Notes under the pieces: generated by a model
Told to the model about the DNA's origin: nothing
The model's input: only the letters and a program-made list of their open reading frames with translations
Databases searched by the model: none
DNA from: Roseateles oligotrophus
GTDB taxonomy: Bacteria > Pseudomonadota > Gammaproteobacteria > Burkholderiales > Burkholderiaceae_C
Reading direction: 5' to 3'
NCBI RefSeq assembly: GCF_014204525.1
Contig: NZ_JACHLP010000001.1
Coordinates: 310,001-374,000 of the forward strand
DNA: 64,000 nucleotides
Made by a program: the position numbers and the translations under genes
Shown: piece by piece, positions 1 to 64,000 of the stretch
Numbering within the stretch: position 1 is the stretch's first letter
How the letters are laid out: each line of letters starts with the position of its first letter

Positions 1-798
1 GTCGGCGTCACGCTGGGTGCTGGTGAAGACAACGGCCTGGTCCAGGTCCTTGTCGGCCAGCAGATGCTCCAGCAATTGGTCCTTGTGATTGTTGTTATCG
101 GCCCAGTGCAGGCGCTGGGTGATGTTCTCGTGGGTGTCGGTGTGCGAAGCCACGTCGATGCGCTGCGGATCGCGCATCAGATCATGGGCCAGGCGGCCGA
201 CGTGGCCGGCGAAAGTGGCGCTGAACATCACGGTCTGGCGCTCGGCGGGGATGCGGTCGGCAACGAACTTGATGTCGTCGATGAAGCCCATGTCCAGCAT
301 GCGGTCGGCTTCGTCCAGCACCAGGATCTCGACGTTATCCAGCACGCACTTGCCCGATTGCAGATGGTCCAGCAGACGGCCGGGGGTGGCGATCAGGATG
401 TCCAGCGGGCCGCTCAGCTGGCGGATCTGCAGGGCGTAAGGCATGCCGCCCAGCACGGTAGCGATCTTCAGGCCGGGCACATGGCGGCCGTAGGTCTGGG
501 CGGCCTTGGCCACTTGCATGGCCAGCTCGCGGGTGGGGCACAGCACCAGCACGCGGGGGCCGTAGTTCTTGCCACGGACGCGCTCTTGCTGAGTCGCGCG
601 GCTGGCCAGGATCTTGCTGAGGGCCGGCAGGATGAAGGCGGCGGTCTTGCCGCTGCCGGTACGGGCCGAGACCATCAGGTCCTTGCCGGCGATGCCGGCG
701 GGGATGGCCAGGGCCTGAACTTCGGTGGCGGTTTCGTAACCGGAATCCTTAACGGCACGCAGGATGGACTCGTGCAGGCCCAGATTTTCAAATGTCAT
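1..798 (-). CDS. DEAD-box ATP-dependent RNA helicase, RhlE-like (3' end cut by window edge)
   Basis: This is the first 266 codons of an RNA helicase that continues past the left edge. Superfamily 2 DEAD-box enzymes unwind short RNA duplexes in ribosome assembly, mRNA decay and cold adaptation. Visible motifs in order are a Q-motif region (FENLGLHESIL, then TEVQALAIP), Walker A ARTGSGKT near residue 46, PTRELA, the box VLDEADRMLDMGF near residue 160 and SAT near residue 192. The helicase C domain is just beginning (VVFTSTQRDAD). The ATG is preceded by GAAAGAAG, a usable Shine-Dalgarno. The closest family I recognise is RhlE, but without the C-terminal domain RhlE cannot be separated from its paralogues. 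A leader of about 450 bases lies upstream. Confidence 0.93.
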   Translation of the reverse strand, partial: MTFENLGLHESILRAVKDSGYETATEVQALAIPAGIAGKDLMVSARTGSGKTAAFILPALSKILASRATQQERVRGKNYGPRVLVLCPTRELAMQVAKAAQTYGRHVPGLKIATVLGGMPYALQIRQLSGPLDILIATPGRLLDHLQSGKCVLDNVEILVLDEADRMLDMGFIDDIKFVADRIPAERQTVMFSATFAGHVGRLAHDLMRDPQRIDVASHTDTHENITQRLHWADNNNHKDQLLEHLLADKDLDQAVVFTSTQRDAD

Positions 799-1258
799 AT
801 CTTCTTTCAACAAAGCTGTGCCCCGCCTGCCGGGCGCGCCAAAAAAGCGCTGATGCAGACGAACGCACACGCTTGACCGCGCACAGCAAAGAAAAGCGCG
901 CCAAGCCAGTAAGGTCGCCGGGAGAAAGCTCGCGTCGTGCGCCAGGTCTTGATGAGTCGGCAATGGTTTGCCGAGGGTGCCTGGGGCGGCGCCGGGGGAA
1001 CAGTCAAAGCGACGGCATCGCCGCCGACCGAACCCGAAGGGCGTTCAGCGCATCACCCAAGGTGGGAGCTCAAGATCACGACAGATGCAGCCTGAATGAA
1101 TCAGGTCCAAGGCACTGCGCGCTCATCTTGTCACTGCGCGCAAAGCTTCAAATCTTGAAGCGTCTGGGCAGCGGCCTGAACAGAGGTCAGAGGAGACGTA
1201 CGAAATGCAGGAGCAACAAGCACTAAAAACCAAGGCCCGCACTCCAAGCAAGCCTGCG
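799..1258 (-). promoter_or_regulatory. Long untranslated leader of the RNA helicase gene
   Basis: About 460 bases separate the helicase ATG from the best promoter candidate, and no convincing gene lies between. Short open frames exist on both strands but lack ribosome binding sites and recognisable content. The segment contains a perfect 7-bp hairpin (GCTTCAA, loop ATC, TTGAAGC; 1145-1161). Long structured leaders are known for cold-inducible helicase mRNAs such as deaD/csdA; a similar role here is inference. Confidence 0.45.
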
Positions 1259-1287
1259 ACTATAGCACACTAGGGTTTTCACGGAAA
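1259..1287 (-). promoter_or_regulatory. Candidate extended -10 promoter for the RNA helicase
   Basis: Read on the minus strand, the -10 is TATAGT (1264-1259) preceded by TGC, giving an extended -10. A weak -35 TTTCCG (1287-1282) lies at a spacing of exactly 17. Transcription would begin near 1252. The call rests on inspection only. Confidence 0.45.
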
Positions 1288-1309
1288 GTATTTTCTTTGG
1301 AACGCCAGG

Positions 1310-1336
1310 CCGGGGTGTGATTCCATCACGCCCCGG
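1310..1336 (-). terminator. Hairpin downstream of the SNF2-like gene
   Basis: Arms of 12 bases (CCGGGGTGTGAT / ATCACGCCCCGG on the plus strand) pair with a single mismatch around a 3-base loop, 16 bases beyond the stop codon of the gene ending at 1353. There is no clean U-run after it, so it may be a weak intrinsic terminator or a 3'-end stabiliser. Confidence 0.45.
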
Positions 1337-1352
1337 CGGCCCGCAGGCCTGC

Positions 1353-4202
1353 TTATTCGGGCAACAAGCTGCACAGCAGGGCCAGCGACTGCATCCAGGC
1401 AGTCAGCGCTTCCCCTTGCAGCAGCCGCTGGCTGGCGTCACCGTCCAGGCTGCACAGGGGCAGCTCGGGCAAGACATCCATGGCCTGCAACATGGCCTGC
1501 TCCAGACCTTGCTGGGCTTGCAGCTGAATCAGCGGCAGGCCGCGCGTGTCCTCCTCGCACATGGCGGACAGACGGCGAGCCAGCAGCTCTTCGCTCCAGG
1601 GCAGCTCCAGATTGATCAGGCCCAGGCCGGCATCCGCGCCTTCGCTGATGAGCTGCAGGCCGGTGGCCGCGGCATCGCTGATCAGCAGCACTTGCACACG
1701 CTCGTCCTCGCGCCAACGGCCTGCCAGCGCCTGGCGCTCGGCCAGGCCTTGGTCGGCGCTCAGCTGCAGCAGCTCGAAGCCCTGGGACTGCAGGCGCCTG
1801 GCCAACAGGCTCAAGGCATCGTCCCACTGGCAGAACACCACCAGGCGCTGTGCGGCCACACCAAGCAGCTCACGCGCCACCGCGGCCACGGCGGCCAGCT
1901 TGGGCGCGTCCGCCGGCAGCTCGGCCGCGGCCGGAGCCAGCAGTTGCGGGCTGATGGCCAGGCGACGCAGGCTCTGTACGGCACGCGCCAGCGCCAGTTG
2001 CTCGGCGTCCGACACATAGCCGCTACGCTCCCAGCGCTGCACGCCGCGGCGCAGCTCGCGCAACAAAGGCAGTTGCAGCGCTTGCTGGGCCTCGCCCAGG
2101 GCCACGCCGCGCAGCTGCACCAGGGCGGGCGGCAACACGGCCGCTAGATCGGCCTTGCTGCGGCTGAGCATCAGGCGCTCCAGCGTCTGGTCCAGCGCAT
2201 CCAGGCCCACAAAGCCCTGGATCTGGCCGGCCGCATCGCGCCTGACGTGATGGCTCAGCAAGCGCGCGTAAGGGCCGCTGCGCTGCGAGTCCAGCAGGTC
2301 CACCAGGGGCAACAAGACCTTGGGCTGGCTATTCAATAGTTGGCCGCTCAGCAGCAGCAAAAAGCCCTGTTCGGGCCGCGCGGCCTCCAGCGCCTTTAGG
2401 GCGGCCAGGGCCTGGCCATCCAGGCGACCGGCCTCGTCCACGATGATGAGTTCGGGCGCAAAAGCCTGCAGCTGGCTCAGGTCCTGAGCCAGGGCCGAGC
2501 TGGCGCAAATTTTGATCTGCGCCGAGCCATCGGCGAGCTGCTCGGCGCGGGCCGCCGCATCGCCCCAGACCAGCTGGGCCGCACGGCCGCTCAAGGTCTG
2601 GGCCTCGGCCAACCAACGGCTCTGGGCCGACTCGGCGCAGAGCAGCAAGACCCGTTCGACGCCGAAATGGCGCATCAAAAGCTCGCTGGCGCCCAGGGCT
2701 TGGGCGTACAGGCCCAGGCCCAGCTCATCGGCCAGCAGGCTACGGCCGGCGCTGACGGCAAACAAGGCCGCCTCCAGCTGGAATATGGGCAGGGGCAGCT
2801 TGAGCAGATTGCGCAGGGCCGGCGTTGCCAGGCCTTGCGGGTAGTTTTGCTCCAGGCGCAGCACGCGCTGGCCGGCATCACGCTTGTGAGCCAGCAGCGG
2901 CCACACGCCCTCCTCCACCCGCAGCTCATGGCCGGCCGCGGCCGCCAGCTGCAGCAGCTGGGCCAGGGCACCGGGCGCCTCCGCGCGCAGCCGGCCGGAC
3001 TCGTCCAGCAAGGCCTGCGCCGCCTCGGCCAGCGCAGGGGGGCATGCCCGACCCTGGCGCCAACGCAGCTGGCGGCGGGCGCCAAAGCGCAGCAAGACCT
3101 CGCTGTAATCGGCTTGCGGGCCGGCACGCAAGGCCTCGGCCGTCACTGGCTGGCTCAGCAGCTGAGCCAGGGCGAAGTCGACATGCTCACAGCTGCCGCG
3201 GTCGCTGCGCGGGAAGGCGGCGCAGTCGCAACGGCAGTCCATGGCCAGGGCGCCCTGCACCTGCACGCGCCAGCTCTGACCCGCTGCCTCGATCTCGCTC
3301 ACCCGGTACTCGCCCAGCACCGAGCCGGCGTTCTGCGCCTGCAAGCGGAAGCGAGGCGGCTCGACCGGCGCTGCGGGAGCAGGAGCCGGGACCGGCGCAG
3401 GCTTGGCCTGAGGGGCTGCGGGCGCGGGGGCTGTTTTTTTCGCTGACTTGCTGGGCGCTGGCGAAGGCTTGGCCTTGGCCGGCTGGGCTTCGAGCGGGGC
3501 CGGAACAGCAGAGGCCGCGGCTTCAAGAGCCTTGCCGGTCTTGACCTTTTGGACAGGCTTGGCAGGCTTGGCGGGTTTGGCGGGTTCGGCCTTGGCTGCG
3601 GCTTTCGGTGCAAGCTTGGGCGCAGCCTCCAGCACGCGCTCGCTGGAGCTCAGCGCACGCTTGGAGGCTTCTTCCACGGCCTTCTTGGCCGCGCCTGCGC
3701 GCTTTGCCGCAGCCTTTACGAGCGGCTTGGGCGCGGGTGCAGGCTCGGGCGCGGGCTCAGCCACGGGCTTGGCCGCCGCCTTCTTGGGCTTGGCCGCGAG
3801 CTTGGGCTCGGGCTCTGCCTTGGCCACAGTCTTGGCCTTGGGGGCCGCCTTGGCGGGCTTGGCTGCCACAGGCTCGACAACTTCAACAGGCTGAACGATG
3901 GGCTTGGCCGCCGCCTTCACCTTCTTGGCCGGAGCCGCCTTGGCCTCGACGGCAGCAGCAGCAGCGGGCTTCGCGACCTTGGTCTTCTTGGCCGCAGGCG
4001 CCTTGCTGTCGGCCTTAGGCTTGGCCTTGCTAAGGGCCTTCTTGGCAGCAGCTTTGGCGGCCACCTTCAGCACTGGCTGGGTCGGCTGCACTTCAAGCAC
4101 CAGCTCAGGCTGCTTGCTTTTGACAGGCGCCGTTTTTTTGGCGGCGACTTTCTTGGGGGCGGACTTGCTCGTCGCGCTGGTCTTTTTGGAGGCTGTAGCC
4201 AT
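1353..4202 (-). CDS. SNF2-family helicase-like protein with SWIM zinc finger and histone H1-like tail, ATPase motifs degenerate
   Basis: A protein of 949 residues starting at the ATG at 4202 (an in-frame TTG lies three codons upstream; neither has a clear ribosome site). Roughly the first 280 residues are Lys/Ala/Pro repeats like bacterial H1-type DNA-binding tails. A SWIM zinc finger follows near residues 318-345 (CRCDCAAF, then GSCEHVDFAL). The rest follows the two-lobed SNF2 layout, but key residues are lost. Walker A reads LLADELGLGLYAQ where active members have DEMGLGKT. Motif II reads VDEAG rather than DEAH. The C-terminal lobe has RRLSAMCEED where HRIGQ is expected. The SWIM finger and basic tail suggest DNA binding, and ATP hydrolysis looks unlikely. 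It lies 54 bases downstream of pabBC on the same strand and may be co-transcribed. Confidence 0.8.
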   Translation of the reverse strand: MATASKKTSATSKSAPKKVAAKKTAPVKSKQPELVLEVQPTQPVLKVAAKAAAKKALSKAKPKADSKAPAAKKTKVAKPAAAAAVEAKAAPAKKVKAAAKPIVQPVEVVEPVAAKPAKAAPKAKTVAKAEPEPKLAAKPKKAAAKPVAEPAPEPAPAPKPLVKAAAKRAGAAKKAVEEASKRALSSSERVLEAAPKLAPKAAAKAEPAKPAKPAKPVQKVKTGKALEAAASAVPAPLEAQPAKAKPSPAPSKSAKKTAPAPAAPQAKPAPVPAPAPAAPVEPPRFRLQAQNAGSVLGEYRVSEIEAAGQSWRVQVQGALAMDCRCDCAAFPRSDRGSCEHVDFALAQLLSQPVTAEALRAGPQADYSEVLLRFGARRQLRWRQGRACPPALAEAAQALLDESGRLRAEAPGALAQLLQLAAAAGHELRVEEGVWPLLAHKRDAGQRVLRLEQNYPQGLATPALRNLLKLPLPIFQLEAALFAVSAGRSLLADELGLGLYAQALGASELLMRHFGVERVLLLCAESAQSRWLAEAQTLSGRAAQLVWGDAAARAEQLADGSAQIKICASSALAQDLSQLQAFAPELIIVDEAGRLDGQALAALKALEAARPEQGFLLLLSGQLLNSQPKVLLPLVDLLDSQRSGPYARLLSHHVRRDAAGQIQGFVGLDALDQTLERLMLSRSKADLAAVLPPALVQLRGVALGEAQQALQLPLLRELRRGVQRWERSGYVSDAEQLALARAVQSLRRLAISPQLLAPAAAELPADAPKLAAVAAVARELLGVAAQRLVVFCQWDDALSLLARRLQSQGFELLQLSADQGLAERQALAGRWREDERVQVLLISDAAATGLQLISEGADAGLGLINLELPWSEELLARRLSAMCEEDTRGLPLIQLQAQQGLEQAMLQAMDVLPELPLCSLDGDASQRLLQGEALTAWMQSLALLCSLLPE

Positions 4203-4256
4203 GGGATGCAATCAGTATTCGCAGTATTCGATTAAGGAGACGATGGGCGCCGCTTG

Positions 4257-6095
4257 TCAGGCACTCGTCGCACCCTCGTCCGCAGCGGCGGCCCACAAGC
4301 GGGCCGGGCACCAGCCGCGCAGGCTATTGAAAAAGGCAAGGTCTTGGGCCCGGGCGAGATCGCTTTTCAGCAAGCGCGCCTCGCTCAAGGTCCCGAGCTG
4401 CAGAAGTTCTTCGCGGTAGACGCCGGGCAGCAAGCCTGCCTGCAGCCGGGGCGTTAGCCAGCGGCCGTCCATCTTCAGCGCCACATTGCCGAAAGAGCAT
4501 TCGGTCAGCTCGCCATCGGCGTTCCAGAGCAGCACGTCAAAGGCTTGCGCCGGTTTCGTGCTGGAGAAAAATTCATAGGCTTCACGCCGTGTCGTTTTGT
4601 GTTGGATGAACTCGGCGCCCGGCCCCTGCGTGTCGATAGGGCTGGGCGCGAGCGCAAGTATCACGCACATTGGCGTGGCCGGCAGTGACAAGCACTGCAA
4701 TTGCACAGCGCCTTGCGGGCTCACGGTGATGCGCAGCCGCCAATCGCCCGAACCCTGGCTCTGGCTCAGGGCATCGAGCTGGCGGCGCAACTCGGCCAGG
4801 GAGAACTTGATGCCGAAGTGCTGGGCCGTGCGCTGCAAGCGGGCCAGATGGGCGCTCAGGCGGATGAATACCCCGTCCTGCAGGCGCAGGGTTTCCAGGG
4901 CCGAGATGGGCGCCTGGGCGCGCAGCAAAAACCTGGCCTTGGCCCGCCATTCGGCCACCTCGGCGCCGGCCTCGGAGTCCAGCGTGATGGCGCTGCCAAC
5001 GCCCACTTGCAGGCGCCCGGCGCCGCGCTGCTCGACCGTGCGTATCGGCACATTGAAGCTCGCCACGCCGCCGGGCTGCAGCAGGCCCAGCGCGCCGCAA
5101 TACCAGCCCCGCGCCTGCGGCTCCAGCTCACGGATGATTTGCATGGCGCGGATCTTGGGCGCGCCGGTGACCGAGCCGCAGGGGAACAGGGCCGCAAAAA
5201 TCGCCGAGAGCGGCAGGCGCGGCGCGCTCACCGCCGTCACCGTCGAGGTCATCTGCCAGACGGTGGGCAGGGCATGCAGCTCGAACAGGCGCGGCACCCG
5301 CACCGTGCCCAGCTGGGCCACCCGGCTCATATCATTGCGCAGCAGGTCCACGATCATCAGGTTCTCGGCCCGCTCCTTCTCGCTGGTGCGCAGATGGGCC
5401 TGGGCGGCCTCGTCCTCCACCACATCGCGGCCGCGCGCGGCCGTGCCCTTCATGGGCTGGGCGGCCAGCAGCCAGGCGGTGGCGGCATCGGGCACGGGCC
5501 GCCAGTCGAAGAACAGCTCGGGTGAAACGCTGGCCACACCCTGCTCGCGCAGAAAGAGCGAAAAACCACCCGGCTGCCCGCGGTGCAGGGCCAGGAAGTA
5601 ATCGGCCAGGTCCACGTCCCCAGCATCGGCTTGCAGGCGGGTGGTGAGGTTGACCTGGTAGCAGTCACCGGCGCGAATCCACTCACGGATGCGCTCGATT
5701 TGCGCACACTCGGCGGGCTCGGCCTGGCTGTCCGACCAGGGGCCACTCAGCAAACCGGTCTGCGCCTGCACCTCCGGCCAGGGTTGGGGTGCCGCCTCGA
5801 ACACCGCGAACTCGGCCAGCGCGCCCTCGCAGGCCTGGCTTTGCAGCGCGGCATCGAAGGCGGCCGCCGCCTCGTAGCGCAGCCCCCCCAGCACCCAGGC
5901 GCCCGCGCGAGCGGCCTGGTGGGCGGCGTCCAGCACGGCCGCCACCTCGCCGGCCTGCATGGCCCGCAAGACCCGGCTGGGTGGCTGGTAAAAGGCGCCG
6001 CGCACCCGCTCGCCGTCCTCGCGCGCCAGCGGGTGGCGGGGGAAGTCGAACGCCGCTTGCAGCTCGGAGGCCTTGTTCACAGCAGGCAGGCCCAA
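4257..6095 (-). CDS. pabBC: Aminodeoxychorismate synthase component I fused to 4-amino-4-deoxychorismate lyase
   Basis: A fused folate-pathway enzyme making p-aminobenzoate from chorismate. The first ~360 residues are PabB-like (IRAGDCYQVNLTTRL, QPMKGTAARG, ENLMIVDLLRNDMSRV, PCGSVTGAPKIRAMQI), the chorismate-binding motifs. The C-terminal ~250 residues are a class IV aminotransferase-fold lyase (PabC) with HKTTRREAYEF, which supplies the PLP lysine, and ELTECSFGNVAL. The glutaminase subunit PabA is not in the window. The start is uncertain: TTG at 6095 gives 612 residues and GTG at 6080 gives 607, with no good ribosome site before either. Only a few bases separate it from the orn stop codon, so translational coupling is likely. 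Confidence 0.9.
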   Translation of the reverse strand: MGLPAVNKASELQAAFDFPRHPLAREDGERVRGAFYQPPSRVLRAMQAGEVAAVLDAAHQAARAGAWVLGGLRYEAAAAFDAALQSQACEGALAEFAVFEAAPQPWPEVQAQTGLLSGPWSDSQAEPAECAQIERIREWIRAGDCYQVNLTTRLQADAGDVDLADYFLALHRGQPGGFSLFLREQGVASVSPELFFDWRPVPDAATAWLLAAQPMKGTAARGRDVVEDEAAQAHLRTSEKERAENLMIVDLLRNDMSRVAQLGTVRVPRLFELHALPTVWQMTSTVTAVSAPRLPLSAIFAALFPCGSVTGAPKIRAMQIIRELEPQARGWYCGALGLLQPGGVASFNVPIRTVEQRGAGRLQVGVGSAITLDSEAGAEVAEWRAKARFLLRAQAPISALETLRLQDGVFIRLSAHLARLQRTAQHFGIKFSLAELRRQLDALSQSQGSGDWRLRITVSPQGAVQLQCLSLPATPMCVILALAPSPIDTQGPGAEFIQHKTTRREAYEFFSSTKPAQAFDVLLWNADGELTECSFGNVALKMDGRWLTPRLQAGLLPGVYREELLQLGTLSEARLLKSDLARAQDLAFFNSLRGWCPARLWAAAADEGATSA

Positions 6096-6099
6096 GGCA

Positions 6100-6687
6100 T
6101 CAAAGGCTCAGGAAATGCTCGCGGTAATAGGCCAGCTCATCGATGGACTCGGTGATGTCGGCCAGAGCCGTGTGGGCCTGCGCCTTCTTGAAGCCGTCCA
6201 GAATCTCCGGCTTCCAGCGCCGCGCCAGCTCCTTCAGCGTGGACACGTCCAGATTGCGGTAGTGGAAGAACTCTTCCAGCTTGGGCATGTAATTGGCCAG
6301 GAAGCGGCGGTCCTGGCAGATGCTATTGCCGCACATGGGCGATTTGCCGGCCGGCACGTATTGCTTGAGGAAGGCGATGGTCTGGGCCACGGCCTCGTCT
6401 TCCGTGATGGTCGAGGCCTTGACGCGATCGATCAGGCCGCTCTTGCCATGGGTGCCCTTGTTCCAGGCATCCATCTTGTCCAGGGTCGCATCGCTCTGGT
6501 GGATGGCGAAGACCGGGCCTTCCACCCGCACATTCAGCTGCGCGTCGGTGACGACCACGGCGATCTCGATGATGCGGTCGCGCTCCGGGTAGAGGCCGGT
6601 CATTTCCAGGTCGATCCAGATCAGGTTCTGCTCGTGCGGGGCCAGGGCGGGCGCGGTGACGGCCAGGGTTTCGGGGGTCGTGCTCAT
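6100..6687 (-). CDS. orn: Oligoribonuclease (DEDDh 3'-5' exonuclease)
   Basis: A protein of 195 residues that degrades the 2-5 nt RNAs left by other RNases and also pGpG from cyclic di-GMP breakdown. DEDDh motifs are plain: [11 protein letters not shown] near the N-terminus, a central [13 protein letters not shown] and a C-terminal AHTALADI with the His and last Asp. The ATG at 6687 gives the family's normal N-terminus; an upstream in-frame TTG would add five residues. It heads the minus-strand run orn-pabBC-SNF2-like and is divergent from the M48 protease across 60 bases. The pGpG role is relevant because the window also encodes a diguanylate cyclase and YajQ. Confidence 0.95.
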
Positions 6688-6747
6688 AGAGGGAGGAATC
6701 AATGGACTTTGAATGGGCGCTATTGTCGCAGCCCTACACTCCAGCCT

Positions 6748-8052
6748 ATGTTTTCAAGCCTCCCCTCAATCTCTTTGAACCCACAGACCCTGGCGCTGGC
6801 CTTTGCCCTGGCCATTCTGGTGAGCCTGGTCACCAAGTTCTGGCTCAATGGCCGTCAGGTCCGCCATGTGGCCCGGCACCGCGAGCAGGTGCCCGAGCCC
6901 TTCGCCGCTGTCGTGCCGCTGGCCGCCCATCAAAAAGCCGCCGACTACACCATCGCCCGCAGCCGCTTCGGTCTGCTGAGCCTGGCTTTTGGCACCGTGG
7001 TGCTGCTGGGCTGGACCTTGCTGGGCGGGCTCAATCTGCTCAACAAATTCCTGGTCGACGCGCTAGCGCCGCAGTTCGGCGGCATGGTCTATCAGCTGGG
7101 CCTGCTGCTGACCTTCACCCTGATCGGCGCCCTGCTGGACCTGCCCTGGGAGCTGTACAACACCTTCCGCCTGGAGCAGCGCTTCGGCTTCAACCGCGTC
7201 ACCTGGCGGATGTATATCGCCGATGCGCTCAAGAGCGCCCTGGTCGGCGCCCTGATCGGCCTGCCCATCGCCGCGCTGATCCTGTGGCTGATGGGCGCGG
7301 CCGGCGCCAACTGGTGGCTGTGGGCCTGGGGCGCCTGGGTGGGCTTCAATGTGCTGATCCTGGTGCTCTACCCGACCGTGATCGCCCCGCTGTTCAACAA
7401 ATTCGAGCCCCTGCCGGATGAAGGCCCCGAGGGCTTGCGCGCCCGCGTCGAGGGCCTGATGCAGCGCTGCGGCTTCGCGGCCAAGGGCTTGTTCGTGATG
7501 GACGGCAGCCGCCGCTCCGCCCATGGCAATGCTTACTTCACCGGCTTCGGCCCGGCCAAGCGGGTGGTGTTCTACGACACCTTGCTGAGCCGGCTGAACG
7601 GCCCCGAGGTCGAGGCCGTGCTGGCCCATGAGCTGGGCCATTTCAAGCACAAGCATGTGGCCAAGCGCATGGTCCTGATGTTCGCGCTGAGCCTGGCCGC
7701 CTTCGCCCTGCTGGGTTGGCTGTCGCGCCAGCTGCCCTTCTACCTGGCCTTCAATGTGGAGCCGAATATGGCGGCGCCCAACGATGCCCTGGCCCTGCTG
7801 CTCTTCTTGCTGGTGGTGCCGGTGTTCGGCTTTTTCTTCACGCCGCTGGGCAGTTATTTTTCGCGCCGCGACGAATTCCAGGCCGACGCCTATGCCTGCG
7901 CCCAGGCGGGTGGCGCCGACCTGGCCTCGGCCCTGCTCAAGCTGCACGAGGACAATGCCGGCACGCTGACCCCCGACCCGGTCTACGCCCGCTTCTACTA
8001 CTCACACCCGCCGGCCAGCGAGCGCCTGGCGGCCTTGCAAACCTCGAACTGA
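6748..8052 (+). CDS. M48 family (Ste24/CAAX prenyl protease-like) membrane metallopeptidase
   Basis: A membrane zinc protease of 434 residues. There are several hydrophobic segments, including an N-terminal one ([14 protein letters not shown]), two between residues ~75 and 135, two between ~165 and 205, and two after the active site. The zinc site HELGH is at residues 294-298, and the third ligand is probably in the [11 protein letters not shown] segment. The conserved Ste24 region ([18 protein letters not shown]) is present. The length matches Ste24 rather than the shorter HtpX. Bacterial members are thought to act in membrane protein quality control; no prenylated substrate is implied. The ATG at 6748 has no strong ribosome site. 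Confidence 0.9.
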
Positions 8053-8062
8053 AGCCGACACG

Positions 8063-8416
8063 ATGTCCTCTTCCCTGAATCTCTTGACCGCCCAATGCCA
8101 GCCGCAGACCACGGCCCTGAGCGAGGCCGAGCTGCCCACCTGGCTGGCCCTGGTGCCGGGCTGGAAGCCGGTGAAGTATGACGATATGCCGCCGGCCATC
8201 GAGTCACACTTTGCCTTCGACAACTTCTACCAGACCATGGCCTTCGTCAACGCCGTGGCCGAGATCGCCCATGGCCAGGACCACCACCCCGACCTGATCG
8301 TCAGCTTCGGCGCCTGCACCCTGCGCTACAGCACGCACTCGGCCGGCGGCTTGACGCCCAACGACTTCATCTGCGCCGCGCAAGTTTCGGCCCTGCCCGA
8401 GGCCACGGCTGCATGA
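8063..8416 (+). CDS. phhB: 4a-hydroxytetrahydrobiopterin dehydratase (pterin-4a-carbinolamine dehydratase)
   Basis: A protein of 117 residues that dehydrates 4a-hydroxytetrahydropterin, regenerating the pterin cofactor of aromatic amino acid hydroxylases. The active-site signature is GQDHHPDLIVSFG followed by STHSAGGLTPNDF. It begins 10 bases after the M48 gene, and its stop overlaps the rsgA start (ATGA at 8413-8416), so it is translationally coupled to rsgA. No phenylalanine hydroxylase is in the window, so a pterin-recycling role at this locus is not directly supported. Confidence 0.92.
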   Translation: MSSSLNLLTAQCQPQTTALSEAELPTWLALVPGWKPVKYDDMPPAIESHFAFDNFYQTMAFVNAVAEIAHGQDHHPDLIVSFGACTLRYSTHSAGGLTPNDFICAAQVSALPEATAA

Positions 8417-9321
8417 GTCGCCATAGCGACCTCGATCTGGGCCTGGTCGTGCGCGGCCATGGCCGCCACTACATCGTGGAGGACAGCGAGGGCCAGCGCC
8501 GGGTCTGCCATCCGCGCGGCAAAAAAAGCGATTGCGTGGTCGGCGACGAGGTGCGCTGGGCGCCCAGCGGTTCCGACGAGGGCGTGATCGAGGCGGTGGA
8601 GCCGCGCCGCAATCTGCTGTTCCGCCAGGACGAGTGGAAGACCAAGAGCTTTGCCGCCAATGTCGATCAGCTATTGATCCTGGTGGCCGTGGAGCCGGTG
8701 TTCAGCGAAAGCCAGCTCTGCCGCGCCCTGATCGCGGCCGAAGCCGCCGGCATCCCCAGCACCATCGCCCTGAACAAGACCGATCTGCCCGGCAGCGAAG
8801 CCGCCCGTGAGCGCCTGGCCCCCTACCGGGCCATGGGCCTGAATATGCTGGAGATCGCCCTGAAGGGCGAGCCTCAGGCCTCGATTGAACAGCTGACGCC
8901 CTGGCTGAGCGGCAAACGCAGCTTTGTGATGGGCCCCAGCGGCACCGGCAAGAGCACCCTGATCAATCTGCTGATCCCCGACGCGAAGGCCCAGGTGGGC
9001 GACATTTCACAAGCCCTCAACTCCGGTCGCCACACCACCACCACCACCCAGTGGTACTGGGTGGATGGCGAGCGCCAGTCGGCCCTGATCGACTCACCCG
9101 GCTTCCAGGAATTTGGTGTGCGACAGGTCGAGCCGGCCCAGCTGCCGCTCTTGATGCCCGATCTGCGCGCCCACGCCGACCATTGCCGTTTCTACAACTG
9201 CACGCACCAGCACGAACCGGGCTGCGGCGTGCGTGCGGCGGTGGAGGCCGGCCAGATCAGCGCCAGCCGCTACCGCATCTACGGGGAGATCCTGGCCGAG
9301 CTGACGGCCAAGCGCTGGTAG
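8413..9321 (+). CDS. rsgA: Ribosome small subunit-dependent GTPase A
   Basis: A 302-residue late 30S assembly GTPase of the circularly permuted class. The G4 motif (ALNKTDLPG) precedes the P-loop GPSGTGKS at residues 174-181, followed by the switch region with HTTTTTQ and the G3-like DSPGFQEFG. The N-terminal OB fold binds rRNA, and the C-terminal zinc-binding region has CRFYNCTHQHEPGC. Its ATG overlaps the phhB stop by four bases. Confidence 0.96.
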   Translation: MSRHSDLDLGLVVRGHGRHYIVEDSEGQRRVCHPRGKKSDCVVGDEVRWAPSGSDEGVIEAVEPRRNLLFRQDEWKTKSFAANVDQLLILVAVEPVFSESQLCRALIAAEAAGIPSTIALNKTDLPGSEAARERLAPYRAMGLNMLEIALKGEPQASIEQLTPWLSGKRSFVMGPSGTGKSTLINLLIPDAKAQVGDISQALNSGRHTTTTTQWYWVDGERQSALIDSPGFQEFGVRQVEPAQLPLLMPDLRAHADHCRFYNCTHQHEPGCGVRAAVEAGQISASRYRIYGEILAELTAKRW

Positions 9322-9421
9322 GGCAAAAGTCTCGCAAGCGCCGACTGCGGCGCGGCGTGCCAGGGCGGCCGGCGCACACAGCGCCGATACTGCAAGCCAG
9401 CTTCGCCACCCGGCCCCGCCC

Positions 9422-10264
9422 ATGACCGCCACCCTGCAATCCCTGGCCACCGACCTGCTGCGCCTGAGCCTCTGGCTCTTGCTGCTGGCCCTGGTCTTCA
9501 TCCCCCTGGAACGGTTTTGGGCCGCCAGCACCCAGCCGCTGCGGCGCCAGGGCTGGCTCACCGACCTGGGCCACTACTTCGCCAACGGCCTCTTGCCCGC
9601 CCTGGTGCTGGCCCCCTTGCTGGGCCTGGTCGCCCTGGCCCTGCACGGCCTGGTGCCGACCGGCCTGCATGCCTGGGTGGCGCAATTGCCGGTGGGCTTG
9701 CGGATTGCCGCCGCCTTGGTGGTGGGTGAGCTCGGCTTCTACTGGGGCCACCGGCTGATGCACACCCTGCCCTGGCTCTGGCCCTTCCATGCCATCCACC
9801 ACAGCGCCGAGCAGATGGACTGGCTGGTCAACACCCGCGCCCACCCCTTCGACATGGTGTTCCAGCGCCTGTGCGGCTATGTGCCGCTTTACATCAGCGG
9901 CCTGGCCCACCCGCTGGCGGCAGGCGGCGACGCCGTCTCCATCGCCGTGCTGCTGCTGGGCGTGGTCTGGGGGTTTTTCGTCCACGCCAATGTGCGCTGG
10001 CGCTTCGGGCCGCTGGAGCATCTACTGGCCACGCCCGCCTTCCACCACTGGCACCATGCCAACGACGGCCCGGCCACGCTCAACAAGAATTACGCTGCCT
10101 TGCTGCCCTGGATGGACCGGCTGTTCGGCAGCTACCACCTGCCCGCTCATCTGCCCCGTTACTACGGCAGCGACACCCCGGTGCCCCCGACGCTGCTGGG
10201 CCAATGGCTGCAACCGCTGGGGCTGAACAAGGCAGCAGCCCCCGCCCGCGAGCCGCCGCCCTGA
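9422..10264 (+). CDS. Sterol desaturase/fatty acid hydroxylase family membrane protein
   Basis: An integral membrane di-iron oxygenase-type protein of 280 residues. The histidine clusters of the family are visible in order: HRLMH, HAIHH and HHWHHAND. They sit among hydrophobic segments at residues ~10-30, 55-80 and 95-110 and a later one near 165-190. Family members hydroxylate or desaturate lipid chains or sterol-like rings; the substrate here cannot be read from sequence. It is separated from rsgA by 100 bases that show no clear terminator. Confidence 0.85.
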   Translation: MTATLQSLATDLLRLSLWLLLLALVFIPLERFWAASTQPLRRQGWLTDLGHYFANGLLPALVLAPLLGLVALALHGLVPTGLHAWVAQLPVGLRIAAALVVGELGFYWGHRLMHTLPWLWPFHAIHHSAEQMDWLVNTRAHPFDMVFQRLCGYVPLYISGLAHPLAAGGDAVSIAVLLLGVVWGFFVHANVRWRFGPLEHLLATPAFHHWHHANDGPATLNKNYAALLPWMDRLFGSYHLPAHLPRYYGSDTPVPPTLLGQWLQPLGLNKAAAPAREPPP

Positions 10265-10283
10265 GGCAGGCCTGTCAAGCAGC

Positions 10284-10309
10284 AATAAAAAAGGCTCCGA
10301 GGAGCCTTT
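10284..10309 (-). terminator. Intrinsic terminator of the PEP-CTERM gene
   Basis: On the minus strand an AAAGGCTCC/GGAGCCTTT hairpin with a 2-base loop is followed by TTTTTTATT. The U-run is on the minus-strand side, so it serves the gene at 10344-11102. It could also weakly stop the convergent hydroxylase transcript. Confidence 0.75.
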
Positions 10310-10343
10310 GCTGTAGCGCGGTCCTGTTCCGCCGGGTTCAGCT

Positions 10344-11102
10344 TCAGGGCTTGGCGCGGCGCCGCGCCACCATCAGCACCCCCAGCCCCAAGCCCAGCAA
10401 GACCAGCGAAGCGGGTTCGGGCACGGCCGTCACCGCATGGACCGACACGCCATCCAGCATGGCGATGGGCGGCAGGCCGGCCGGGCCATTGGCCAGAAAA
10501 CCCAGCACCTGGCTGGTGGCCGAGGCGGTGAACACCATGGTCTGCTTTTGCCAGGCCGTGGTCGGCGGATTGCGGCCGGTGTAATTCGTGCCCACCGTCA
10601 TGACATCCGAGGCCCTGGAGGCCGAGCCGAAGCTGACCGTCCAGTTCTGGTCAAAAGGCTGGTTGATGTACTGGTAATAGTCCTGGCTGATGCCGGCGGC
10701 CTGGTAGAAGCTGAGTTCGTAGGATTTGCCCACCTGCAAGCCGCTCAGGTTCTGCCAGAGAGTGCCGCTGAACTTGGGGTCCGAATCCAGCCAGTAGAAC
10801 TTGCCCCCCGCCGGGCTGGGGCCGGGATCGGTCGCCACGGTCCAGCCACCGCCCAGTTGCAATACCGCATTGCTGGCCGCTGCGCCGGGCGAGGAGCCGA
10901 CGCCACCTGACATGCTGCCCAGCGACAGCGGGGTCACATTCCAAGCAACCGGCTGGGCACGGCCGGCCAAGCCGGCTTCGAAATCACCGTTGCTGACCAG
11001 ATTGGTCGCAGCAGCGGCCGACACCGAACACAGAACACTTGCTGCCAAGGCCAGCAGACTGGGACGCAAACCTTTCAAGACCTTTGATTCCATCGCAACC
11101 AT
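10344..11102 (-). CDS. PEP-CTERM sorting domain protein with NGDFE-type N-terminal domain
   Basis: A predicted exported protein of 252 residues. It has an N-terminal signal peptide (SLLALAASVLCSVSAAAA), then NLVSNGDFEAG, typical of the choice-of-anchor/DUF642-like β-sandwich domains. The C-terminus is the tripartite sorting signal: VPEPAS, a hydrophobic stretch LVLLGLGLGVLMV and a basic ARRRAKP tail. An exosortase would cleave this at the inner membrane; none is encoded here. Two nearby ATGs (11102 and 11093) are both possible starts. Its own terminator and long upstream gap suggest a monocistronic gene. The extracellular function is unknown. Confidence 0.85.
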   Translation of the reverse strand: MVAMESKVLKGLRPSLLALAASVLCSVSAAAATNLVSNGDFEAGLAGRAQPVAWNVTPLSLGSMSGGVGSSPGAAASNAVLQLGGGWTVATDPGPSPAGGKFYWLDSDPKFSGTLWQNLSGLQVGKSYELSFYQAAGISQDYYQYINQPFDQNWTVSFGSASRASDVMTVGTNYTGRNPPTTAWQKQTMVFTASATSQVLGFLANGPAGLPPIAMLDGVSVHAVTAVPEPASLVLLGLGLGVLMVARRRAKP

Positions 11103-11319
11103 CCGTTTCCAACACGAACACGACTCCCTGGCAAAGCCTCCACAGCGCCCCCTTGTTCATGGCTTGGGCCGCCAGGGCCCCGGGTTTTGCTGTTCGGTTG
11201 CGTTCAGTCTACGGAACGGTCTGCGAGAGCCCTGGTAGTAGTTGGCAGAACAGGCTTGGAACACCGCAGCACCCCTGGAACAAGGGGGAAAAGCGGCAGT
11301 ATTTCGTAGCTCAGCAGCC

Positions 11320-11592
11320 TCAGTGCCTGCCCTCGGGCAGCTCACGCGCCTCGACGTCCACCACATCGGTGGCGGGCGGACGGGCGGGGGTGGCCCGGGC
11401 CCGGCCGGCACGGAACTGCTGCGCACGCCTGAAGCCCGACAGATCGACAACAGGCCTGCGCCCGCGCGCCAGGCTCCACAGCAGCAGGCCCAGCATGGTG
11501 AACAAGGCCAAGACCAAGAGCGCCAGCACCAGCAGCACCGAGGCCACGGTCAGCACCAGGCGGGACAACAGGGAAACAACAGCAGAAATCAT
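11320..11592 (-). CDS. Small single-span membrane protein of unknown function
   Basis: A protein of 90 residues with a long Leu/Val/Ala helix (about residues 8-40) followed by a basic stretch (SLARGRRPVVDLSGFRR) and a polar tail ending VDVEARELPEGRH. I do not recognise a family. Support comes from the strongly hydrophobic helix, the basic flank typical of a membrane anchor with a cytoplasmic tail, and an AAGGGA ribosome site before the ATG at 11592. It lies 71 bases downstream of the SDR gene on the same strand. Confidence 0.6.
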   Translation of the reverse strand: MISAVVSLLSRLVLTVASVLLVLALLVLALFTMLGLLLWSLARGRRPVVDLSGFRRAQQFRAGRARATPARPPATDVVDVEARELPEGRH

Positions 11593-11648
11593 CAACAATC
11601 CCTTCTCAAATCAAGGCCCGCGCGAACCCGGATCGCCGCAGATTGGGG

Positions 11649-11660
11649 CCGGGATCCCGG
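11649..11660. repeat. 12-bp perfect palindrome CCGGGATCCCGG
   Basis: It lies four bases beyond the SDR stop codon and 57 bases before the small membrane-protein gene. It is too short and lacks a U-run for a confident terminator, but could be a weak hairpin or protein site. Confidence 0.3.
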
Positions 11661-11663
11661 ATT

Positions 11664-12431
11664 TCAACCCCGCCCCACAAAAGGCATGGTGGTGGCCATC
11701 ACCGTCATGCTTTGCACATTGGCGCTCAGCGGCAGGCTGGCCATATAAAGCACGGCGCTGACCGCATGGGCCACGTCCATGGTGGCCTCCACGGCGATCT
11801 CACCATGGGCCTGGCGCACGCCGCGGGCCATGGGCTGGGCCATCTCGGTCAAGGCATTGCCCAGATCCAGTTGGCCGCAGGCGATGTCGAAGGCACGCCC
11901 GTCCAGCGACAAGCTCTTGGTCAGGCCCGTGATCGCATGCTTGCTGGCCGTGTAGGGCGCTGAATTGGGGCGCGGCGCATGGGCGGAGATGGAGCCGTTG
12001 TTGATGATGCGGCCGCCACGCGGCGTCTGCGCCTTCATCAGCTTGAAGGCGGCCTGGGCGCACAGAAAGCTGCCGCTCAGATTGACGTCTATGACCGAGC
12101 GCCATTGCTCAAAGCTCAGTTCATCGATGGGAACGGCTGCGGCTGCCAGGCCGGCGTTGTTGAAGAGCAGGTCCAGTCGGCCGAACTCGTGGGCGATGCG
12201 CTCGAACAGCCGCGCCACCTCGGCGGCCTGGCCGACGTCGCAGGCCTGGACCAAGCTCCGGCCCGGGCCCTGCTCGCGCTCGATCAGCTCGGCCGTCGCC
12301 TGCAAGGCCTCGGCACGCCGCCCCGCCAGCGCGACCCGATAACCCGCGCCCGCCAGCCCCAGCGCCGTGGCCCGGCCTATGCCGGAGCCGGCGCCGGTAA
12401 CCAGGGCGAATTTGCTTGTCGCTGCCTGCAT
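11664..12431 (-). CDS. Short-chain dehydrogenase/reductase (SDR), classical
   Basis: An NAD(P)-dependent oxidoreductase of 255 residues. The Rossmann glycine motif TGAGSGIG is at residues ~11-18, NNAG follows in the middle, and the catalytic Tyr/Lys pair is in YTASK with Ser in NNGSIS upstream. AGRR after the second β-strand suggests NADP(H) preference. The ATG at 12431 is fixed by a consensus AGGAGG six bases upstream; a longer frame exists but is not needed. The substrate is unknown. It starts 22 bases after the M3 peptidase stop, so the two are probably co-transcribed. Confidence 0.9.
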
Positions 12432-12453
12432 GGCGGACCTCCTTTTCAAACCA

Positions 12454-14514
12454 TCAAACCGGCAACAAGCCCCGGCTCTTCAGCATGGGCCCCACCACCG
12501 CATCGCGGCCCCGAAAGGCCCGGAAGGCCTCGCCCGGCTCACGACTATTGCCAGTCGAATAAATGCTGTCGCGCAGGCGCTGGGCCACGACCGGGTCGAA
12601 GATATCACCCGCTTCGACAAAGGCCTCGAAGCCATCGGCCTCCAGCACCTCGGCCCACAGATAAACGTAGTAGCCGGCGGCGTAAGAGCTGCCCGAGAAC
12701 AAGTGCTGGAAATGCGTCATGCGATGGTTCATGCCCACGGCGGGCGGCAGACCATAGGCTGCCATGGTGCGAGCCTCGAAATCAACCACCGCCGGGCCCT
12801 CGGCCTCGGTCAGCGAATGCGCGGCCAGGTCCACCAGGGCGCTGGCGGTGTAGCGCACCGTCTCATAACCCTGGTTGAACAGGGCCGCGGCCTTGAGCTT
12901 GGCCAGCAAGGCGTCGGGGATGGCCTCGCCGCTCTGGTAGTGGCGGGCATGCTTCTTCAGCACGGCCGGATCGGCCATCCAGTGCTCGAACAGCTGCGAG
13001 GGCAGCTCGACAAAATCGCGCAAGACCTGCGTGCCGGAGAGCCGCTCGAATTCGACGTCAGACAAGAGGCCATGCAGGCCATGGCCGAATTCGTGGAACA
13101 GGGTGCGGGTGTCGTCAAAACTCAGGAGCGTGAGCTGGCCGGCCGCACCCTTGGCGAAGTTATTGTTGTTCAGGATGATGGGCAGACAGTCCATGCCGTT
13201 GCGGGCCTGCAAGCGCAAGGCATTCATCCAGGCGCCGCTGCGCTTGATGCTGCGGGCGAAGTTGTCGTGCAGGAAGATGCCGCGCAGGCGGCCGTCGGCG
13301 TCCTGCACCTCGTAGACCTGGACATCGGGGTGGTAGGCCGCCACCTCGGGCTTGGCCTCGAAGCGCAGGCCGAACAGGCGCCCGGCGCAGTCGAACAAGG
13401 CCTGCACCATGGCGTCCAGCGGGAAGTAGGGCTTGACCTCGGCCTCGTCCAGATCGTACTGGGCCTTGCGGACCTTCTCCGCGTAGAAGCGCCAGTCCCA
13501 GGCCTGCAGCGGCAGGGCATGGCCCAGGCTTTGCATCTGGGCCTCCAGCGCGGCCTGCTCGGCGGCGGCTGCTGCCTTGGCGGGTTCCCAGACCTGCGCC
13601 AGCAGGCCGTTGACGGCCGCGCGGCTGCCGGCCATGGTGTCGGCCAGGGCGTAGTCGGCATAGCAGGCATGGCCGTGCAGGCGGGCCTGCTCATTGCGCA
13701 GCGTCAGAATCTCCTGGGCCAGCGCGCGGTTGTCGCTGGCGCCCGCGTTCTCGCCCCGGCCCACCCAGGCGCGCCAGGCCTGCTCGCGCAGATCGCGGCG
13801 CTCGCTAAAGGTCAGAAAAGGCACGATCAGGGAGCGCGACAAGGTGATGACCCGGCTGCCCGCGGGCAGGCCGCGATCGCTGGCCGCCTGGGCGGCAGCG
13901 GCCAGCAGAAAGTCGGGCAGGCCGGCGCTGTCGGCCGCGTCTTGCAGCAAAAGCTGGTAGCCGGTCTCATCGGCCAACACGTTCTGGCCAAACTGGGTAT
14001 TGAGTTCGGCCAGGCGCTCCATCACCTGGGCATAACGCTTTTGCTCGGCGAATGCCAGCTTGGCGCCGGCACGCACAAAGTCCAGGTGTACCCGCTCCAG
14101 CAGGCGCAGGGCCTGGGCATCCAGGCCCAGGGCATGGCGTTCACGGTGCAAGACGTCGACCCGCTTGAACAGGCCGGCATGCATATAGGTCCAGCTATTG
14201 TGCGCGGCCAGGGGGCCGGCCAGGGCGCGCTGGGCGGCTTGCAGCTCGGGCGAGGTAGCGGAGGCAGCCAGGCTGTAGAACAAGGACTCCAGCCTTGTGA
14301 GCAGGCGGCCGCTACGGTCGAAAACGGCCAGGGTGTTGGCGAAGCTGGGCGGCTCAGGCTGGGCCGCGATGGCATCCAGCTCGGCGCGGTGCTGGGCCAG
14401 CGCCTGCTCGAAGGCGGGCAGGAAATGGGCGGCTTCAATCTGGGCAAAAGGCGGCAGGCCGTAAGGGCCGGTCCAGTCCTGCAGCAAGGGGTTGGGAGAG
14501 GTCAGCGGGCTCAT
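12454..14514 (-). CDS. M3 family metallopeptidase, peptidyl-dipeptidase Dcp-like
   Basis: A zinc peptidase of 686 residues, the usual size for Dcp and oligopeptidase A. The active site [12 protein letters not shown] begins at residue 474 and the third zinc ligand is expected in RDFVELPSQ downstream. The segments [15 protein letters not shown] and [10 protein letters not shown] resemble Dcp more than PrlC. The family trims short peptides in the cytoplasm or periplasm; I see no signal peptide. The ATG at 14514 is chosen because the 18-residue upstream extension of the open frame runs into the terminator of the neighbouring gene. Confidence 0.9.
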
Positions 14515-14544
14515 GGGATGGCGGCTTTCAATGCGGGAGGAGGG

Positions 14545-14586
14545 AGCAAAAAACAAAAAAAGCGCCAAGCTTTCACAGCGTGGCGC
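14545..14586 (-). terminator. Intrinsic terminator of the coiled-coil protein gene
   Basis: On the minus strand GCGCCA...TGGCGC forms a 6-bp stem extended by GCT/AGC inside, followed by TTTTTTTG and a second T-run. It sits between the gene ending at 14611 and the M3 peptidase start. Confidence 0.85.
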
Positions 14587-14610
14587 CTCCGGGCGTCTGG
14601 CGAAGCGGCC

Positions 14611-15279
14611 TTACTTGGCGGCGGCCGCGCGCTCCTTCTTGATGGCGGCCTCGTCGGCCTCGTCATAGGACTTGTTGCTGCACTCGGCCTTCCAGGCATC
14701 TGCCTTGTCCAGATGGGCTTCGGTGCGGTCTTCCAGCGTCTTGAAGCTGGCGTTGAACTTGTCGACCTTGTCGCTGAAGACCTTGCGCTTGGCTTCCAGG
14801 GCCTTGCCGCCCTCGATCGCCGGGCCGGCACTGGCGTCGAACTTGGCGGCGCGCGCCTCGTATTCCTTGCGCTTGGCTTCCAGCTCTTCCTTGCTCATCT
14901 TGGGCGCGGCGGCCTTGATGTCCTCATTCATTTTCAGAATGGCTTCGCGCTCTTTCTTCAGCTCGGCGACCTGGGCCGTGTAGGCCTCTTCTTCCTTTTG
15001 CAGCGCATCTTTCTCGTTGCGCAGATCGGTGCTTTCCTGCTTGTAGCGTGCCTGTTCATCCTTGATGGCCTGGGCTTCCTTGCCATTGGCGTCGTTCAGG
15101 TCCATGCAGCTGCGCAGCTCATCGCGCGTCATCAGCTTGACCTTGGGCTTCTCGACAACGGGCTTGCCGACCTTGTTATTCTTGGGGTCCACCTTGGCAT
15201 TGGGGTTGACCGTGCTGCCGGACTGGGCGAGCACGGGCAAGGCAGCGGCCAGGGCGAGGGAGAGGAGGATTCGTTTCAT
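14611..15279 (-). CDS. Exported Lys/Glu-rich coiled-coil protein of unknown function
   Basis: A protein of 222 residues with a short signal peptide (MKRILLSLALAAALPVLA, cleavage near AQS), then a low-complexity linker and a long heptad-like helical region (about residues 60-200) rich in Lys, Glu and Ala. Two cysteines flank the coiled region (LRSCMDL and KAECSN) and could form a disulfide. I do not recognise the family. It has its own strong terminator, so it is likely a single-gene unit. Confidence 0.8.
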   Translation of the reverse strand: MKRILLSLALAAALPVLAQSGSTVNPNAKVDPKNNKVGKPVVEKPKVKLMTRDELRSCMDLNDANGKEAQAIKDEQARYKQESTDLRNEKDALQKEEEAYTAQVAELKKEREAILKMNEDIKAAAPKMSKEELEAKRKEYEARAAKFDASAGPAIEGGKALEAKRKVFSDKVDKFNASFKTLEDRTEAHLDKADAWKAECSNKSYDEADEAAIKKERAAAAK

Positions 15280-15385
15280 GGCAAAGACTCGGCTGAATGC
15301 GCCCGGACCCTGGGGCCCGTCAAGCGCTGACAGAAATAGAGGCGCCCATCATGCCATGCGTCGGCCGGCCTGATGGGCGCGGGCC

Positions 15386-15658
15386 TCAAGACAGACTCTT
15401 GCGCAGCAGCTCGGCCACCAGGCCGTTGATGCCGCCCGCATGGCCCGTGGCCTGTTCGCGCAGGCTTTGCGCCAGCTCGGCCGGCAGCTTGCAGGCGAAA
15501 GGCACCAGGCCGGCGGCGCTGTCCAGGCGGCGCTGTTCCTTGCGGTCGGGCAGCTGGGCCGCGCCCTGGCCGAAGCGGCCGGGGATGGGGGCGCCACGCA
15601 TCTGCGTATCGAGTTTGAGGCCGGCGAGGCGGTCGAGATCGGTTTTCTTCATGCTCAT
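15386..15658 (-). CDS. Small conserved-looking protein of unknown function
   Basis: A protein of 90 residues beginning MSMKKTDLDRLAGLKLDTQM. It is rich in charged residues with a helical C-terminal half (LPAELAQSLREQA...INGLVAELLRKSL). I recall similar short 'KKTDLxKLxGLK' proteins in Burkholderiales but cannot assign a function. The ATG could be 15658 or 15652; neither has a strong ribosome site. It diverges from yaeQ across 65 bases. Confidence 0.65.
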   Translation of the reverse strand: MSMKKTDLDRLAGLKLDTQMRGAPIPGRFGQGAAQLPDRKEQRRLDSAAGLVPFACKLPAELAQSLREQATGHAGGINGLVAELLRKSLS

Positions 15659-15723
15659 GGGGCCGGATTGTCGGTCAAGTCGCAAGGCGATAATCCGCCA
15701 CCCTCCCACCGAGCCCCGCCCCC

Positions 15724-16284
15724 ATGGCCATCAAAGCCACCATACACAAAGCCCAAATCCAGATCGCCGACATGGACCGCAATGTCTACGGCGAACACAA
15801 TCTGACCATCGCCCGCCAGCCCTCCGAGACCGATGAGCGCATGATGATCCGCATCCTGGCCTTCGCCCTCAATGTGCCGGCCGACGATTTGCGCGGCCGC
15901 CTGGAGCTGAGCAAGGGCCTGGCCGATGCCGACGAGCCCGAGCTCTGGCAGCGCGACCTGACCGGCGACATCCTGCACTGGATAGACCTGGGCCAGCCCG
16001 ATGAGCGCCGCCTGCTCAAGGCCCATGGCCGGGCCGAGCGGGTCAGCGTCTACGGCTATGCCTACAGCACGCCGATCTGGTGGGCGAATATCGAATCCAA
16101 GCTGACACGGGCTCCGCGTTTGTCCGTCTGGCAGATCCCGGCCGAGCAATCACAATCGCTGGCGAAACTGGCCCAGCGCAGCATGCAGTTGCAGGTGACC
16201 GTGCAGGATGGCGGCATCTATGTCTCGACCGCCGAGGACTCGCTGGAAATCAACCCGATCGCGCTCAAGCGCCCCCAGGAATGA
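15724..16284 (+). CDS. yaeQ: YaeQ family protein
   Basis: A protein of 186 residues matching YaeQ over its full length: MAIKATIHKAQIQIADMDR, SETDERMMIRILAFAL, and GQPDERRLLKAHGRAERV. The family has a PD-(D/E)XK nuclease-like fold, but its biochemical role is unsettled. The stop overlaps the start of the S9 peptidase gene (ATGA at 16281-16284). Confidence 0.92.
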   Translation: MAIKATIHKAQIQIADMDRNVYGEHNLTIARQPSETDERMMIRILAFALNVPADDLRGRLELSKGLADADEPELWQRDLTGDILHWIDLGQPDERRLLKAHGRAERVSVYGYAYSTPIWWANIESKLTRAPRLSVWQIPAEQSQSLAKLAQRSMQLQVTVQDGGIYVSTAEDSLEINPIALKRPQE

Positions 16285-18461
16285 GCACAATTTCTCGCCC
16301 CCAAGCATTTGGATTTGGCCCGCTGAGCCTGGCCGCCCTGGCCGCCCTGAGCCTGCAAATGCTGCCCACGGAGACCGCCATGGCCCAGGCCCAAATCGCC
16401 AACACCAGCAGCGCCAGCAGCAGCCCCGCGGAAGACGGCTTCCGCTGGCTGGAAGAGGTGCAGGGCGAGCGCGCCCTGGCCTGGGTGAGAGAACGCAATG
16501 CCAAGAGCACCCAGCTGCTGCAAGCGCGCCCCGAATACAAAGGCTTGCGCAAGGAGCTGGTCGAGATCCTGAACGCCAAGGACCGCATTCCCCAGCTGCG
16601 CCGCATGGGCCCCTGGCTCTACAACCTCTGGCAGGACGAGCAGCACAAGCGCGGCCTGTGGCGCCGTACCAGCCTGGCCGAGTACCAAAAAACCGAACCC
16701 CAGTGGGAGACGGTGCTGGACCTGGACGCCCTGGGTGCGGCCGAGAAGGAAAACTGGGTCTTCGGCGGCGCCCAATGCCTGGCCCCGGACTACCGCCGCT
16801 GCCTGCTCTCGCTCTCGCGCGGCGGTGCCGACGCGACGGTGCTGCGCGAGTTCGATACCCAGACCAAGCAGTTTGTGCAGGACGGCTTCAGCCTGCCCGA
16901 GGCCAAGTCTGAGGTGGTGTGGGCGGATGAAAACACCGTCTACGTGGGCACCGATTTCGGCCCCGGCTCGTTGACCGATTCGGGCTACCCGCGCGTCATC
17001 AAGCGCTGGCAGCGCGGCACACCGCTGAGTGCCGCCCAAACCGTGTTCGAGGGCGAGGCCCAGGACGTCGCGGCCAGCGTCTACGTGGACCGCACGCCCG
17101 GCTTTGAGCACACCTTGTTCAGCCGCGCCCTGGACTTCTACAACCAGACCTCTTTCCTGCTGCAGAGCGGCAAGCTTGTTCAGTTGGACCTGCCCAGCGA
17201 TGTGCAAACCAATTTCTGGGGCCCGCGCCTGCTGCTGCAGCCGCGCAAGGACTGGCAGACCGGCGGCCAGACCTATCCGGCCGGCGCCCTGCTGCTCACC
17301 GACGCCGCCGCCTTTCTGAAGGGCGAACGCAAATTCGACATTCTGTTCAGCCCCAGCGCCACCCGCTCCCTGGCCGGCTACACGGTGACGCGCCAGCATC
17401 TGATCCTGAACATCAGCGACCAGGTCGCCAGCCGGCTGGAGGAATGGGATTTCAGCAAGCCCAAGCCCACGCATCGCAAGATCCAGGCCCCCTTCCCCGG
17501 CACGCTGAGCGTGGCCAGCCTCTACGACAGCGAGCTGGCCAAGGACGAGCTGGCCGAGCGCTACCTCGTCAACTACGCTGACTTCCTGACCCCCGACACC
17601 CTCTACCTGGCCCAAGCCGGCAGCGACGATCGCCAGGCGCTGAAGGCGCGCGAGCCCAAGTTCAATGCCGGCGGCATGAAGGCCGAGCAGTTCTTTGCCA
17701 CCAGCAAGGACGGCACCCGCGTGCCCTATTTCGTGGTCTCTCCGCCCGGCGTCAAGCTGGACGGCAAGAACCCCACCCTGCTCTACGGCTACGGCGGTTT
17801 CGAGGCCTCGATGCGGCCCTGGTATTCGGGCGGCTACGGCCGCGCCTGGTACGGTCGCGGCGGCGTCTTCGTGCTGGCCAATATCCGTGGCGGCGGCGAG
17901 TTCGGCCCCGGCTGGCACCAGGCCGCGGTGAAAGAGAACAAGCAGCGCAGCTACGACGACTTCATCGCCGTGGCCGAGGACCTGGTCAAACGCAAGATCA
18001 GCTCGCCCAAGCATCTGGGCATCATGGGCGGCAGCAATGGCGGCCTGCTGGTCGGGGCCACCTTTGTGCAGCGCCCCGATCTCTTCAACGCCGTGGTCTG
18101 CCAAGTGCCCTTGCTGGACATGAGCCGCTATCACAAGCTCTTGGCCGGCGCCTCCTGGATGGCCGAGTACGGCGACCCGGACAAGGCCGAGGAATGGGAC
18201 TTCATCCGCAAATACAGCCCCTACCAAAACGTCAAAAAAGGCGTGAAATACCCCAAGGTGCTGTTCACCACCTCGACCCGCGACGACCGCGTCCACCCCG
18301 GCCATGCCCGCAAGATGGCGGCCCTGATGCAGTCGCAAGGCCATGATCTGCTCTACTACGAAAACATCGAGGGCGGCCACGGCGGCGCCGCCGACAACGA
18401 GCAGCGCGCCACCTTGCAAGCGATGGAATACGCCTATCTGTGGCAGCAGCTGAAACGCTGA
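16281..18461 (+). CDS. S9 family prolyl oligopeptidase-like serine peptidase, exported
   Basis: A protein of 726 residues with a predicted N-terminal signal (hydrophobic LSLAALAALSL, then AMAQAQ). A β-propeller occupies the middle and an α/β-hydrolase domain the C-terminal third. The catalytic triad is readable: Ser585 in GGSNGG, Asp669 in RDDRVHPGH and His700 in EGGHGGA. YGYGGFE and NIRGGGEFG are typical of the family. The ATG at 16281 overlaps the yaeQ stop. It probably degrades proline-containing peptides in the periplasm. Confidence 0.93.
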   Translation: MSTISRPQAFGFGPLSLAALAALSLQMLPTETAMAQAQIANTSSASSSPAEDGFRWLEEVQGERALAWVRERNAKSTQLLQARPEYKGLRKELVEILNAKDRIPQLRRMGPWLYNLWQDEQHKRGLWRRTSLAEYQKTEPQWETVLDLDALGAAEKENWVFGGAQCLAPDYRRCLLSLSRGGADATVLREFDTQTKQFVQDGFSLPEAKSEVVWADENTVYVGTDFGPGSLTDSGYPRVIKRWQRGTPLSAAQTVFEGEAQDVAASVYVDRTPGFEHTLFSRALDFYNQTSFLLQSGKLVQLDLPSDVQTNFWGPRLLLQPRKDWQTGGQTYPAGALLLTDAAAFLKGERKFDILFSPSATRSLAGYTVTRQHLILNISDQVASRLEEWDFSKPKPTHRKIQAPFPGTLSVASLYDSELAKDELAERYLVNYADFLTPDTLYLAQAGSDDRQALKAREPKFNAGGMKAEQFFATSKDGTRVPYFVVSPPGVKLDGKNPTLLYGYGGFEASMRPWYSGGYGRAWYGRGGVFVLANIRGGGEFGPGWHQAAVKENKQRSYDDFIAVAEDLVKRKISSPKHLGIMGGSNGGLLVGATFVQRPDLFNAVVCQVPLLDMSRYHKLLAGASWMAEYGDPDKAEEWDFIRKYSPYQNVKKGVKYPKVLFTTSTRDDRVHPGHARKMAALMQSQGHDLLYYENIEGGHGGAADNEQRATLQAMEYAYLWQQLKR

Positions 18462-18476
18462 GTTAGGAGACTCCTG

Positions 18477-19346
18477 ATGACCGAGCCGCAGATCAAACAC
18501 AGCAGCACACCCCAAGGGCAGGGCCGCTTCCATGCGCGGGTGGATGGCCACCCGATTGAGCTGGACTATCTGCTGCGCGGTGATGTGATCGACTTCCACC
18601 ACACCGGCGTGGACCCGGCCCTGCAAGGCCGTGGCCTGGCCGCCAAGCTGGTGGAGCACGGCCTGCAATGGCTGGCGGGCCAGGACGGCCTGCAGCTGCG
18701 AGCCAGCTGCAGCTATGTGGCCGCCTATCTGCAGCGCCAGCCGCGCTGGCAGCGCCTGAGCCTGCCGCGAGCGGCCCAGCAGGTGCTCAACTACTGGTTC
18801 GGCCCCCTGGGCAGTGCCGAGGAGGGGCAGATCCGCAGCCTCTGGTTCACCAAGAGCGCGGCCACCGATGCCGAGATCGGCGAGCGCTTTGGCGCCCTGA
18901 TCAATACCACCCTGGCAGGCGGCTTGCAGGACTGGCGCCTCAGCCCGCTGGGCCGCCTGGCCCGCATCCTGCTGCTGGATCAGTTCACCCGCAACCACTT
19001 CCGCGGCCAGGCCCAAAGCTTTGCAGGCGACCCGCAGGCCCTGAGCGAAGCCCTGGACTTGCTGGCCAGGCCCCAGGACTTGGCCCGCCTGAGCCCGCTG
19101 CAGCAGTGGTTTGTGCTGATGCCTCTGGAGCATGCCGAAGACGCCGATCTGCAAGCACGCTGCGTGCAGGCATTCGAGGCCCTGGCAGGGCTTGACCCCA
19201 GGCTGGCGGGTGCGCTGGACTATGCCCGCCGGCACCAGGCGGTGATCGCCCGCTTCGGCCGCTTCCCGCATCGCAATACCATCCTCGGGCGGCCCTCCAC
19301 GGCCGAGGAAACAAGCTTTCTCGCCGAGCCGAATTCGAGCTTCTAG
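18477..19346 (+). CDS. GNAT-type acetyltransferase domain fused to DUF924
   Basis: A 289-residue two-domain protein. Residues ~15-95 match the short YjdJ-type GNAT family: FHARVDGHPIELDYLLRG, FHHTGVDPALQGRGLAAKLV, and the conserved Cys segment SCSYVAAYLQRQPRW. Residues ~100-285 match DUF924: VLNYWFGPL, LWFTKSAATDAEI, LLLDQFTRNHFRG, MPLEHAEDADLQ, and GRFPHRNTILGR. These are normally separate proteins. Neither has a settled role in bacteria. It follows the S9 gene by 15 bases with AGGAGA before the ATG. Its TAG shares the CTAG at 19343-19346 with the convergent ligase gene. Confidence 0.9.
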   Translation: MTEPQIKHSSTPQGQGRFHARVDGHPIELDYLLRGDVIDFHHTGVDPALQGRGLAAKLVEHGLQWLAGQDGLQLRASCSYVAAYLQRQPRWQRLSLPRAAQQVLNYWFGPLGSAEEGQIRSLWFTKSAATDAEIGERFGALINTTLAGGLQDWRLSPLGRLARILLLDQFTRNHFRGQAQSFAGDPQALSEALDLLARPQDLARLSPLQQWFVLMPLEHAEDADLQARCVQAFEALAGLDPRLAGALDYARRHQAVIARFGRFPHRNTILGRPSTAEETSFLAEPNSSF

Positions 19347-21070
19347 CCTGCCTCTTTTTCCTGCAACAGGCGCCACATCACCTTGCCCGAGCCGGACTTG
19401 GGCAGGCTGTCGACAAAGGCCACCAGCTTGGGCGCCTTGTACAGAGCCATATGCTCGCGCGCCCAGTCGATGAGGTCCTGCTCCGTCGTCTGCCCCTTGG
19501 CCTCGGCCCGCAGCACGACGATGGCCTTGACCGTCTCGCCGCGGTAGGCGTCCTTGGCCGCGATGACGCAGGCCTCCTGCACCGCCGGGTGTTTGTAAAG
19601 CAGCATCTCCACCTCCGAGGGCCAGACCTTGTAGCCGCTGGCATTGATCATGCGTTTGAGCCGGTCGGTGATGAAGAAGTAGCCCTCCTCGTCCATGCGC
19701 CCCAGATCGCCGGTGCGGAAAAATGCCTTGCCCTCGATCGGCACAAAGGCCGCCTCGGTGGCCGCCGGCTGGCGCCAATAACCCTTGAAAACCATGGGCC
19801 CGTGGGTGACGATTTCGCCCACCTCGCCGATGGGCATTTCCTCCAGGGTCTGGGGATCGATGACCCTGGAGTCGACGCCGAAGATCGGCATACCCAGGCA
19901 TTGCAGCTTGGCCCGCTCGGGCGGATTGGCATGCGAGGGCGCGGCGGTCTCGGTCAGGCCATAGCCCTCGGCAAAGCTGAGGCCGAACTCCTGCAGCAGA
20001 CGCTCGGCCACGGCCTGCGGCATGGCCGCCCCGCCGCCGCTCAGATAGACCAGGCTGGACAGGTCAAAAGACTTGTAGTTAGGGCTGCCGAACAGGTCGA
20101 TGATCATCGTCGGCACACAGGTCCAGTGCGTCACCCGGTAGCGTGAGATCAGGCGGCCGGCCAGTTCGCGCTCCCAGCGCGGCATGATGACCAGAGTCAT
20201 GCCCTGATAGACCGGCGCCAGCACGCCGTACAACAGGCCGGTGATGTGGAACATGGGCACGACGCCCAGGCCTATGGCCTCGGGCGAGGCATGACCCCAC
20301 AGGCCGCCGCCGCAGGCATTGGCCATCAGCGTAGCGTTGCTGTGCATGCAGCCCTTGGGCAGGCCGGTGGTGCCGGATGTGTAGGGCAGCAGGGCCAGAT
20401 CGTCCGGGCCGGCCGTGTGCGGGCCCAGAGGCAGCTCATTGCGCAAGGCCTGGGTCCAGCGGCTCAGATAGCCGGCCGCGGGCAAGACGGGGTCGGCCTG
20501 CAGCAGCTGGGCCAAGGGCTCGGCCACGCCCAGGTCCGGGTCTATGCCCGCGGCGGGCAGGCTCTCCGCATAACGCGTGACCAAGACGGCCTTGAGACGC
20601 TGCGCGGGCGGCAGCGCCTCGTTGGCGGCGACCACGGTGGCGGCCAACTCGGCGCTGCACAGCACGACCTGGGTGCCGGGGTCCGTGATGTAGTGGCCGA
20701 ACTCCTCGACCCGGTTCATGGGATTGACCGGCACCGCCACCGCATTGGCGCGGCTGATCGCGTAAAAGCCCACCAGGTATTGCGGGCAGTTCTGCATGAA
20801 CAAGGCCACCCGGTCCCCGGCGCCCACGCCCTGGGCCTGCAGCCAGGCGGCCAGGCGCTCGGCCTGCACCTTCAGTTCGGCATAACTGAGGGCCTGGCCG
20901 CAGAAAATCGTCGCCGCCTTGTCGGGATAGCGCGCGGCCGCCACCTCCAGATTGAACCAGAGCGAGGTGCGCGGAATCTCCAGCCGACGCGGCAGGCGGC
21001 GCGGCCAATGGCTGCGCCGGGCCAGGGCCTGGGGTGAAAGCGCGACGTCGGGCCTGGGGCTTGCATCCAT
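19343..21070 (-). CDS. Long-chain fatty acid-CoA ligase-type AMP-dependent synthetase
   Basis: An adenylate-forming enzyme of 575 residues activating a carboxylic acid, probably a fatty acid, as its CoA thioester. The AMP-binding loop YTSGTTGLPKGCMHSN, the GYGLTETA motif and the C-terminal SGYKVWPSEVE and LPKSGSGKVMW regions are present, so both lobes are intact. The ATG at 21070 is preferred over an upstream GTG because GGAGA sits eight bases before it. It diverges from argG across 229 bases that hold two palindromes. Chain-length specificity cannot be read. Confidence 0.9.
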   Translation of the reverse strand: MDASPRPDVALSPQALARRSHWPRRLPRRLEIPRTSLWFNLEVAAARYPDKAATIFCGQALSYAELKVQAERLAAWLQAQGVGAGDRVALFMQNCPQYLVGFYAISRANAVAVPVNPMNRVEEFGHYITDPGTQVVLCSAELAATVVAANEALPPAQRLKAVLVTRYAESLPAAGIDPDLGVAEPLAQLLQADPVLPAAGYLSRWTQALRNELPLGPHTAGPDDLALLPYTSGTTGLPKGCMHSNATLMANACGGGLWGHASPEAIGLGVVPMFHITGLLYGVLAPVYQGMTLVIMPRWERELAGRLISRYRVTHWTCVPTMIIDLFGSPNYKSFDLSSLVYLSGGGAAMPQAVAERLLQEFGLSFAEGYGLTETAAPSHANPPERAKLQCLGMPIFGVDSRVIDPQTLEEMPIGEVGEIVTHGPMVFKGYWRQPAATEAAFVPIEGKAFFRTGDLGRMDEEGYFFITDRLKRMINASGYKVWPSEVEMLLYKHPAVQEACVIAAKDAYRGETVKAIVVLRAEAKGQTTEQDLIDWAREHMALYKAPKLVAFVDSLPKSGSGKVMWRLLQEKEAG

Positions 21071-21146
21071 CAACACGATCTCCGGGTCTTGAAGTGGGGA
21101 CTGAACTCGCTGTCAGGCATTCTGGTCGGCCTGCACAAGCCAGTCC

Positions 21147-22639
<1,493 letters not shown>

Positions 22640-22640
<1 letters not shown>

Positions 22641-23206
22641 TGCCACGGCCCCTCGCAGGCCTGCGCGCGCTGGCTTGGTCGGGTCTGCTCGTCGGGGCGG
22701 CCCTGCTGGCTCCGCGGGTGCAGGCCCAGCCCGGCGCGGTACCGGGCGCCGCGGGCGCCAGCCCGGCCCAGGCCGTGGCCACGCGCCCCGTGGTCCTGAG
22801 CATCGCCGGCCGCCTGTTGAAAAACGGCCAGCCGGGCGCCCCCGCCCTGCTGAGCCTGGAGCAGCTCGCCGCCCTGCCCCAGCACAGCTTCACCACCCAG
22901 ACCCCCTGGTACCCCAAGCCACGTAAATTCACCGGCCCTCTGCTGCGCGATGTGCTGGCCGCCGTGGGCGCCCAGGGCGAGACGGTGGAGGCCCTGGCGC
23001 TGAATGACTACAAGGTCGACATCCCCATGCAGGACATCGTCCGGCACCCGGTGCTGCTGGCCCGCCTGATGGATGACCAGCCCATGCCGGTGCGCGACAA
23101 GGGCCCGCTCTTCGTCCTCTACCCTTTTGATGCCGACCCCAGCTTTCGCTCCGCGCTGTACTACAGCCGCTCCATCTGGCAGCTCAAAGCCCTGACGGTC
23201 AAGTAG
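22640..23206 (+). CDS. Exported molybdopterin-oxidoreductase-fold protein without the metal-ligating Cys
   Basis: A protein of 188 residues with a signal peptide (hydrophobic to ~residue 28, VQAQ). The body resembles the small periplasmic version of the sulfite-oxidase/molybdopterin-binding fold: [33 protein letters not shown] and the C-terminal [12 protein letters not shown]. The entire protein contains no cysteine, so it cannot bind molybdenum the usual way. It ends 28 bases before a hybrid histidine kinase gene, so it may act as a periplasmic ligand-binding partner; that is inference. Confidence 0.72.
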
Positions 23207-23234
23207 CACCGCCGTTTCTGCGCGTCCTCCGATC

Positions 23235-25133
23235 ATGGTTTCCAGCTCCTTTCTCCGGCGCCGCAGCTGGTCGCTGCCGCTCAGCGCCATCACCCTGGCC
23301 CTGATCACCAGCTTTGCTGGCGTGGCCCTGCTGCAGCATCGCCAGACCGAGCTGCTCAACGCCACCAACCGCTACGAGGAGGACTATCTGGCCTGGAGCC
23401 TGTTCCAGCTGGAGGCCGAGTATCTGAAGCTGCGCCTGGCCCTGCAACAAGCCCTGGACCCGCAAAGCAAGACGGATGCCGAGCAGGTGGCACAGCGCTT
23501 CGAGATCTTTGTCAGCCGCATCAATCTGATCGAGAGCGAGCATGCCGCCGCGGTCCTGCAGGCCAACCCCGACTACCTCAGCACCCTGACCCGCAGCAAG
23601 CAGTTCGTGCAATGGGCCGACGCCCTGCCCCTGACGGCCCAGACGGTGCGCACGCAGCCCGCCCAGCTGCGCGCCGCCGTCGAGCAGATGGACGATATGG
23701 CCGAGGCCATACGCAGCCTGTCGGTGACGGTCTCGCACCACGTGACCGCGCAGACCATGGCGCGCAACGAGCTGGTGCGCCGCCAGGCCCGCTTCAGCAT
23801 CGCCCTGACCCTGCTGCAATGCACCCTGACCCTGGGCCTGGGCCTGGTGGTGATGCGCCAGCTCAGCCGCCTGACCCGCTACGGCCTGGCCCAGGAGGAA
23901 CAGGCCGAGGTGCTGCGCGAGGCCCGCCACCAGGCCGAGGCCGGCAGTCGCGCCAAGAGTGTGTTCCTGGCCAATATGAGCCACGAGCTGCGCACGCCCA
24001 TGCACGGCCTGCTGGGCATGCTGGGCCTGCTCAAGGACACGCCCCTCAGCCCCGGCCAGCGCGACCAGTTGCGCAGCGCCGAAGACTCCGGCCGCCACCT
24101 GCTGACCGTGCTCAACGACATCCTGGATGTCTCCAAGATGGAGGCCGGCGCCATCACCGTGCAGTTGGAGCCGGTGCAGCTGAGCCGCTTGCTGAGCGAG
24201 CTGCAGGAGCTCAGCCGGCCGCCCGCCCAGGCCAAGGGCCTGGAGTTGCGGGTGGAGCGCGAGCCCGGCCTGCCCGACTGGATCGCCGCCGACCCCACCC
24301 GGCTACGCCAGATCCTGCTCAATCTGCTCAGCAACGCGATCAAATTCTCCGAGCGCGGCCACGTCAATCTGCGCCTGAGCCGCCAGGCCGATGGCCAGGG
24401 CCGGCCCCTGCTGCGCTGCGAGCTCAGCGACACCGGCCCCGGCATGGACGCCGCCACCCAGGCCAAGCTCTTCCAGCGCTTCAGCCAGGGCGATGCCAGC
24501 AGCTCGCGTCGCTTTGGCGGGGCCGGCCTGGGGCTGGAAATCTCCCGCAATCTGGCCCGCCTGATGGGCGGCGACATCACCGTCTGCAGCGAGCCGGGCC
24601 AGGGCTCCACCTTCACCCTGGAGCTGCCGCTGGAGGAGCGCCAGCCGCCCGCAAACACGACCAGCCCGGCCGGCGCCAGCACCAAGGCGGCCACCGGCGC
24701 ACGGCCGCTGCACATCCTGGTCTCCGAGGACCATGCCACCAACCGCATCTTTCTGCAGGCGGTGCTGGACAAGCTGGGCCATCAATCCCTGTTCTGCGAG
24801 AACGGCTTCGAGACCCTGGAACAACTCAAGCGCCAGGATTTCGACCTGGTGCTGATGGACCTGCATACGCCGGTGATGGACGGCTTCCAGGCCACCCAGG
24901 CCATACGCGCCCTGCCCGCACCCAAGTCCGCCACCCCCATCTTCGCCCTCTCGGCCGACGCCTTCGAGGACTCGCGCCAGCGCGCGCTCGAGGTGGGCAT
25001 GAACGACTTCCTGGCCAAGCCCGTCAGCGTGGAGCTGCTGGGCCAGCGCCTGCAGGCCTTTGCGGCCGAGCTGGATGCCCAAGACTACAGCAACACCGGC
25101 TCCGGCTCCAGCCGAATGCCGAAGCGGCCGTAG
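23235..25133 (+). CDS. Hybrid sensor histidine kinase/response regulator
   Basis: A protein of 632 residues. A first membrane segment lies at ~13-33, a helical periplasmic sensor region at ~34-185 and a second membrane segment at ~187-208. HisKA carries His250 in [12 protein letters not shown]. The ATPase domain has the N box [18 protein letters not shown] and [11 protein letters not shown] receiver domain has Asp542 in [13 protein letters not shown] and a conserved Lys in FLAKPVS. No separate response regulator or phosphotransfer protein is encoded nearby. The preceding exported Cys-less protein may supply signal input. The last 49 bases overlap the murB 3' end on the other strand. Confidence 0.93.
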
Positions 25134-26170
25134 ACGCTTTCCTGGATGGCGCGCGCCAGGGTCACGACCTCGGCGCCGCGCGCCTCGCCGCGGTTGACCA
25201 GCACCAGGGCCTGCTTTTCGTACACGGCCGCGCCGCCCACGGCCTTGCCCTTCCAGCCGCAGGCATCGATCATCCAGCCGGCCGCCAGCTTGATCTGGCC
25301 GTCGTCCATCAGGTAATGCACGATGGCGGGGTCGCGGCCGATGATGTCGCGGCATTGCTCGGGCGTCACCAGCGGATTCTTGAAGAAGCTGCCGGCATTG
25401 CCGATCACGGCCGGGTCGGGCAGCTTGGCGCGGCGGATCGCGCAGACCCAGTCAAAAATCTGCCGGGATGTCGGCGCCGTGATGCCGGTCTCCGCCATCT
25501 TGCGCTCCAGCTCCAGATAGCCCAGCACCGGCTGCCAAATTTTGGGCAGCAAAAAGCGCACCCGGGTGATGACGCTCTTGCCGGCCAGGCCGCCAAAGCC
25601 CGTGTGCTTGAACACGCTGTCGCGGTAGCCGAATTTGCACACCGAGGCGGGCAGCACGACGGCACGGCCGCTCACCAGGTCCACCACCTCCACGCTGTCC
25701 ACCCGGTCCTGCAGCTCCAGGCCATAGGCACCGATGTTCTGCACCGGTGCCGCGCCCACCGTGCCGGGGATCAGGGCCAGGTTCTCCAGGCCACCAAAAC
25801 CCTGTTCCACCGTCCACCGCACCAAATCGTGCCAGGCCACCCCCGCGCCTGCCTCGATAATCCAGCCCGTGGCGCGTTCTTCCAGCAGGCGGATGCCGGG
25901 GATTTCCATCTTCAGCACCACGGCCTCGACATCCTGGGTCAGCACGATATTGCTGCCCCCGCCGAGCACGAATTTGGGCGCGCGCCCGAATTCGGCATGG
26001 TCCACCACCCGGCGCACATCGGCGACTTCGCGGATGCGCACCAGGCGGCGGGCTGTTGCCGGCAGGCCGAAGGTGTTAAAAGGCTTCAGATTGACATCCG
26101 ACTCGATGCTCAGGCCTGTCGATGCGGCCTGCAAAGGAGTCTTCTCGGGAGTACGCGCTGTTTCATCCAT
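25085..26170 (-). CDS. murB: UDP-N-acetylenolpyruvoylglucosamine reductase
   Basis: A flavoenzyme of 361 residues reducing enolpyruvyl-UDP-GlcNAc to UDP-MurNAc in peptidoglycan synthesis. Motifs are [13 protein letters not shown], the FAD-binding [27 protein letters not shown], the substrate-binding FGYRDSVFK and [10 protein letters not shown] with the catalytic Ser, and a C-terminal LEPEPVLL with the catalytic Glu. It is the type I form. The ATG at 26170 gives a sensible N-terminus; another ATG 14 codons upstream is possible. It is divergent from yajQ across 63 bases and overlaps the hybrid kinase by 49 bases tail to tail. Confidence 0.95.
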
Positions 26171-26233
26171 GGCAGAATTTTCCCAGATCAAGGGACGGAT
26201 CTGCCGCCTCACTCAACACAACACCGAATAAAC

Positions 26234-26728
26234 ATGCCTAGCTTCGACATCAGCCTCGAACCCGATATGGTCAAGATCAAGAACGGCGTCGACACCAGCG
26301 CCAAGGAGATCGGCACCCGTTTTGACTTCAAGGGCACCAGCGCCAGCGTGGAGCTGAAGGAGAAAGAGAAAGAAATCCATGCCGTCGGCGACAGCGACTT
26401 CCAGCTGGAGCAGATTGAGGCCGTGGTCTACGGCAAGCTGACCAAGCAAAACGTGGTGATCAGCTTCCTGGACAAGCAGGACAAGGTCGAAAAAATGGGC
26501 GGCGACAAGGTGCGCCAGGTCTACAAGATCAAGAACGGCATCGAGGCGCCCCTGGCCAAGAAGATCGTCGCCGCCGTCAAGGACAGCAAGCTCAAGGTGC
26601 AGGCCTCCATCCAGGGCGACACCGTGCGCTGCACCGGCAAGAACCGCGACGATCTGCAGGTCGCCATCAATGCCTTGAAGAAAGACTTTGCGGACACGCC
26701 TCTGAGCTACGGCAACTTCAGAGACTGA
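26234..26728 (+). CDS. yajQ: YajQ family cyclic di-GMP-binding/nucleotide-binding protein
   Basis: A protein of 164 residues matching YajQ throughout: [30 protein letters not shown], and [14 protein letters not shown]. The fold has two ferredoxin-like domains. Homologues in Xanthomonas and Pseudomonas bind cyclic di-GMP and influence transcription; the E. coli protein has been reported to bind GTP and tRNA. It is followed after three bases by a retropepsin-like protease gene. Confidence 0.95.
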
Positions 26729-26731
26729 GCC

Positions 26732-27412
26732 ATGCGCCCGGCCGCCCGTCTGCGACTTGTGCTGACCCTGGGCTGGCTCGGCCTGTTGGGCCAGGCCGGG
26801 GCCCAACAGGCGCCCAGCGGCGGCCCGGTGATCAGCTTCAACGGCAGCTTGGGCGCCAAAGCCGCCCTGCTGCTGATCGACGGCGAGGCCAAGACCGTGA
26901 CCGTGGGCGACAGCGTCAAGGGCGTGCGCCTGCTCTCGCTCAGCGAAGAACGTGCCGTGATCGAAAGCGGCGGGCGCCGCCAGACCCTGGTGCTGGGCGC
27001 CTCGCCCGGCCGGGTCGGCGATGCCGCGGCGGCCGCCAATGCCGGCCGGCAAATCGTGCTCAGCGCCGGCCCGGGCGGGCATTTCCTCACCCTGGGCTCC
27101 CTCAATGGCAAGAGCACCCAATTCATGGTGGACACCGGCGCCACCGTCATCGCCATCAGCCAGGCCGAGGCCGAGCGCATCGGCCTCAAATACCTGGAAG
27201 GCCGGCGCGTCCTGACCCAGACCGCCAACGGCGTGGTGCCGGCCCATCTGGTGTCGTTGAACAGCGTGCGCATCGCCGATGTCGAGGTCCGCAATGTCGA
27301 GGCCATCGTCACCCCCGGCCAGATGAACTATGTCTTGCTGGGCAATAGCTTTCTGTCGCGCTTCCAGATGAAGCGGGACAACGATTTGCTGACGCTGAAT
27401 CTGCGCTACTGA
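26732..27412 (+). CDS. Exported retropepsin-like aspartic protease (clan AA)
   Basis: A protein of 226 residues with a signal peptide (VLTLGWLGLLGQAGAQ). The first half is a β-rich domain (VISFNGSLGAKAALLLIDG, TVGDSVKGVRLLSLSE). The second half is a single-lobe retropepsin domain with the active-site FMVDTGATVIAIS (Asp134) and the second motif VLLGNSFLSRF. Such single-lobe proteases act as dimers. The target is unknown. It is three bases from yajQ, so the two are surely co-transcribed. Confidence 0.88.
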   Translation: MRPAARLRLVLTLGWLGLLGQAGAQQAPSGGPVISFNGSLGAKAALLLIDGEAKTVTVGDSVKGVRLLSLSEERAVIESGGRRQTLVLGASPGRVGDAAAAANAGRQIVLSAGPGGHFLTLGSLNGKSTQFMVDTGATVIAISQAEAERIGLKYLEGRRVLTQTANGVVPAHLVSLNSVRIADVEVRNVEAIVTPGQMNYVLLGNSFLSRFQMKRDNDLLTLNLRY

Positions 27413-27426
27413 GCGCCGTCAGGCCC

Positions 27427-27454
27427 GAGCAGCCCCCTCGCTTGAGGGGAGCTC
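27427..27454 (+). terminator. Hairpin downstream of the retropepsin gene
   Basis: CCCCTC-GCTT-GAGGGG, with outer GAGC/GCTC pairs, lies 15 bases after the stop. There is no U-run, so termination is only possible. Confidence 0.35.
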
Positions 27455-27483
27455 GCAACAAGTACAGGTACAAAATCACCCCG

Positions 27484-27519
27484 CATGGGACTTTGCCCAT
27501 GGCAAGTTGTAAAGACTTG
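27484..27519 (+). promoter_or_regulatory. Two inverted repeats just upstream of prsT
   Basis: CATGGG-N6-CCCATG (27484-27501) is followed directly by CAAGT-N7-ACTTG (27503-27519), ending 14 bases before the prsT ATG. They could be 5' UTR hairpins or regulator sites for the PEP-CTERM system. I could not find a convincing sigma-54 -24/-12 element here. Confidence 0.35.
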
Positions 27520-27533
27520 TCGATACTGGGGGA

Positions 27534-30389
27534 ATGACAGCCTCGACCTCGCCCACCCTCGCCCGTCCCCCGTTCCCAGCACACAAACGCGCCCATGCGC
27601 TGAGGCCTTTGGCCCTGGCCGCCCTGCTTTGCCTGGGCCCGAGCCTCGCCCAGGCCAGCCCCGAGAAGGCCGCAAAGTTTTACGAAGACGCCCAGCAGCG
27701 CTTTGAAAAAGGCGATCTCAGCGGCGCCAGCATTCAGCTGAAAAACACCATCCAGGAAGACAACAAGATGCTGGCGGCCCATCTGCTGCTGGGCAAGGTC
27801 TTGTTCAAGAATGGCGAGCTCAAGGGTGCCGAGGCGGCTTTCGAGGAGGCGATCCGCCAAGGCGTCAGCCGCAGCGAGCTGGCCATCCCCATGGCCCAGC
27901 TCTATCTGCAACTGGGCGAGCGCAAGAAATTGCTGGACCAGATCAACACCACCGGCCTCGGCCCGGCCCAGCAGGCCGAGGTGCTGACGCTGCGTGGCAC
28001 GGCCTATGCGCTGAGCGGCAACAACACCTTGGCGGCCAAGAGTTTTGCCGACGCCAAGGCGATCGACCCGCGCTCCGCCGCACCGCTGATGGCGGAGGCG
28101 CAGATGCTGTTGCGCGCCGGTGAACGCGACAAGGCCCGCGCCACCGCCCAGCGCGCCACCGAGTTGGCGCCCGACAACGGCCTGACTTGGTACACCCTGG
28201 CCACCATCTTGCAGGCCACGCAAGACCTCAAGGGCGCCCTGGCCGCCCAGGAAAAAGCGCTGGCCATCAATCCCAAGCAGGTCGATGCCCGGGTCTCCCG
28301 CGCGGCCCTGCTGCTGAGCCTGGGCCGGCAAAAAGACGCCGAGGACGATCTGGCCCTGCTGGCCGCGGCCAAACAGGCCGACCCGCGCGCCTCCTATATG
28401 CGGGCGATTCTGGCCGCCAAGCGCGGCGACGAAGCCGCGGCCAAGAAATCCTATGCCGAGACGGTCACTATGATTGACCCGATGCCGCCCGGCCTGCTGA
28501 TCGTCAACGAGCCCCTGCTGATGGCCGGCGCCCTGTCCAATAACGCCCTGGGCAATCGCGAGAAGGCCCGCGGCTATCTGGAAACCCTGATCGGCCAGAA
28601 TCCGCGCCATTACGCCGCCCAGGTCTTGATGGCGAGCATCCTGCTGGAGACCCGCGACTACGGCAAAGCCCAGCCCATGCTGGAGAACCTGCAGCGCGCC
28701 AATCCCGAGGACACCCAGGTGATGTATCTGCTGGGCTCCGTCCATCTGGCCCGCAAGCGTTACCAGCAAGCCACCGAGATGTTCGAGCGCGCCGCCCAGC
28801 GCGCCGGCGCCAATGCCGGCGACGCCTTGCGCGAGCTGGGCTTCAGCCAGTTAGGCATGGGGCAGGACAAGCTGGGCCAGGGCAATCTGGAAAAGGCCTT
28901 TGCCGCCAACCCGGGCGATGCCCGGGCCGGTGTGCAGCTGGCCATGATTTACGCCCGCCAGGGCCAGAGCGCCCGTGCCCTGCAGACCGCCCAGGCCATC
29001 GTCAAGCTGGATCCCAATAATCTGACCATGCTCAACTTCCTGGGCAATATCAAGGGCCGTTCCGGCGACAAGGCCGGCGCCCGCGAGGCCTTCACCCAGG
29101 TGCTGGCCAAGGATCCCGCCTTCCGCCCCGCCGGCATCAATCTGAGCTGGCTGGACATCGAGGAAAAGCGCTTCGAGGAAGCTCGCGCGCGCCTCAAGCA
29201 GATGCTGGGCCGAGTCAAGGACGATCCGGACGTCTTGTTCGAGCTGGGCATTCTGGAACTGCGCGCCGGCCGCAACGCCGAAGCCATGCTGAACTGGCAG
29301 CGCGCAGACGAGGTGCAGCGCGCCGACCCGCGACCGGGCCTGTCCATCATCGATCTGCTGTCCAGCCAGAAGCAGTTCGACAAGGCTTTGGAGGCCGCCA
29401 AGCTGCTGGCCGGCAAACACCCGGGCAAGCTGCCGGTGCAGCTGGCCCTGGGCCGGGCCTATCTGGCCGTGGGGGATGCCACCAATGCCCGCCTGTCCTT
29501 CCAGGACGCGACCAAGCTGGCCGAGTTCGATGCCGAGAAGCAGATCCTGATCGGCCGCATGCAGCTGCAGGCCGGCAACCCCGATGGCGCCGCCTACAAC
29601 GTGCAAAAAGCCTTGCAAGCCCGGCCGGACGATCAGGCCGCCCTGGTCCTGCAGGTCGAGGTCGAGGCCCGCCGCGGCGACAACGCCAAGCTGGACGCCG
29701 CACTCAAGACCCTGAGCAGCAAATACCCCGGCAGCCTGCCCACGCTGATGACGGTGGCCAATGTCGCCATGCTGCGCGGCCAACTGCCGCTGGCGCAGAG
29801 CAATTACCGCGCGGCCATGGACAAATCGCCCAATACCGGCACCGCCATCCTGCTGGTGCGTGCCCAGATCGCCGCCGGTGAAACCGACAAGGCCCTGGCC
29901 TTTCTGGAGGACTGGGCCAGGAAACAGCCGGACGACAGGCTGCTGCTCAAGGCCCTGGCCGAGGTGCAGTTGCAAGCCGGCAAGAACGAGGCCGCGCGCA
30001 AAAGCTATACCAAGCTGATGAGCCTGGAACCCGAAGATCCCAGCATCCTGAGCGGCTATGCCTCCTTGCTGCTGCGCATCGGTGACCCGGCGGCGGCGGC
30101 CATGGCCGAGAAGGCGCTCAAACTGGCCCCCGGCAACCCCGATCTGACCGATTTGCTGGGCTGGATCCTGGTCAAGTCCGGCAATCTGGACGCTGGCCTG
30201 CGCCATCTGCGCGAGGCCCGGCTGCGCAGCCCCGGCAATGGCGAGATCCGTTTCCATCTGGCCTATGCCCTGGCCAAGTCCGGCCGCAAGGCGGAAGCCA
30301 AGGAGGAATTGAACGCCGCCCTGAACGCCAGCAACCGGGTCCAAGCCAGCCCCGAACTGGCCCAACTCAAATCTGAACTGGGAGTTTGA
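27534..30389 (+). CDS. prsT: PEP-CTERM system TPR-repeat protein PrsT
   Basis: A protein of 951 residues. After a signal peptide (LALAALLCLGPSLAQAS) it is almost entirely tetratricopeptide repeats from ~45 to 945 (for example LKNTIQEDNKMLAAHLLLGK, QVMYLLGSVHLARKRYQQA, PDLTDLLGWILVKSGNLDAG). Length, export signal and the accumulation of 34-residue repeats match PrsT, which accompanies PEP-CTERM/exosortase systems. Other versions are lipoproteins; here no good lipobox is seen. The start has a G-rich site almost touching the ATG, and no alternative in-frame ATG lies nearby. It is followed by a PEP-CTERM protein gene on the same strand. Confidence 0.85.
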   Translation: MTASTSPTLARPPFPAHKRAHALRPLALAALLCLGPSLAQASPEKAAKFYEDAQQRFEKGDLSGASIQLKNTIQEDNKMLAAHLLLGKVLFKNGELKGAEAAFEEAIRQGVSRSELAIPMAQLYLQLGERKKLLDQINTTGLGPAQQAEVLTLRGTAYALSGNNTLAAKSFADAKAIDPRSAAPLMAEAQMLLRAGERDKARATAQRATELAPDNGLTWYTLATILQATQDLKGALAAQEKALAINPKQVDARVSRAALLLSLGRQKDAEDDLALLAAAKQADPRASYMRAILAAKRGDEAAAKKSYAETVTMIDPMPPGLLIVNEPLLMAGALSNNALGNREKARGYLETLIGQNPRHYAAQVLMASILLETRDYGKAQPMLENLQRANPEDTQVMYLLGSVHLARKRYQQATEMFERAAQRAGANAGDALRELGFSQLGMGQDKLGQGNLEKAFAANPGDARAGVQLAMIYARQGQSARALQTAQAIVKLDPNNLTMLNFLGNIKGRSGDKAGAREAFTQVLAKDPAFRPAGINLSWLDIEEKRFEEARARLKQMLGRVKDDPDVLFELGILELRAGRNAEAMLNWQRADEVQRADPRPGLSIIDLLSSQKQFDKALEAAKLLAGKHPGKLPVQLALGRAYLAVGDATNARLSFQDATKLAEFDAEKQILIGRMQLQAGNPDGAAYNVQKALQARPDDQAALVLQVEVEARRGDNAKLDAALKTLSSKYPGSLPTLMTVANVAMLRGQLPLAQSNYRAAMDKSPNTGTAILLVRAQIAAGETDKALAFLEDWARKQPDDRLLLKALAEVQLQAGKNEAARKSYTKLMSLEPEDPSILSGYASLLLRIGDPAAAAMAEKALKLAPGNPDLTDLLGWILVKSGNLDAGLRHLREARLRSPGNGEIRFHLAYALAKSGRKAEAKEELNAALNASNRVQASPELAQLKSELGV

Positions 30390-30407
30390 GTCCCCTATCC
30401 AGGGGAC
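30390..30407 (+). terminator. Hairpin immediately after prsT
   Basis: GTCCCCT-ATCC-AGGGGAC forms a perfect 7-bp stem starting at the base after the prsT stop codon. It has no U-run, so it may protect the 3' end or attenuate read-through into the PEP-CTERM gene. Confidence 0.4.
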
Positions 30408-30551
30408 ATCCCGGCCCAGGCTTGCGATGTTAGCAACAAGCCGGCCTGAGCCCCCCCGGGTCGCGGGGTTGCTGTAAAAAACCTCACTGTTAACCTCAAT
30501 TCCAGCTTAAATAGCGTCGTTCAACGGTCAGCAACACAGGACAAGATTCAA

Positions 30552-31379
30552 ATGAACATCAGCGCACGAATTTCCAGCAAAGTCGGTCAACTGACGGTTC
30601 TTGCCACGCTGGCCCTGGTCGGCACTGCCCATGCTGCCAACACCAGCTTGACCACCAATAACGTCAAGCAGTCCACCACCGTGAATACCGAGTTTGGCGG
30701 CTCTACCGCCACCGCGGCAAACACGACGGCCGGTGCCTTCCAGGTGGTCGACAACACCAACACCGCCTTCTGGGTTTACTGCCTGGATCCCCTCACCGCC
30801 TATCAGTCCAGCGCCACCTATTCAACGGCCTCTCTGAGCGACTTCATGACCCTGGGCGGAACCAGCAGCAGCTACAACCAGCTGTTCACCAAGACGCCCT
30901 ATGTGAATGTGAACGCAGCTCATGTGGGTGCAGCCAATGCCTACACGGCGCAAAACACCAGCACGGTGCTGAACAAGCTGACCTCGCTGTACTCCCACGC
31001 CTACGCGGACAGCCTGACCAGCAGCACCAAGTCGGCCGCCTTCCAGTACGCCATCTGGGAAATCGAAGGCGATGCCAGCTACTCCAGCACCGCCGGCGGC
31101 CTGAAGACCGCCAGCACCGGCGCCTTCAAGACCCAGGTCGATGCCTATCTGGCCGCCCTGACGAGCAATAACTGGGCCTCGGTCGGCGGCCTGGATCTCC
31201 GTGCTGTCACCAACTACACCTACACCGCCTACGCCTCCAACCCCCTGGGTGGTTCGCAAAGCTTTTTGCGTGTGACACCCAGCAGCACCGTGCCCGAGCC
31301 AGGCTCCATCGCCCTGGTCAGCCTGGCCCTGTTTGGCGTGGCCTACACCCGCCGCTCCAAGGCCAGCAAGCAAGACTGA
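30552..31379 (+). CDS. PEP-CTERM protein with a thioester-domain (Cys...Gln) signature
   Basis: An exported protein of 275 residues. The signal peptide is VLATLALVGTAHA; the C-terminus is the sorting signal VPEPGSIALVSLALFGVAYTRRS. The body is Thr/Ser/Ala/Asn-rich. It contains VYCLDP with Cys77 and AAFQYAIWEIEGD with Gln165, in the order and spacing of the [YFL]C and QxxxW motifs of thioester adhesin domains from Gram-positive surface proteins, where the Cys and Gln side chains bond internally and can attach covalently to host or matrix amines. No other Cys is present, so a disulfide within the chain is ruled out. It lies downstream of prsT and ends in a strong terminator. Confidence 0.82.
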   Translation: MNISARISSKVGQLTVLATLALVGTAHAANTSLTTNNVKQSTTVNTEFGGSTATAANTTAGAFQVVDNTNTAFWVYCLDPLTAYQSSATYSTASLSDFMTLGGTSSSYNQLFTKTPYVNVNAAHVGAANAYTAQNTSTVLNKLTSLYSHAYADSLTSSTKSAAFQYAIWEIEGDASYSSTAGGLKTASTGAFKTQVDAYLAALTSNNWASVGGLDLRAVTNYTYTAYASNPLGGSQSFLRVTPSSTVPEPGSIALVSLALFGVAYTRRSKASKQD

Positions 31380-31410
31380 TTGCGGCCTCGGCGCCCGCCG
31401 AGTTGACACA

Positions 31411-31441
31411 AACGGCCCTCGAATCGAGGGCCGTTTTTTTT
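31411..31441 (+). terminator. Strong intrinsic terminator after the PEP-CTERM gene
   Basis: The 12-base arms AACGGCCCTCGA/TCGAGGGCCGTT are perfectly complementary and are followed by an unbroken T-run to 31441. Confidence 0.93.
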
Positions 31442-31549
31442 CGTCACCCCCAGCCCAGCCAAGCTTGTCTCAGCCGGGACAGGAGAAAAAGCACGAACGT
31501 GCTAAAAATCACATCCAGGATCGCCTGAAAACTATTTCGGAGACTCGTC

Positions 31550-32728
31550 ATGGATTTGAACTTCACGCCCGAGGAGCAGGCCTTCCGCGCCGAAATCCGC
31601 GCCTGGGTGGGCGCCCATCTACCGACCGATATCAGCGACAAGGTCCACCACGCCCAGCGCCTGAACAAGGACGATATGCAGCGCTGGGCCAAGATCCTCG
31701 GCGCCAAGGGCTGGCATGGCTGGGCCTGGCCCAAGCAGTTCGGCGGCCCAGGCTGGAACGCGATCCAGCGCCATCTGTTTGAAGAGGAGTGCGCCATGGC
31801 CGGTGCACCGCGCATCGTGCCCTTTGGCCCGGTGATGGTGGCGCCGGTCATCATGGCTTTCGGCTCGCGCGAGCAGCAGCAGCGTCACCTGCCCGGCATC
31901 ATGAGTGGCGAGGTCTGGTGGAGCCAGGGCTATAGCGAGCCGGGCTCGGGCTCGGATCTGGCCTCGGTCAAGACCCGGGCCGAACGCCAGGGTGATCGAT
32001 TCATCGTCAACGGCCAAAAGACCTGGACCACGCTGGGCCAGTACGGCGACTGGATCTTCTGCCTGGTGCGCACCGACAGCACGGGCAAGCCACAGACCGG
32101 CATTTCCTTTTTGCTGATCGATATGAAGTCGCCCGGCGTCACGGTGCGGCCCATCCTCATGCTGGACGGTGAACACGAGGTGAACGAGGTCTTTTTCGAC
32201 AATGTCGAGGTGCCGGCGGAGAACCTGGTCGGCGAGGAAAACAAGGGCTGGACCTATGCCAAATACCTGCTGGCCCATGAGCGGACCAATATCGCCGATG
32301 TGAACCGTGCCAAGCGCGAGTTGGAGCGGCTCAAGCGCATCGCCAAGCTCGAAGGCCTGTGGGAGGACATGCGCTTCCGCGACCAGATCGCCCTGTTGGA
32401 GCTGGACATCGTGGCGCTGGAAATGATGGTCTTGCGCGTGCTCTCGGCCGAGAAGAGTGGCAAGCAATCGCTGGACGTGGCCGGCTTGCTGAAGATACGC
32501 GGCAGCGAAATCCAGCAGCGCTACACCGAACTGCTGATGCAGGCCGGCGGCCCTTACAGCCTGCCCTTCATCTTCGAGGCCATGGAGGCCGGCTGGCAGG
32601 GCGACCATGTGGGTGCCGCCCATTGCGCGCCGCTGGCCAGCCACTATTTCAACTACCGCAAGACCAGCATCTACGGCGGCTCCAACGAAGTGCAACGCAA
32701 TATCGTCGCGCAGACCGTGCTCGGCTGA
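31550..32728 (+). CDS. Acyl-CoA dehydrogenase, PimC-like (larger subunit of a pair)
   Basis: A flavoprotein of 392 residues beginning MDLNFTPEEQAFRAEIRAWV. It keeps the middle-domain flavin/substrate contacts YSEPGSGSDLASVKTRAE and NGQKTWTT, and ends YGGSNEVQRNIVAQ. The usual RxQFGxxIxxFQ flavin motif of the C-terminal domain is absent; the corresponding stretch reads RTNIADVNRAKRELERLK. The next gene supplies what is missing, so a heteromeric enzyme is likely. The organisation resembles the pimeloyl-CoA dehydrogenase PimC/PimD pair and the mycobacterial ChsE heterotetramers. The substrate is unknown. Confidence 0.9.
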   Translation: MDLNFTPEEQAFRAEIRAWVGAHLPTDISDKVHHAQRLNKDDMQRWAKILGAKGWHGWAWPKQFGGPGWNAIQRHLFEEECAMAGAPRIVPFGPVMVAPVIMAFGSREQQQRHLPGIMSGEVWWSQGYSEPGSGSDLASVKTRAERQGDRFIVNGQKTWTTLGQYGDWIFCLVRTDSTGKPQTGISFLLIDMKSPGVTVRPILMLDGEHEVNEVFFDNVEVPAENLVGEENKGWTYAKYLLAHERTNIADVNRAKRELERLKRIAKLEGLWEDMRFRDQIALLELDIVALEMMVLRVLSAEKSGKQSLDVAGLLKIRGSEIQQRYTELLMQAGGPYSLPFIFEAMEAGWQGDHVGAAHCAPLASHYFNYRKTSIYGGSNEVQRNIVAQTVLG

Positions 32729-32744
32729 GGCCAGGAGGCAGATC

Positions 32745-33872
32745 ATGGATTTTGATTTCAACGAAGACCAGCAGTCCTTGCGCGAAGCCGTACGCCGCTG
32801 GGTGGAAAAAGACTACAGCTTCGAGCGCCGCCAAGCCATTGTGCGCGGCGGCGGTTTCAGCCGCGAGGCCTGGGACGGCCTGCTAGGCCTGGGCCTGGGT
32901 GGCCTGCGGGTGGCCGAGGCGCATGGTGGACTGGGCTTGGGCGCGGTCGACGCCATGGTAGTGATGGAAGAGCTAGGCCGCGGCCTGGTGATGGAACCCT
33001 TTGCCCAGGCTGCTTTGATCGCGCCCCTGCTCTTGCAGCAAGCCAGCGCCGAGATCCAGGCCAGTTGCTTGCCGCGCATCGCCGGCGGCGAAGCGCTGAT
33101 CGTGCTGGCGCAGCAGGAACGCGGGGCGCGTTACCGGCTGACCCAAGTCAGCACACGGGTGCACGAGGGCAAGCTCACGGGCCACAAAAGCCTGGTGCCG
33201 GCAGGCGATGTGGCCGATGCCTTCATCGTGCCGGCCCGCATCAGCGGCGCTGACAGCGATGACCAGGGCATTGCCCTTTATCTGGTGGAGCGCAAGACGC
33301 CGGGCGTGAGCACCCGCGCCTACAGCCTGCAAGACGGCTCGCGCGCGGCCGAGCTCAGCCTCAACGCTGCCAGCGCCAGCTTGCTGGCCGGCCCCGAACA
33401 AGGCCTGGCCCTGCTGGAGTTGGCGCAAGACATTGGCATTGCCGCGCTCTGCGCCGAGGGCGTGGGCGCGATGGAAAAACTCCTGTGCATCACCGCCGAC
33501 TATCTCAATACCCGCAAGCAGTTCGGCGTGGCAATCGGCAGCTTCCAGGCCCTGCGCCACCGCATGGCCGATGTGAAGATGCAGCTGGAGCTGGCTCGTT
33601 CCATGAGCTACTACGCCAGCCTGAAGCTGGGTGAGGCCGCTGCCAGCCGCCGGCTGGCCCTCTCGCAAGCCAAGCTACAGCTGTGCAACTCCCTGCGCTA
33701 TGTGGGCCAGCAGTGCACCCAGCTGCATGGCGGCATCGGCGTCACCGACGAATACATCGGCAGCCACTACTTCAAGCGCCTCACCGTGATGAGCCTGCAG
33801 TTCGGCGACGACTTGCACCACCTCGATCAGGTCAGCCGGCGCATGCAGGACACGGCCGGTGTTTTTTCCTGA
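32745..33872 (+). CDS. Acyl-CoA dehydrogenase, PimD-like (smaller subunit of a pair)
   Basis: A protein of 375 residues starting at the ATG at 32745 with AGGAGG upstream (MDFDFNEDQQSLREAVRRWV). It has the C-terminal flavin motif TRKQFGVAIGSFQALRHRMADV and QLHGGIGVTDEY. The middle domain lacks the SEPGSGSD-type loop, showing LAQQERGARYRLTQVSTRV instead. It therefore complements the upstream subunit. Sixteen bases separate the two genes. Confidence 0.9.
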   Translation: MDFDFNEDQQSLREAVRRWVEKDYSFERRQAIVRGGGFSREAWDGLLGLGLGGLRVAEAHGGLGLGAVDAMVVMEELGRGLVMEPFAQAALIAPLLLQQASAEIQASCLPRIAGGEALIVLAQQERGARYRLTQVSTRVHEGKLTGHKSLVPAGDVADAFIVPARISGADSDDQGIALYLVERKTPGVSTRAYSLQDGSRAAELSLNAASASLLAGPEQGLALLELAQDIGIAALCAEGVGAMEKLLCITADYLNTRKQFGVAIGSFQALRHRMADVKMQLELARSMSYYASLKLGEAAASRRLALSQAKLQLCNSLRYVGQQCTQLHGGIGVTDEYIGSHYFKRLTVMSLQFGDDLHHLDQVSRRMQDTAGVFS

Positions 33873-33886
33873 GGGACAATCGGCGC

Positions 33887-34678
33887 ATGAAAATGCGCCT
33901 ATCCCAAATCCTCTTCTCCCAGGGCTTCGGCACCCGCCGCCTGTGCTCGGGCCTGATCTATAACGAAGAGGTCAGCGTCGCTGGCGAGCTGGTGGATGAC
34001 CCCGATGCCGAGTTTGAAACCGAGGGCCTGAGCTTTGAGGTCAGCGGCAAGACCTGGCCCTTCTACGAGAAGGCGCTGATCCTGCTCAACAAACCCAGCG
34101 GCTATGAATGCTCGCGCAAACCCAAGCATCACCCCAGCGTGATGAATCTGCTGCCCGCGCCCCTGCGCGAGCGCGATGTGCAGCCGATTGGCCGCCTGGA
34201 CGAGGACACCACCGGCCTGCTGCTGCTGACGGACGACGGCGCGCTGATCCACAAGCTGACCAGCCCCAAACACCATGTGCCCAAGGTCTACGAGGCCCAG
34301 TGCAAGCACCCGGTCACGCCCGAGATGCTGGCCCAGTTGCTGGCCGGCGTGGAGCTGCGCGAGCCCGAGCCCAAGGTGGAGGCCGCAGGCGCTTTCGGCC
34401 ACAAGGCCGCCGGTCGGCCCAAGCCCGCCAGCACTGTGGCCAAGCCGGCCTACCAGCCCGAGCTCGCGCGTGCCGAAGGCGCTGAAAGCTTCGGCAGCCA
34501 TGGCCTGCGCCTGACCCTGACCGAAGGCAAGTACCACCAGGTCAAGCGCATGGTGGCGGCGGTCGGCAACCGGGTGGAAAGCCTGCATCGCCCCCGCTTC
34601 GGCGCCCTGGAACTGCCCAGCGATCTCAAGCCCGGCGAGTGGGTCTGGGTGGCCAGCCCCAAGCTGATCTCGCCCTGA
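33887..34678 (+). CDS. rsuA: RsuA-family 16S rRNA pseudouridine synthase
   Basis: A protein of 263 residues. An S4-like N-terminal domain (MRLSQILFSQGFGTRRLCSGLI) precedes the catalytic domain with the active-site Asp in IGRLDEDTTGLLLLTDDG and the C-terminal KYHQVKRMVAAVGNRV. A Lys/Ala/Pro-rich insertion of about 35 residues (around AGAFGHKAAGRPKPASTVAK) interrupts the catalytic domain. RsuA makes pseudouridine 516 in 16S rRNA. It begins 14 bases after the dehydrogenase pair, possibly by chance co-transcription. Confidence 0.88.
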   Translation: MKMRLSQILFSQGFGTRRLCSGLIYNEEVSVAGELVDDPDAEFETEGLSFEVSGKTWPFYEKALILLNKPSGYECSRKPKHHPSVMNLLPAPLRERDVQPIGRLDEDTTGLLLLTDDGALIHKLTSPKHHVPKVYEAQCKHPVTPEMLAQLLAGVELREPEPKVEAAGAFGHKAAGRPKPASTVAKPAYQPELARAEGAESFGSHGLRLTLTEGKYHQVKRMVAAVGNRVESLHRPRFGALELPSDLKPGEWVWVASPKLISP

Positions 34679-34785
34679 TTCCGCAAATCCCCTGGGTTTG
34701 ATTCCGGACAAGTCCACACGGGTTTTCACCTAAAACTGCGGCGTAACCACCACGAAGCAGGGTTGGCCCTTGGTGAATCGTCACA

Positions 34786-34813
34786 TTGCAAGTGTAAAAA
34801 CACGGCCTATGAA
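34786..34813 (+). promoter_or_regulatory. Candidate sigma-70 promoter of the hybrid kinase
   Basis: TTGCAA (34786-34791) and TATGAA (34808-34813) are spaced by 16 bases, about 85 bases before the ATG. The spacer holds the small inverted repeat GTGT-AAAA-ACAC. Confidence 0.4.
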
Positions 34814-34898
34814 GGGATGGGCCGCTGCAGCTTTGATGTAGCCCCTAGACCCGTATGAGCCGGGACCAGAGACCGGCCGACTTGCCGAGGGGAAATCA

Positions 34899-36776
34899 AT
34901 GGTGGCTGTGCCTTGCCAAGGTACGGAAAAGGGTGAGCCGTGCCCGGACATCAGCGCAAGCGTGAAGTCCGAGCAACTGGCGGCCTTGTTCGGCCGCACG
35001 TTCACGCCCAGCCTTGCCGGCCTCTTGTTCAGCATCATCCCGGTGGCGCTGCTCTGGCCCCATCTGCCTCATGCGCTGCTGCTGGGCTGGCTGGGCATCC
35101 GGGGCCTGATCGTGGCGATCCGCTGCCTCAGCGCCGCCCGCTTTCAACACCAGCGGCAAAGCCTGCAAGACCCGGCCCAGACCGAGAGCTGGCAGCGCCG
35201 CTACTACGGCTTGCTGGCCCTGGACGCACTCAGCTGGGGTGCGGTGGGCGTCGGCTTCCATATCGAAGGCCTGCCCGAACTCAATGGCATCCTCCTCGCC
35301 ACCCTGGTGGGCGTGATGGCCATCGGCCTGTTTTCCCTGAGCAATAGCTTCAAGGCCAATCTGCTGTTCTCCAGCCTAACGCTGGCGCCGCTGGTGCTGC
35401 ACCAACTGAGCCTGGGCACCCAGACCGGCGCGCTGATCAGCCTCGGCCTGATGAGCTTCTTCGCCCTGGCGCTGAGCGAGGCCCGCAAGATGGAGGCCCG
35501 CAACACCGAGCTGCTGCGCCACCGCTTCGCCAACGCCTGGGTGGCCGAACAACGCCAGCTGGCCCTGCTGTCGGCCGAGCATTCCAGCACCAGCAAAAGC
35601 CGCTTTGTGGCGGTGATGAGCCACGAGATCCGCACGCCGCTGAACGGCATCCTGGGCATGACCCAGCTGCTGGAGCGTTCCGAGCTGGATCTGCAGCAGC
35701 GCGAGCAGATCAGCATCATGCGCCGCTCCGGCCAGCATCTGCTGGCCCTGGTCAACGACATCCTGGACCTGGCCCGCATCGAGTCCGGCAAGCTGGCGGT
35801 GGACACCGGCCCGGTCAATCTGGGCGAGACGGTGAACGATGTCTGCCAGCTGCTGTCCCAGACCGCCCAGGACAAAGGCCTGGACTTCGAGCTGATCTTG
35901 AGCCCGGCCCTACCCCCTTACGCCCTGGGCGACGCCTCGCGCATCAAACAGGTGCTGCACAACCTGATCGGCAACGCCATCAAATTCACCGACAAAGGTC
36001 TGATCAGGGTGGAGGTGGGCAGCACCCTCGATATGCGGGCCGGCAAGCTGCTGCGCTTTGCCGTCCAGGACAGCGGCGAAGGCATACCGGCCGACCAACT
36101 GGAGCGCGTCTTCGCCCCCTTCGAACAAGCCCAGGATCTGCGCCGCAATGCCGGCCCGCGCCGCCAGGACGGCACCGGCCTGGGCCTGACCATCTCCCGC
36201 GAGCTGGCCCGCGCCATGGGCGGCGATCTGCGCTGCAGCTCGGTGCCCGGCCAGGGCTCGCTGTTTGAGTTCACCCTGCCCCTGCAGAGCTGCCCGCAGC
36301 CCGCCCTGGCGGCCGGCCAGGCGGCGGCCCCGCCAGAAACAGCCGTCGGCGACAAGCCCATGCGCGGCACCCGGCAGCTGCCCCAGCTCTCCGGCCGGGT
36401 GCTGCTGGTGGACGATAGCGCCGTCAATGTGCTGGTGGCCTCGTCCATGCTGCAGCATTGCGGCTTGCAGGTCGATCAGGCCGAGAACGGCATCGAGGCC
36501 CTGGAGCGGCTGGAGGTGCAAGCCTACAACCTGGTGTTGATGGACTGCCAGATGCCCCGCATGAATGGCTTTGAAGCCACCCGCCGCTGGCGCGCTCACG
36601 AGCGCAGCCATGGCCTCGGCCATGTGCCCATCGTGGCCCTGACGGCCAGTGCGGTGAACGGCGACCGCGAACGCTGCATCCAGGCCGGCATGGACGACTA
36701 CCTGGTCAAGCCCTTTGAAATGGATGATTTGCTGGCCGTGGTGCAAGGCCATATCCGGCTCTCCGAGCAAGGCTGA
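34899..36776 (+). CDS. Hybrid histidine kinase with multi-span membrane sensor
   Basis: A protein of 625 residues. About six membrane helices (residues ~35-200) form an integral-membrane sensor without a large periplasmic part. The HisKA domain has His242 in [12 protein letters not shown]. The ATPase domain has LHNLIGNAIKF, DSGEGIP and GTGLGLTIS. The C-terminal receiver domain has Asp549 in LVLMDCQMPRMNG and YLVKPFE. The ATG at 34899 has GAGGGGA seven bases upstream. No cognate regulator lies beside it; it is followed after 47 bases by ribF, which is probably unrelated. Confidence 0.93.
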   Translation: MVAVPCQGTEKGEPCPDISASVKSEQLAALFGRTFTPSLAGLLFSIIPVALLWPHLPHALLLGWLGIRGLIVAIRCLSAARFQHQRQSLQDPAQTESWQRRYYGLLALDALSWGAVGVGFHIEGLPELNGILLATLVGVMAIGLFSLSNSFKANLLFSSLTLAPLVLHQLSLGTQTGALISLGLMSFFALALSEARKMEARNTELLRHRFANAWVAEQRQLALLSAEHSSTSKSRFVAVMSHEIRTPLNGILGMTQLLERSELDLQQREQISIMRRSGQHLLALVNDILDLARIESGKLAVDTGPVNLGETVNDVCQLLSQTAQDKGLDFELILSPALPPYALGDASRIKQVLHNLIGNAIKFTDKGLIRVEVGSTLDMRAGKLLRFAVQDSGEGIPADQLERVFAPFEQAQDLRRNAGPRRQDGTGLGLTISRELARAMGGDLRCSSVPGQGSLFEFTLPLQSCPQPALAAGQAAAPPETAVGDKPMRGTRQLPQLSGRVLLVDDSAVNVLVASSMLQHCGLQVDQAENGIEALERLEVQAYNLVLMDCQMPRMNGFEATRRWRAHERSHGLGHVPIVALTASAVNGDRERCIQAGMDDYLVKPFEMDDLLAVVQGHIRLSEQG

Positions 36777-36823
36777 GCGGCCAAGCCTCAAAGCCCGTGG
36801 ACGGGCCGGGCGATAATCCCGCC

Positions 36824-37864
36824 ATGCAGGTTTTCCGCGGCTTTCACCACCCAGGCATCGCCAGCGCTTGTGCGCTGACGATAGGCAATTTCGACGGCGT
36901 CCATCGCGGTCACCAGGCCATGCTGGCCTTGCTCAAGTCCGAGGCCTCGCATCGCGGCCTGCCGACCTGCGTGATGAGCTTCGAGCCCCATCCGCGCGAC
37001 TATTTCGCCGCCCGCGCGGGCCAGCCCGACCTTGCCCCCGCCCGCATCGCCCTGCTGCGCGACAAGCTCAGCGAGCTGGAACGCTGTGGCGTCGACCAGG
37101 CCATCGTGCTGCGCTTCGACGAGGCCCTGGCCTCGCTGAGCGCACAAGACTTCATCCAGCGCGTGCTGCGCCAGGGCCTGGGCGCCAAATACATCCTGGT
37201 CGGCGACGACTTCCGCTTCGGCGCCAAACGCCAGGGCGATTACGCCACCCTGGACGCCGCCGGCCGCGCCCAGGGCTTCGACGTGGCCCGCATGATGAGC
37301 TATGAAGTGCATGGCTTGCGCGTCAGCAGTTCGGCCGTGCGCGAGGCCCTGGCCCAAGGGGATATGGCCGCAGCGGCCCGCTTGCTGGGCCGGCCCTACG
37401 CCATCTCCGGCCACGTCGTGCACGGGGCCAAGCTGGGCCGCAGCCTGGGGGAATCGGCCCCGGCGGCGGCGGACGGTTTCCGCACCCTCAATCTGCGTTT
37501 CACCCACGACAAACCGGCCGCGCACGGCATCTTCGCCGTGCGGGTGCACGGCCTCACAAGCCAGGCGCTGGAGGGCGTCGCCTCGCTGGGCGTGCGCCCC
37601 ACGGTGGAAGACGCTGGCCGCGTGCTGCTGGAGGTGCATTGCCTGGAGTGGCCGACCGAGCTCGGTGCCAACGGCGGCTACGGTAAACTCGTGCGCGTGG
37701 AACTCCTGCACAAACTTCGCGATGAAGCCCGTTACGACGGGCTGGACGCCTTGACGGCCGCCATCGCACAAGACGTGCGCGATGCGCGCGTTTTCCTGGC
37801 CCAGCAGGCCACGTCCGGGGCCCATGAGGCCTTGCGCCGCCAGACCACCCGCGACCGAATTTGA
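36824..37864 (+). CDS. ribF: Bifunctional riboflavin kinase/FMN adenylyltransferase
   Basis: A protein of 346 residues making FMN then FAD. The N-terminal adenylyltransferase domain has TIGNFDGVHRGHQAML and VGDDFRFGAKRQGDY. The C-terminal flavokinase domain begins VVHGAKLGRSLG. The family's GFPTANL metal/nucleotide motif is here ADGFRTLNLRF, preceded by about nine extra residues; Thr and Asn of the motif are kept. The order ribF-ileS-lspA is conserved in proteobacteria. Confidence 0.93.
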   Translation: MQVFRGFHHPGIASACALTIGNFDGVHRGHQAMLALLKSEASHRGLPTCVMSFEPHPRDYFAARAGQPDLAPARIALLRDKLSELERCGVDQAIVLRFDEALASLSAQDFIQRVLRQGLGAKYILVGDDFRFGAKRQGDYATLDAAGRAQGFDVARMMSYEVHGLRVSSSAVREALAQGDMAAAARLLGRPYAISGHVVHGAKLGRSLGESAPAAADGFRTLNLRFTHDKPAAHGIFAVRVHGLTSQALEGVASLGVRPTVEDAGRVLLEVHCLEWPTELGANGGYGKLVRVELLHKLRDEARYDGLDALTAAIAQDVRDARVFLAQQATSGAHEALRRQTTRDRI

Positions 37865-37969
37865 GGCTGACGGCAGGTCTCGCCCTGCTTTTGCGCCCCG
37901 CCCTGCGCCGCTACCAGCCCCACACCCCAGCCCGGCCGCCATTGCGCGCGGACCCTATCGAGTTCTGCC

Positions 37970-40846
37970 ATGACCACCCAAAACTCCGACGACAAGAACA
38001 ACACCCCCGCGCAGGACTACCGCGCCACGCTGAACCTGCCCGACACCCCCTTCCCCATGCGCGGCGACCTGCCCAAGCGCGAGCCGGCCTGGGTGAAGGA
38101 ATGGGAAGACCAGGGCGTCTACAAAAAGCTGCGCGAGGCCCGCTGCGGCGCGCCCAAATTCGTGCTGCACGACGGCCCGCCCTATGCCAATGGCCAGATC
38201 CACATCGGCCACGCCGCCAACAAGATCCTCAAGGACATGATCGTCAAGGCGCGCCAGCTGAAGGGCATGGACGCCGCCTACATCCCCGGCTGGGACTGCC
38301 ACGGCCTGCCGATCGAGAACCAGATCGAGAAGACCTTTGGCCGCGGCCTGCCGCGCGACGAGGTGCAGGCCAAGAGCCGCGCCTATGCCGGCGAGCAAAT
38401 CGACGCGCAACGCCAGGACTTCAAGCGCCTGGGCGTGCTGGGCGAATGGGGCAATCCTTACCGCACCATGAACTTCGCCAACGAGGCCGGCGAGATCCGC
38501 GTGCTGCAGCGCCTGTTCGAGCGCGGCTTTGTCTACCGAGGGCTCAAGCCCGTCTACTGGTGTTTTGACTGCGGCTCCTCGCTGGCCGAGTTCGAGATCG
38601 AGTACCAAGACAAGCAAAGCCCGGCCGTGGACGTCGCCTTCCTGAGCGCCGAGCCCGCCAAGCTGGCCGCCGCCTTCGGCCTGCCCGCCTTGGACAAGCA
38701 AGCCTTCACCGTCATCTGGACCACCACGCCCTGGACCATCCCCGCCAACCAGGCGCTCAACCTCAACCCCGAGCTGAGCTACGCCCTGGTGGACACGCCG
38801 CGCGGCATCTTCCTGGTGGCCGAGGCACTGGTGGAGAAGTGCCTGGCGCGCTGGCAGCTGGAGGGCTCGGTCCTGGCCACCACGGCCGGCAAGAACCTGG
38901 CGATGCTGCAGTTCAAGCACCCACTGGCCCATGTCGATGCCGGCTACGACCGCACAAGCCCCGTCTATCTGGCCGATTACGCCACCGCCGAGGACGGCAC
39001 CGGCGTGGTCCACTCCGCCCCCGCCTACGGCCTGGACGACTTCCAGAGCTGCGTGGCCCATGGCCTGGCCTTCAAAGACATCCTCAACCCGGTGCAGGGC
39101 AATGGCCAGTACGAGGCCGGCCTGCCCCTGTTCGGCGGCCTGCACATCTGGAAGGCTAATGCCGTCATTGCACAGACACTGGAAGACGCCGGCCGCCTGC
39201 TCTCCCACGTCAAGATCACGCACAGCTACCCGCATTGCTGGCGCCACAAGACGCCGGTGATCTACCGCGCCGCGGCCCAGTGGTTTGTGCGCATGGACGA
39301 GGCTGAAGTTGGAACTGCGGGTGTATTCGCCCAGGAAAAGCCCGCCAAAAGCCTGCGCCAGACCGCGCTGGACGCCATTGCCGAGACCAGCTTCTACCCC
39401 GAGAACGGCCGCGCCCGCCTGCACGACATGATCAAGGGCAGGCCCGACTGGTGCATCTCGCGCCAGCGTAGCTGGGGCGTGCCCCTGCCCATCTTCCTGC
39501 ACAAAGACACCGGCCAGCCGCATCCGCAGACGCTGGCCTTCATCGCTCGCGCCGCCGACCTGGTCGAGCAAGGCGGGGTCGAGGCCTGGGCCAAGCTGGA
39601 AGCGGCCGAATGGCTGGGCGCGGAGGCCGAGAACTACAGCAAGGGCGCCGACATCCTGGACGTCTGGTTCGACTCCGGCTCCACCTTCCAGCATGTGCTG
39701 GGGGGCAGCCATGCCGGCGCCGCCCACGCCAGCGGCCCCGAGGCCGACCTCTATCTGGAAGGCCATGACCAGCACCGCGGCTGGTTCCATTCATCATTGC
39801 TGATCGCCTGCGCCCTCTACGGCCGCGCGCCTTACAAAGGCCTGCTGACCCACGGCTTCGTCGTCGACGGCCGGGGCCGCAAGATGAGCAAGTCCGAGGG
39901 CAATGTGGTGGCCCCACAGGCGGTGAGCGAAAAAATGGGCGCGGAAATCATCCGCCTCTGGTGCGCCTCGACCGACTACTCGGGCGATCTGGGCCTGGAC
40001 GACAAAATCCTCGCCCGCGTGGTGGACGCCTACCGCCGCATCCGCAACACCTTGCGTTTCCTGCTCGCCAACGTCAGCGACTTCGACGCCGCTGCCGAGG
40101 CCCTGCCGCTGGATCAGTTGCTGGAGGTGGACCGCTTCGCCCTGGCCCGCGCCGCCGAGTTGCAGGCCGACATACTCGCCCATTTCGAGCGTTATGAATT
40201 CCACCCGGTGGTGGCCAAGCTGCAGGTCTATTGCTCGGAAGACCTGGGCGCCTTCTACCTCGATGTGCTGAAGGACCGCCTCTACACCACCGCCCCCAAA
40301 TCCCTGGCCCGCCGCTCCGCCCAGACGGCGCTGTGGCACATCACCCAGGCCATGCTGCGCTGGATGGCGCCCTTCCTCAGCTTCACCGCCGAGGAGGCCT
40401 GGAAGGTGTTCGCTGCGGCCCAGCCGGGCCAGAGCATCTTCACCGAGACCTACTGGCAATTCAATGAGCCCGATGCCGCCCTGCTGGCCAAATGGGGCCG
40501 CATCCGCGAGATCCGCGAGGCGGTCAACAAGGCGATCGAGGACGTACGCAAGACCGGTGGCGTGGGCTCCTCCCTGCAAGCCGAAGTGCGTTTGGGCCTG
40601 CAGTCCAGCGACCTGAGCCTGCTGCAAAGCCTGGGCGCGGATCTGAAGTTTGTGCTGATCACCTCGGCCGCCCAGCTCGAGGCGGCCGATGAGCTGACGG
40701 TGACGGTGACGCCCTCCGGCCACGCCAAATGCGAGCGCTGCTGGCATTACAGCGCGGACGTGGGCAGCATCAAAGCCCACCCCGGCCTGTGCGGCCGCTG
40801 CGACAGCAATCTGCATGGCGCGGGCGAAACCCGCAAGGTGGCCTGA
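37970..40846 (+). CDS. ileS: Isoleucyl-tRNA synthetase
   Basis: A class I synthetase of 958 residues, full length. The HIGH motif is at 78-81 ([16 protein letters not shown]) and KMSKS at 638-642. The editing domain ([16 protein letters not shown]) lies between. The C-terminal zinc site reads [12 protein letters not shown] then CGRCDSNL, typical of bacterial-type IleS. It is followed after three bases by lspA. Confidence 0.97.
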
Positions 40847-40849
40847 GCG

Positions 40850-41362
40850 ATGGCAACACGCAAGCAAGCCATGAGCGGCGGCAGCAACGGCAATCGACTG
40901 GGTCTGTGGCTGGGCCTGGCCCTGATCATCATCCTGCTGGACCAGTTCACCAAGGTGCTGATCCTGGGGAACTTCCAGTTAGGTGACAGCCGCTACGTCA
41001 CCAGCTTCTTCAACGTCGTGCGGGTCCACAATCTGGGCGCGGCCTTCAGCTTTCTGCACGACGCGGGCGGCTGGCAGCGCTGGTTCTTTGTCGGCCTGGG
41101 CGCGGTGGCCACCATCTTCATCACCGTGATGCTGCGCAAGCATGGCCAGCAGACCCTGTTCGCCACGGCGCTCACGCTGATCCTGGGCGGCGCCATCGGC
41201 AATGTGGTGGACCGCCTGCTGCACGGCTATGTGGTGGACTTCATCCAGGTTCACTGGGGCGCGCAGTATTACTTCCCCAGCTTCAATATCGCCGACAGCG
41301 CCATCACCGTCGGTGCCGCCCTGCTGATCTGGGACGAGATCCGCCGCGTGCGCCGGGGATAA
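40850..41362 (+). CDS. lspA: Lipoprotein signal peptidase (signal peptidase II)
   Basis: A membrane aspartyl protease of 170 residues that removes signal peptides from prolipoproteins. Four membrane segments are visible (~18-38, 77-95, 103-120 and 148-162). The catalytic aspartates are Asp121 in [15 protein letters not shown] and Asp149 in FNIADSAI. Three bases separate it from ileS. It would process the lipoprotein encoded at 59142. Confidence 0.96.
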
Positions 41363-41433
41363 ACCCCGACCCGGCCTCTGGCTGATGGAAAGTCCCGGGG
41401 CAGGTGGGCGCATCCCTGCCCTAATCTGCGGGC

Positions 41434-42255
41434 ATGACGCCCCCAGACACCCCTCCGACCCCGGCCCCCGGCGACGCCGAGGCCATTCCGGCGGACAGCG
41501 CCTTCGCCATCGAGCTGCGCCCCCTGCGCATGGGCGACCCCCTGCGCTGGTTGCGCGCCGGCTGGCAGGACTTCCTCAAGGCGCCCGCCATCGGCCTGTT
41601 CTACGGCCTCAGCTTCACGCTGATGGGCTGGGCCTTGCTGGGCGTGTTCAACCATGCGCCGGTCTACACCCTGGCGCTGTCGGCCGGCTTTTTGCTGCTG
41701 GGGCCGCTGCTATGCCTGGGGCTTTACCAGGTCAGCTACCGGCTGGAGGTGGGGGAGACGCCCCGCCTGCTGGACTCCCTCACCGCCTGGCGCCGCCGCA
41801 GCGCCCAGCTCGCCATCTTCGGCTTTGTCTTGCTGGTGCTGGAGATGCTATGGGGCCGCGCCGCCCTGGTGGTGTTTGCCGTCAGCTTCAACGGCATGCC
41901 GGACTTTGCCGGCTCCATCGCCAAGCTGGCCTCGGCCGAGAACCTCGGCTTCATCGCCGCCTACCTGGCCGTGGGCGGGGTGTTTGCCGGCCTGATCTAC
42001 GCCGTCAGCGTCATCGCCATGCCCATGCTTTTGCACCGTGAGACGGACGCCATCACCGCCGGCCTGACCAGCCTGCGCCTGGTGCTGACGCAGACCGGCG
42101 TGATGCTGCTCTGGGGCGCCTTGCTGACGGTGCTGGTGGTGCTGGCCATGCTGCCCTGGTTTGCCGGCCTCATCGTCGTCGGCCCGGTGGTGGGCCATGC
42201 CAGCTGGCATGCTTACCGGCATGCGGTGGTGGACGGCCCAGCCACACCCAGCTGA
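41434..42255 (+). CDS. DUF2189 family integral membrane protein
   Basis: A protein of 273 residues. A Pro-rich N-terminus is followed by the family start (LRMGDPLRWLRAGWQDFLKAPAIGLFYGL) and six hydrophobic segments. The Gly/Pro-rich last helix ends AGLIVVGPVVGHASWHAYRH. The function of the family is unknown. No operon partner is evident. Confidence 0.82.
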   Translation: MTPPDTPPTPAPGDAEAIPADSAFAIELRPLRMGDPLRWLRAGWQDFLKAPAIGLFYGLSFTLMGWALLGVFNHAPVYTLALSAGFLLLGPLLCLGLYQVSYRLEVGETPRLLDSLTAWRRRSAQLAIFGFVLLVLEMLWGRAALVVFAVSFNGMPDFAGSIAKLASAENLGFIAAYLAVGGVFAGLIYAVSVIAMPMLLHRETDAITAGLTSLRLVLTQTGVMLLWGALLTVLVVLAMLPWFAGLIVVGPVVGHASWHAYRHAVVDGPATPS

Positions 42256-42351
42256 CGCCTGGCTAACGCCCCAGCGCCACAGTACCCTTCTGGACGGGCC
42301 ACAATGGGGCTCGCAAAGCAGTTGCCCCAGCCCCGTCCTCACTGACGCCCC

Positions 42352-43875
42352 ATGCTTGACTTCTCCTGCCTGACCCATTACGACTGGCTCGACGTGCCCA
42401 TGTGGGTCTATGACCCCGAGCGGCAGCGCAATCTCTGGGCCAATGCGGCGGCGCTGCGCTTTTGGCATGCCAGCAGTGCGGAGGAGTTTCTCTCGCAGGA
42501 CCACTCCGACACGACCGAGGCGGTGCGCGAGCGCCTGGCCGTCACCGCGGCCGACCACGCCCAGGAAAAAATCGTGCGCGAGCAATGGACGCTCTACCCC
42601 AAGGGCCAGCCGACCACGGCCATGCTGGTCTCGCGGGGCATACTCACGCCGGACCGCCGCCAGGTCATGCTGTTTGCCGCCGACTCCCTGGCCAGCGGTG
42701 AGGACAAGGCCATGCTGCGCGGCGTCGAGGCCTTGCAACACACCTCGGTGCGCATTGCCGTCTTCAGCCTGCAGGACGGCAGCCTGCTGATGCGCAACCC
42801 GGCAGCCGCCCTGGCTTTCGACGGCCTGCGCAAACACCCCGAGGCGCAACGCCATCACAACGATTTCAGCGCCATCTTTGCCGACCCGGCCGATCTGCGG
42901 AAGATCCTGGAACAGATCCAGAGCGGCCAAAGCTTCAAGGACGATCTGGAACTGCTGACCACCCAGGGTCGCTGCTGGCATGGCGTCAATGTGCGCGTCA
43001 TGCGCGACCCGGTGACGGGCCGGCAGGTCGTGCTGCTCAATGCCCGCGACATTGCCGACCTGAAGGCCAGCCAGGCCGCGCTGGAGGCCGCCCGCGAGGT
43101 GGCCGAGGCCGCCAGCCTGGCCAAGAGCAGCTTTCTGGCCAATATGAGCCACGAGATCCGCACCCCCATGAACGGCGTGCTGGGCCTGACCGAGCTGGTG
43201 CTGCAGACCGAGCTGAGCGACAAGCAGCGCCGCTTCATCGAGTTGGCCCATAACTCGGCCAAGGGCTTGATGGTCATCATCAACGACTTGCTGGACGTGG
43301 CCAAGATCGAGTCCGGCCGGGTCATCATCGAGCAAGCACCCTTCTCTCTGCACGACTGCCTGCGCGAGGCCTTGCACCCCCTGCTGCTGCAGGCGCATGA
43401 GAAAGGCATACAGCTCAACGCAAGAGTGCAGCCTGGCGTGCCTCAGCATGTGGTGGGCGACGCCCTGCGCCTGCGCCAGGTGCTGGTCAACCTGGTCGGC
43501 AATGCGCTCAAGTTCACCGAGCAGGGCGAGGTGCGGGTCGAGGTGCAGCGGCTGGAAGGCGGCGAGGCCGAGGGCGCTGCGGCGCTCGAGTCGGCCGCCC
43601 TCGGCCTGCGCTTTTCGGTGCATGACACCGGCATCGGCATGACGCGCGAGCAGATCGCCCACATCTTCGAGCCCTTCACCCAGGCCGATGGCAGCATCAC
43701 CCGCCGCTTCGGCGGCACCGGCCTGGGCCTGACCATCGTGCAGCGCCTGGTGCTGCTGATGGGCGGCCAGGTGCAGGTGGAAAGCCAGCCCGGCACCGGC
43801 TCCTGCTTCAGCTTTGAAGTGCCCTTGCTGCGTGAACTGAAGCCCGCGGCGGCCTCCGCCGAGCAAGGCAGTTAG
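42352..43875 (+). CDS. Soluble PAS-type sensor histidine kinase
   Basis: A protein of 507 residues with no membrane segment. Two PAS-like regions lie at ~10-110 ([21 protein letters not shown]) and ~125-240 ([33 protein letters not shown]). HisKA has His267 in [12 protein letters not shown]. The ATPase domain has [18 protein letters not shown] and GTGLGLTIV. No receiver domain is fused, so an unlinked response regulator is needed. The TAG overlaps the TAA of the convergent quinone oxidoreductase gene by four bases. Confidence 0.92.
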
Positions 43876-44879
43876 ACCAGCAAGACGCTGCAGCCTGTCG
43901 TCTTGCGCGCCTCCATATCGCGGTGCGCCTGCACCACCTCGGCGAGCGGGTAGCGCTGCTCCACCGGGATCTTGATGGCCCCGCTGCTCACCATGGCAAA
44001 CAGCTCGTCCGCCATCGCCTGGCTGGCCTCGCGCGTGCTCAGATGGGTGAACAAGGTGGGCCGAGTCACGTAGAGCGAGCCCTTGGCCGCCAACTGGCCC
44101 AGATTGAGCGGCGGCACCACGCCCGAGGCATTGCCGAAGCTGGCCAGCAGACCGAAAGGCGCCAGGCTGTTCAGCGAGCCCTCCCAGGTGTCGGCACCCA
44201 CCGAGTCGTACACCACCTTGACGCCACGGCCCTCGGTCAACTCGCGCACGCGGGCGGCAAAATCGGGCTCGCGGCGGTAGTTGATGACGTGGGCGGCACC
44301 GGCCTGCAGAGCCAGCGCGCATTTCTCGTCGGAGCCGGCCGTGCCGATCAGGCGCAGGCCCAGGGCCCTGGCCCACTGGCAGGCGATCAGGCCCACGCCC
44401 CCGGCGGCGGCATGGAAAAGCACCGTGTCACCGGCCTGCAAGCCGCCTTGCGGCAGGGTGCGGCGCAGCAGGTACTGGGCCGTCAGGCCCTTGAGCATCA
44501 TGGCCGCGCCCGTTTCAAAATCGATGTTGTCGGGCAGCTTGCAGACCGAGCGGGCCGGCAGCACCCGCGCCGTGGCATAGGCGCCGGGCGGCGGGCTGGC
44601 ATAGGCCACGCGGTCGCCCACGGCCAGGTGCATAACGCCCTCGCCCACCGCCTCCACCACGCCCGAGCCCTCCATGCCCAAGCCGGCCGGCATGGGCAGG
44701 GGGTAGCTGCCGTTGCGGTGATAGATGTCGATGTAGTTGAGCCCGCAGGCCTTGTGGCGCACCCGCACTTCGCCCGCTCCGGGCATGCCGGTTTCCACCG
44801 CCTGCAACTGCATCTGCTCGGGGCCGCCGGGGGCCTTGATGCACACGACTTGCTCGGTCGAGGTCCAGGTACTGGTCAT
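43872..44879 (-). CDS. NADPH:quinone reductase-like zinc-independent MDR protein
   Basis: A 335-residue medium-chain dehydrogenase/reductase of the quinone oxidoreductase (QOR) type. The N-terminal GroES-like domain has ACGLNYIDIYHRNGSYPLPMP; the nucleotide domain has HAAAGGVGLIACQWARALG. The zinc-ligand cysteines of alcohol dehydrogenases are absent, as expected for QOR. It would reduce quinones or other enone substrates with NADPH. Its ATG is preceded by a GGAGTAGCC stretch. Confidence 0.92.
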   Translation of the reverse strand: MTSTWTSTEQVVCIKAPGGPEQMQLQAVETGMPGAGEVRVRHKACGLNYIDIYHRNGSYPLPMPAGLGMEGSGVVEAVGEGVMHLAVGDRVAYASPPPGAYATARVLPARSVCKLPDNIDFETGAAMMLKGLTAQYLLRRTLPQGGLQAGDTVLFHAAAGGVGLIACQWARALGLRLIGTAGSDEKCALALQAGAAHVINYRREPDFAARVRELTEGRGVKVVYDSVGADTWEGSLNSLAPFGLLASFGNASGVVPPLNLGQLAAKGSLYVTRPTLFTHLSTREASQAMADELFAMVSSGAIKIPVEQRYPLAEVVQAHRDMEARKTTGCSVLLV

Positions 44880-44912
44880 GGCTGGCTACTCCTGCAATCG
44901 AAACATGGGGAT

Positions 44913-44954
44913 GAAAAAAACAAGCCCGGATTCGCTGTGTGGGCGAATCCGGGC
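44913..44954 (-). terminator. Strong intrinsic terminator of the CsgG-like/SH3 gene
   Basis: The arms GCCCGGATTCGC/GCGAATCCGGGC form 12 perfect pairs; on the minus strand they are followed by TTGTTTTTTTC. It isolates the gene ending at 45001 from the quinone reductase gene. Confidence 0.92.
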
Positions 44955-45000
44955 ATGCTGCCAGGCTTTCATAGGCTTTGCCCGCCAGGGGGCAAAAGCG

Positions 45001-46308
45001 TCACTGCCGAACGCCTCGGAAGGATCCGCCGCCCTGCATGCGCCCGCTGTAACGCCAGGTCCCCGACACAATGCCCGACTGGCCATCGATGCGCCCGGTA
45101 AAGAGCGCCGCGCCGGCGGTGCCGTGTGCGGACAGATTCACATTGCCGGAGGCATCGACCTGACCATTGACATTGAACTGGCCGGTTTGCTGCGAATAGC
45201 CGCTCCCCGTCACATGCCCGTTATTGCTGACGATCACGTCAAAAGTGCCCAGATCGCTGCCCATGAACTTGCCACCGAAATTGCCGAAGATGCCCGGCGG
45301 CAACACCGCCTGCACCGGCATCACCGGAGGCGCCGCGCCGTTGCTGGCGCCATTGCCGTCGGCCGGTCCCACCAGGGTGCGCTGCACCCAGCCGCTGAAG
45401 TTGGCGGCGTCCACTCGGACAAAACCGTTCTTGACCTCGCCGGTCGCCACCAACTCGTCCGAGCGCTGCAGGGTGGCGAGCACCTTGCTGTCGCGCGAGG
45501 GCTGCTCGTAGGCCTTCACATTGGCGATCTTGGCCGCCAGCATCTGGCCGGCCGCCTGCGGCGCTTCGGCCTTGGTGGAGGCGGCCGCATTGGCATCGCC
45601 GGCCGCGCTGCTGGTCTTGATCAGCTGGGGCTGGTCGCGGATGGCCAGCACGATCTTGTTGTAGTTGTCCAGCAGGCTGGCCGCCACCATCTTGCCTTCG
45701 GGCGTCTTGGTATAGCCGCCCAAAGCACCGGCCGCGCCGCCGCCAAAGGCCCAGCCGCCGATGCCGAAATCGGTCTTGGTCGCCTTGCCCTCGGCCGCGG
45801 CGACCTGGATGCTGGAACGCACATCGGCCACCATCAAGCTGGTCGACGCTTCCTTGAACTTGAGGCCGCCGGCGATGGCGCCCAGCACACCCAGGCGGCC
45901 GAACAGCGCGCCGCCAATGCCGCCGGTGTCGGACGAGCCCACCTGCACATTGGGAGTCATGACGAAGTCGGCCGCCTGCATCTGGCCCTTGCCGACATTG
46001 GATTCATCGCGCAGCTCGCCGCTCTGGCCCAGCGCGCGTTCCTGCTGCAGGTTTTGCATGGCCACGCCGCGCTCCACCACATCGAAGCAGCCCGATTGCT
46101 GGATCATCATGCGCAGCAGGGCCGAGGGCGAGCCCAGGCCGTATTGCGAGAGATGGGTCCAGCCGATCTGCGGCTCCACCACGGCCATCACGCCCAGCTT
46201 TTTGCTGCACTTCTCTACCGTGGAGGAGGTCTCCTGGGCCAGCACATGGCTGCTGAAGGCAGCCAGCACAAGAGCGGCGGTAGCGGCGATCTGAAACGAC
46301 TTGTTCAT
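45001..46308 (-). CDS. Exported CsgG-like protein with an SH3-type domain
   Basis: A protein of 435 residues. The signal peptide is FQIAATAALVLAAFSSHVLA. The first half resembles the CsgG/HfaB family: LLRMMIQQSGCFDVVERGVAMQNL, then QMQAADFVMTPNVQVG and a glycine-rich stretch. Around residues 260-325 an SH3b-like domain follows (VKAYEQPSRDSKVLATLQR, GWVQRTLVG). A Gly/Asn-rich β domain forms the C-terminal 90 residues. CsgG itself is a lipoprotein pore; no lipobox is seen here, so a secretion-pore role is doubtful. A cell-wall or curli-associated role is possible. Either of two adjacent ATGs may start it. Confidence 0.7.
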   Translation of the reverse strand: MNKSFQIAATAALVLAAFSSHVLAQETSSTVEKCSKKLGVMAVVEPQIGWTHLSQYGLGSPSALLRMMIQQSGCFDVVERGVAMQNLQQERALGQSGELRDESNVGKGQMQAADFVMTPNVQVGSSDTGGIGGALFGRLGVLGAIAGGLKFKEASTSLMVADVRSSIQVAAAEGKATKTDFGIGGWAFGGGAAGALGGYTKTPEGKMVAASLLDNYNKIVLAIRDQPQLIKTSSAAGDANAAASTKAEAPQAAGQMLAAKIANVKAYEQPSRDSKVLATLQRSDELVATGEVKNGFVRVDAANFSGWVQRTLVGPADGNGASNGAAPPVMPVQAVLPPGIFGNFGGKFMGSDLGTFDVIVSNNGHVTGSGYSQQTGQFNVNGQVDASGNVNLSAHGTAGAALFTGRIDGQSGIVSGTWRYSGRMQGGGSFRGVRQ

Positions 46309-46458
46309 CATCTAAGGCATCTTTCTTTTCAAAGCCTGGGTCTGGCGGCGATTGTGCCAAAGCCCGGCCTCGAATCTGCCGCTGATCCGGTCTCCCCCCA
46401 AAGGAGGGACGAGGCCACCGCCAAGGTCCGGCGGCCCTTCAAACCCCCATCCACGCAG

Positions 46459-47355
46459 TCAGCGCCAACGCGTCAACAACCAGACCCCGCCCATCACCAG
46501 CAAGGTGCCGGCCGCCACCCAGGGCGTGAAGGGCTCGCCCAGAATCAGCACGCCCATCAGGATCGTCGACATGGGGCCAATCATGCCGGTCTGCGCCGCC
46601 ATCGTCGCGCCGACCCGCTCGATCGCCATCATCACCATCAAGACCGGCGCAAAAGTGCAGGCCGTGGCATTCAGCACCGACAGCCAGATCACCTCGGGCG
46701 CCAGCGCCTGCAAGCCGCTCAGCGGCCGCAGCAGGAAGAACTGGCCTATGCACAGCAGGCAGGCCACCGTGGTGGCCAGGCCGGTCAGGCGCATGGCGCC
46801 CAGGCGCTTGACCTCCTCGCCGCTGAAGACGAGATAGAGCGCATAGCTGATCGCACTGCCAAACACCAGGGCCGCGCCCAGCAGCACATCGCTGCCCTGC
46901 AGACGCAGCTCCTGGCCGAACACCAGCAGCACGCCGGCATAGCTCACCGCCAGCGCGATCAATTGCCGCCCGGTGACGCGGCGCTTGAACAGCAGCCAGC
47001 CCAGGAACAGGACGATGGTGGGGTTGAGATAGAGGATCAGGCGCTCGAAGCTCGCGCTGACATAGGCCAGGCCGGCGAAGTCCAGATAGCTGGCCAGGTA
47101 ATAGCCCGAAAAACCCAGGCCCAGCACCACCCGCCAGTCCCGCCCCGTCAGCGGCGGCTTGCCCCGCCCGGCCCACCAGGCCAGGATGAGGAATAAGGGC
47201 AGCGCAAACACCATGCGCAACATGATCAGGGTGACGGCATCGACGCCGTGACGATAGGCCAGCTTGACGATGATGGCCTTGCCCGAGAAGGCAATCGCCC
47301 CGCAAGTCGCCAGCAAAAGGCCGGGCCAGAGGGCTTTATTGGGAGCAGATGACAT
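46459..47355 (-). CDS. EamA/DMT superfamily transporter
   Basis: An integral membrane protein of 298 residues with ten hydrophobic segments arranged as two EamA repeats, typical of drug/metabolite exporters (LLLATCGAIAFSGKAIIVKLAYR and PTIVLFLGWLLFKRRVTGRQ). The ATG at 47355 is chosen over an upstream in-frame start because it begins right before the first helix. The cargo is unknown. Confidence 0.88.
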   Translation of the reverse strand: MSSAPNKALWPGLLLATCGAIAFSGKAIIVKLAYRHGVDAVTLIMLRMVFALPLFLILAWWAGRGKPPLTGRDWRVVLGLGFSGYYLASYLDFAGLAYVSASFERLILYLNPTIVLFLGWLLFKRRVTGRQLIALAVSYAGVLLVFGQELRLQGSDVLLGAALVFGSAISYALYLVFSGEEVKRLGAMRLTGLATTVACLLCIGQFFLLRPLSGLQALAPEVIWLSVLNATACTFAPVLMVMMAIERVGATMAAQTGMIGPMSTILMGVLILGEPFTPWVAAGTLLVMGGVWLLTRWR

Positions 47356-47378
47356 TGCTCCGCATTTTAGAGATCGCA

Positions 47379-47400
47379 CCCTGGCCCTGCCGGGCCAGGG
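47379..47400 (-). terminator. Hairpin between nitronate monooxygenase and the EamA transporter
   Basis: CCCTGGCCC-TGCC-GGGCCAGGG is a perfect 9-bp stem downstream of the nitronate monooxygenase stop. There is no U-run, so termination may be partial and the EamA gene could still be read through. Confidence 0.5.
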
Positions 47401-47417
47401 CCTTCGTCAATCGGCAA

Positions 47418-48629
47418 TCAAGCCGTCTGCGGCAGCAGGGGCGCGCCCAGCAGACGCTGCATCAGCTCGCGCACCGAGCGGATCTCGGCCCCAAAAGGCA
47501 GGGCCCCGGCGCCGCGGAAGAACAAGCCCTTGGCCCGGTCACCGCGCAGGGCGGCGGCCAGCTGGTTGTCGATACAGAACTGGCCCCAGTCCTTGAAGCC
47601 ATCGCGCAAGCCGCATTGGGCCAGGCAGTCAAAGGCCTTGGTGCAGCGGTTCTTGGCATGGGCCACCGCCTGCAGCTTGGGCACGGCGCGCAGATAGTTG
47701 CGCAGCCAGGGCGTGGCCACGGCGCGGGCCGGCAGGCCGGCCACGCTGGTGAACTCGACCAGGTCTTCGTCCCGCGCCTCGGCCAGCACGCGCTTGAACG
47801 CCAGATCGGCATCGCATTCGGTGGTGACGGCAAACGGCGTGCCCAGCTGCACGCCGGCCGCGCCCAGGGCTTGCAGGCGCTGGATGTCCTCGAAGCTGCG
47901 CACGCCGCCGGCGGCGATCAGCGGGATCTGGCCGGCGATGCCGGCCTTCTCGAAGTAAGTCAGGCACTCGGGGATGACGCGCTCGAAATCGAAGCGCGGG
48001 TCGTTCAGGTCCGCAACCTTGGCCGCGCCCAGATGGCCGCCGGCCAGGCGCGGGTGCTCGATCACGATGGCATCGGGCAGGCGCTGCTTGCGCTCCCATT
48101 TGCGCACGATCAGCTGCACGCCGCGGGCGTCGCTGAGGATGGGGATGAGGGCCGCCTCGGGGTGCTCGGCCGCCAGCTCGGGCAAGTCCAGCGGCAGGCC
48201 GGCGCCCACCACCACGGCTTCGATGCCGGCCTCCAGCGCCCGCTTCACCGACGGGGCGTACTCGGACACCGCCCGCATCACATTCAGGGCCACCAGGCCG
48301 CGGCCGCCGCTGCGCTCGCGGGCACCCTGCACCTCGCGCTCCAGCGCCGTCAGATTGACCTCGTCGATCAAGGCCTTGGCCGCGGGGCCGGCGCTGCAGC
48401 CCTCGGTGCGATCCATCAGATCGGGGTGGTGGCGGCGCAGGTCCACCGAGCTCAGCGTGCCCACCCCGCCCAGGGCCGCCACGCCGCCGGCCAGGCGCTG
48501 GGCACTGACCCCCACGCCCATGCCGCCCTGCACGATGGGCAGCAAGCGCCGCCCGCGAATCAGCAGCGGCGCCAGGCCGCTGCGCTCGAACAAGGGGGCC
48601 AGATCGGGGTCGATGATGCTCTGTGTCAT
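47418..48629 (-). CDS. Nitronate monooxygenase (2-nitropropane dioxygenase family)
   Basis: An FMN TIM-barrel enzyme of 403 residues oxidising alkyl nitronates. LLPIVQGGMGVGVSAQRLAGGVAALGG marks the N-terminus; the flavin-binding region has PLIAAGGVRSFEDIQRLQALGAAGVQLGTPF. It has a C-terminal Cys-containing tail (CTKAFDCLAQCGLRDG) found in the longer members of the family. It diverges from the GGDEF gene across 335 bases. Confidence 0.9.
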   Translation of the reverse strand: MTQSIIDPDLAPLFERSGLAPLLIRGRRLLPIVQGGMGVGVSAQRLAGGVAALGGVGTLSSVDLRRHHPDLMDRTEGCSAGPAAKALIDEVNLTALEREVQGARERSGGRGLVALNVMRAVSEYAPSVKRALEAGIEAVVVGAGLPLDLPELAAEHPEAALIPILSDARGVQLIVRKWERKQRLPDAIVIEHPRLAGGHLGAAKVADLNDPRFDFERVIPECLTYFEKAGIAGQIPLIAAGGVRSFEDIQRLQALGAAGVQLGTPFAVTTECDADLAFKRVLAEARDEDLVEFTSVAGLPARAVATPWLRNYLRAVPKLQAVAHAKNRCTKAFDCLAQCGLRDGFKDWGQFCIDNQLAAALRGDRAKGLFFRGAGALPFGAEIRSVRELMQRLLGAPLLPQTA

Positions 48630-48964
48630 AGCTCGCTAACTCGCTGAAGGCAGCGCAACGGACGCACGCCGGCCTCGGGAAATTGCCAAACCGCCACCGT
48701 AAACCCTGCCCATCGGGTAATAGTTGACAAATATCAGGCCCGCGTTGAATGGCCCGCATTTTTCCCCTTGTCAGCCGCCTGCAACAGCCGATAGCCCGGG
48801 TGTCAAGGGTAACGGTCAACTCAAAAAATAACGGCCAACTTGAAGGCATACTCAATCTCGCCGCCGGCTCGGGGCGCGAATGACGAGGCATCCAGGTTCG
48901 GGCCCACCAAGCTTTGACCCCAGAGCGGCAATGCTGAGAAAAAAAGCCGCGCAGAAGGACTTCG
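48630..48964. other. Intergenic region between nitronate monooxygenase and the diguanylate cyclase
   Basis: No gene is supported here. The stretch holds a direct repeat (48810-48840) and a TTGACA hexamer near 48722, but no good -10 follows at normal spacing. GAAGGA precedes the GGDEF start codon. Confidence 0.6.
48810..48840 (+). repeat. Direct repeat TAACGGYCAACT, period 19
   Basis: TAACGGTCAACT (48810-48821) and TAACGGCCAACT (48829-48840) differ at one base. They lie about 125-155 bases before the diguanylate cyclase start, a suitable place for an activator or repressor. Confidence 0.45.
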
Positions 48965-50017
48965 ATGAGATACCACGACAATATCGCCCGCAGCACCGAG
49001 CATTTACGCGCAGCGCTGCCCCTGATGACTCGCCAACGCGCGGCCCTGCATCCGATCAGCTACGCCGTCTGGTACGAATTCGTCAGCGCCATCAACCCGC
49101 CCCTGAGCCAGGCCGTGCTCAAACACACGGCCCAGGGCGCCACTCTGGACGAGGCGCAGACCTGGGCCCTCTACCGCGAACACATCGGCGAAAGCCTCAG
49201 CAGCAGCGATGCCGAAGAATCCAGGCGGCTCAGCGAGGGCCTGGTGCGGGTGCTGGACACCATGGCCGCCTCGGCCGCGGAGGCGGGCCAGGAAACCGCC
49301 CGCTTCGACAACTCCCTGAACAATTGGGTGGAACAGCTGCTGAGCAGCCCCAGCCAGCAGACCCACCAGGATGTGCTGCAGGAGCTGCTCAACGGCACGC
49401 GCGAGATCCGCGGCGCCATGGCGGTCTTGCAAAGCCAGCTGGCGCAAAGCCGCCACGAAATCTCCACCCTGCGCGACGAGGTGCAGAAGGCCCGCAGCGA
49501 GGCCTTGACCGATGCGCTCACCGGCCTGGCCAATCGGCGCGCCTTTGACCAGCAGCTCAGCGCCTGCATGAGCAACAGCCCGGCCCAAGCCCAGCAAGAA
49601 GCGCCCTGCCTGGTGCTGGGCGATATCGACTTCTTCAAACGCATCAACGACAGCTTTGGCCACGGCTTTGGCGACCAGGTCTTGCGCATCGTCGCGCAAA
49701 CGCTCAAGAACGTGGCGGCCGACCAGGCCCTGGCCGCCCGCGTGGGTGGCGAAGAATTCGCCCTGCTGCTGCCCACCGCCAGCCTCGGCCAGGCCCAGCT
49801 GCTGGCCGAAAAGCTGCGCAGCACGGTGGCGGCCGGCCGCATACGCCGGGGCAATGTGGCCCAGGACATCGAACGCGTCACCATCTCCATGGGCGTGACC
49901 CAATGGCAGCGCGGCGAGAGCGCCAACAGCTTTTACGAGCGGGCCGACCGCGCGCTCTACGCCTCCAAGCACGGCGGTCGCAACTGCGTGACCGTGCTGG
50001 AAGCGCAGGCCGCCTGA
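48965..50017 (+). CDS. Diguanylate cyclase (GGDEF domain protein)
   Basis: A soluble protein of 350 residues making cyclic di-GMP. About 170 residues of helical N-terminal region (LHPISYAVWYEFVSAINPPLSQ) precede a coiled coil and the GGDEF domain with DALTGLANRRAFD, DIDFFKRINDSFGHGFGD and GGEEF at residues 261-265. The RxxD inhibitory site expected just before the signature is absent (DQALAARV). Feedback inhibition by the classical route is therefore unlikely. No cyclic di-GMP phosphodiesterase is visible nearby. Confidence 0.93.
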   Translation: MRYHDNIARSTEHLRAALPLMTRQRAALHPISYAVWYEFVSAINPPLSQAVLKHTAQGATLDEAQTWALYREHIGESLSSSDAEESRRLSEGLVRVLDTMAASAAEAGQETARFDNSLNNWVEQLLSSPSQQTHQDVLQELLNGTREIRGAMAVLQSQLAQSRHEISTLRDEVQKARSEALTDALTGLANRRAFDQQLSACMSNSPAQAQQEAPCLVLGDIDFFKRINDSFGHGFGDQVLRIVAQTLKNVAADQALAARVGGEEFALLLPTASLGQAQLLAEKLRSTVAAGRIRRGNVAQDIERVTISMGVTQWQRGESANSFYERADRALYASKHGGRNCVTVLEAQAA

Positions 50018-50249
50018 GCGTGTTGACGGCCCCGATGAACTCACCCTGCGGCCAGCAAACGGCCTTGCAGCAACACATGACCCAGGGCGATGCTTGCACC
50101 TACACTGCGAGCATCGTGTTTCATGGGTTAATGTGTTCGCCATGACGCCTTATCTGCTCAGACCGACTCACAGCGCCAAACACCCGATCAGCCGCCGCGG
50201 CAGCAGCCGCGCGCGCGGCAGCCTGCGTCAAGGCCGAGGGAACTGAGCG

Positions 50250-51815
<1,566 letters not shown>

Positions 51816-51875
51816 TACCACACCCCCTGCGCCGGCGCCGTCACGCACCGTCACACAAGCGGCACAGGGCCTGCA

Positions 51876-51905
51876 CTGACAGGCCGCCAGGCTTGGCCAA
51901 AAATG
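51876..51905 (+). promoter_or_regulatory. Weak candidate promoter of the β-barrel gene
   Basis: CTGACA (51876-51881) and AAAAAT (51900-51905) at a spacing of 18 lie about 90 bases before the ATG. This is inspection only. Confidence 0.3.
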
Positions 51906-51996
51906 ACTTCATCGCGGCAAGAAGGCGATCCCAAGCCCGGGAGCCCTTCTGCAGCGAAGCCAAATCCATGGCAAACAGTCAATGAAAGGCCAAACC

Positions 51997-52572
51997 ATGA
52001 ACAAGAACATCATCACCCCGATCGCCGCCATCGCCCTCGCTCTGGGCAGCGCCGGCGCCGCCTTTGCCGCCGGCGGCACGGGCGCCGACAACAAGGGGTT
52101 TTACGTCGGTGTGGACCTCGGCCAGTCGCGCAATGACCTGAGCAGCCCGACCAGCCCCGCCCTGCGCCTGGACAAGACCGACACCGCCTACGGCATCTTC
52201 GGCGGCTACCAGTTCAACAAATACTTCGCCACCGAGCTGAGCGTGCACAAGCTGGGCCAGCAGCGCATCGGCGACAGCGACGCCAAGACCTCGGCCTACT
52301 CGCTGGACGCCATCGGCCGCCTGCCGGTGAACGACAAGTTCAGCGTCTACGGCCGCCTGGGCGGCGCGCACTACGAGCGCGATTTCTCGGGCCTGGACGG
52401 CGCCGGCAACAAGATCTCCACCGGCTTCAAGGTGGGCTTGGGCGTCGACTACGCCATCAACAAGGACTGGGCGCTGCGCACCGAGCTGACGCGCTACAAC
52501 AATCTGCCCGATCTGGGCACTTACGGTCGCACCATGGACAGCTGGAATGTGGGTGTGAGCTACCGCTTCTAA
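51997..52572 (+). CDS. Outer-membrane β-barrel protein (OmpA/OmpW-like)
   Basis: A protein of 191 residues with a signal peptide (IAAIALALGSAGAAFAAGG). The mature part has alternating β strands (GFYVGVDLGQS, YGIFGGYQFNKYFATELSV, FKVGLGVDYAINKDWALRTEL) and ends in a C-terminal aromatic, YRF, the signature recognised by the BAM complex. The best match by eye is the small 8-stranded outer-membrane barrel family; function unknown. The ATG at 51997 is preferred because AAAGG lies upstream and it begins a proper signal peptide. Confidence 0.87.
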   Translation: MNKNIITPIAAIALALGSAGAAFAAGGTGADNKGFYVGVDLGQSRNDLSSPTSPALRLDKTDTAYGIFGGYQFNKYFATELSVHKLGQQRIGDSDAKTSAYSLDAIGRLPVNDKFSVYGRLGGAHYERDFSGLDGAGNKISTGFKVGLGVDYAINKDWALRTELTRYNNLPDLGTYGRTMDSWNVGVSYRF

Positions 52573-52592
52573 GCCATCCGCAAGGCCCATCC

Positions 52593-52619
52593 GGCGCTCC
52601 TCTCGGAGCGCCTTTTTTT
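52593..52619 (+). terminator. Strong intrinsic terminator of the β-barrel gene
   Basis: GGCGCTCC-TCTC-GGAGCGCC is followed by seven T residues. The end of the T-run is shared with the stop codon of the convergent small gene at 52618. Confidence 0.93.
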
Positions 52620-52800
52620 ACATCGAAGCGGCCGAGGCCGGCGCGCTGGCCGCAGGCGCGGCTTGGCTGGCTGCGGGCTCGGCGGCATGGCCGGCCACAT
52701 CGTGCTTCTCGCCGCTCATATCGATATCCCCCCCGCTCTTCATCAAGATGAACATGGCCAGGGCGGCAAAGGCAAAGAAGCCGACAAGCAATTTCCACAT
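52618..52800 (-). CDS. Small membrane-anchored protein of unknown function
   Basis: A protein of 60 residues. One helix (LLVGFFAFAALAMFILM) is followed by a short acidic/His part (GGDIDMSGEKHDVAGH) and an Ala/Ser/Pro tail. The ATG at 52800 is chosen because GGAGG lies nine bases upstream; an ATG three codons earlier overlaps that ribosome site. I do not recognise it. It lies 63 bases downstream of the sucrose phosphorylase stop on the same strand and could be read through from the sucrose operon. Confidence 0.6.
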   Translation of the reverse strand: MWKLLVGFFAFAALAMFILMKSGGDIDMSGEKHDVAGHAAEPAASQAAPAASAPASAASM

Positions 52801-52863
52801 GATGCGCATCCTCCAGACGATTTGAATGAGAGCGCATTGTTGGAGGCTTTGCTGACACCGGGC

Positions 52864-54321
52864 TTAGAACCGTAAGCTCAGCTCGCCGAAGCAAACTTCA
52901 TGATCCAGCGTCTGCAGATCGATGCGCAACCTGGCCTCGTGCGCGCCGGCTCGCCAGCTCAAGCGCAACTCGTGCGCGGCCGATTCGTGCAGCTGGAACT
53001 CACCGCCAAAGGCCGGGCACTCGTTGCGCAGCCGTATCAGCTGCAAGAGCTTTTGCACCACCGGGCGCTGCAGCTCGCTGGCAATCTCGTCCGCCGAATA
53101 GCGGTGGCGATTGATGTCCCGCCCGACGCCGCTGCGCGCCAGCAAATCCATATCGTTGTGGCCGGCCAGCAGGCCCACGTAGTAAACCTGGGGCACGCCG
53201 GGCAGGAAGAACTGCAGGGCGCGCGCCAGCAGATAGCTGCGCTCGTCCCGGCCCATCGCGTCGAAGAAGCTGCAGTTGACCTGGTAGAGGTCGAGATTCG
53301 AGGCTGCCGCCCCGGTGGCCTGGCGGCTCTGGCCCCGGCTGTTGGCGTGGATGCGCTCGACCAGGGCGTCCAGCTCGGCCGGCGGCACCAGGCCGGGTGA
53401 GCCGGCGCGGTCGGCACTGTCGGCGCCGATGTCGATGATGCCGATGCCGTCATGCGTGTCCAGCACATTGAGGGCGTTGCAGGGGCGCTGCCTAATCCAT
53501 TGCTTGAGCGGCTCGGCCGTCTGGAAGAAAAAGGCATGCAGGGCCAGCGGCGGCAGGGCGAAGTCGTAAACCCAGTCCACCCGCGCGGCGATCTCGATCT
53601 GGCGCCTGTAGTAGGCATGGACCTCCACCAGCACCTCGATGCCCAGAGCCCGCGCCTGGGCGGCGAACCCGGCGATGAACTCGAAGGTCTCGGCCATCAT
53701 GAAGCAGGACTCGCCCGCCTTCTTGATCGCATAGCCGGCCGCGTCCAGCCGGATCATGCGTATGCCCGCCTCGGCAAAGCGCTGCAGAATCGCCGCCAGA
53801 TAGGCCTGGCCCTCGGGGTGGCGCACATCGATGTCCAGTTGCTGCGGGGTGAAGGTGGTCCAGAGAATCTTCTTCTGCCCGTTCTTCAAGGTGATGGGGC
53901 GCAGCGGCAGGCCCGGCCGCGGCCGGTAGACCTTGAGCAACTGGGCCTCGCTGGCGCCCAGCGGGAAGACCGAATCCAGGCTCAGAAACAGGCCGGCATA
54001 GCGCGAGCCATCGCCCTTCTCCGAATAGTCCTGGAACTGCGGTGAATCGGCCGAGACGTGGTTGACGATCACATCGGCCATCACGTCCACATCCTGGCTC
54101 AGGGCCTGGATATCGGCCCAATCCCCCAGGCGCGGATCGACCCGGGTGTGGTCGATGGGGTCAAAGCCCGCATCGGCACCATCGATGGGGTAGAAGAAGG
54201 GCAGCAGGTGTACGCCGCCGAACAGGCCTTGCAAGGGCCTCTTCAAGAGCCGGCGCAGATCGGCAACGCCGCCACCGCCCAGGCGGTCCACATAGCTGAT
54301 CAGTTGAACCTTGTTTTGCAT
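52864..54321 (-). CDS. Sucrose phosphorylase (GH13_18)
   Basis: A protein of 485 residues that splits sucrose with phosphate into glucose 1-phosphate and fructose. MQNKVQLISYVDRLGGGG is the family N-terminus. Catalytic residues read by position match the known Bifidobacterium enzyme: nucleophile Asp193 in IRLDAAGY, acid/base Glu233 in LVEVHAYY and stabiliser Asp291 in DTHDGIG. No signal peptide is present, so the enzyme is cytoplasmic. It is the last main gene of the sucrose operon, 16 bases from the transporter gene. Confidence 0.93.
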   Translation of the reverse strand: MQNKVQLISYVDRLGGGGVADLRRLLKRPLQGLFGGVHLLPFFYPIDGADAGFDPIDHTRVDPRLGDWADIQALSQDVDVMADVIVNHVSADSPQFQDYSEKGDGSRYAGLFLSLDSVFPLGASEAQLLKVYRPRPGLPLRPITLKNGQKKILWTTFTPQQLDIDVRHPEGQAYLAAILQRFAEAGIRMIRLDAAGYAIKKAGESCFMMAETFEFIAGFAAQARALGIEVLVEVHAYYRRQIEIAARVDWVYDFALPPLALHAFFFQTAEPLKQWIRQRPCNALNVLDTHDGIGIIDIGADSADRAGSPGLVPPAELDALVERIHANSRGQSRQATGAAASNLDLYQVNCSFFDAMGRDERSYLLARALQFFLPGVPQVYYVGLLAGHNDMDLLARSGVGRDINRHRYSADEIASELQRPVVQKLLQLIRLRNECPAFGGEFQLHESAAHELRLSWRAGAHEARLRIDLQTLDHEVCFGELSLRF

Positions 54322-54337
54322 GGAAATAGGTCAGTCA

Positions 54338-55651
54338 TTATTTGGTGTTAGCCGCAGGGGTCTTGACCCGCAAGACCGCGAGGGCCGCCAGCACCAGCAA
54401 GGCGCCGGCCAGGCGGATGACATTGCCCGGCTGGCCACCCAGCCAGGCCTTGTAGAACATCGGCAGGGTCAGCATCTGGATCAGCATGGGGATGACGATG
54501 AATATATTGAAGATGCCCATATACACGCCCGCCCGCTCCGGCGGGATGCTGCCGGCCAAGAGCACATAGGGGTTGCCCATGATGCTGGCCCAGGCCAGGC
54601 CCACACCCAGCATGGGCACAAAGAGCAGCCAGGGCTTGCCGATCTCGGGGATGGCCCACATGCCTATGCCCGCCAGCGTCAAACACAGGGCATGGACCTT
54701 CTGCGCGCCAAAGCGGCGGGTGAAGGGCAGCATGGCAAAGGCGGCGAAGAAGGCGACGAAGTTGTAGAAGCCGCCGATCTGCCCATTCAGCAGGCTGGCC
54801 TCGCGAAAACCGGCCGAACCGGCCTCGCTGGTGGCGAACACGCTGTGCGCCAGCGCCGGCACGATGTAGATCCAGTAACACATCATGCCGTACCACTGGA
54901 ACAGCTTCATCCACCAGAGCTGGCGCATGGTGGGCGGCATCTCCCTGAAGGCCTCGGCGATCTCGCCCAGGGTGGCTTTGAGACCGCGCGGTTTGGCCGT
55001 CAGCAAGGCTTTTTCTTCGACGCTCAGCGGCAGCTCCGGCACCTTGAACACCGACCACGCCACCGTGCTGAAGGACAGCAAGGCCCCCACCATAAAGGCC
55101 ACGACGGTGACCTGGGGGATGTGGCTGGCGTTGAGCGCATCGCGATCCATGCCCAGCCAGACCATGATGGAAGGCGTCAGATAGGCCAGGGTCTGGGCCA
55201 GGCCGGTGAAGGCGCTTTGCGTCAGAAAGCCCTGCGCATGCTGGGCCTCGTCCAGCCGGTCGCTGACATAGGCCCGGTAGGGCTCCATGGTGACGTTGTT
55301 GGCGGCGTCGAGTATCCACAAGAGGCCGGCGGCGAACCACAGCGTGGGGCTGCTGGGCATCAGGAACAGGCCCAGGCTGCACAGCAGCGCACCGATCAAG
55401 AAATAAGGCGTGCGCCGGCCCCAGCGGCTGACCGTGCGGTCGCTCATGGCGCCGATGAGGGGCTGCACCAGCAAGCCCGTCAGCGGCCCGGCCAGCCACA
55501 GCAGGGGCAGGCTGGCCTCGTCGGCGCCCAGGTATTGGTAGATGGGGCTCATATTGCTTTGCTGCAGGCCGAAGCTGAACTGAATGCCGAAGAAGCCGAC
55601 ATTCATATTCACGATCTGCCAGAAGCTCAGGCGGGGTTTGCTTGCATTCAT
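54338..55651 (-). CDS. MFS/GPH-type sugar symporter, probably for sucrose
   Basis: A protein of 437 residues with about 12 membrane helices. [18 protein letters not shown] is the loop 2-3 signature of the family, and [26 protein letters not shown] is the N-terminus of the sugar carriers near SuxC. It would carry sucrose across the inner membrane. Substrate assignment rests mainly on its place between fructokinase and sucrose phosphorylase. Its ATG overlaps the fructokinase stop by four bases. Confidence 0.88.
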
Positions 55652-56577
55652 CGCGACAGCGCTCCACTCGCTACACCCCAGGGCGTGAAGAAGCCATCAT
55701 CGGCCGGGATGGGGCCACGCACGCCGCAAATGGCGGCGGCGTAGCGGTTGGCCAGGGCCAGGGCGGCTGCGATGGGCTGGCCGGCCAGCAGAGCGGCCAG
55801 CAGCATGGCGCTGAAGGCGTCGCCCGCGCCCACCGTGTCCACCAGCGCGGGCAAGACCTGACCCTCGCCCTCGCCTTCCACCTGCCCTTGCGCGTTGAAC
55901 AGCACATAACCCGCCGAGCCCCGGGTGAGGATCAGCCCTTGCAGATCGAAGCGGGCCATCAGGTTTTGCACCGCCGGCGCGCCAAACCAGGAGAACAGCT
56001 GACTCAATTCCTGCTCATTGACCTTGAGCCAATCGGCCCGCCGCAAGCTCTGCTCGGCCAGCTCGGGCGAGCTGCTGCCTTCGCGCAGATTGAGGTCCAG
56101 ATAGCGTACAGCGCCCAACTCGCCGGCCCGCTCGGCCAGGGCTTGCACGGTGGCCCGCGCGGGCTCGGCGCGCTGGGCCAGGCTGCCGAAGTAGAAGAAG
56201 CGAGGGCGCAGCGCTTCGAGCCGGGCCAGGGCCGGGGCCAGCGCCAGCGCGTCCCAGGCGGAGGGGCCGTGAATGGTGAAGGCATGGTCGGCGCCGGCCT
56301 GCTCGGTCACCGTGACCCGGCCGCTGGGCAACTCGTCATCGACTTGCAGCCCCGTCTCGTCAAGGCCGAAGCGGCGCAGGCTTTGCAGGATCAAGCGGCC
56401 GGCCGCGTCGTCCGCGCCCAGGCGGCTCACCAGCGTGATAGCCCGGCCCCCCAGGGCCGCCAGCGAGCGCGCCACATTGAAGGGCGCGCCCCCGGCGACC
56501 GGGCCGTCGTGGAACTCATCCACCAAGGCTTCGCCCACCAGCATCACGCCAGCCGGTTCTTGATGCACAGGGCTCAT
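55648..56577 (-). CDS. Fructokinase, PfkB family
   Basis: A ribokinase-fold sugar kinase of 309 residues. GGAPFNVARSLAALGG is the sugar-binding motif, and DTVGAGDAFSAMLLAAL is the C-terminal PfkB signature with the catalytic Asp. In this operon the expected substrate is the fructose released by sucrose phosphorylase. It starts five bases after the TonB-dependent receptor stop. Confidence 0.9.
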   Translation of the reverse strand: MSPVHQEPAGVMLVGEALVDEFHDGPVAGGAPFNVARSLAALGGRAITLVSRLGADDAAGRLILQSLRRFGLDETGLQVDDELPSGRVTVTEQAGADHAFTIHGPSAWDALALAPALARLEALRPRFFYFGSLAQRAEPARATVQALAERAGELGAVRYLDLNLREGSSSPELAEQSLRRADWLKVNEQELSQLFSWFGAPAVQNLMARFDLQGLILTRGSAGYVLFNAQGQVEGEGEGQVLPALVDTVGAGDAFSAMLLAALLAGQPIAAALALANRYAAAICGVRGPIPADDGFFTPWGVASGALSR

Positions 56578-56582
56578 GGGCT

Positions 56583-58844
56583 TCAGAAGCTGTACTTGAG
56601 GCCAGCACGCAGGCTGCGGCCGTTGAAGGCCCGCGCCGCATGGCCGTCACCCTCGATCTCGGTATAGGCCAGGGTGTTGAAGAGATTGTTGGCCGATAGC
56701 GAGAGTTGCAGCTTGTCATTGAACTGGTAGTTCACAAAGGCGTTGACGATGGTGTAGGCCGGCATGGTGATGGTGTTGGCATCGTCGCCATAGGACTTGC
56801 CCGAGCCGATCAGGGCCGCGCCCACATCCACGGCGCCAAAGCTGTAGCTGGGCGAGAGCTGGTAGACGAAATCGGCCTGGCGGCGCGGCTTCTTGCCCAC
56901 CGTGGCGGCGTCGTTCGAGGCCTTGATCTTGGCGTCGGTGAAGGTGGCGCCGGCGGCCAGGCGGAACTCGCCCAGTTGGTAGGCCGCCTCCAACTCCAGG
57001 CCGCTGGCCTCGTACTTATTGGCCGTGAACCTCTGCGTCGTCACCTCGTAATTGCTCTCCTTGCTGCGGGCATTGAAGAAGGTGGCAAACAGGCTCAGGC
57101 CTTGGCTGCGCCACTTCAGGCCAGCCTCCACCTGGTCGATCTCGTTGACGCTGATAGGCACCGAGCCATCGAGGGGGTTGCCGTAGAGCAGGCGGTCGGC
57201 GCTGAAAGACACGCCGTTGCTGAGCCGGGCAAAGGCCGCCAGATCCTTGTTGAAGGCGTAGTTGGCGCCCAGGGAGTAGGAGGTGTGGGCAACCTTGTAG
57301 TCCACATTCTTCTTGCTGGCGACGTCCCAGACCTTGTTGCTGTTGTCGCCGCTAAGAGTGTAGCCGCGGGCCTTTTGCTCGTCGCGGCGCAGGCTGCCGT
57401 CCAGGCTCAAAGCGCCCAGCTCGACGGTGGCGGCGGCATAGGGCGAGGTCTGGGTGTAGTCGACCTTGAAGGTCCGGGTGCAGCAGCCGCCCCAGGTCTG
57501 CCAGCCCGTTGCCACGGGCAGTGAGGAGGGCTTGCCGTTGGCATCCACCACCTGCGGGTTCTCGCCGTCCATGCTCAAGTTGTACTGATTCCAGAACCAG
57601 GTCTGGGCCACCGTCTGCCGGCCGTAGAACAGGCCACCGACCAGGGTCGTCTTGAAGCCATTGCCCTGGAAAGCCTTGCTCACTTTCAGGTCGTTGAAGG
57701 TGTTGTCCAGATTGTCCAGCGAGGTGTTGAACAAGGTGCCGGTGAAGAATTTGTTAGCACCGTTATTGCCGTTATCAGCCGGGAACATCGCGATGAAGCG
57801 GCCCGAGTTACTGGTCTTGCGGAACTTTTCTTCCACCTGAAAGCCGGCCAGGTCCAGCCCCGCCTCGAAGCCAATCGCCGTGCTCTTGACGCGCAAGCCG
57901 TCGCGCGGGTCGCTGCTGGTGGTGCCGCCATCCTTGTTGAAGGTCTGGTCGGCCGGCAGGCCAGGCGCGATGAAGAAGGCGGTGCGCGGGTCGATGCCGG
58001 GAATGGTGTTGATCTTGCCCTTGCTGACCGTGACCGGCACCGGCATGAAGGAAGGCGTCTTGTCGTTCAGCGCCTTCAGGCTCAGGCGCACATAGCCGGC
58101 GTCGAATTTTTGCGTGAGATTGGCCTTGATCTGCCCGCCCTTCTCCACATCCTGGCCGGTCGGCCGGCCGCCCTCGCCCACGCGCTGGAAGCCGCCGATG
58201 TGGAAGCTGGTGCCATTCCCCAGGCTGCCGCCGTAGTCGGCGTCCACGCGCCACAGCTTGCGGTCCAGGCCGGCCGTCAGGCCTATCGTGCCGCCCTGCT
58301 CCTTGCCGGTCTTGCTGATGAAGTTGATGAGGCCGCCGGGCGAGTTGGAGGCCAGGGTGGAGGCCGAGCCGCCGCGCAGCACCTCCAGCCTCTCGGTGTT
58401 GAAGTCGGCCCGCAGGAACTGGTCCGAGGTGCCGAAGGCGATGTCGCCGAACAGCAGCAGGGGCAGGCCGTCCTCCTGGATCTGCACATAGCGCGAGCCG
58501 CCGGCCGACAGCGGCACGCCGCGCACGGTGATATTGGCATTGCCCTCGCCGCCGCTGGACTCCGAGCGCAGGCCCGGCACCGAGCGCAGCAGCTCCGCCG
58601 CATTGGTGGCGCCGGTCTTGGTGAGCTGCTCGGCGTCCAGGCTGCTGACCGACAGGCTTTGCTTCATCTTGCTCGTGCGGGTGGAGGCCCCCGTCACCAC
58701 CACCTGGTCCAGCTTGAGGGCGTCGCGTGGCGCCTCGGCCGCCGCAGCAGCTTCTTGCGCCTGAGCCTGGCTCAGCGCCAGGCAGGCCAGGGTCAAGGCG
58801 GTGGCGCGCAGAACAGGGGAGCGCAGCTGTTTTTGTGAGGGCAT
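56583..58844 (-). CDS. TonB-dependent outer-membrane receptor, probably for sucrose
   Basis: A protein of 753 residues. The signal peptide is ATALTLACLALSQAQAQ; a TonB-box-like DQVVVTG follows near residue 45, then the plug domain (NAAELLRSVPGLRSESSGG, LEVLRGGSASTLASNSPGGLINFISK) and a β-barrel ending in GLKYSF. The start at 58844 is fixed by GGAGA seven bases upstream and by the signal peptide; the open frame extends further upstream into the operators. The sucrose role follows from the operon and from the Xanthomonas Sux receptor. ExbB/TonB partners are not here. Confidence 0.92.
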   Translation of the reverse strand: MPSQKQLRSPVLRATALTLACLALSQAQAQEAAAAAEAPRDALKLDQVVVTGASTRTSKMKQSLSVSSLDAEQLTKTGATNAAELLRSVPGLRSESSGGEGNANITVRGVPLSAGGSRYVQIQEDGLPLLLFGDIAFGTSDQFLRADFNTERLEVLRGGSASTLASNSPGGLINFISKTGKEQGGTIGLTAGLDRKLWRVDADYGGSLGNGTSFHIGGFQRVGEGGRPTGQDVEKGGQIKANLTQKFDAGYVRLSLKALNDKTPSFMPVPVTVSKGKINTIPGIDPRTAFFIAPGLPADQTFNKDGGTTSSDPRDGLRVKSTAIGFEAGLDLAGFQVEEKFRKTSNSGRFIAMFPADNGNNGANKFFTGTLFNTSLDNLDNTFNDLKVSKAFQGNGFKTTLVGGLFYGRQTVAQTWFWNQYNLSMDGENPQVVDANGKPSSLPVATGWQTWGGCCTRTFKVDYTQTSPYAAATVELGALSLDGSLRRDEQKARGYTLSGDNSNKVWDVASKKNVDYKVAHTSYSLGANYAFNKDLAAFARLSNGVSFSADRLLYGNPLDGSVPISVNEIDQVEAGLKWRSQGLSLFATFFNARSKESNYEVTTQRFTANKYEASGLELEAAYQLGEFRLAAGATFTDAKIKASNDAATVGKKPRRQADFVYQLSPSYSFGAVDVGAALIGSGKSYGDDANTITMPAYTIVNAFVNYQFNDKLQLSLSANNLFNTLAYTEIEGDGHAARAFNGRSLRAGLKYSF

Positions 58845-58955
58845 GGTTTGTCTCCGTGGGCAGTGATGAGGCTTGGCGCTCGTACGGCGCGGCGGGGGCG
58901 GAACGGAATTCAGACGGCTGGGCCGTGCCGGGATTGTGGAAGTCATCGAAAGTTT

Positions 58956-58971
58956 TTGCAATCGATTGCAA
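58956..58971. promoter_or_regulatory. LacI-type operator 1 of the sucrose operon, TTGCAATCGATTGCAA
   Basis: A perfect 16-bp palindrome with a central CG, the hallmark of LacI/GalR-family operators. It is centred about 120 bases upstream of the receptor start codon. The cognate repressor is not encoded in the window. Confidence 0.8.
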
Positions 58972-58992
58972 CTAAGCAGATACCCGTATTTC

Positions 58993-59008
58993 TGCGCATC
59001 GATTGCAA
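58993..59008. promoter_or_regulatory. LacI-type operator 2 of the sucrose operon, TGCGCATCGATTGCAA
   Basis: It matches operator 1 at 13 of 16 positions and shares the ATCGATTGCAA half. The centres are 37 bp apart, so the two sites lie on different but close faces of the helix and may bind two dimers across the promoter. Confidence 0.65.
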
Positions 59009-59141
59009 CCACCGTTTCCCGCGCCTGTCTGGCCAAAGGACTGGGCCAAAGGGCTGATGCGGGGCGGCTGGCGCAGCCCTATATTTTTTGCATGAGCCCT
59101 GCTCCGGCAAGGCTGAAGTCATAACCCGCCAGGAGAACGGC

Positions 59142-60647
59142 ATGTCCACACATCCAAGCGCCATGAAGAATCTGCTGCTGCTGACTCTAACTGCCTATCT
59201 GGGCGGCTGCGCCAGCCAGCTTTCGCCGCAGCGCTATTCCGAGGGGCTGCTGACGAAGCAAGGCGGCGTCTGCGGTGACAGAGCGTCAAAGTCGCTCCAG
59301 CAGGCCTTGCGCTGCACCGAGGATTTGCAGCGCCAATACGTCACGGCCCAGCGCGATCTGTCGGAGATCTCGCCCCAGCTCAGCAACGGGCTGATCGCCT
59401 GGACCGGCCTGACCCTGCTGAGCGCCACCGTCAACCCGCACGTCAAGGATTTGGCCGCCATGGGCATCGTCGGCTCCACCGCCTATGCCATGGGCAGCCG
59501 AGCCCCGGCCTCGGCCCGCATCAAGGTGTTTGCGGCCGGCGTGGATGCGCTGAACTGCGCCGTCAGGGCCGTGGCGCCCTTGCTGCCGGTGGCCGAGCAT
59601 GAGGGCGTGCTGGGGCAGCCGGTGGAAGGAACATTGCGAGGCGACCTGGCCCTGGCCGTGCAGGCAAAAACCGATTTGCAGGCCGAGCTGGGCAGGCTGG
59701 CCTATCTGAACCAGGACAGAACCCTCGCACCGGCGCAGGCCCAGTCCCTGCGCAAGGGCAGTTGCAAAGAACAAAGGCGGACATGCACTCCGCTGGAATC
59801 AGGCGGCAAGGACGACCAGGCCAACTTCGCCGCCAACTGCAAGGCCAAGCAGGCGAGCTGGGACCAGCGCTGTGGCGACAAAATCGTGCCGGCCAAGCCC
59901 GCCCAGGTCGAGCTTCCGCATGAGCGGACCGCCAGCACCTTCAAGCTCGCCCGGTGGCAGGTCAAGGAGTCCGAGGCCAACATCCAGCAGGCCCGCGTGC
60001 TGGCCCAGGCGCTGGCTGTCGCCGGCAACCTGCTCTGGAGCAAGACGCTGGAGATTCAGAACGCCGTTGGCCTGGAGGTGCAAAAAACCGAGCCCGAGCC
60101 CGACAAGGTGTTCGCCAGCATGGGCAATCTGAGCAGTGTGGCCTTGAAAATCAACCCGGGCGATGGCGGCAACAAGGGCAAGCCCGAAGGGGAAGATGCC
60201 TTGCTGAAACCAGGTGAGTTCCGCAGCAGCAAGCCGCCCACCGAACTGGCGGCGCTGAACGACAAGGTCAGCGCCGCCCGGGAACGCAGCGACGCCCTGC
60301 AAGCCTGGCTGCTGGCCGGCGCTGACTCGGCCAAGGTCGCCAGCAGCCTGGGCGGCTGCAAGCTAGGCGCCCTGGTGGTCAGCCTGAACCCGCCGGCCGG
60401 CAAGGACGAAAACGGTGGCGAGCCACCGCCCAACAAACCCGCTGCGCCCTACACGACGCTGCCCGCCGCCGTGCTGGACGGCCTGGGCGGGCTGAAGGCA
60501 GACGCCGACCCCAAGACCATTGCCAGCCGCATCAAGCAATGCCAGCAGTCGCTCAGCCAAAGTCCGACCGGCCAGATCGCGCCCGGCGACGCGACCGAGC
60601 AGGGCGTGTTGGCGGGCGCCTGCAAGAAACTGAACTGGGACTTCTGA
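59142..60647 (+). CDS. Large lipoprotein of unknown function
   Basis: A protein of 501 residues. The signal LLLLTLTAYLGGC ends in a lipobox with Cys23. The mature part has a small hydrophobic stretch near 85-105 (LIAWTGLTLLSATV) but is otherwise soluble and Ala/Lys/Glu-rich, with several Cys pairs (SLRKGSCKEQRRTCTPLE). No family is recognised. AGGAGA before ATG 59142 sets the start; an ATG seven codons later is less well placed. It heads the operon that continues through the protease/hydrolase gene (20 bases away), the membrane protein and the SH3 protein. Confidence 0.85.
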   Translation: MSTHPSAMKNLLLLTLTAYLGGCASQLSPQRYSEGLLTKQGGVCGDRASKSLQQALRCTEDLQRQYVTAQRDLSEISPQLSNGLIAWTGLTLLSATVNPHVKDLAAMGIVGSTAYAMGSRAPASARIKVFAAGVDALNCAVRAVAPLLPVAEHEGVLGQPVEGTLRGDLALAVQAKTDLQAELGRLAYLNQDRTLAPAQAQSLRKGSCKEQRRTCTPLESGGKDDQANFAANCKAKQASWDQRCGDKIVPAKPAQVELPHERTASTFKLARWQVKESEANIQQARVLAQALAVAGNLLWSKTLEIQNAVGLEVQKTEPEPDKVFASMGNLSSVALKINPGDGGNKGKPEGEDALLKPGEFRSSKPPTELAALNDKVSAARERSDALQAWLLAGADSAKVASSLGGCKLGALVVSLNPPAGKDENGGEPPPNKPAAPYTTLPAAVLDGLGGLKADADPKTIASRIKQCQQSLSQSPTGQIAPGDATEQGVLAGACKKLNWDF

Positions 60648-60667
60648 GAAGACAGGAGGCGATCCCC

Positions 60668-61667
60668 ATGAACATCCCGCCCGCACTGCTGCGCATCCGC
60701 CACCAACTGCGCCAGCTCATGGCCGGCCCCGCGGACGCCGCCAAACTGGCCCGCCGCATCGGCCTGCATGAAGACGCGCTCGCCCATCTGCTGCAAGTGC
60801 GCTGCGCCGTCCAGCCCTCGGACGGGCCGCACCAGCTCGGCCTGGGCCTGGCCGCCGCGTGCCCGGCCCCGGCCATGCCCCACTATCTGCTGGACCCACT
60901 GGACGGCAGCCGCGTGCCGGTGCGCAGCCAGCGCTGCAGGCGCGGCCGACTGCAAGCCGCGTGGATACGCAGCCAGAACAGCCAGAGCGGCCGAACAGTC
61001 GGCAGCCTGGGCGGCCTGCTGGTACAGCGCCAATCGCCAAACCTGCAATTCGCACTGACCGCCGGCCATGTGCTGGCGGGCGATCCGAGTTGCAAGACCA
61101 GCGACACCGTGGACTTCTACCCCGACCCGTCCCCGCAACTGAGCTGCCAGGGCCGGCTCTACGGCTGGGGGCCTGACTTCGTCCGGCCCAGCCAGGACAA
61201 CCGGCTCGACGCCGCCGTCGCCAGCATTGGGCCCGAGCAGGTGCAGCAATTGCTCAGGCAAGGCTGGCAGCTCCCGATCGGCGCTGCGCCCGTGCCCTGG
61301 CATGAGACCTTGCAACTGCGCACCCGCAGCCGGCATTTGCCCGCCCAGGCGCGGGCCACCAATCTGTGCCAAATGGGCAGGGACGATGGCATGCCTGATT
61401 ACTGCATCGTCGATGGCCTGGAGTACCAGGTGGATGACGGCACCGATGCCGGCGACAGCGGTGCCCCCATCTGGGACTCCCGAGGCCGCTGGGTGGCCAT
61501 GCACGTAGGGGCCATCGAGGGCGGGAGCAAGAGCGGCGCCAATGCCATCGCCCTCCCCCTGGGCCGGGTGCTGGACTGGTGGTCGGCCGAGGTGCTGACG
61601 CAAGCCCATCTGGCTGCGCCCTCAAGCCCCCGCCCGGCCACCCTGCCCCCCGCCCCCCCCCGCCCCC
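60668..61667 (+). CDS. Trypsin-like serine protease, N-terminal part of a frameshifted protease-hydrolase fusion
   Basis: About 330 residues are credible. A helical N-terminal domain (LARRIGLHEDALAHLLQV) is followed by a chymotrypsin-fold protease with a full triad: His134 in ALTAGHVLAG, Asp181 in NRLDAAVAS and Ser264 in DAGDSGAPIW. No signal peptide is obvious. AGGAGG lies eight bases before the ATG. A Pro-rich linker then enters the C6-G-C9-G-C5 tract at 61646-61667. Beyond it this frame stays open to 62254, overlapping the next gene, but encodes only Arg/Pro-rich nonsense, while the next frame encodes a SleB hydrolase. The true product is probably about 471 residues, ending at 62084 in the other frame. 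Confidence 0.85.
61646..61667 (+). repeat. Interrupted poly-C tract (C6-G-C9-G-C5) at the frame switch
   Basis: It sits exactly where the protease frame must shift by +1 to enter the SleB frame. Loss of one C (C9 to C8) would join the two with a linker reading PPAPPAPLPPTKQADVL. It could be a phase-variable switch, a programmed slip site or a base-count error. Confidence 0.8.
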
Positions 61668-62084
61668 TTGCCGCCCACCAAACAAGCCGATGTACTCGCC
61701 CGCACGATCTGGGGCGAAGCCGGCGGCGAGGCCGAGCCCGAGGCGGCCATGCGGGCCGTGGCCTGCGTGGTGCTGAACCGGGTCAAACGGCAAACCTACT
61801 GGGGAAAAACGATTGCCGAGGTCTGCCGCAAGCCCTACCAGTTCAGCTGCTGGAACAGCGGCAGCACCCGCCTGCCCGCCATGCGCGCGGCCGACGCCCG
61901 CACGCCCAACTTCACGCTGGCCTGCCAGATCGCCCAGCTGGCTGTGCAGGACCAACTGCCCGACAGCACCCAGGCCGCCACCCATTTCTACGCCCCCAAG
62001 CTGGTGGCCCCGCCGCGCTGGGCCCAGGGCCGCGCCAGTTGCGCGCGCATCGGCGGCCACCTCTTCTTCAACAACATCCCCTGA
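61668..62084 (+). CDS. SleB-type cell wall hydrolase domain, C-terminal part of the frameshifted fusion
   Basis: About 138 residues matching the Hydrolase_2/SleB family of lytic transglycosylases: LARTIWGEAGGE with the catalytic Glu, AVACVVLNRVKRQTY, and KPYQFSCWN. It ends GGHLFFNNIP. Independent translation is unlikely: the frame has a TGA at 61596-61598, no ATG or GTG before the domain, only a TTG at 61668, and no ribosome site. It should therefore be read as the second domain of the upstream protease. It is followed after 15 bases by the membrane protein gene. Confidence 0.82.
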   Translation: MPPTKQADVLARTIWGEAGGEAEPEAAMRAVACVVLNRVKRQTYWGKTIAEVCRKPYQFSCWNSGSTRLPAMRAADARTPNFTLACQIAQLAVQDQLPDSTQAATHFYAPKLVAPPRWAQGRASCARIGGHLFFNNIP

Positions 62085-62099
62085 CGAGGCGAGTCAATC

Positions 62100-63797
62100 A
62101 TGGACACAAGAATGTTGGACGTGGTGATCGGCCTGGTGCTGGTCTTTGCCCTCACCAGCCTGCTGGTCACCGCCTGGCAGGAGGCCCTGGCCTCCTTGAA
62201 GAACAGCCGGGGGGAGAACCTGCAAAAAGCCGTCACCTCGCTGCTGGGCGATGACGCCGCCTTCGCCGGCCGCCTGATGAGCCACCCCTTGCTGCTGTCG
62301 CTGGCGATGGAGCGGCCGGGCAAGACCCAGCGCTCGCCCTCCTACATCTCGCCCGATGTGTTCGTCAACGCCTTGCTGGCTCAGCTGACGAGCGACTACA
62401 CCGGCGGCCTGCGGCCCGCCACCCCGGCCGACCTGGTGGCCCATCTGCAGCAAAAGCTGCCGCCCGGGCAACAAAAATTCGGCGCCAGCCTGGCCGCCCT
62501 GCTGCCCGGCGCCGAGCAGGACTGGTCAGCTTATGAAACCCGTTTGGCCGCCTGGTTCAATGCCGTGGGCGAACGCTCCATCGGCTGGTTCAAGCGCGGC
62601 ACACAGGCGCAGATGTTCGCGGCCGGCCTGGTGGTGGCGGCGGCCGTGAATATCAATCCCATCCTCATCACCCAGGCCCTGTGGTCGGACGCTGCGCTGC
62701 GCAAATCCGTCGCGGCCCAGGCCGAGCTGGCCGTGCAGGCCTATCAAAAGGAAACCGGCCTGGGCGAAGCCAAGCCTGCACCCACCGACAAGGCCGCACC
62801 CGTGCTGCAACTGGCAAGCAGCCGCCAGGCCACGCTGGACCTGATCGAGGCCCTGCTGAAACCCGCCAACGCCCAGGGCCTGCCGGCAGCCACCGAGGCG
62901 GATGACTTGCTGCGCAGCAGCTACAAGATGAAGGAATTACTCAACCCAGAGAGACCCGCCAGCCTGGCCGAGTTGCAGCACCAGGTGGACAAGCTGGGGG
63001 CGCAATTGAAGGGCTCCGGCCTCGATCAGCATGCGGCCACCGCCGCCCTGGTCAAGACGCTGCAAGGCCGCATCCAGGCCCTGAGCCCGGCCGACGCTGC
63101 CGCCAGCGCCGTGCTGGCCAGCGCCTGCTCGCCCAAGCTCAGCGCCGAGGACCACCACCTCTGCGCCCAGGATGAGCTGAAGAAGAAGCTGGAAGGCCTG
63201 GGCCTGCCGCTGGGTTGGGCGCAGGCCGGCCTGCCCACCGTATGGGCCACGCATTGCAATGGCGGCTTGCCCGCCGGCACGTTCAAGGCCCCCGACTGCA
63301 CGCCGGGCGAAAAAATGGCCGAGGCCGCCTGGTGGGGCAATCTGCTGCTGGCCCTCGCGGGCTGGTTGGGCACGGCCATGGCCGTCACCCTGGGCGCGCC
63401 TTTCTGGTTCGACCTGCTGGGCCGGCTGGTGAAGATTCGCGGTGCCGGTGGCAAGCCCGACGAGGCAGGCAGTACGGGCGCAGCCGCGCCCAGCACCCTG
63501 AGCAAGAGCGAGGCCCCACCCGCAGTCGGTGCCGGCGGCCCGACCCAGGAGGCCAGCGACGACGCCCTGAACGATGACGAGCGCAAATTAACGCCCATCC
63601 AGATCGGCACCCTGCAAAAACGCCTGCGCATGGCCGCCAGCGACATCTCGCTGCGCCTGGACATCAAGACCCGCGACGCCATCAAGGCCTGGCAGACCCA
63701 AGCCTTTGGCCAGGGCGACGGCCTCTTGAACGCCCAGCAAATCCAGCAATTGCTGAGCGCCGATTTCGACCCGCAGGACGACGGCTATCTCGGCTGA
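62100..63797 (+). CDS. Large membrane protein with C-terminal peptidoglycan-binding-like domain, function unknown
   Basis: A protein of 565 residues. An N-terminal membrane helix (MLDVVIGLVLVFALTSLLVTAW) leads into a conserved-looking head (NLQKAVTSLLGDDAAFAGRL). A second helix lies near 180-200 (FAAGLVVAAAVNINPILI) and two more near 410-445 (WGNLLLALAGWLGTAMAV). Between them lies a soluble region of about 200 residues. The last ~70 residues (IGTLQKRLRMAASDISLRLD, TRDAIKAWQTQAFG) resemble a PG_binding_1 helix bundle. No family is recognised with certainty. It is co-directional and 15 bases from both neighbours. Confidence 0.8.
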   Translation: MDTRMLDVVIGLVLVFALTSLLVTAWQEALASLKNSRGENLQKAVTSLLGDDAAFAGRLMSHPLLLSLAMERPGKTQRSPSYISPDVFVNALLAQLTSDYTGGLRPATPADLVAHLQQKLPPGQQKFGASLAALLPGAEQDWSAYETRLAAWFNAVGERSIGWFKRGTQAQMFAAGLVVAAAVNINPILITQALWSDAALRKSVAAQAELAVQAYQKETGLGEAKPAPTDKAAPVLQLASSRQATLDLIEALLKPANAQGLPAATEADDLLRSSYKMKELLNPERPASLAELQHQVDKLGAQLKGSGLDQHAATAALVKTLQGRIQALSPADAAASAVLASACSPKLSAEDHHLCAQDELKKKLEGLGLPLGWAQAGLPTVWATHCNGGLPAGTFKAPDCTPGEKMAEAAWWGNLLLALAGWLGTAMAVTLGAPFWFDLLGRLVKIRGAGGKPDEAGSTGAAAPSTLSKSEAPPAVGAGGPTQEASDDALNDDERKLTPIQIGTLQKRLRMAASDISLRLDIKTRDAIKAWQTQAFGQGDGLLNAQQIQQLLSADFDPQDDGYLG

Positions 63798-63812
63798 ACA
63801 AAGGAGAACATC

Positions 63813-64000
63813 ATGAGCACCCCACTGGCCGACTACACGGCCGCACCGCAGCAACTCAAGGTACGCGCCAAGCTGAATCTGCGCGTCGGCCCCAGCACGG
63901 CGACGACCCGCGTCGGCCGCGCCCGGCCGGGCGAGGTGCTCAGCGCCGACCAGTTGCTGGACGCCGAGCCCTATCTGAACAGCAGCCACTGGTACCGCCA
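63813..64000 (+). CDS. SH3b-domain protein (cut by right window edge)
   Basis: Only 62 codons are visible: MSTPLADYTAAPQQLKVRAK, then LNLRVGPSTATTRVGRA and a domain tail with HWYR. LNLRVGPS is the bacterial SH3b signature, normally a peptidoglycan or protein-binding module. AAAGGAGA precedes the ATG. It is 15 bases after the membrane protein gene and belongs to the same operon; what follows is outside the window. Confidence 0.75.
   Translation, partial: MSTPLADYTAAPQQLKVRAKLNLRVGPSTATTRVGRARPGEVLSADQLLDAEPYLNSSHWYR

What the first reader, a model, noticed from the sequence alone, without database searches (positions are those of the whole stretch)
60668..62084. Trypsin-like protease joined to a SleB cell-wall hydrolase across a poly-C frameshift
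The protease frame runs into a C6-G-C9-G-C5 tract, beyond which it makes only Arg/Pro-rich sequence, while the +1 frame encodes a clean SleB domain with no start codon of its own. One fewer C gives a natural Pro-rich linker between the two enzymes. A gene controlled by tract length would switch between protease alone and protease plus muramidase.
Basis: partly seen in the sequence, partly recalled or inferred. Interest (0 to 1): 0.72.

Follow-up and report, generated by a model that had tools for sequence, protein, structure and literature searches.

The report
Protease–wall-hydrolase gene split at poly-C
A bacterial gene that related species carry as one unbroken protease-plus-cell-wall-cutter is thrown out of frame in this assembly at a run of nine Cs that the relatives lack, so the break is more likely a reading error or a chance slip than a built-in switch; the double enzyme itself looks like a real and little-described part of a wall-degrading gene set.

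Summary
In detail: a trypsin-fold protease frame (60668 on) meets C6-G-C9-G-C5 (61646-61667), beyond which SleB lies in the +1 frame (to 62084). One detail is wrong: SleB has a TTG (61668), though after an almost pure C stretch. The switch reading is not supported. In 31 of 31 other distinct genes found with both halves, the two share one open frame, and no C/G run exceeds 6. A C9 arises in about 13% of synonymous encodings of such a Pro-rich linker at local codon usage. Neither half shows decay. Of 20 long C/G tracts in this genome with clear coding signal on both sides (46 tracts in all), this is the only one read as splitting a gene. So the natural gene is a protease-linker-SleB fusion, and this copy carries an isolated frame offset: a base-count error or recent slippage. 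Phase variation and leaky +1 frameshifting are not excluded. More interesting is the cassette: lipoprotein-like protein, protease::SleB, membrane protein with a weak PG-binding match, and M15 peptidase; five paper searches listed no description of it.

The parts
59163..60647 (+). Cassette gene 1: lipoprotein-like protein (MKNLLLLTLTAYLGGCASQ start; the lipobox reading is recalled), no Pfam family
   Evidence: blastp matches before the fused gene in at least 6 of 11 relative loci (list of hits cut at six)
60668..61642 (+). Cassette gene 2, protease half: trypsin-fold serine protease with His/Asp/Ser motifs, preceded by a helical N-terminal region
61643..62254 (+). Out-of-frame continuation of the protease frame as assembled (Arg/Pro-rich, stop at 62252-62254; overlaps the next gene by 155 bases)
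61646..61667 (+). C6-G-C9-G-C5 tract in the interdomain linker; C9 at 61653-61661; place of the frame offset
61668..62084 (+). Cassette gene 2, SleB (Hydrolase_2) half in the +1 frame; +1 frame open from 61599; TTG at 61668 after an almost pure C stretch
62100..63797 (+). Cassette gene 3: membrane protein (three hydrophobic segments by a simple Kyte-Doolittle scan) with a weak, below-cut-off PG_binding_1 match at its C-end
63813..64000 (+). Cassette gene 4, start of an M15_4 peptidase gene that runs past the window edge to G000:C1:374607

Best explanation
The gene is a member of a family of two-domain enzymes, a trypsin-fold serine protease joined by a short flexible linker to a SleB/Hydrolase_2 peptidoglycan hydrolase, and is the second gene of a recurring cassette with a lipoprotein-like protein, a membrane protein with a weak peptidoglycan-binding match, and in several genomes an M15 peptidase. 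In this assembly the frame of the fused gene is offset by one base in a C9 tract in the Pro-rich linker. That offset is most likely not a function: it is either a base-count error in a difficult stretch or a recent slippage mutation in the sequenced clone. The likely working of the intact enzyme (inference): a protein without an obvious signal peptide whose protease half controls its hydrolase half, for instance by cutting the flexible linker, so that with the membrane and envelope partners the peptidoglycan is attacked at a chosen moment. Shown: fusion in relatives, catalytic residues kept in the window and nearly all relatives aligned, folds, recurring neighbours. Inferred: enzyme activities, location, proteolytic control, and the cause of the offset.
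For: Fusion in one frame in 31 of 31 other distinct genes with both halves. No tract in them: longest C/G run 4-6 in 30, none of 6 or more in L247. The linker of the L085 model holds the only segment below pLDDT 50 (326-343). The window keeps 13 of 14 protease columns and 35 of 40 SleB columns that are at least 85% conserved in the others, rank 12 and 5 from the worst of 31, so neither half is visibly decaying. The other three cassette genes are open. Of 46 C/G tracts of 8 or more in the genome, 20 have clear coding signal on both sides: 14 sit in one unbroken coding frame (two of length 9), 2 have the other strand, 4 a same-strand frame change, and three of those 4 read as neighbouring genes with their own starts; only this one reads as a split gene. 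The tract has a 13% chance at local codon usage.
Against: The sequencing method and reads of this genome are not known to me, so error and real mutation cannot be told apart. That only one tract is affected argues against an error-ridden assembly, and so mildly for a real frame state. The three neighbouring-gene readings were not checked by homology (L072 is the weakest), and 26 of 46 tracts say nothing. No near-identical relative of the gene was found (best-scoring protease match in the genus 35% identity), so the length in sister strains is unknown. The list was capped at the best 80 and may favour unbroken genes. SleB retention ranks fifth from worst of 31, slightly low.
Confidence: 0.8

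Rival explanations
1. Phase variation: replication slippage in the C9 tract switches the gene between protease alone (with a long Arg/Pro tail) and the full double enzyme.
For: C9 lies in the linker of an otherwise intact gene; of 20 long tracts with coding signal on both sides it is the only one read as splitting a gene; homopolymer phase variation is known in Neisseria (PMC5084427, start of abstract in a search listing only).
Against: No tract in 31 relatives; such a run is expected by chance in about 13% of synonymous encodings; C9 or longer occurs in 17 of 18 genomes of the genus; the off state would give a 528-residue protein whose tail overlaps the next gene by 155 bases, not a clean truncation.
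Confidence: 0.1
2. Recoding: a fraction of ribosomes (or RNA polymerases) slips at CCC-CCC-CGC into the +1 frame and makes some fused enzyme, so the gene works at reduced level from the sequence as assembled.
For: The frame-0 codons at the tract end are CCC CCC CGC, and CCC-CG is the sequence at which the UGG tRNA-Pro can shift to +1 and +2; CCC-C next to a start codon gave up to 1% +1 shift in E. coli (PMC4519876, passages read). The needed direction is +1.
Against: In the same paper the +2 shift, which does not give the SleB frame, dominates at CCC-CG, and non-programmed +1 events are put below 0.003% in general; no stimulator was looked for; the site is not conserved in relatives.
Confidence: 0.05
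3. Two separate genes: the SleB half starts on its own at TTG 61668.
For: A TTG lies at 61668 (138 aa open frame).
Against: The bases before it are nearly all C, with no purine-rich ribosome-binding-like stretch; 31 of 31 other genes with both halves are fused.
Confidence: 0.02

Closest known systems
Hydrolase_2 / SleB (Pfam PF07486; Bacillus spore cortex-lytic enzyme, PDB 4f55, 4fet) and SleB-type phage endolysins
   Same: The C-terminal half: Hydrolase_2 1.1e-21, 4f55 by sequence E 1.7e-4 with the Glu motif aligned, three PHROG endolysin families
   Different: NCBIfam's spore SleB equivalog is far below cut-off (40.1 of 236.5 bits). The 80 best viral relatives (capped list) match only from about query residue 306 on, that is linker and SleB.
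Trypsin-fold serine proteases (alpha-lytic protease 2alp, Lysobacter L1 5mrr, rice NAL1 8pmg)
   Same: Fold of the N-terminal half (Foldseek E about 1e-10 to 1e-6) with His, Asp, Ser invariant in the 25 sequences aligned (L105-L108 were not in that alignment, and L108 has lost H and D columns)
   Different: 12-16% identity in the rows cited; fused to a wall hydrolase; no signal peptide evident by a crude scan
Csp proteases and SleC of Clostridium perfringens (protease that activates a wall-hydrolase precursor)
   Same: A protease that controls a peptidoglycan hydrolase; the idea is recalled, and I saw only the title of Shimamoto 2001 in a reference list
   Different: Csp are subtilisin-type and on separate genes (recalled); relation by analogy only
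Trypsin-like peptidase conflict systems of multicellular bacteria (PMC7159879)
   Same: Trypsin-like peptidases in operons with effectors, some aimed at peptidoglycan (passages read)
   Different: No SleB, cell wall hydrolase, amidase or M15 in the main text by term search; no PADLOC match for the four window proteins scanned (the M15 protein was not scanned)

Membership tests
Hydrolase_2 (PF07486) | Profile score above the curated cut-off | tested here: met
   77.7 bits against 27
Hydrolase_2 (PF07486) | Catalytic Glu motif kept | tested here: met
   WGEA aligns with YGES of 4f55; this Glu is invariant in the 23 relatives of A6; its catalytic role is recalled
Spore cortex-lytic enzyme SleB (TIGR02869) | Equivalog cut-off | tested here: not met
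   40.1 of 236.5 bits
Trypsin-fold serine protease | Trypsin_2 profile cut-off | tested here: not met
   17.5 of 27.6 bits for the window; of 8 relatives scanned only L004 passes Trypsin_2 (31.7) and L003 passes Trypsin (23.2 of 20.6)
Trypsin-fold serine protease | Fold and catalytic triad | tested here: met
   Model pLDDT 90.2, PDB matches, H134, D181, S264 invariant in the 25 aligned sequences, window included
Trypsin-fold serine protease | Proteolytic activity | not testable with these tools
   needs an assay
Phase-variable gene with a homopolymer tract | Tract inside the coding frame whose length sets the frame | tested here: met
   C9 at 61653-61661 with the coding frame changing at it
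Phase-variable gene with a homopolymer tract | Tract conserved or recurrent in homologues | tested here: not met
   longest C/G run 4-6 in 30 relatives, none of 6 or more in L247
Phase-variable gene with a homopolymer tract | Length differs between cells or isolates | not testable with these tools
   no reads or sister isolates; exact flank not found in viral contigs
Programmed +1 frameshifting | Conserved slippery site | tested here: not met
   relatives read both halves in one frame and lack the tract

The most novel reading that the evidence does not exclude
In this strain a tract newly arisen in the linker lets single cells switch by slippage between a protease alone and a protease carrying its own wall hydrolase, so that a wall-degrading cassette is armed in only part of the population.
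Probability: 0.1. Interest if true: 0.7.

Novelty: new variant of a known kind. Interest (0 to 1): 0.35.

Why it matters
As a switch it would be an unusual case of poly-C phase variation, with a wall hydrolase as the switched part; the evidence points away from that. What stands is a recurring fusion of a serine protease and a SleB hydrolase within a peptidoglycan-directed cassette, in 31 other genes, mostly Burkholderiales by record titles (order assignments recalled); five paper searches (two of them with capped lists) listed no description of it. It gives a concrete question: does the protease release or restrain the hydrolase? It also warns that a single base in a homopolymer can hide such a fusion from annotation.

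Tried and rejected
Close relatives: the first genome-contig scan with the window protease alone found no relative; plasmids and an exact tract-flank search of viral contigs gave nothing; the cap for the metagenome collection reads 0, so I did not try it. L005 (G009) is a weak N-terminal match with stops and was dropped. In the family search (399 genomes drawn from a larger group, at most 4 candidates scored in each) 12 genomes besides G000 matched: 9 hold both halves in one frame, and 3 only one half (G078 and G377 SleB, G234 protease); L022 is a protease-only second match in G117. The script stopped with an error at L021, so L021 and L022 rest on the table. In one search the C/G runs were measured from the start of the protease match to the end of the SleB match. 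The script stopped at L109 (GQSG in place of GDSG), so it printed 24 linkers; one search repeats the analysis with that row handled. In the order sample (399 genomes, E 1e-20, at most 4 candidates scored) 6 genomes besides G000 matched: one fused gene (G486, L247), four SleB only, one protease only (G639, L253). L247 was listed with one TGA inside; reading the frame showed it before the protease half, so it counts as fused.

Considered and left: a decayed pseudogene (no further lesion seen); an assembly full of homopolymer errors (26 of the 46 tracts have at least one side not clearly coding and say nothing); a defence system (no PADLOC match for four proteins). My in-house gene calls missed the fused gene in L075 and the protease half in the window, and gene 1 of L074 has no blastp match, so neighbour counts from it are lower bounds. 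The link with contractile-injection genes (Pvc16_N in 9 of 12 genomes with the fused gene, 7 of 23 without) used comparison genomes chosen by hand and no correction for kinship, so I draw no conclusion.

Full report
Observation. The protease frame starts at ATG 60668 and runs into C6-G-C9-G-C5 at 61646-61667; as assembled it goes on in Arg/Pro-rich sequence to a stop at 62252-62254. SleB lies in the +1 frame, open from 61599 and ending at 62084, with Hydrolase_2 at E 1.1e-21; it is the only Hydrolase_2 match in the genome. A codon model trained on 34 open frames of the window puts the coding frame change at the tract. One claim needs correction: a TTG lies at 61668, though the bases before it are nearly all C; the next ATG (61749) lies inside the domain.

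The protease half. Its Pfam match is weak (17.5 of 27.6 bits), so I folded it on an alignment of 25 sequences (the window and 24 of the 28 named relatives; L105-L108 were left out): pLDDT 90.2. Foldseek finds trypsin-fold proteases: rice NAL1 at about 1e-10, Lysobacter L1 protease at 5e-8 and alpha-lytic protease at about 1e-6. His134, Asp181 and Ser264 are invariant in that alignment; against this, L108 has lost the conserved H and D columns.

Relatives. Of 18 genomes of the genus, 3 carry the gene, the window's own included; the other two read both halves in one frame (477 and 468 aa). In a sample of 399 genomes of the family 13 matched, the own one included; 9 of the other 12 hold both halves in one frame, 3 only one half. 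A split gene would score lower in that ranking, so the list may favour unbroken ones. Among them, by record title, are Roseateles toxinivorans, Mitsuaria, Aquabacterium humicola, Ideonella alba, Massilia, Polaromonas glacialis, Rhodoferax and Peristeroidobacter soli. The longest C or G run is 4-6 in 30 of them, and L247 has none of 6 or more. The 24 linkers printed are short and often Pro/Ala-rich; in the L085 model residues 326-343 are the only segment below pLDDT 50.

Is this copy decaying? It keeps 13 of 14 protease columns and 35 of 40 SleB columns that are at least 85% conserved in the others; rank 12 and rank 5 from the worst of 31. SleB identity given protease identity is 2.5 points below the fit; five others lie lower. 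The neighbouring cassette genes are open. So the offset is isolated.

Is the assembly full of such breaks? The genome has 46 C/G tracts of 8 or more. By coding signal within 150 bases on both sides: 14 unbroken (two of length 9), 4 with a same-strand frame change, 2 with the other strand, 26 with at least one side not clearly coding. Of the 4, three read as neighbouring genes with their own starts (L029, L042, L072; not checked by homology, L072 the weakest); the fourth is this tract. This argues against a generally bad assembly, but one error in a C9 flanked by C6 and C5 is still likely enough. Tracts of 9 or more occur in 17 of 18 genomes of the genus, and a Pro-rich linker gives one in 13% of synonymous encodings at local codon usage. 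The tract needs no selection to explain it.

Mechanism. My reading: a fused protease-SleB enzyme with a chance C9 tract, offset by one base in this record through error (about 0.45) or real slippage without function (about 0.35). A selected switch gets 0.1 and recoding 0.05. Recoding deserves mention because the codons at the tract end are CCC CCC CGC, and CCC-CG is the sequence at which tRNA-Pro(UGG) shifts to +1 and +2; up to 1% +1 shift was seen when CCC-C followed the start codon. The same paper finds +2 dominant and puts general +1 errors below 0.003% (PMC4519876, passages read); adding that point on re-checking, I lowered recoding from 0.07.

The cassette. Neighbours of the fused gene recur in the 11 relative loci examined: a lipoprotein-like protein before it (blastp match to the window's in at least 6 of 11; none in L074); after it a protein with an N-terminal hydrophobic stretch and a weak PG_binding_1 match (blastp match to the window's in at least 5 of 11); then in the window, L076 and L082 an M15_4-type peptidase, which in L077 and L083 is fused to gene 3 (Pfam was run on the window, L077 and L082 proteins, while L076 and L083 rest on blastp matches). 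In L080 the fourth gene looks like an amidase with a PG-binding repeat (my reading of the sequence, not a profile result). The window halves and three relatives show no hydrophobic segment in a simple scan, so I infer that the fused protein is cytosolic or exported by an unusual route. Proteolytic release of the hydrolase through the linker is inference; the analogy with Csp and SleC is recalled.

Literature. Three searches aimed at the fusion and two at related conflict or lysis systems listed no paper that describes it by title or abstract start; one search listed 15 of 54 and one search listed 12 of 136. Of PMC7159879 and PMC2605481 I read passages found by term: the first has trypsin-like peptidase conflict systems but no SleB; the second has no Hydrolase_2 in its main text. 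The library is open-licence only.

Verdict. Observation confirmed; fusion supported; switch not supported. Interest 0.35, carried by the recurring double enzyme and its cassette rather than by the frameshift.

Noticed in passing
window 59163-64000 and L073:314-1108: Four-gene peptidoglycan-directed cassette; the fourth gene varies (M15 peptidase here and in L082, fused to gene 3 in L077 and L083, amidase-like in L080 by eye).
   Followed up: partly
L076:15375-17999; G000:C2:595236-595841: In the Roseateles toxinivorans genome (G102) the cassette lies about 3.8 kb from contractile-injection genes (Pvc16_N by Pfam; a sheath-like protein by recall, no Pfam match). Pvc16_N occurs in 9 of 12 genomes with the fused gene and 7 of 23 hand-chosen genomes without.
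   Followed up: partly
L108:3617-5113: A fused protein whose protease has lost conserved His and Asp columns (H>E, D>F), probably the catalytic ones, while SleB is kept: perhaps a pseudoprotease. L109, from the same metagenome-assembled genome, is a second fused gene with GQSG.
   Followed up: no
L081:15680-18001: A protein with TCAD7 and CHAT domains lies about 3 kb downstream of the cassette in G404.
   Followed up: no
G003:C1:461694-461750 and G003:C41:435643-435671: Very long poly-C/G runs in another genome of the genus (21 and 35 bases split by one base; 19 and 9 split by one base).
   Followed up: no
IMG/VR loci L167-L246: The 80 best viral relatives (capped list) match only the linker and SleB part of the query, not the protease.
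   Followed up: no
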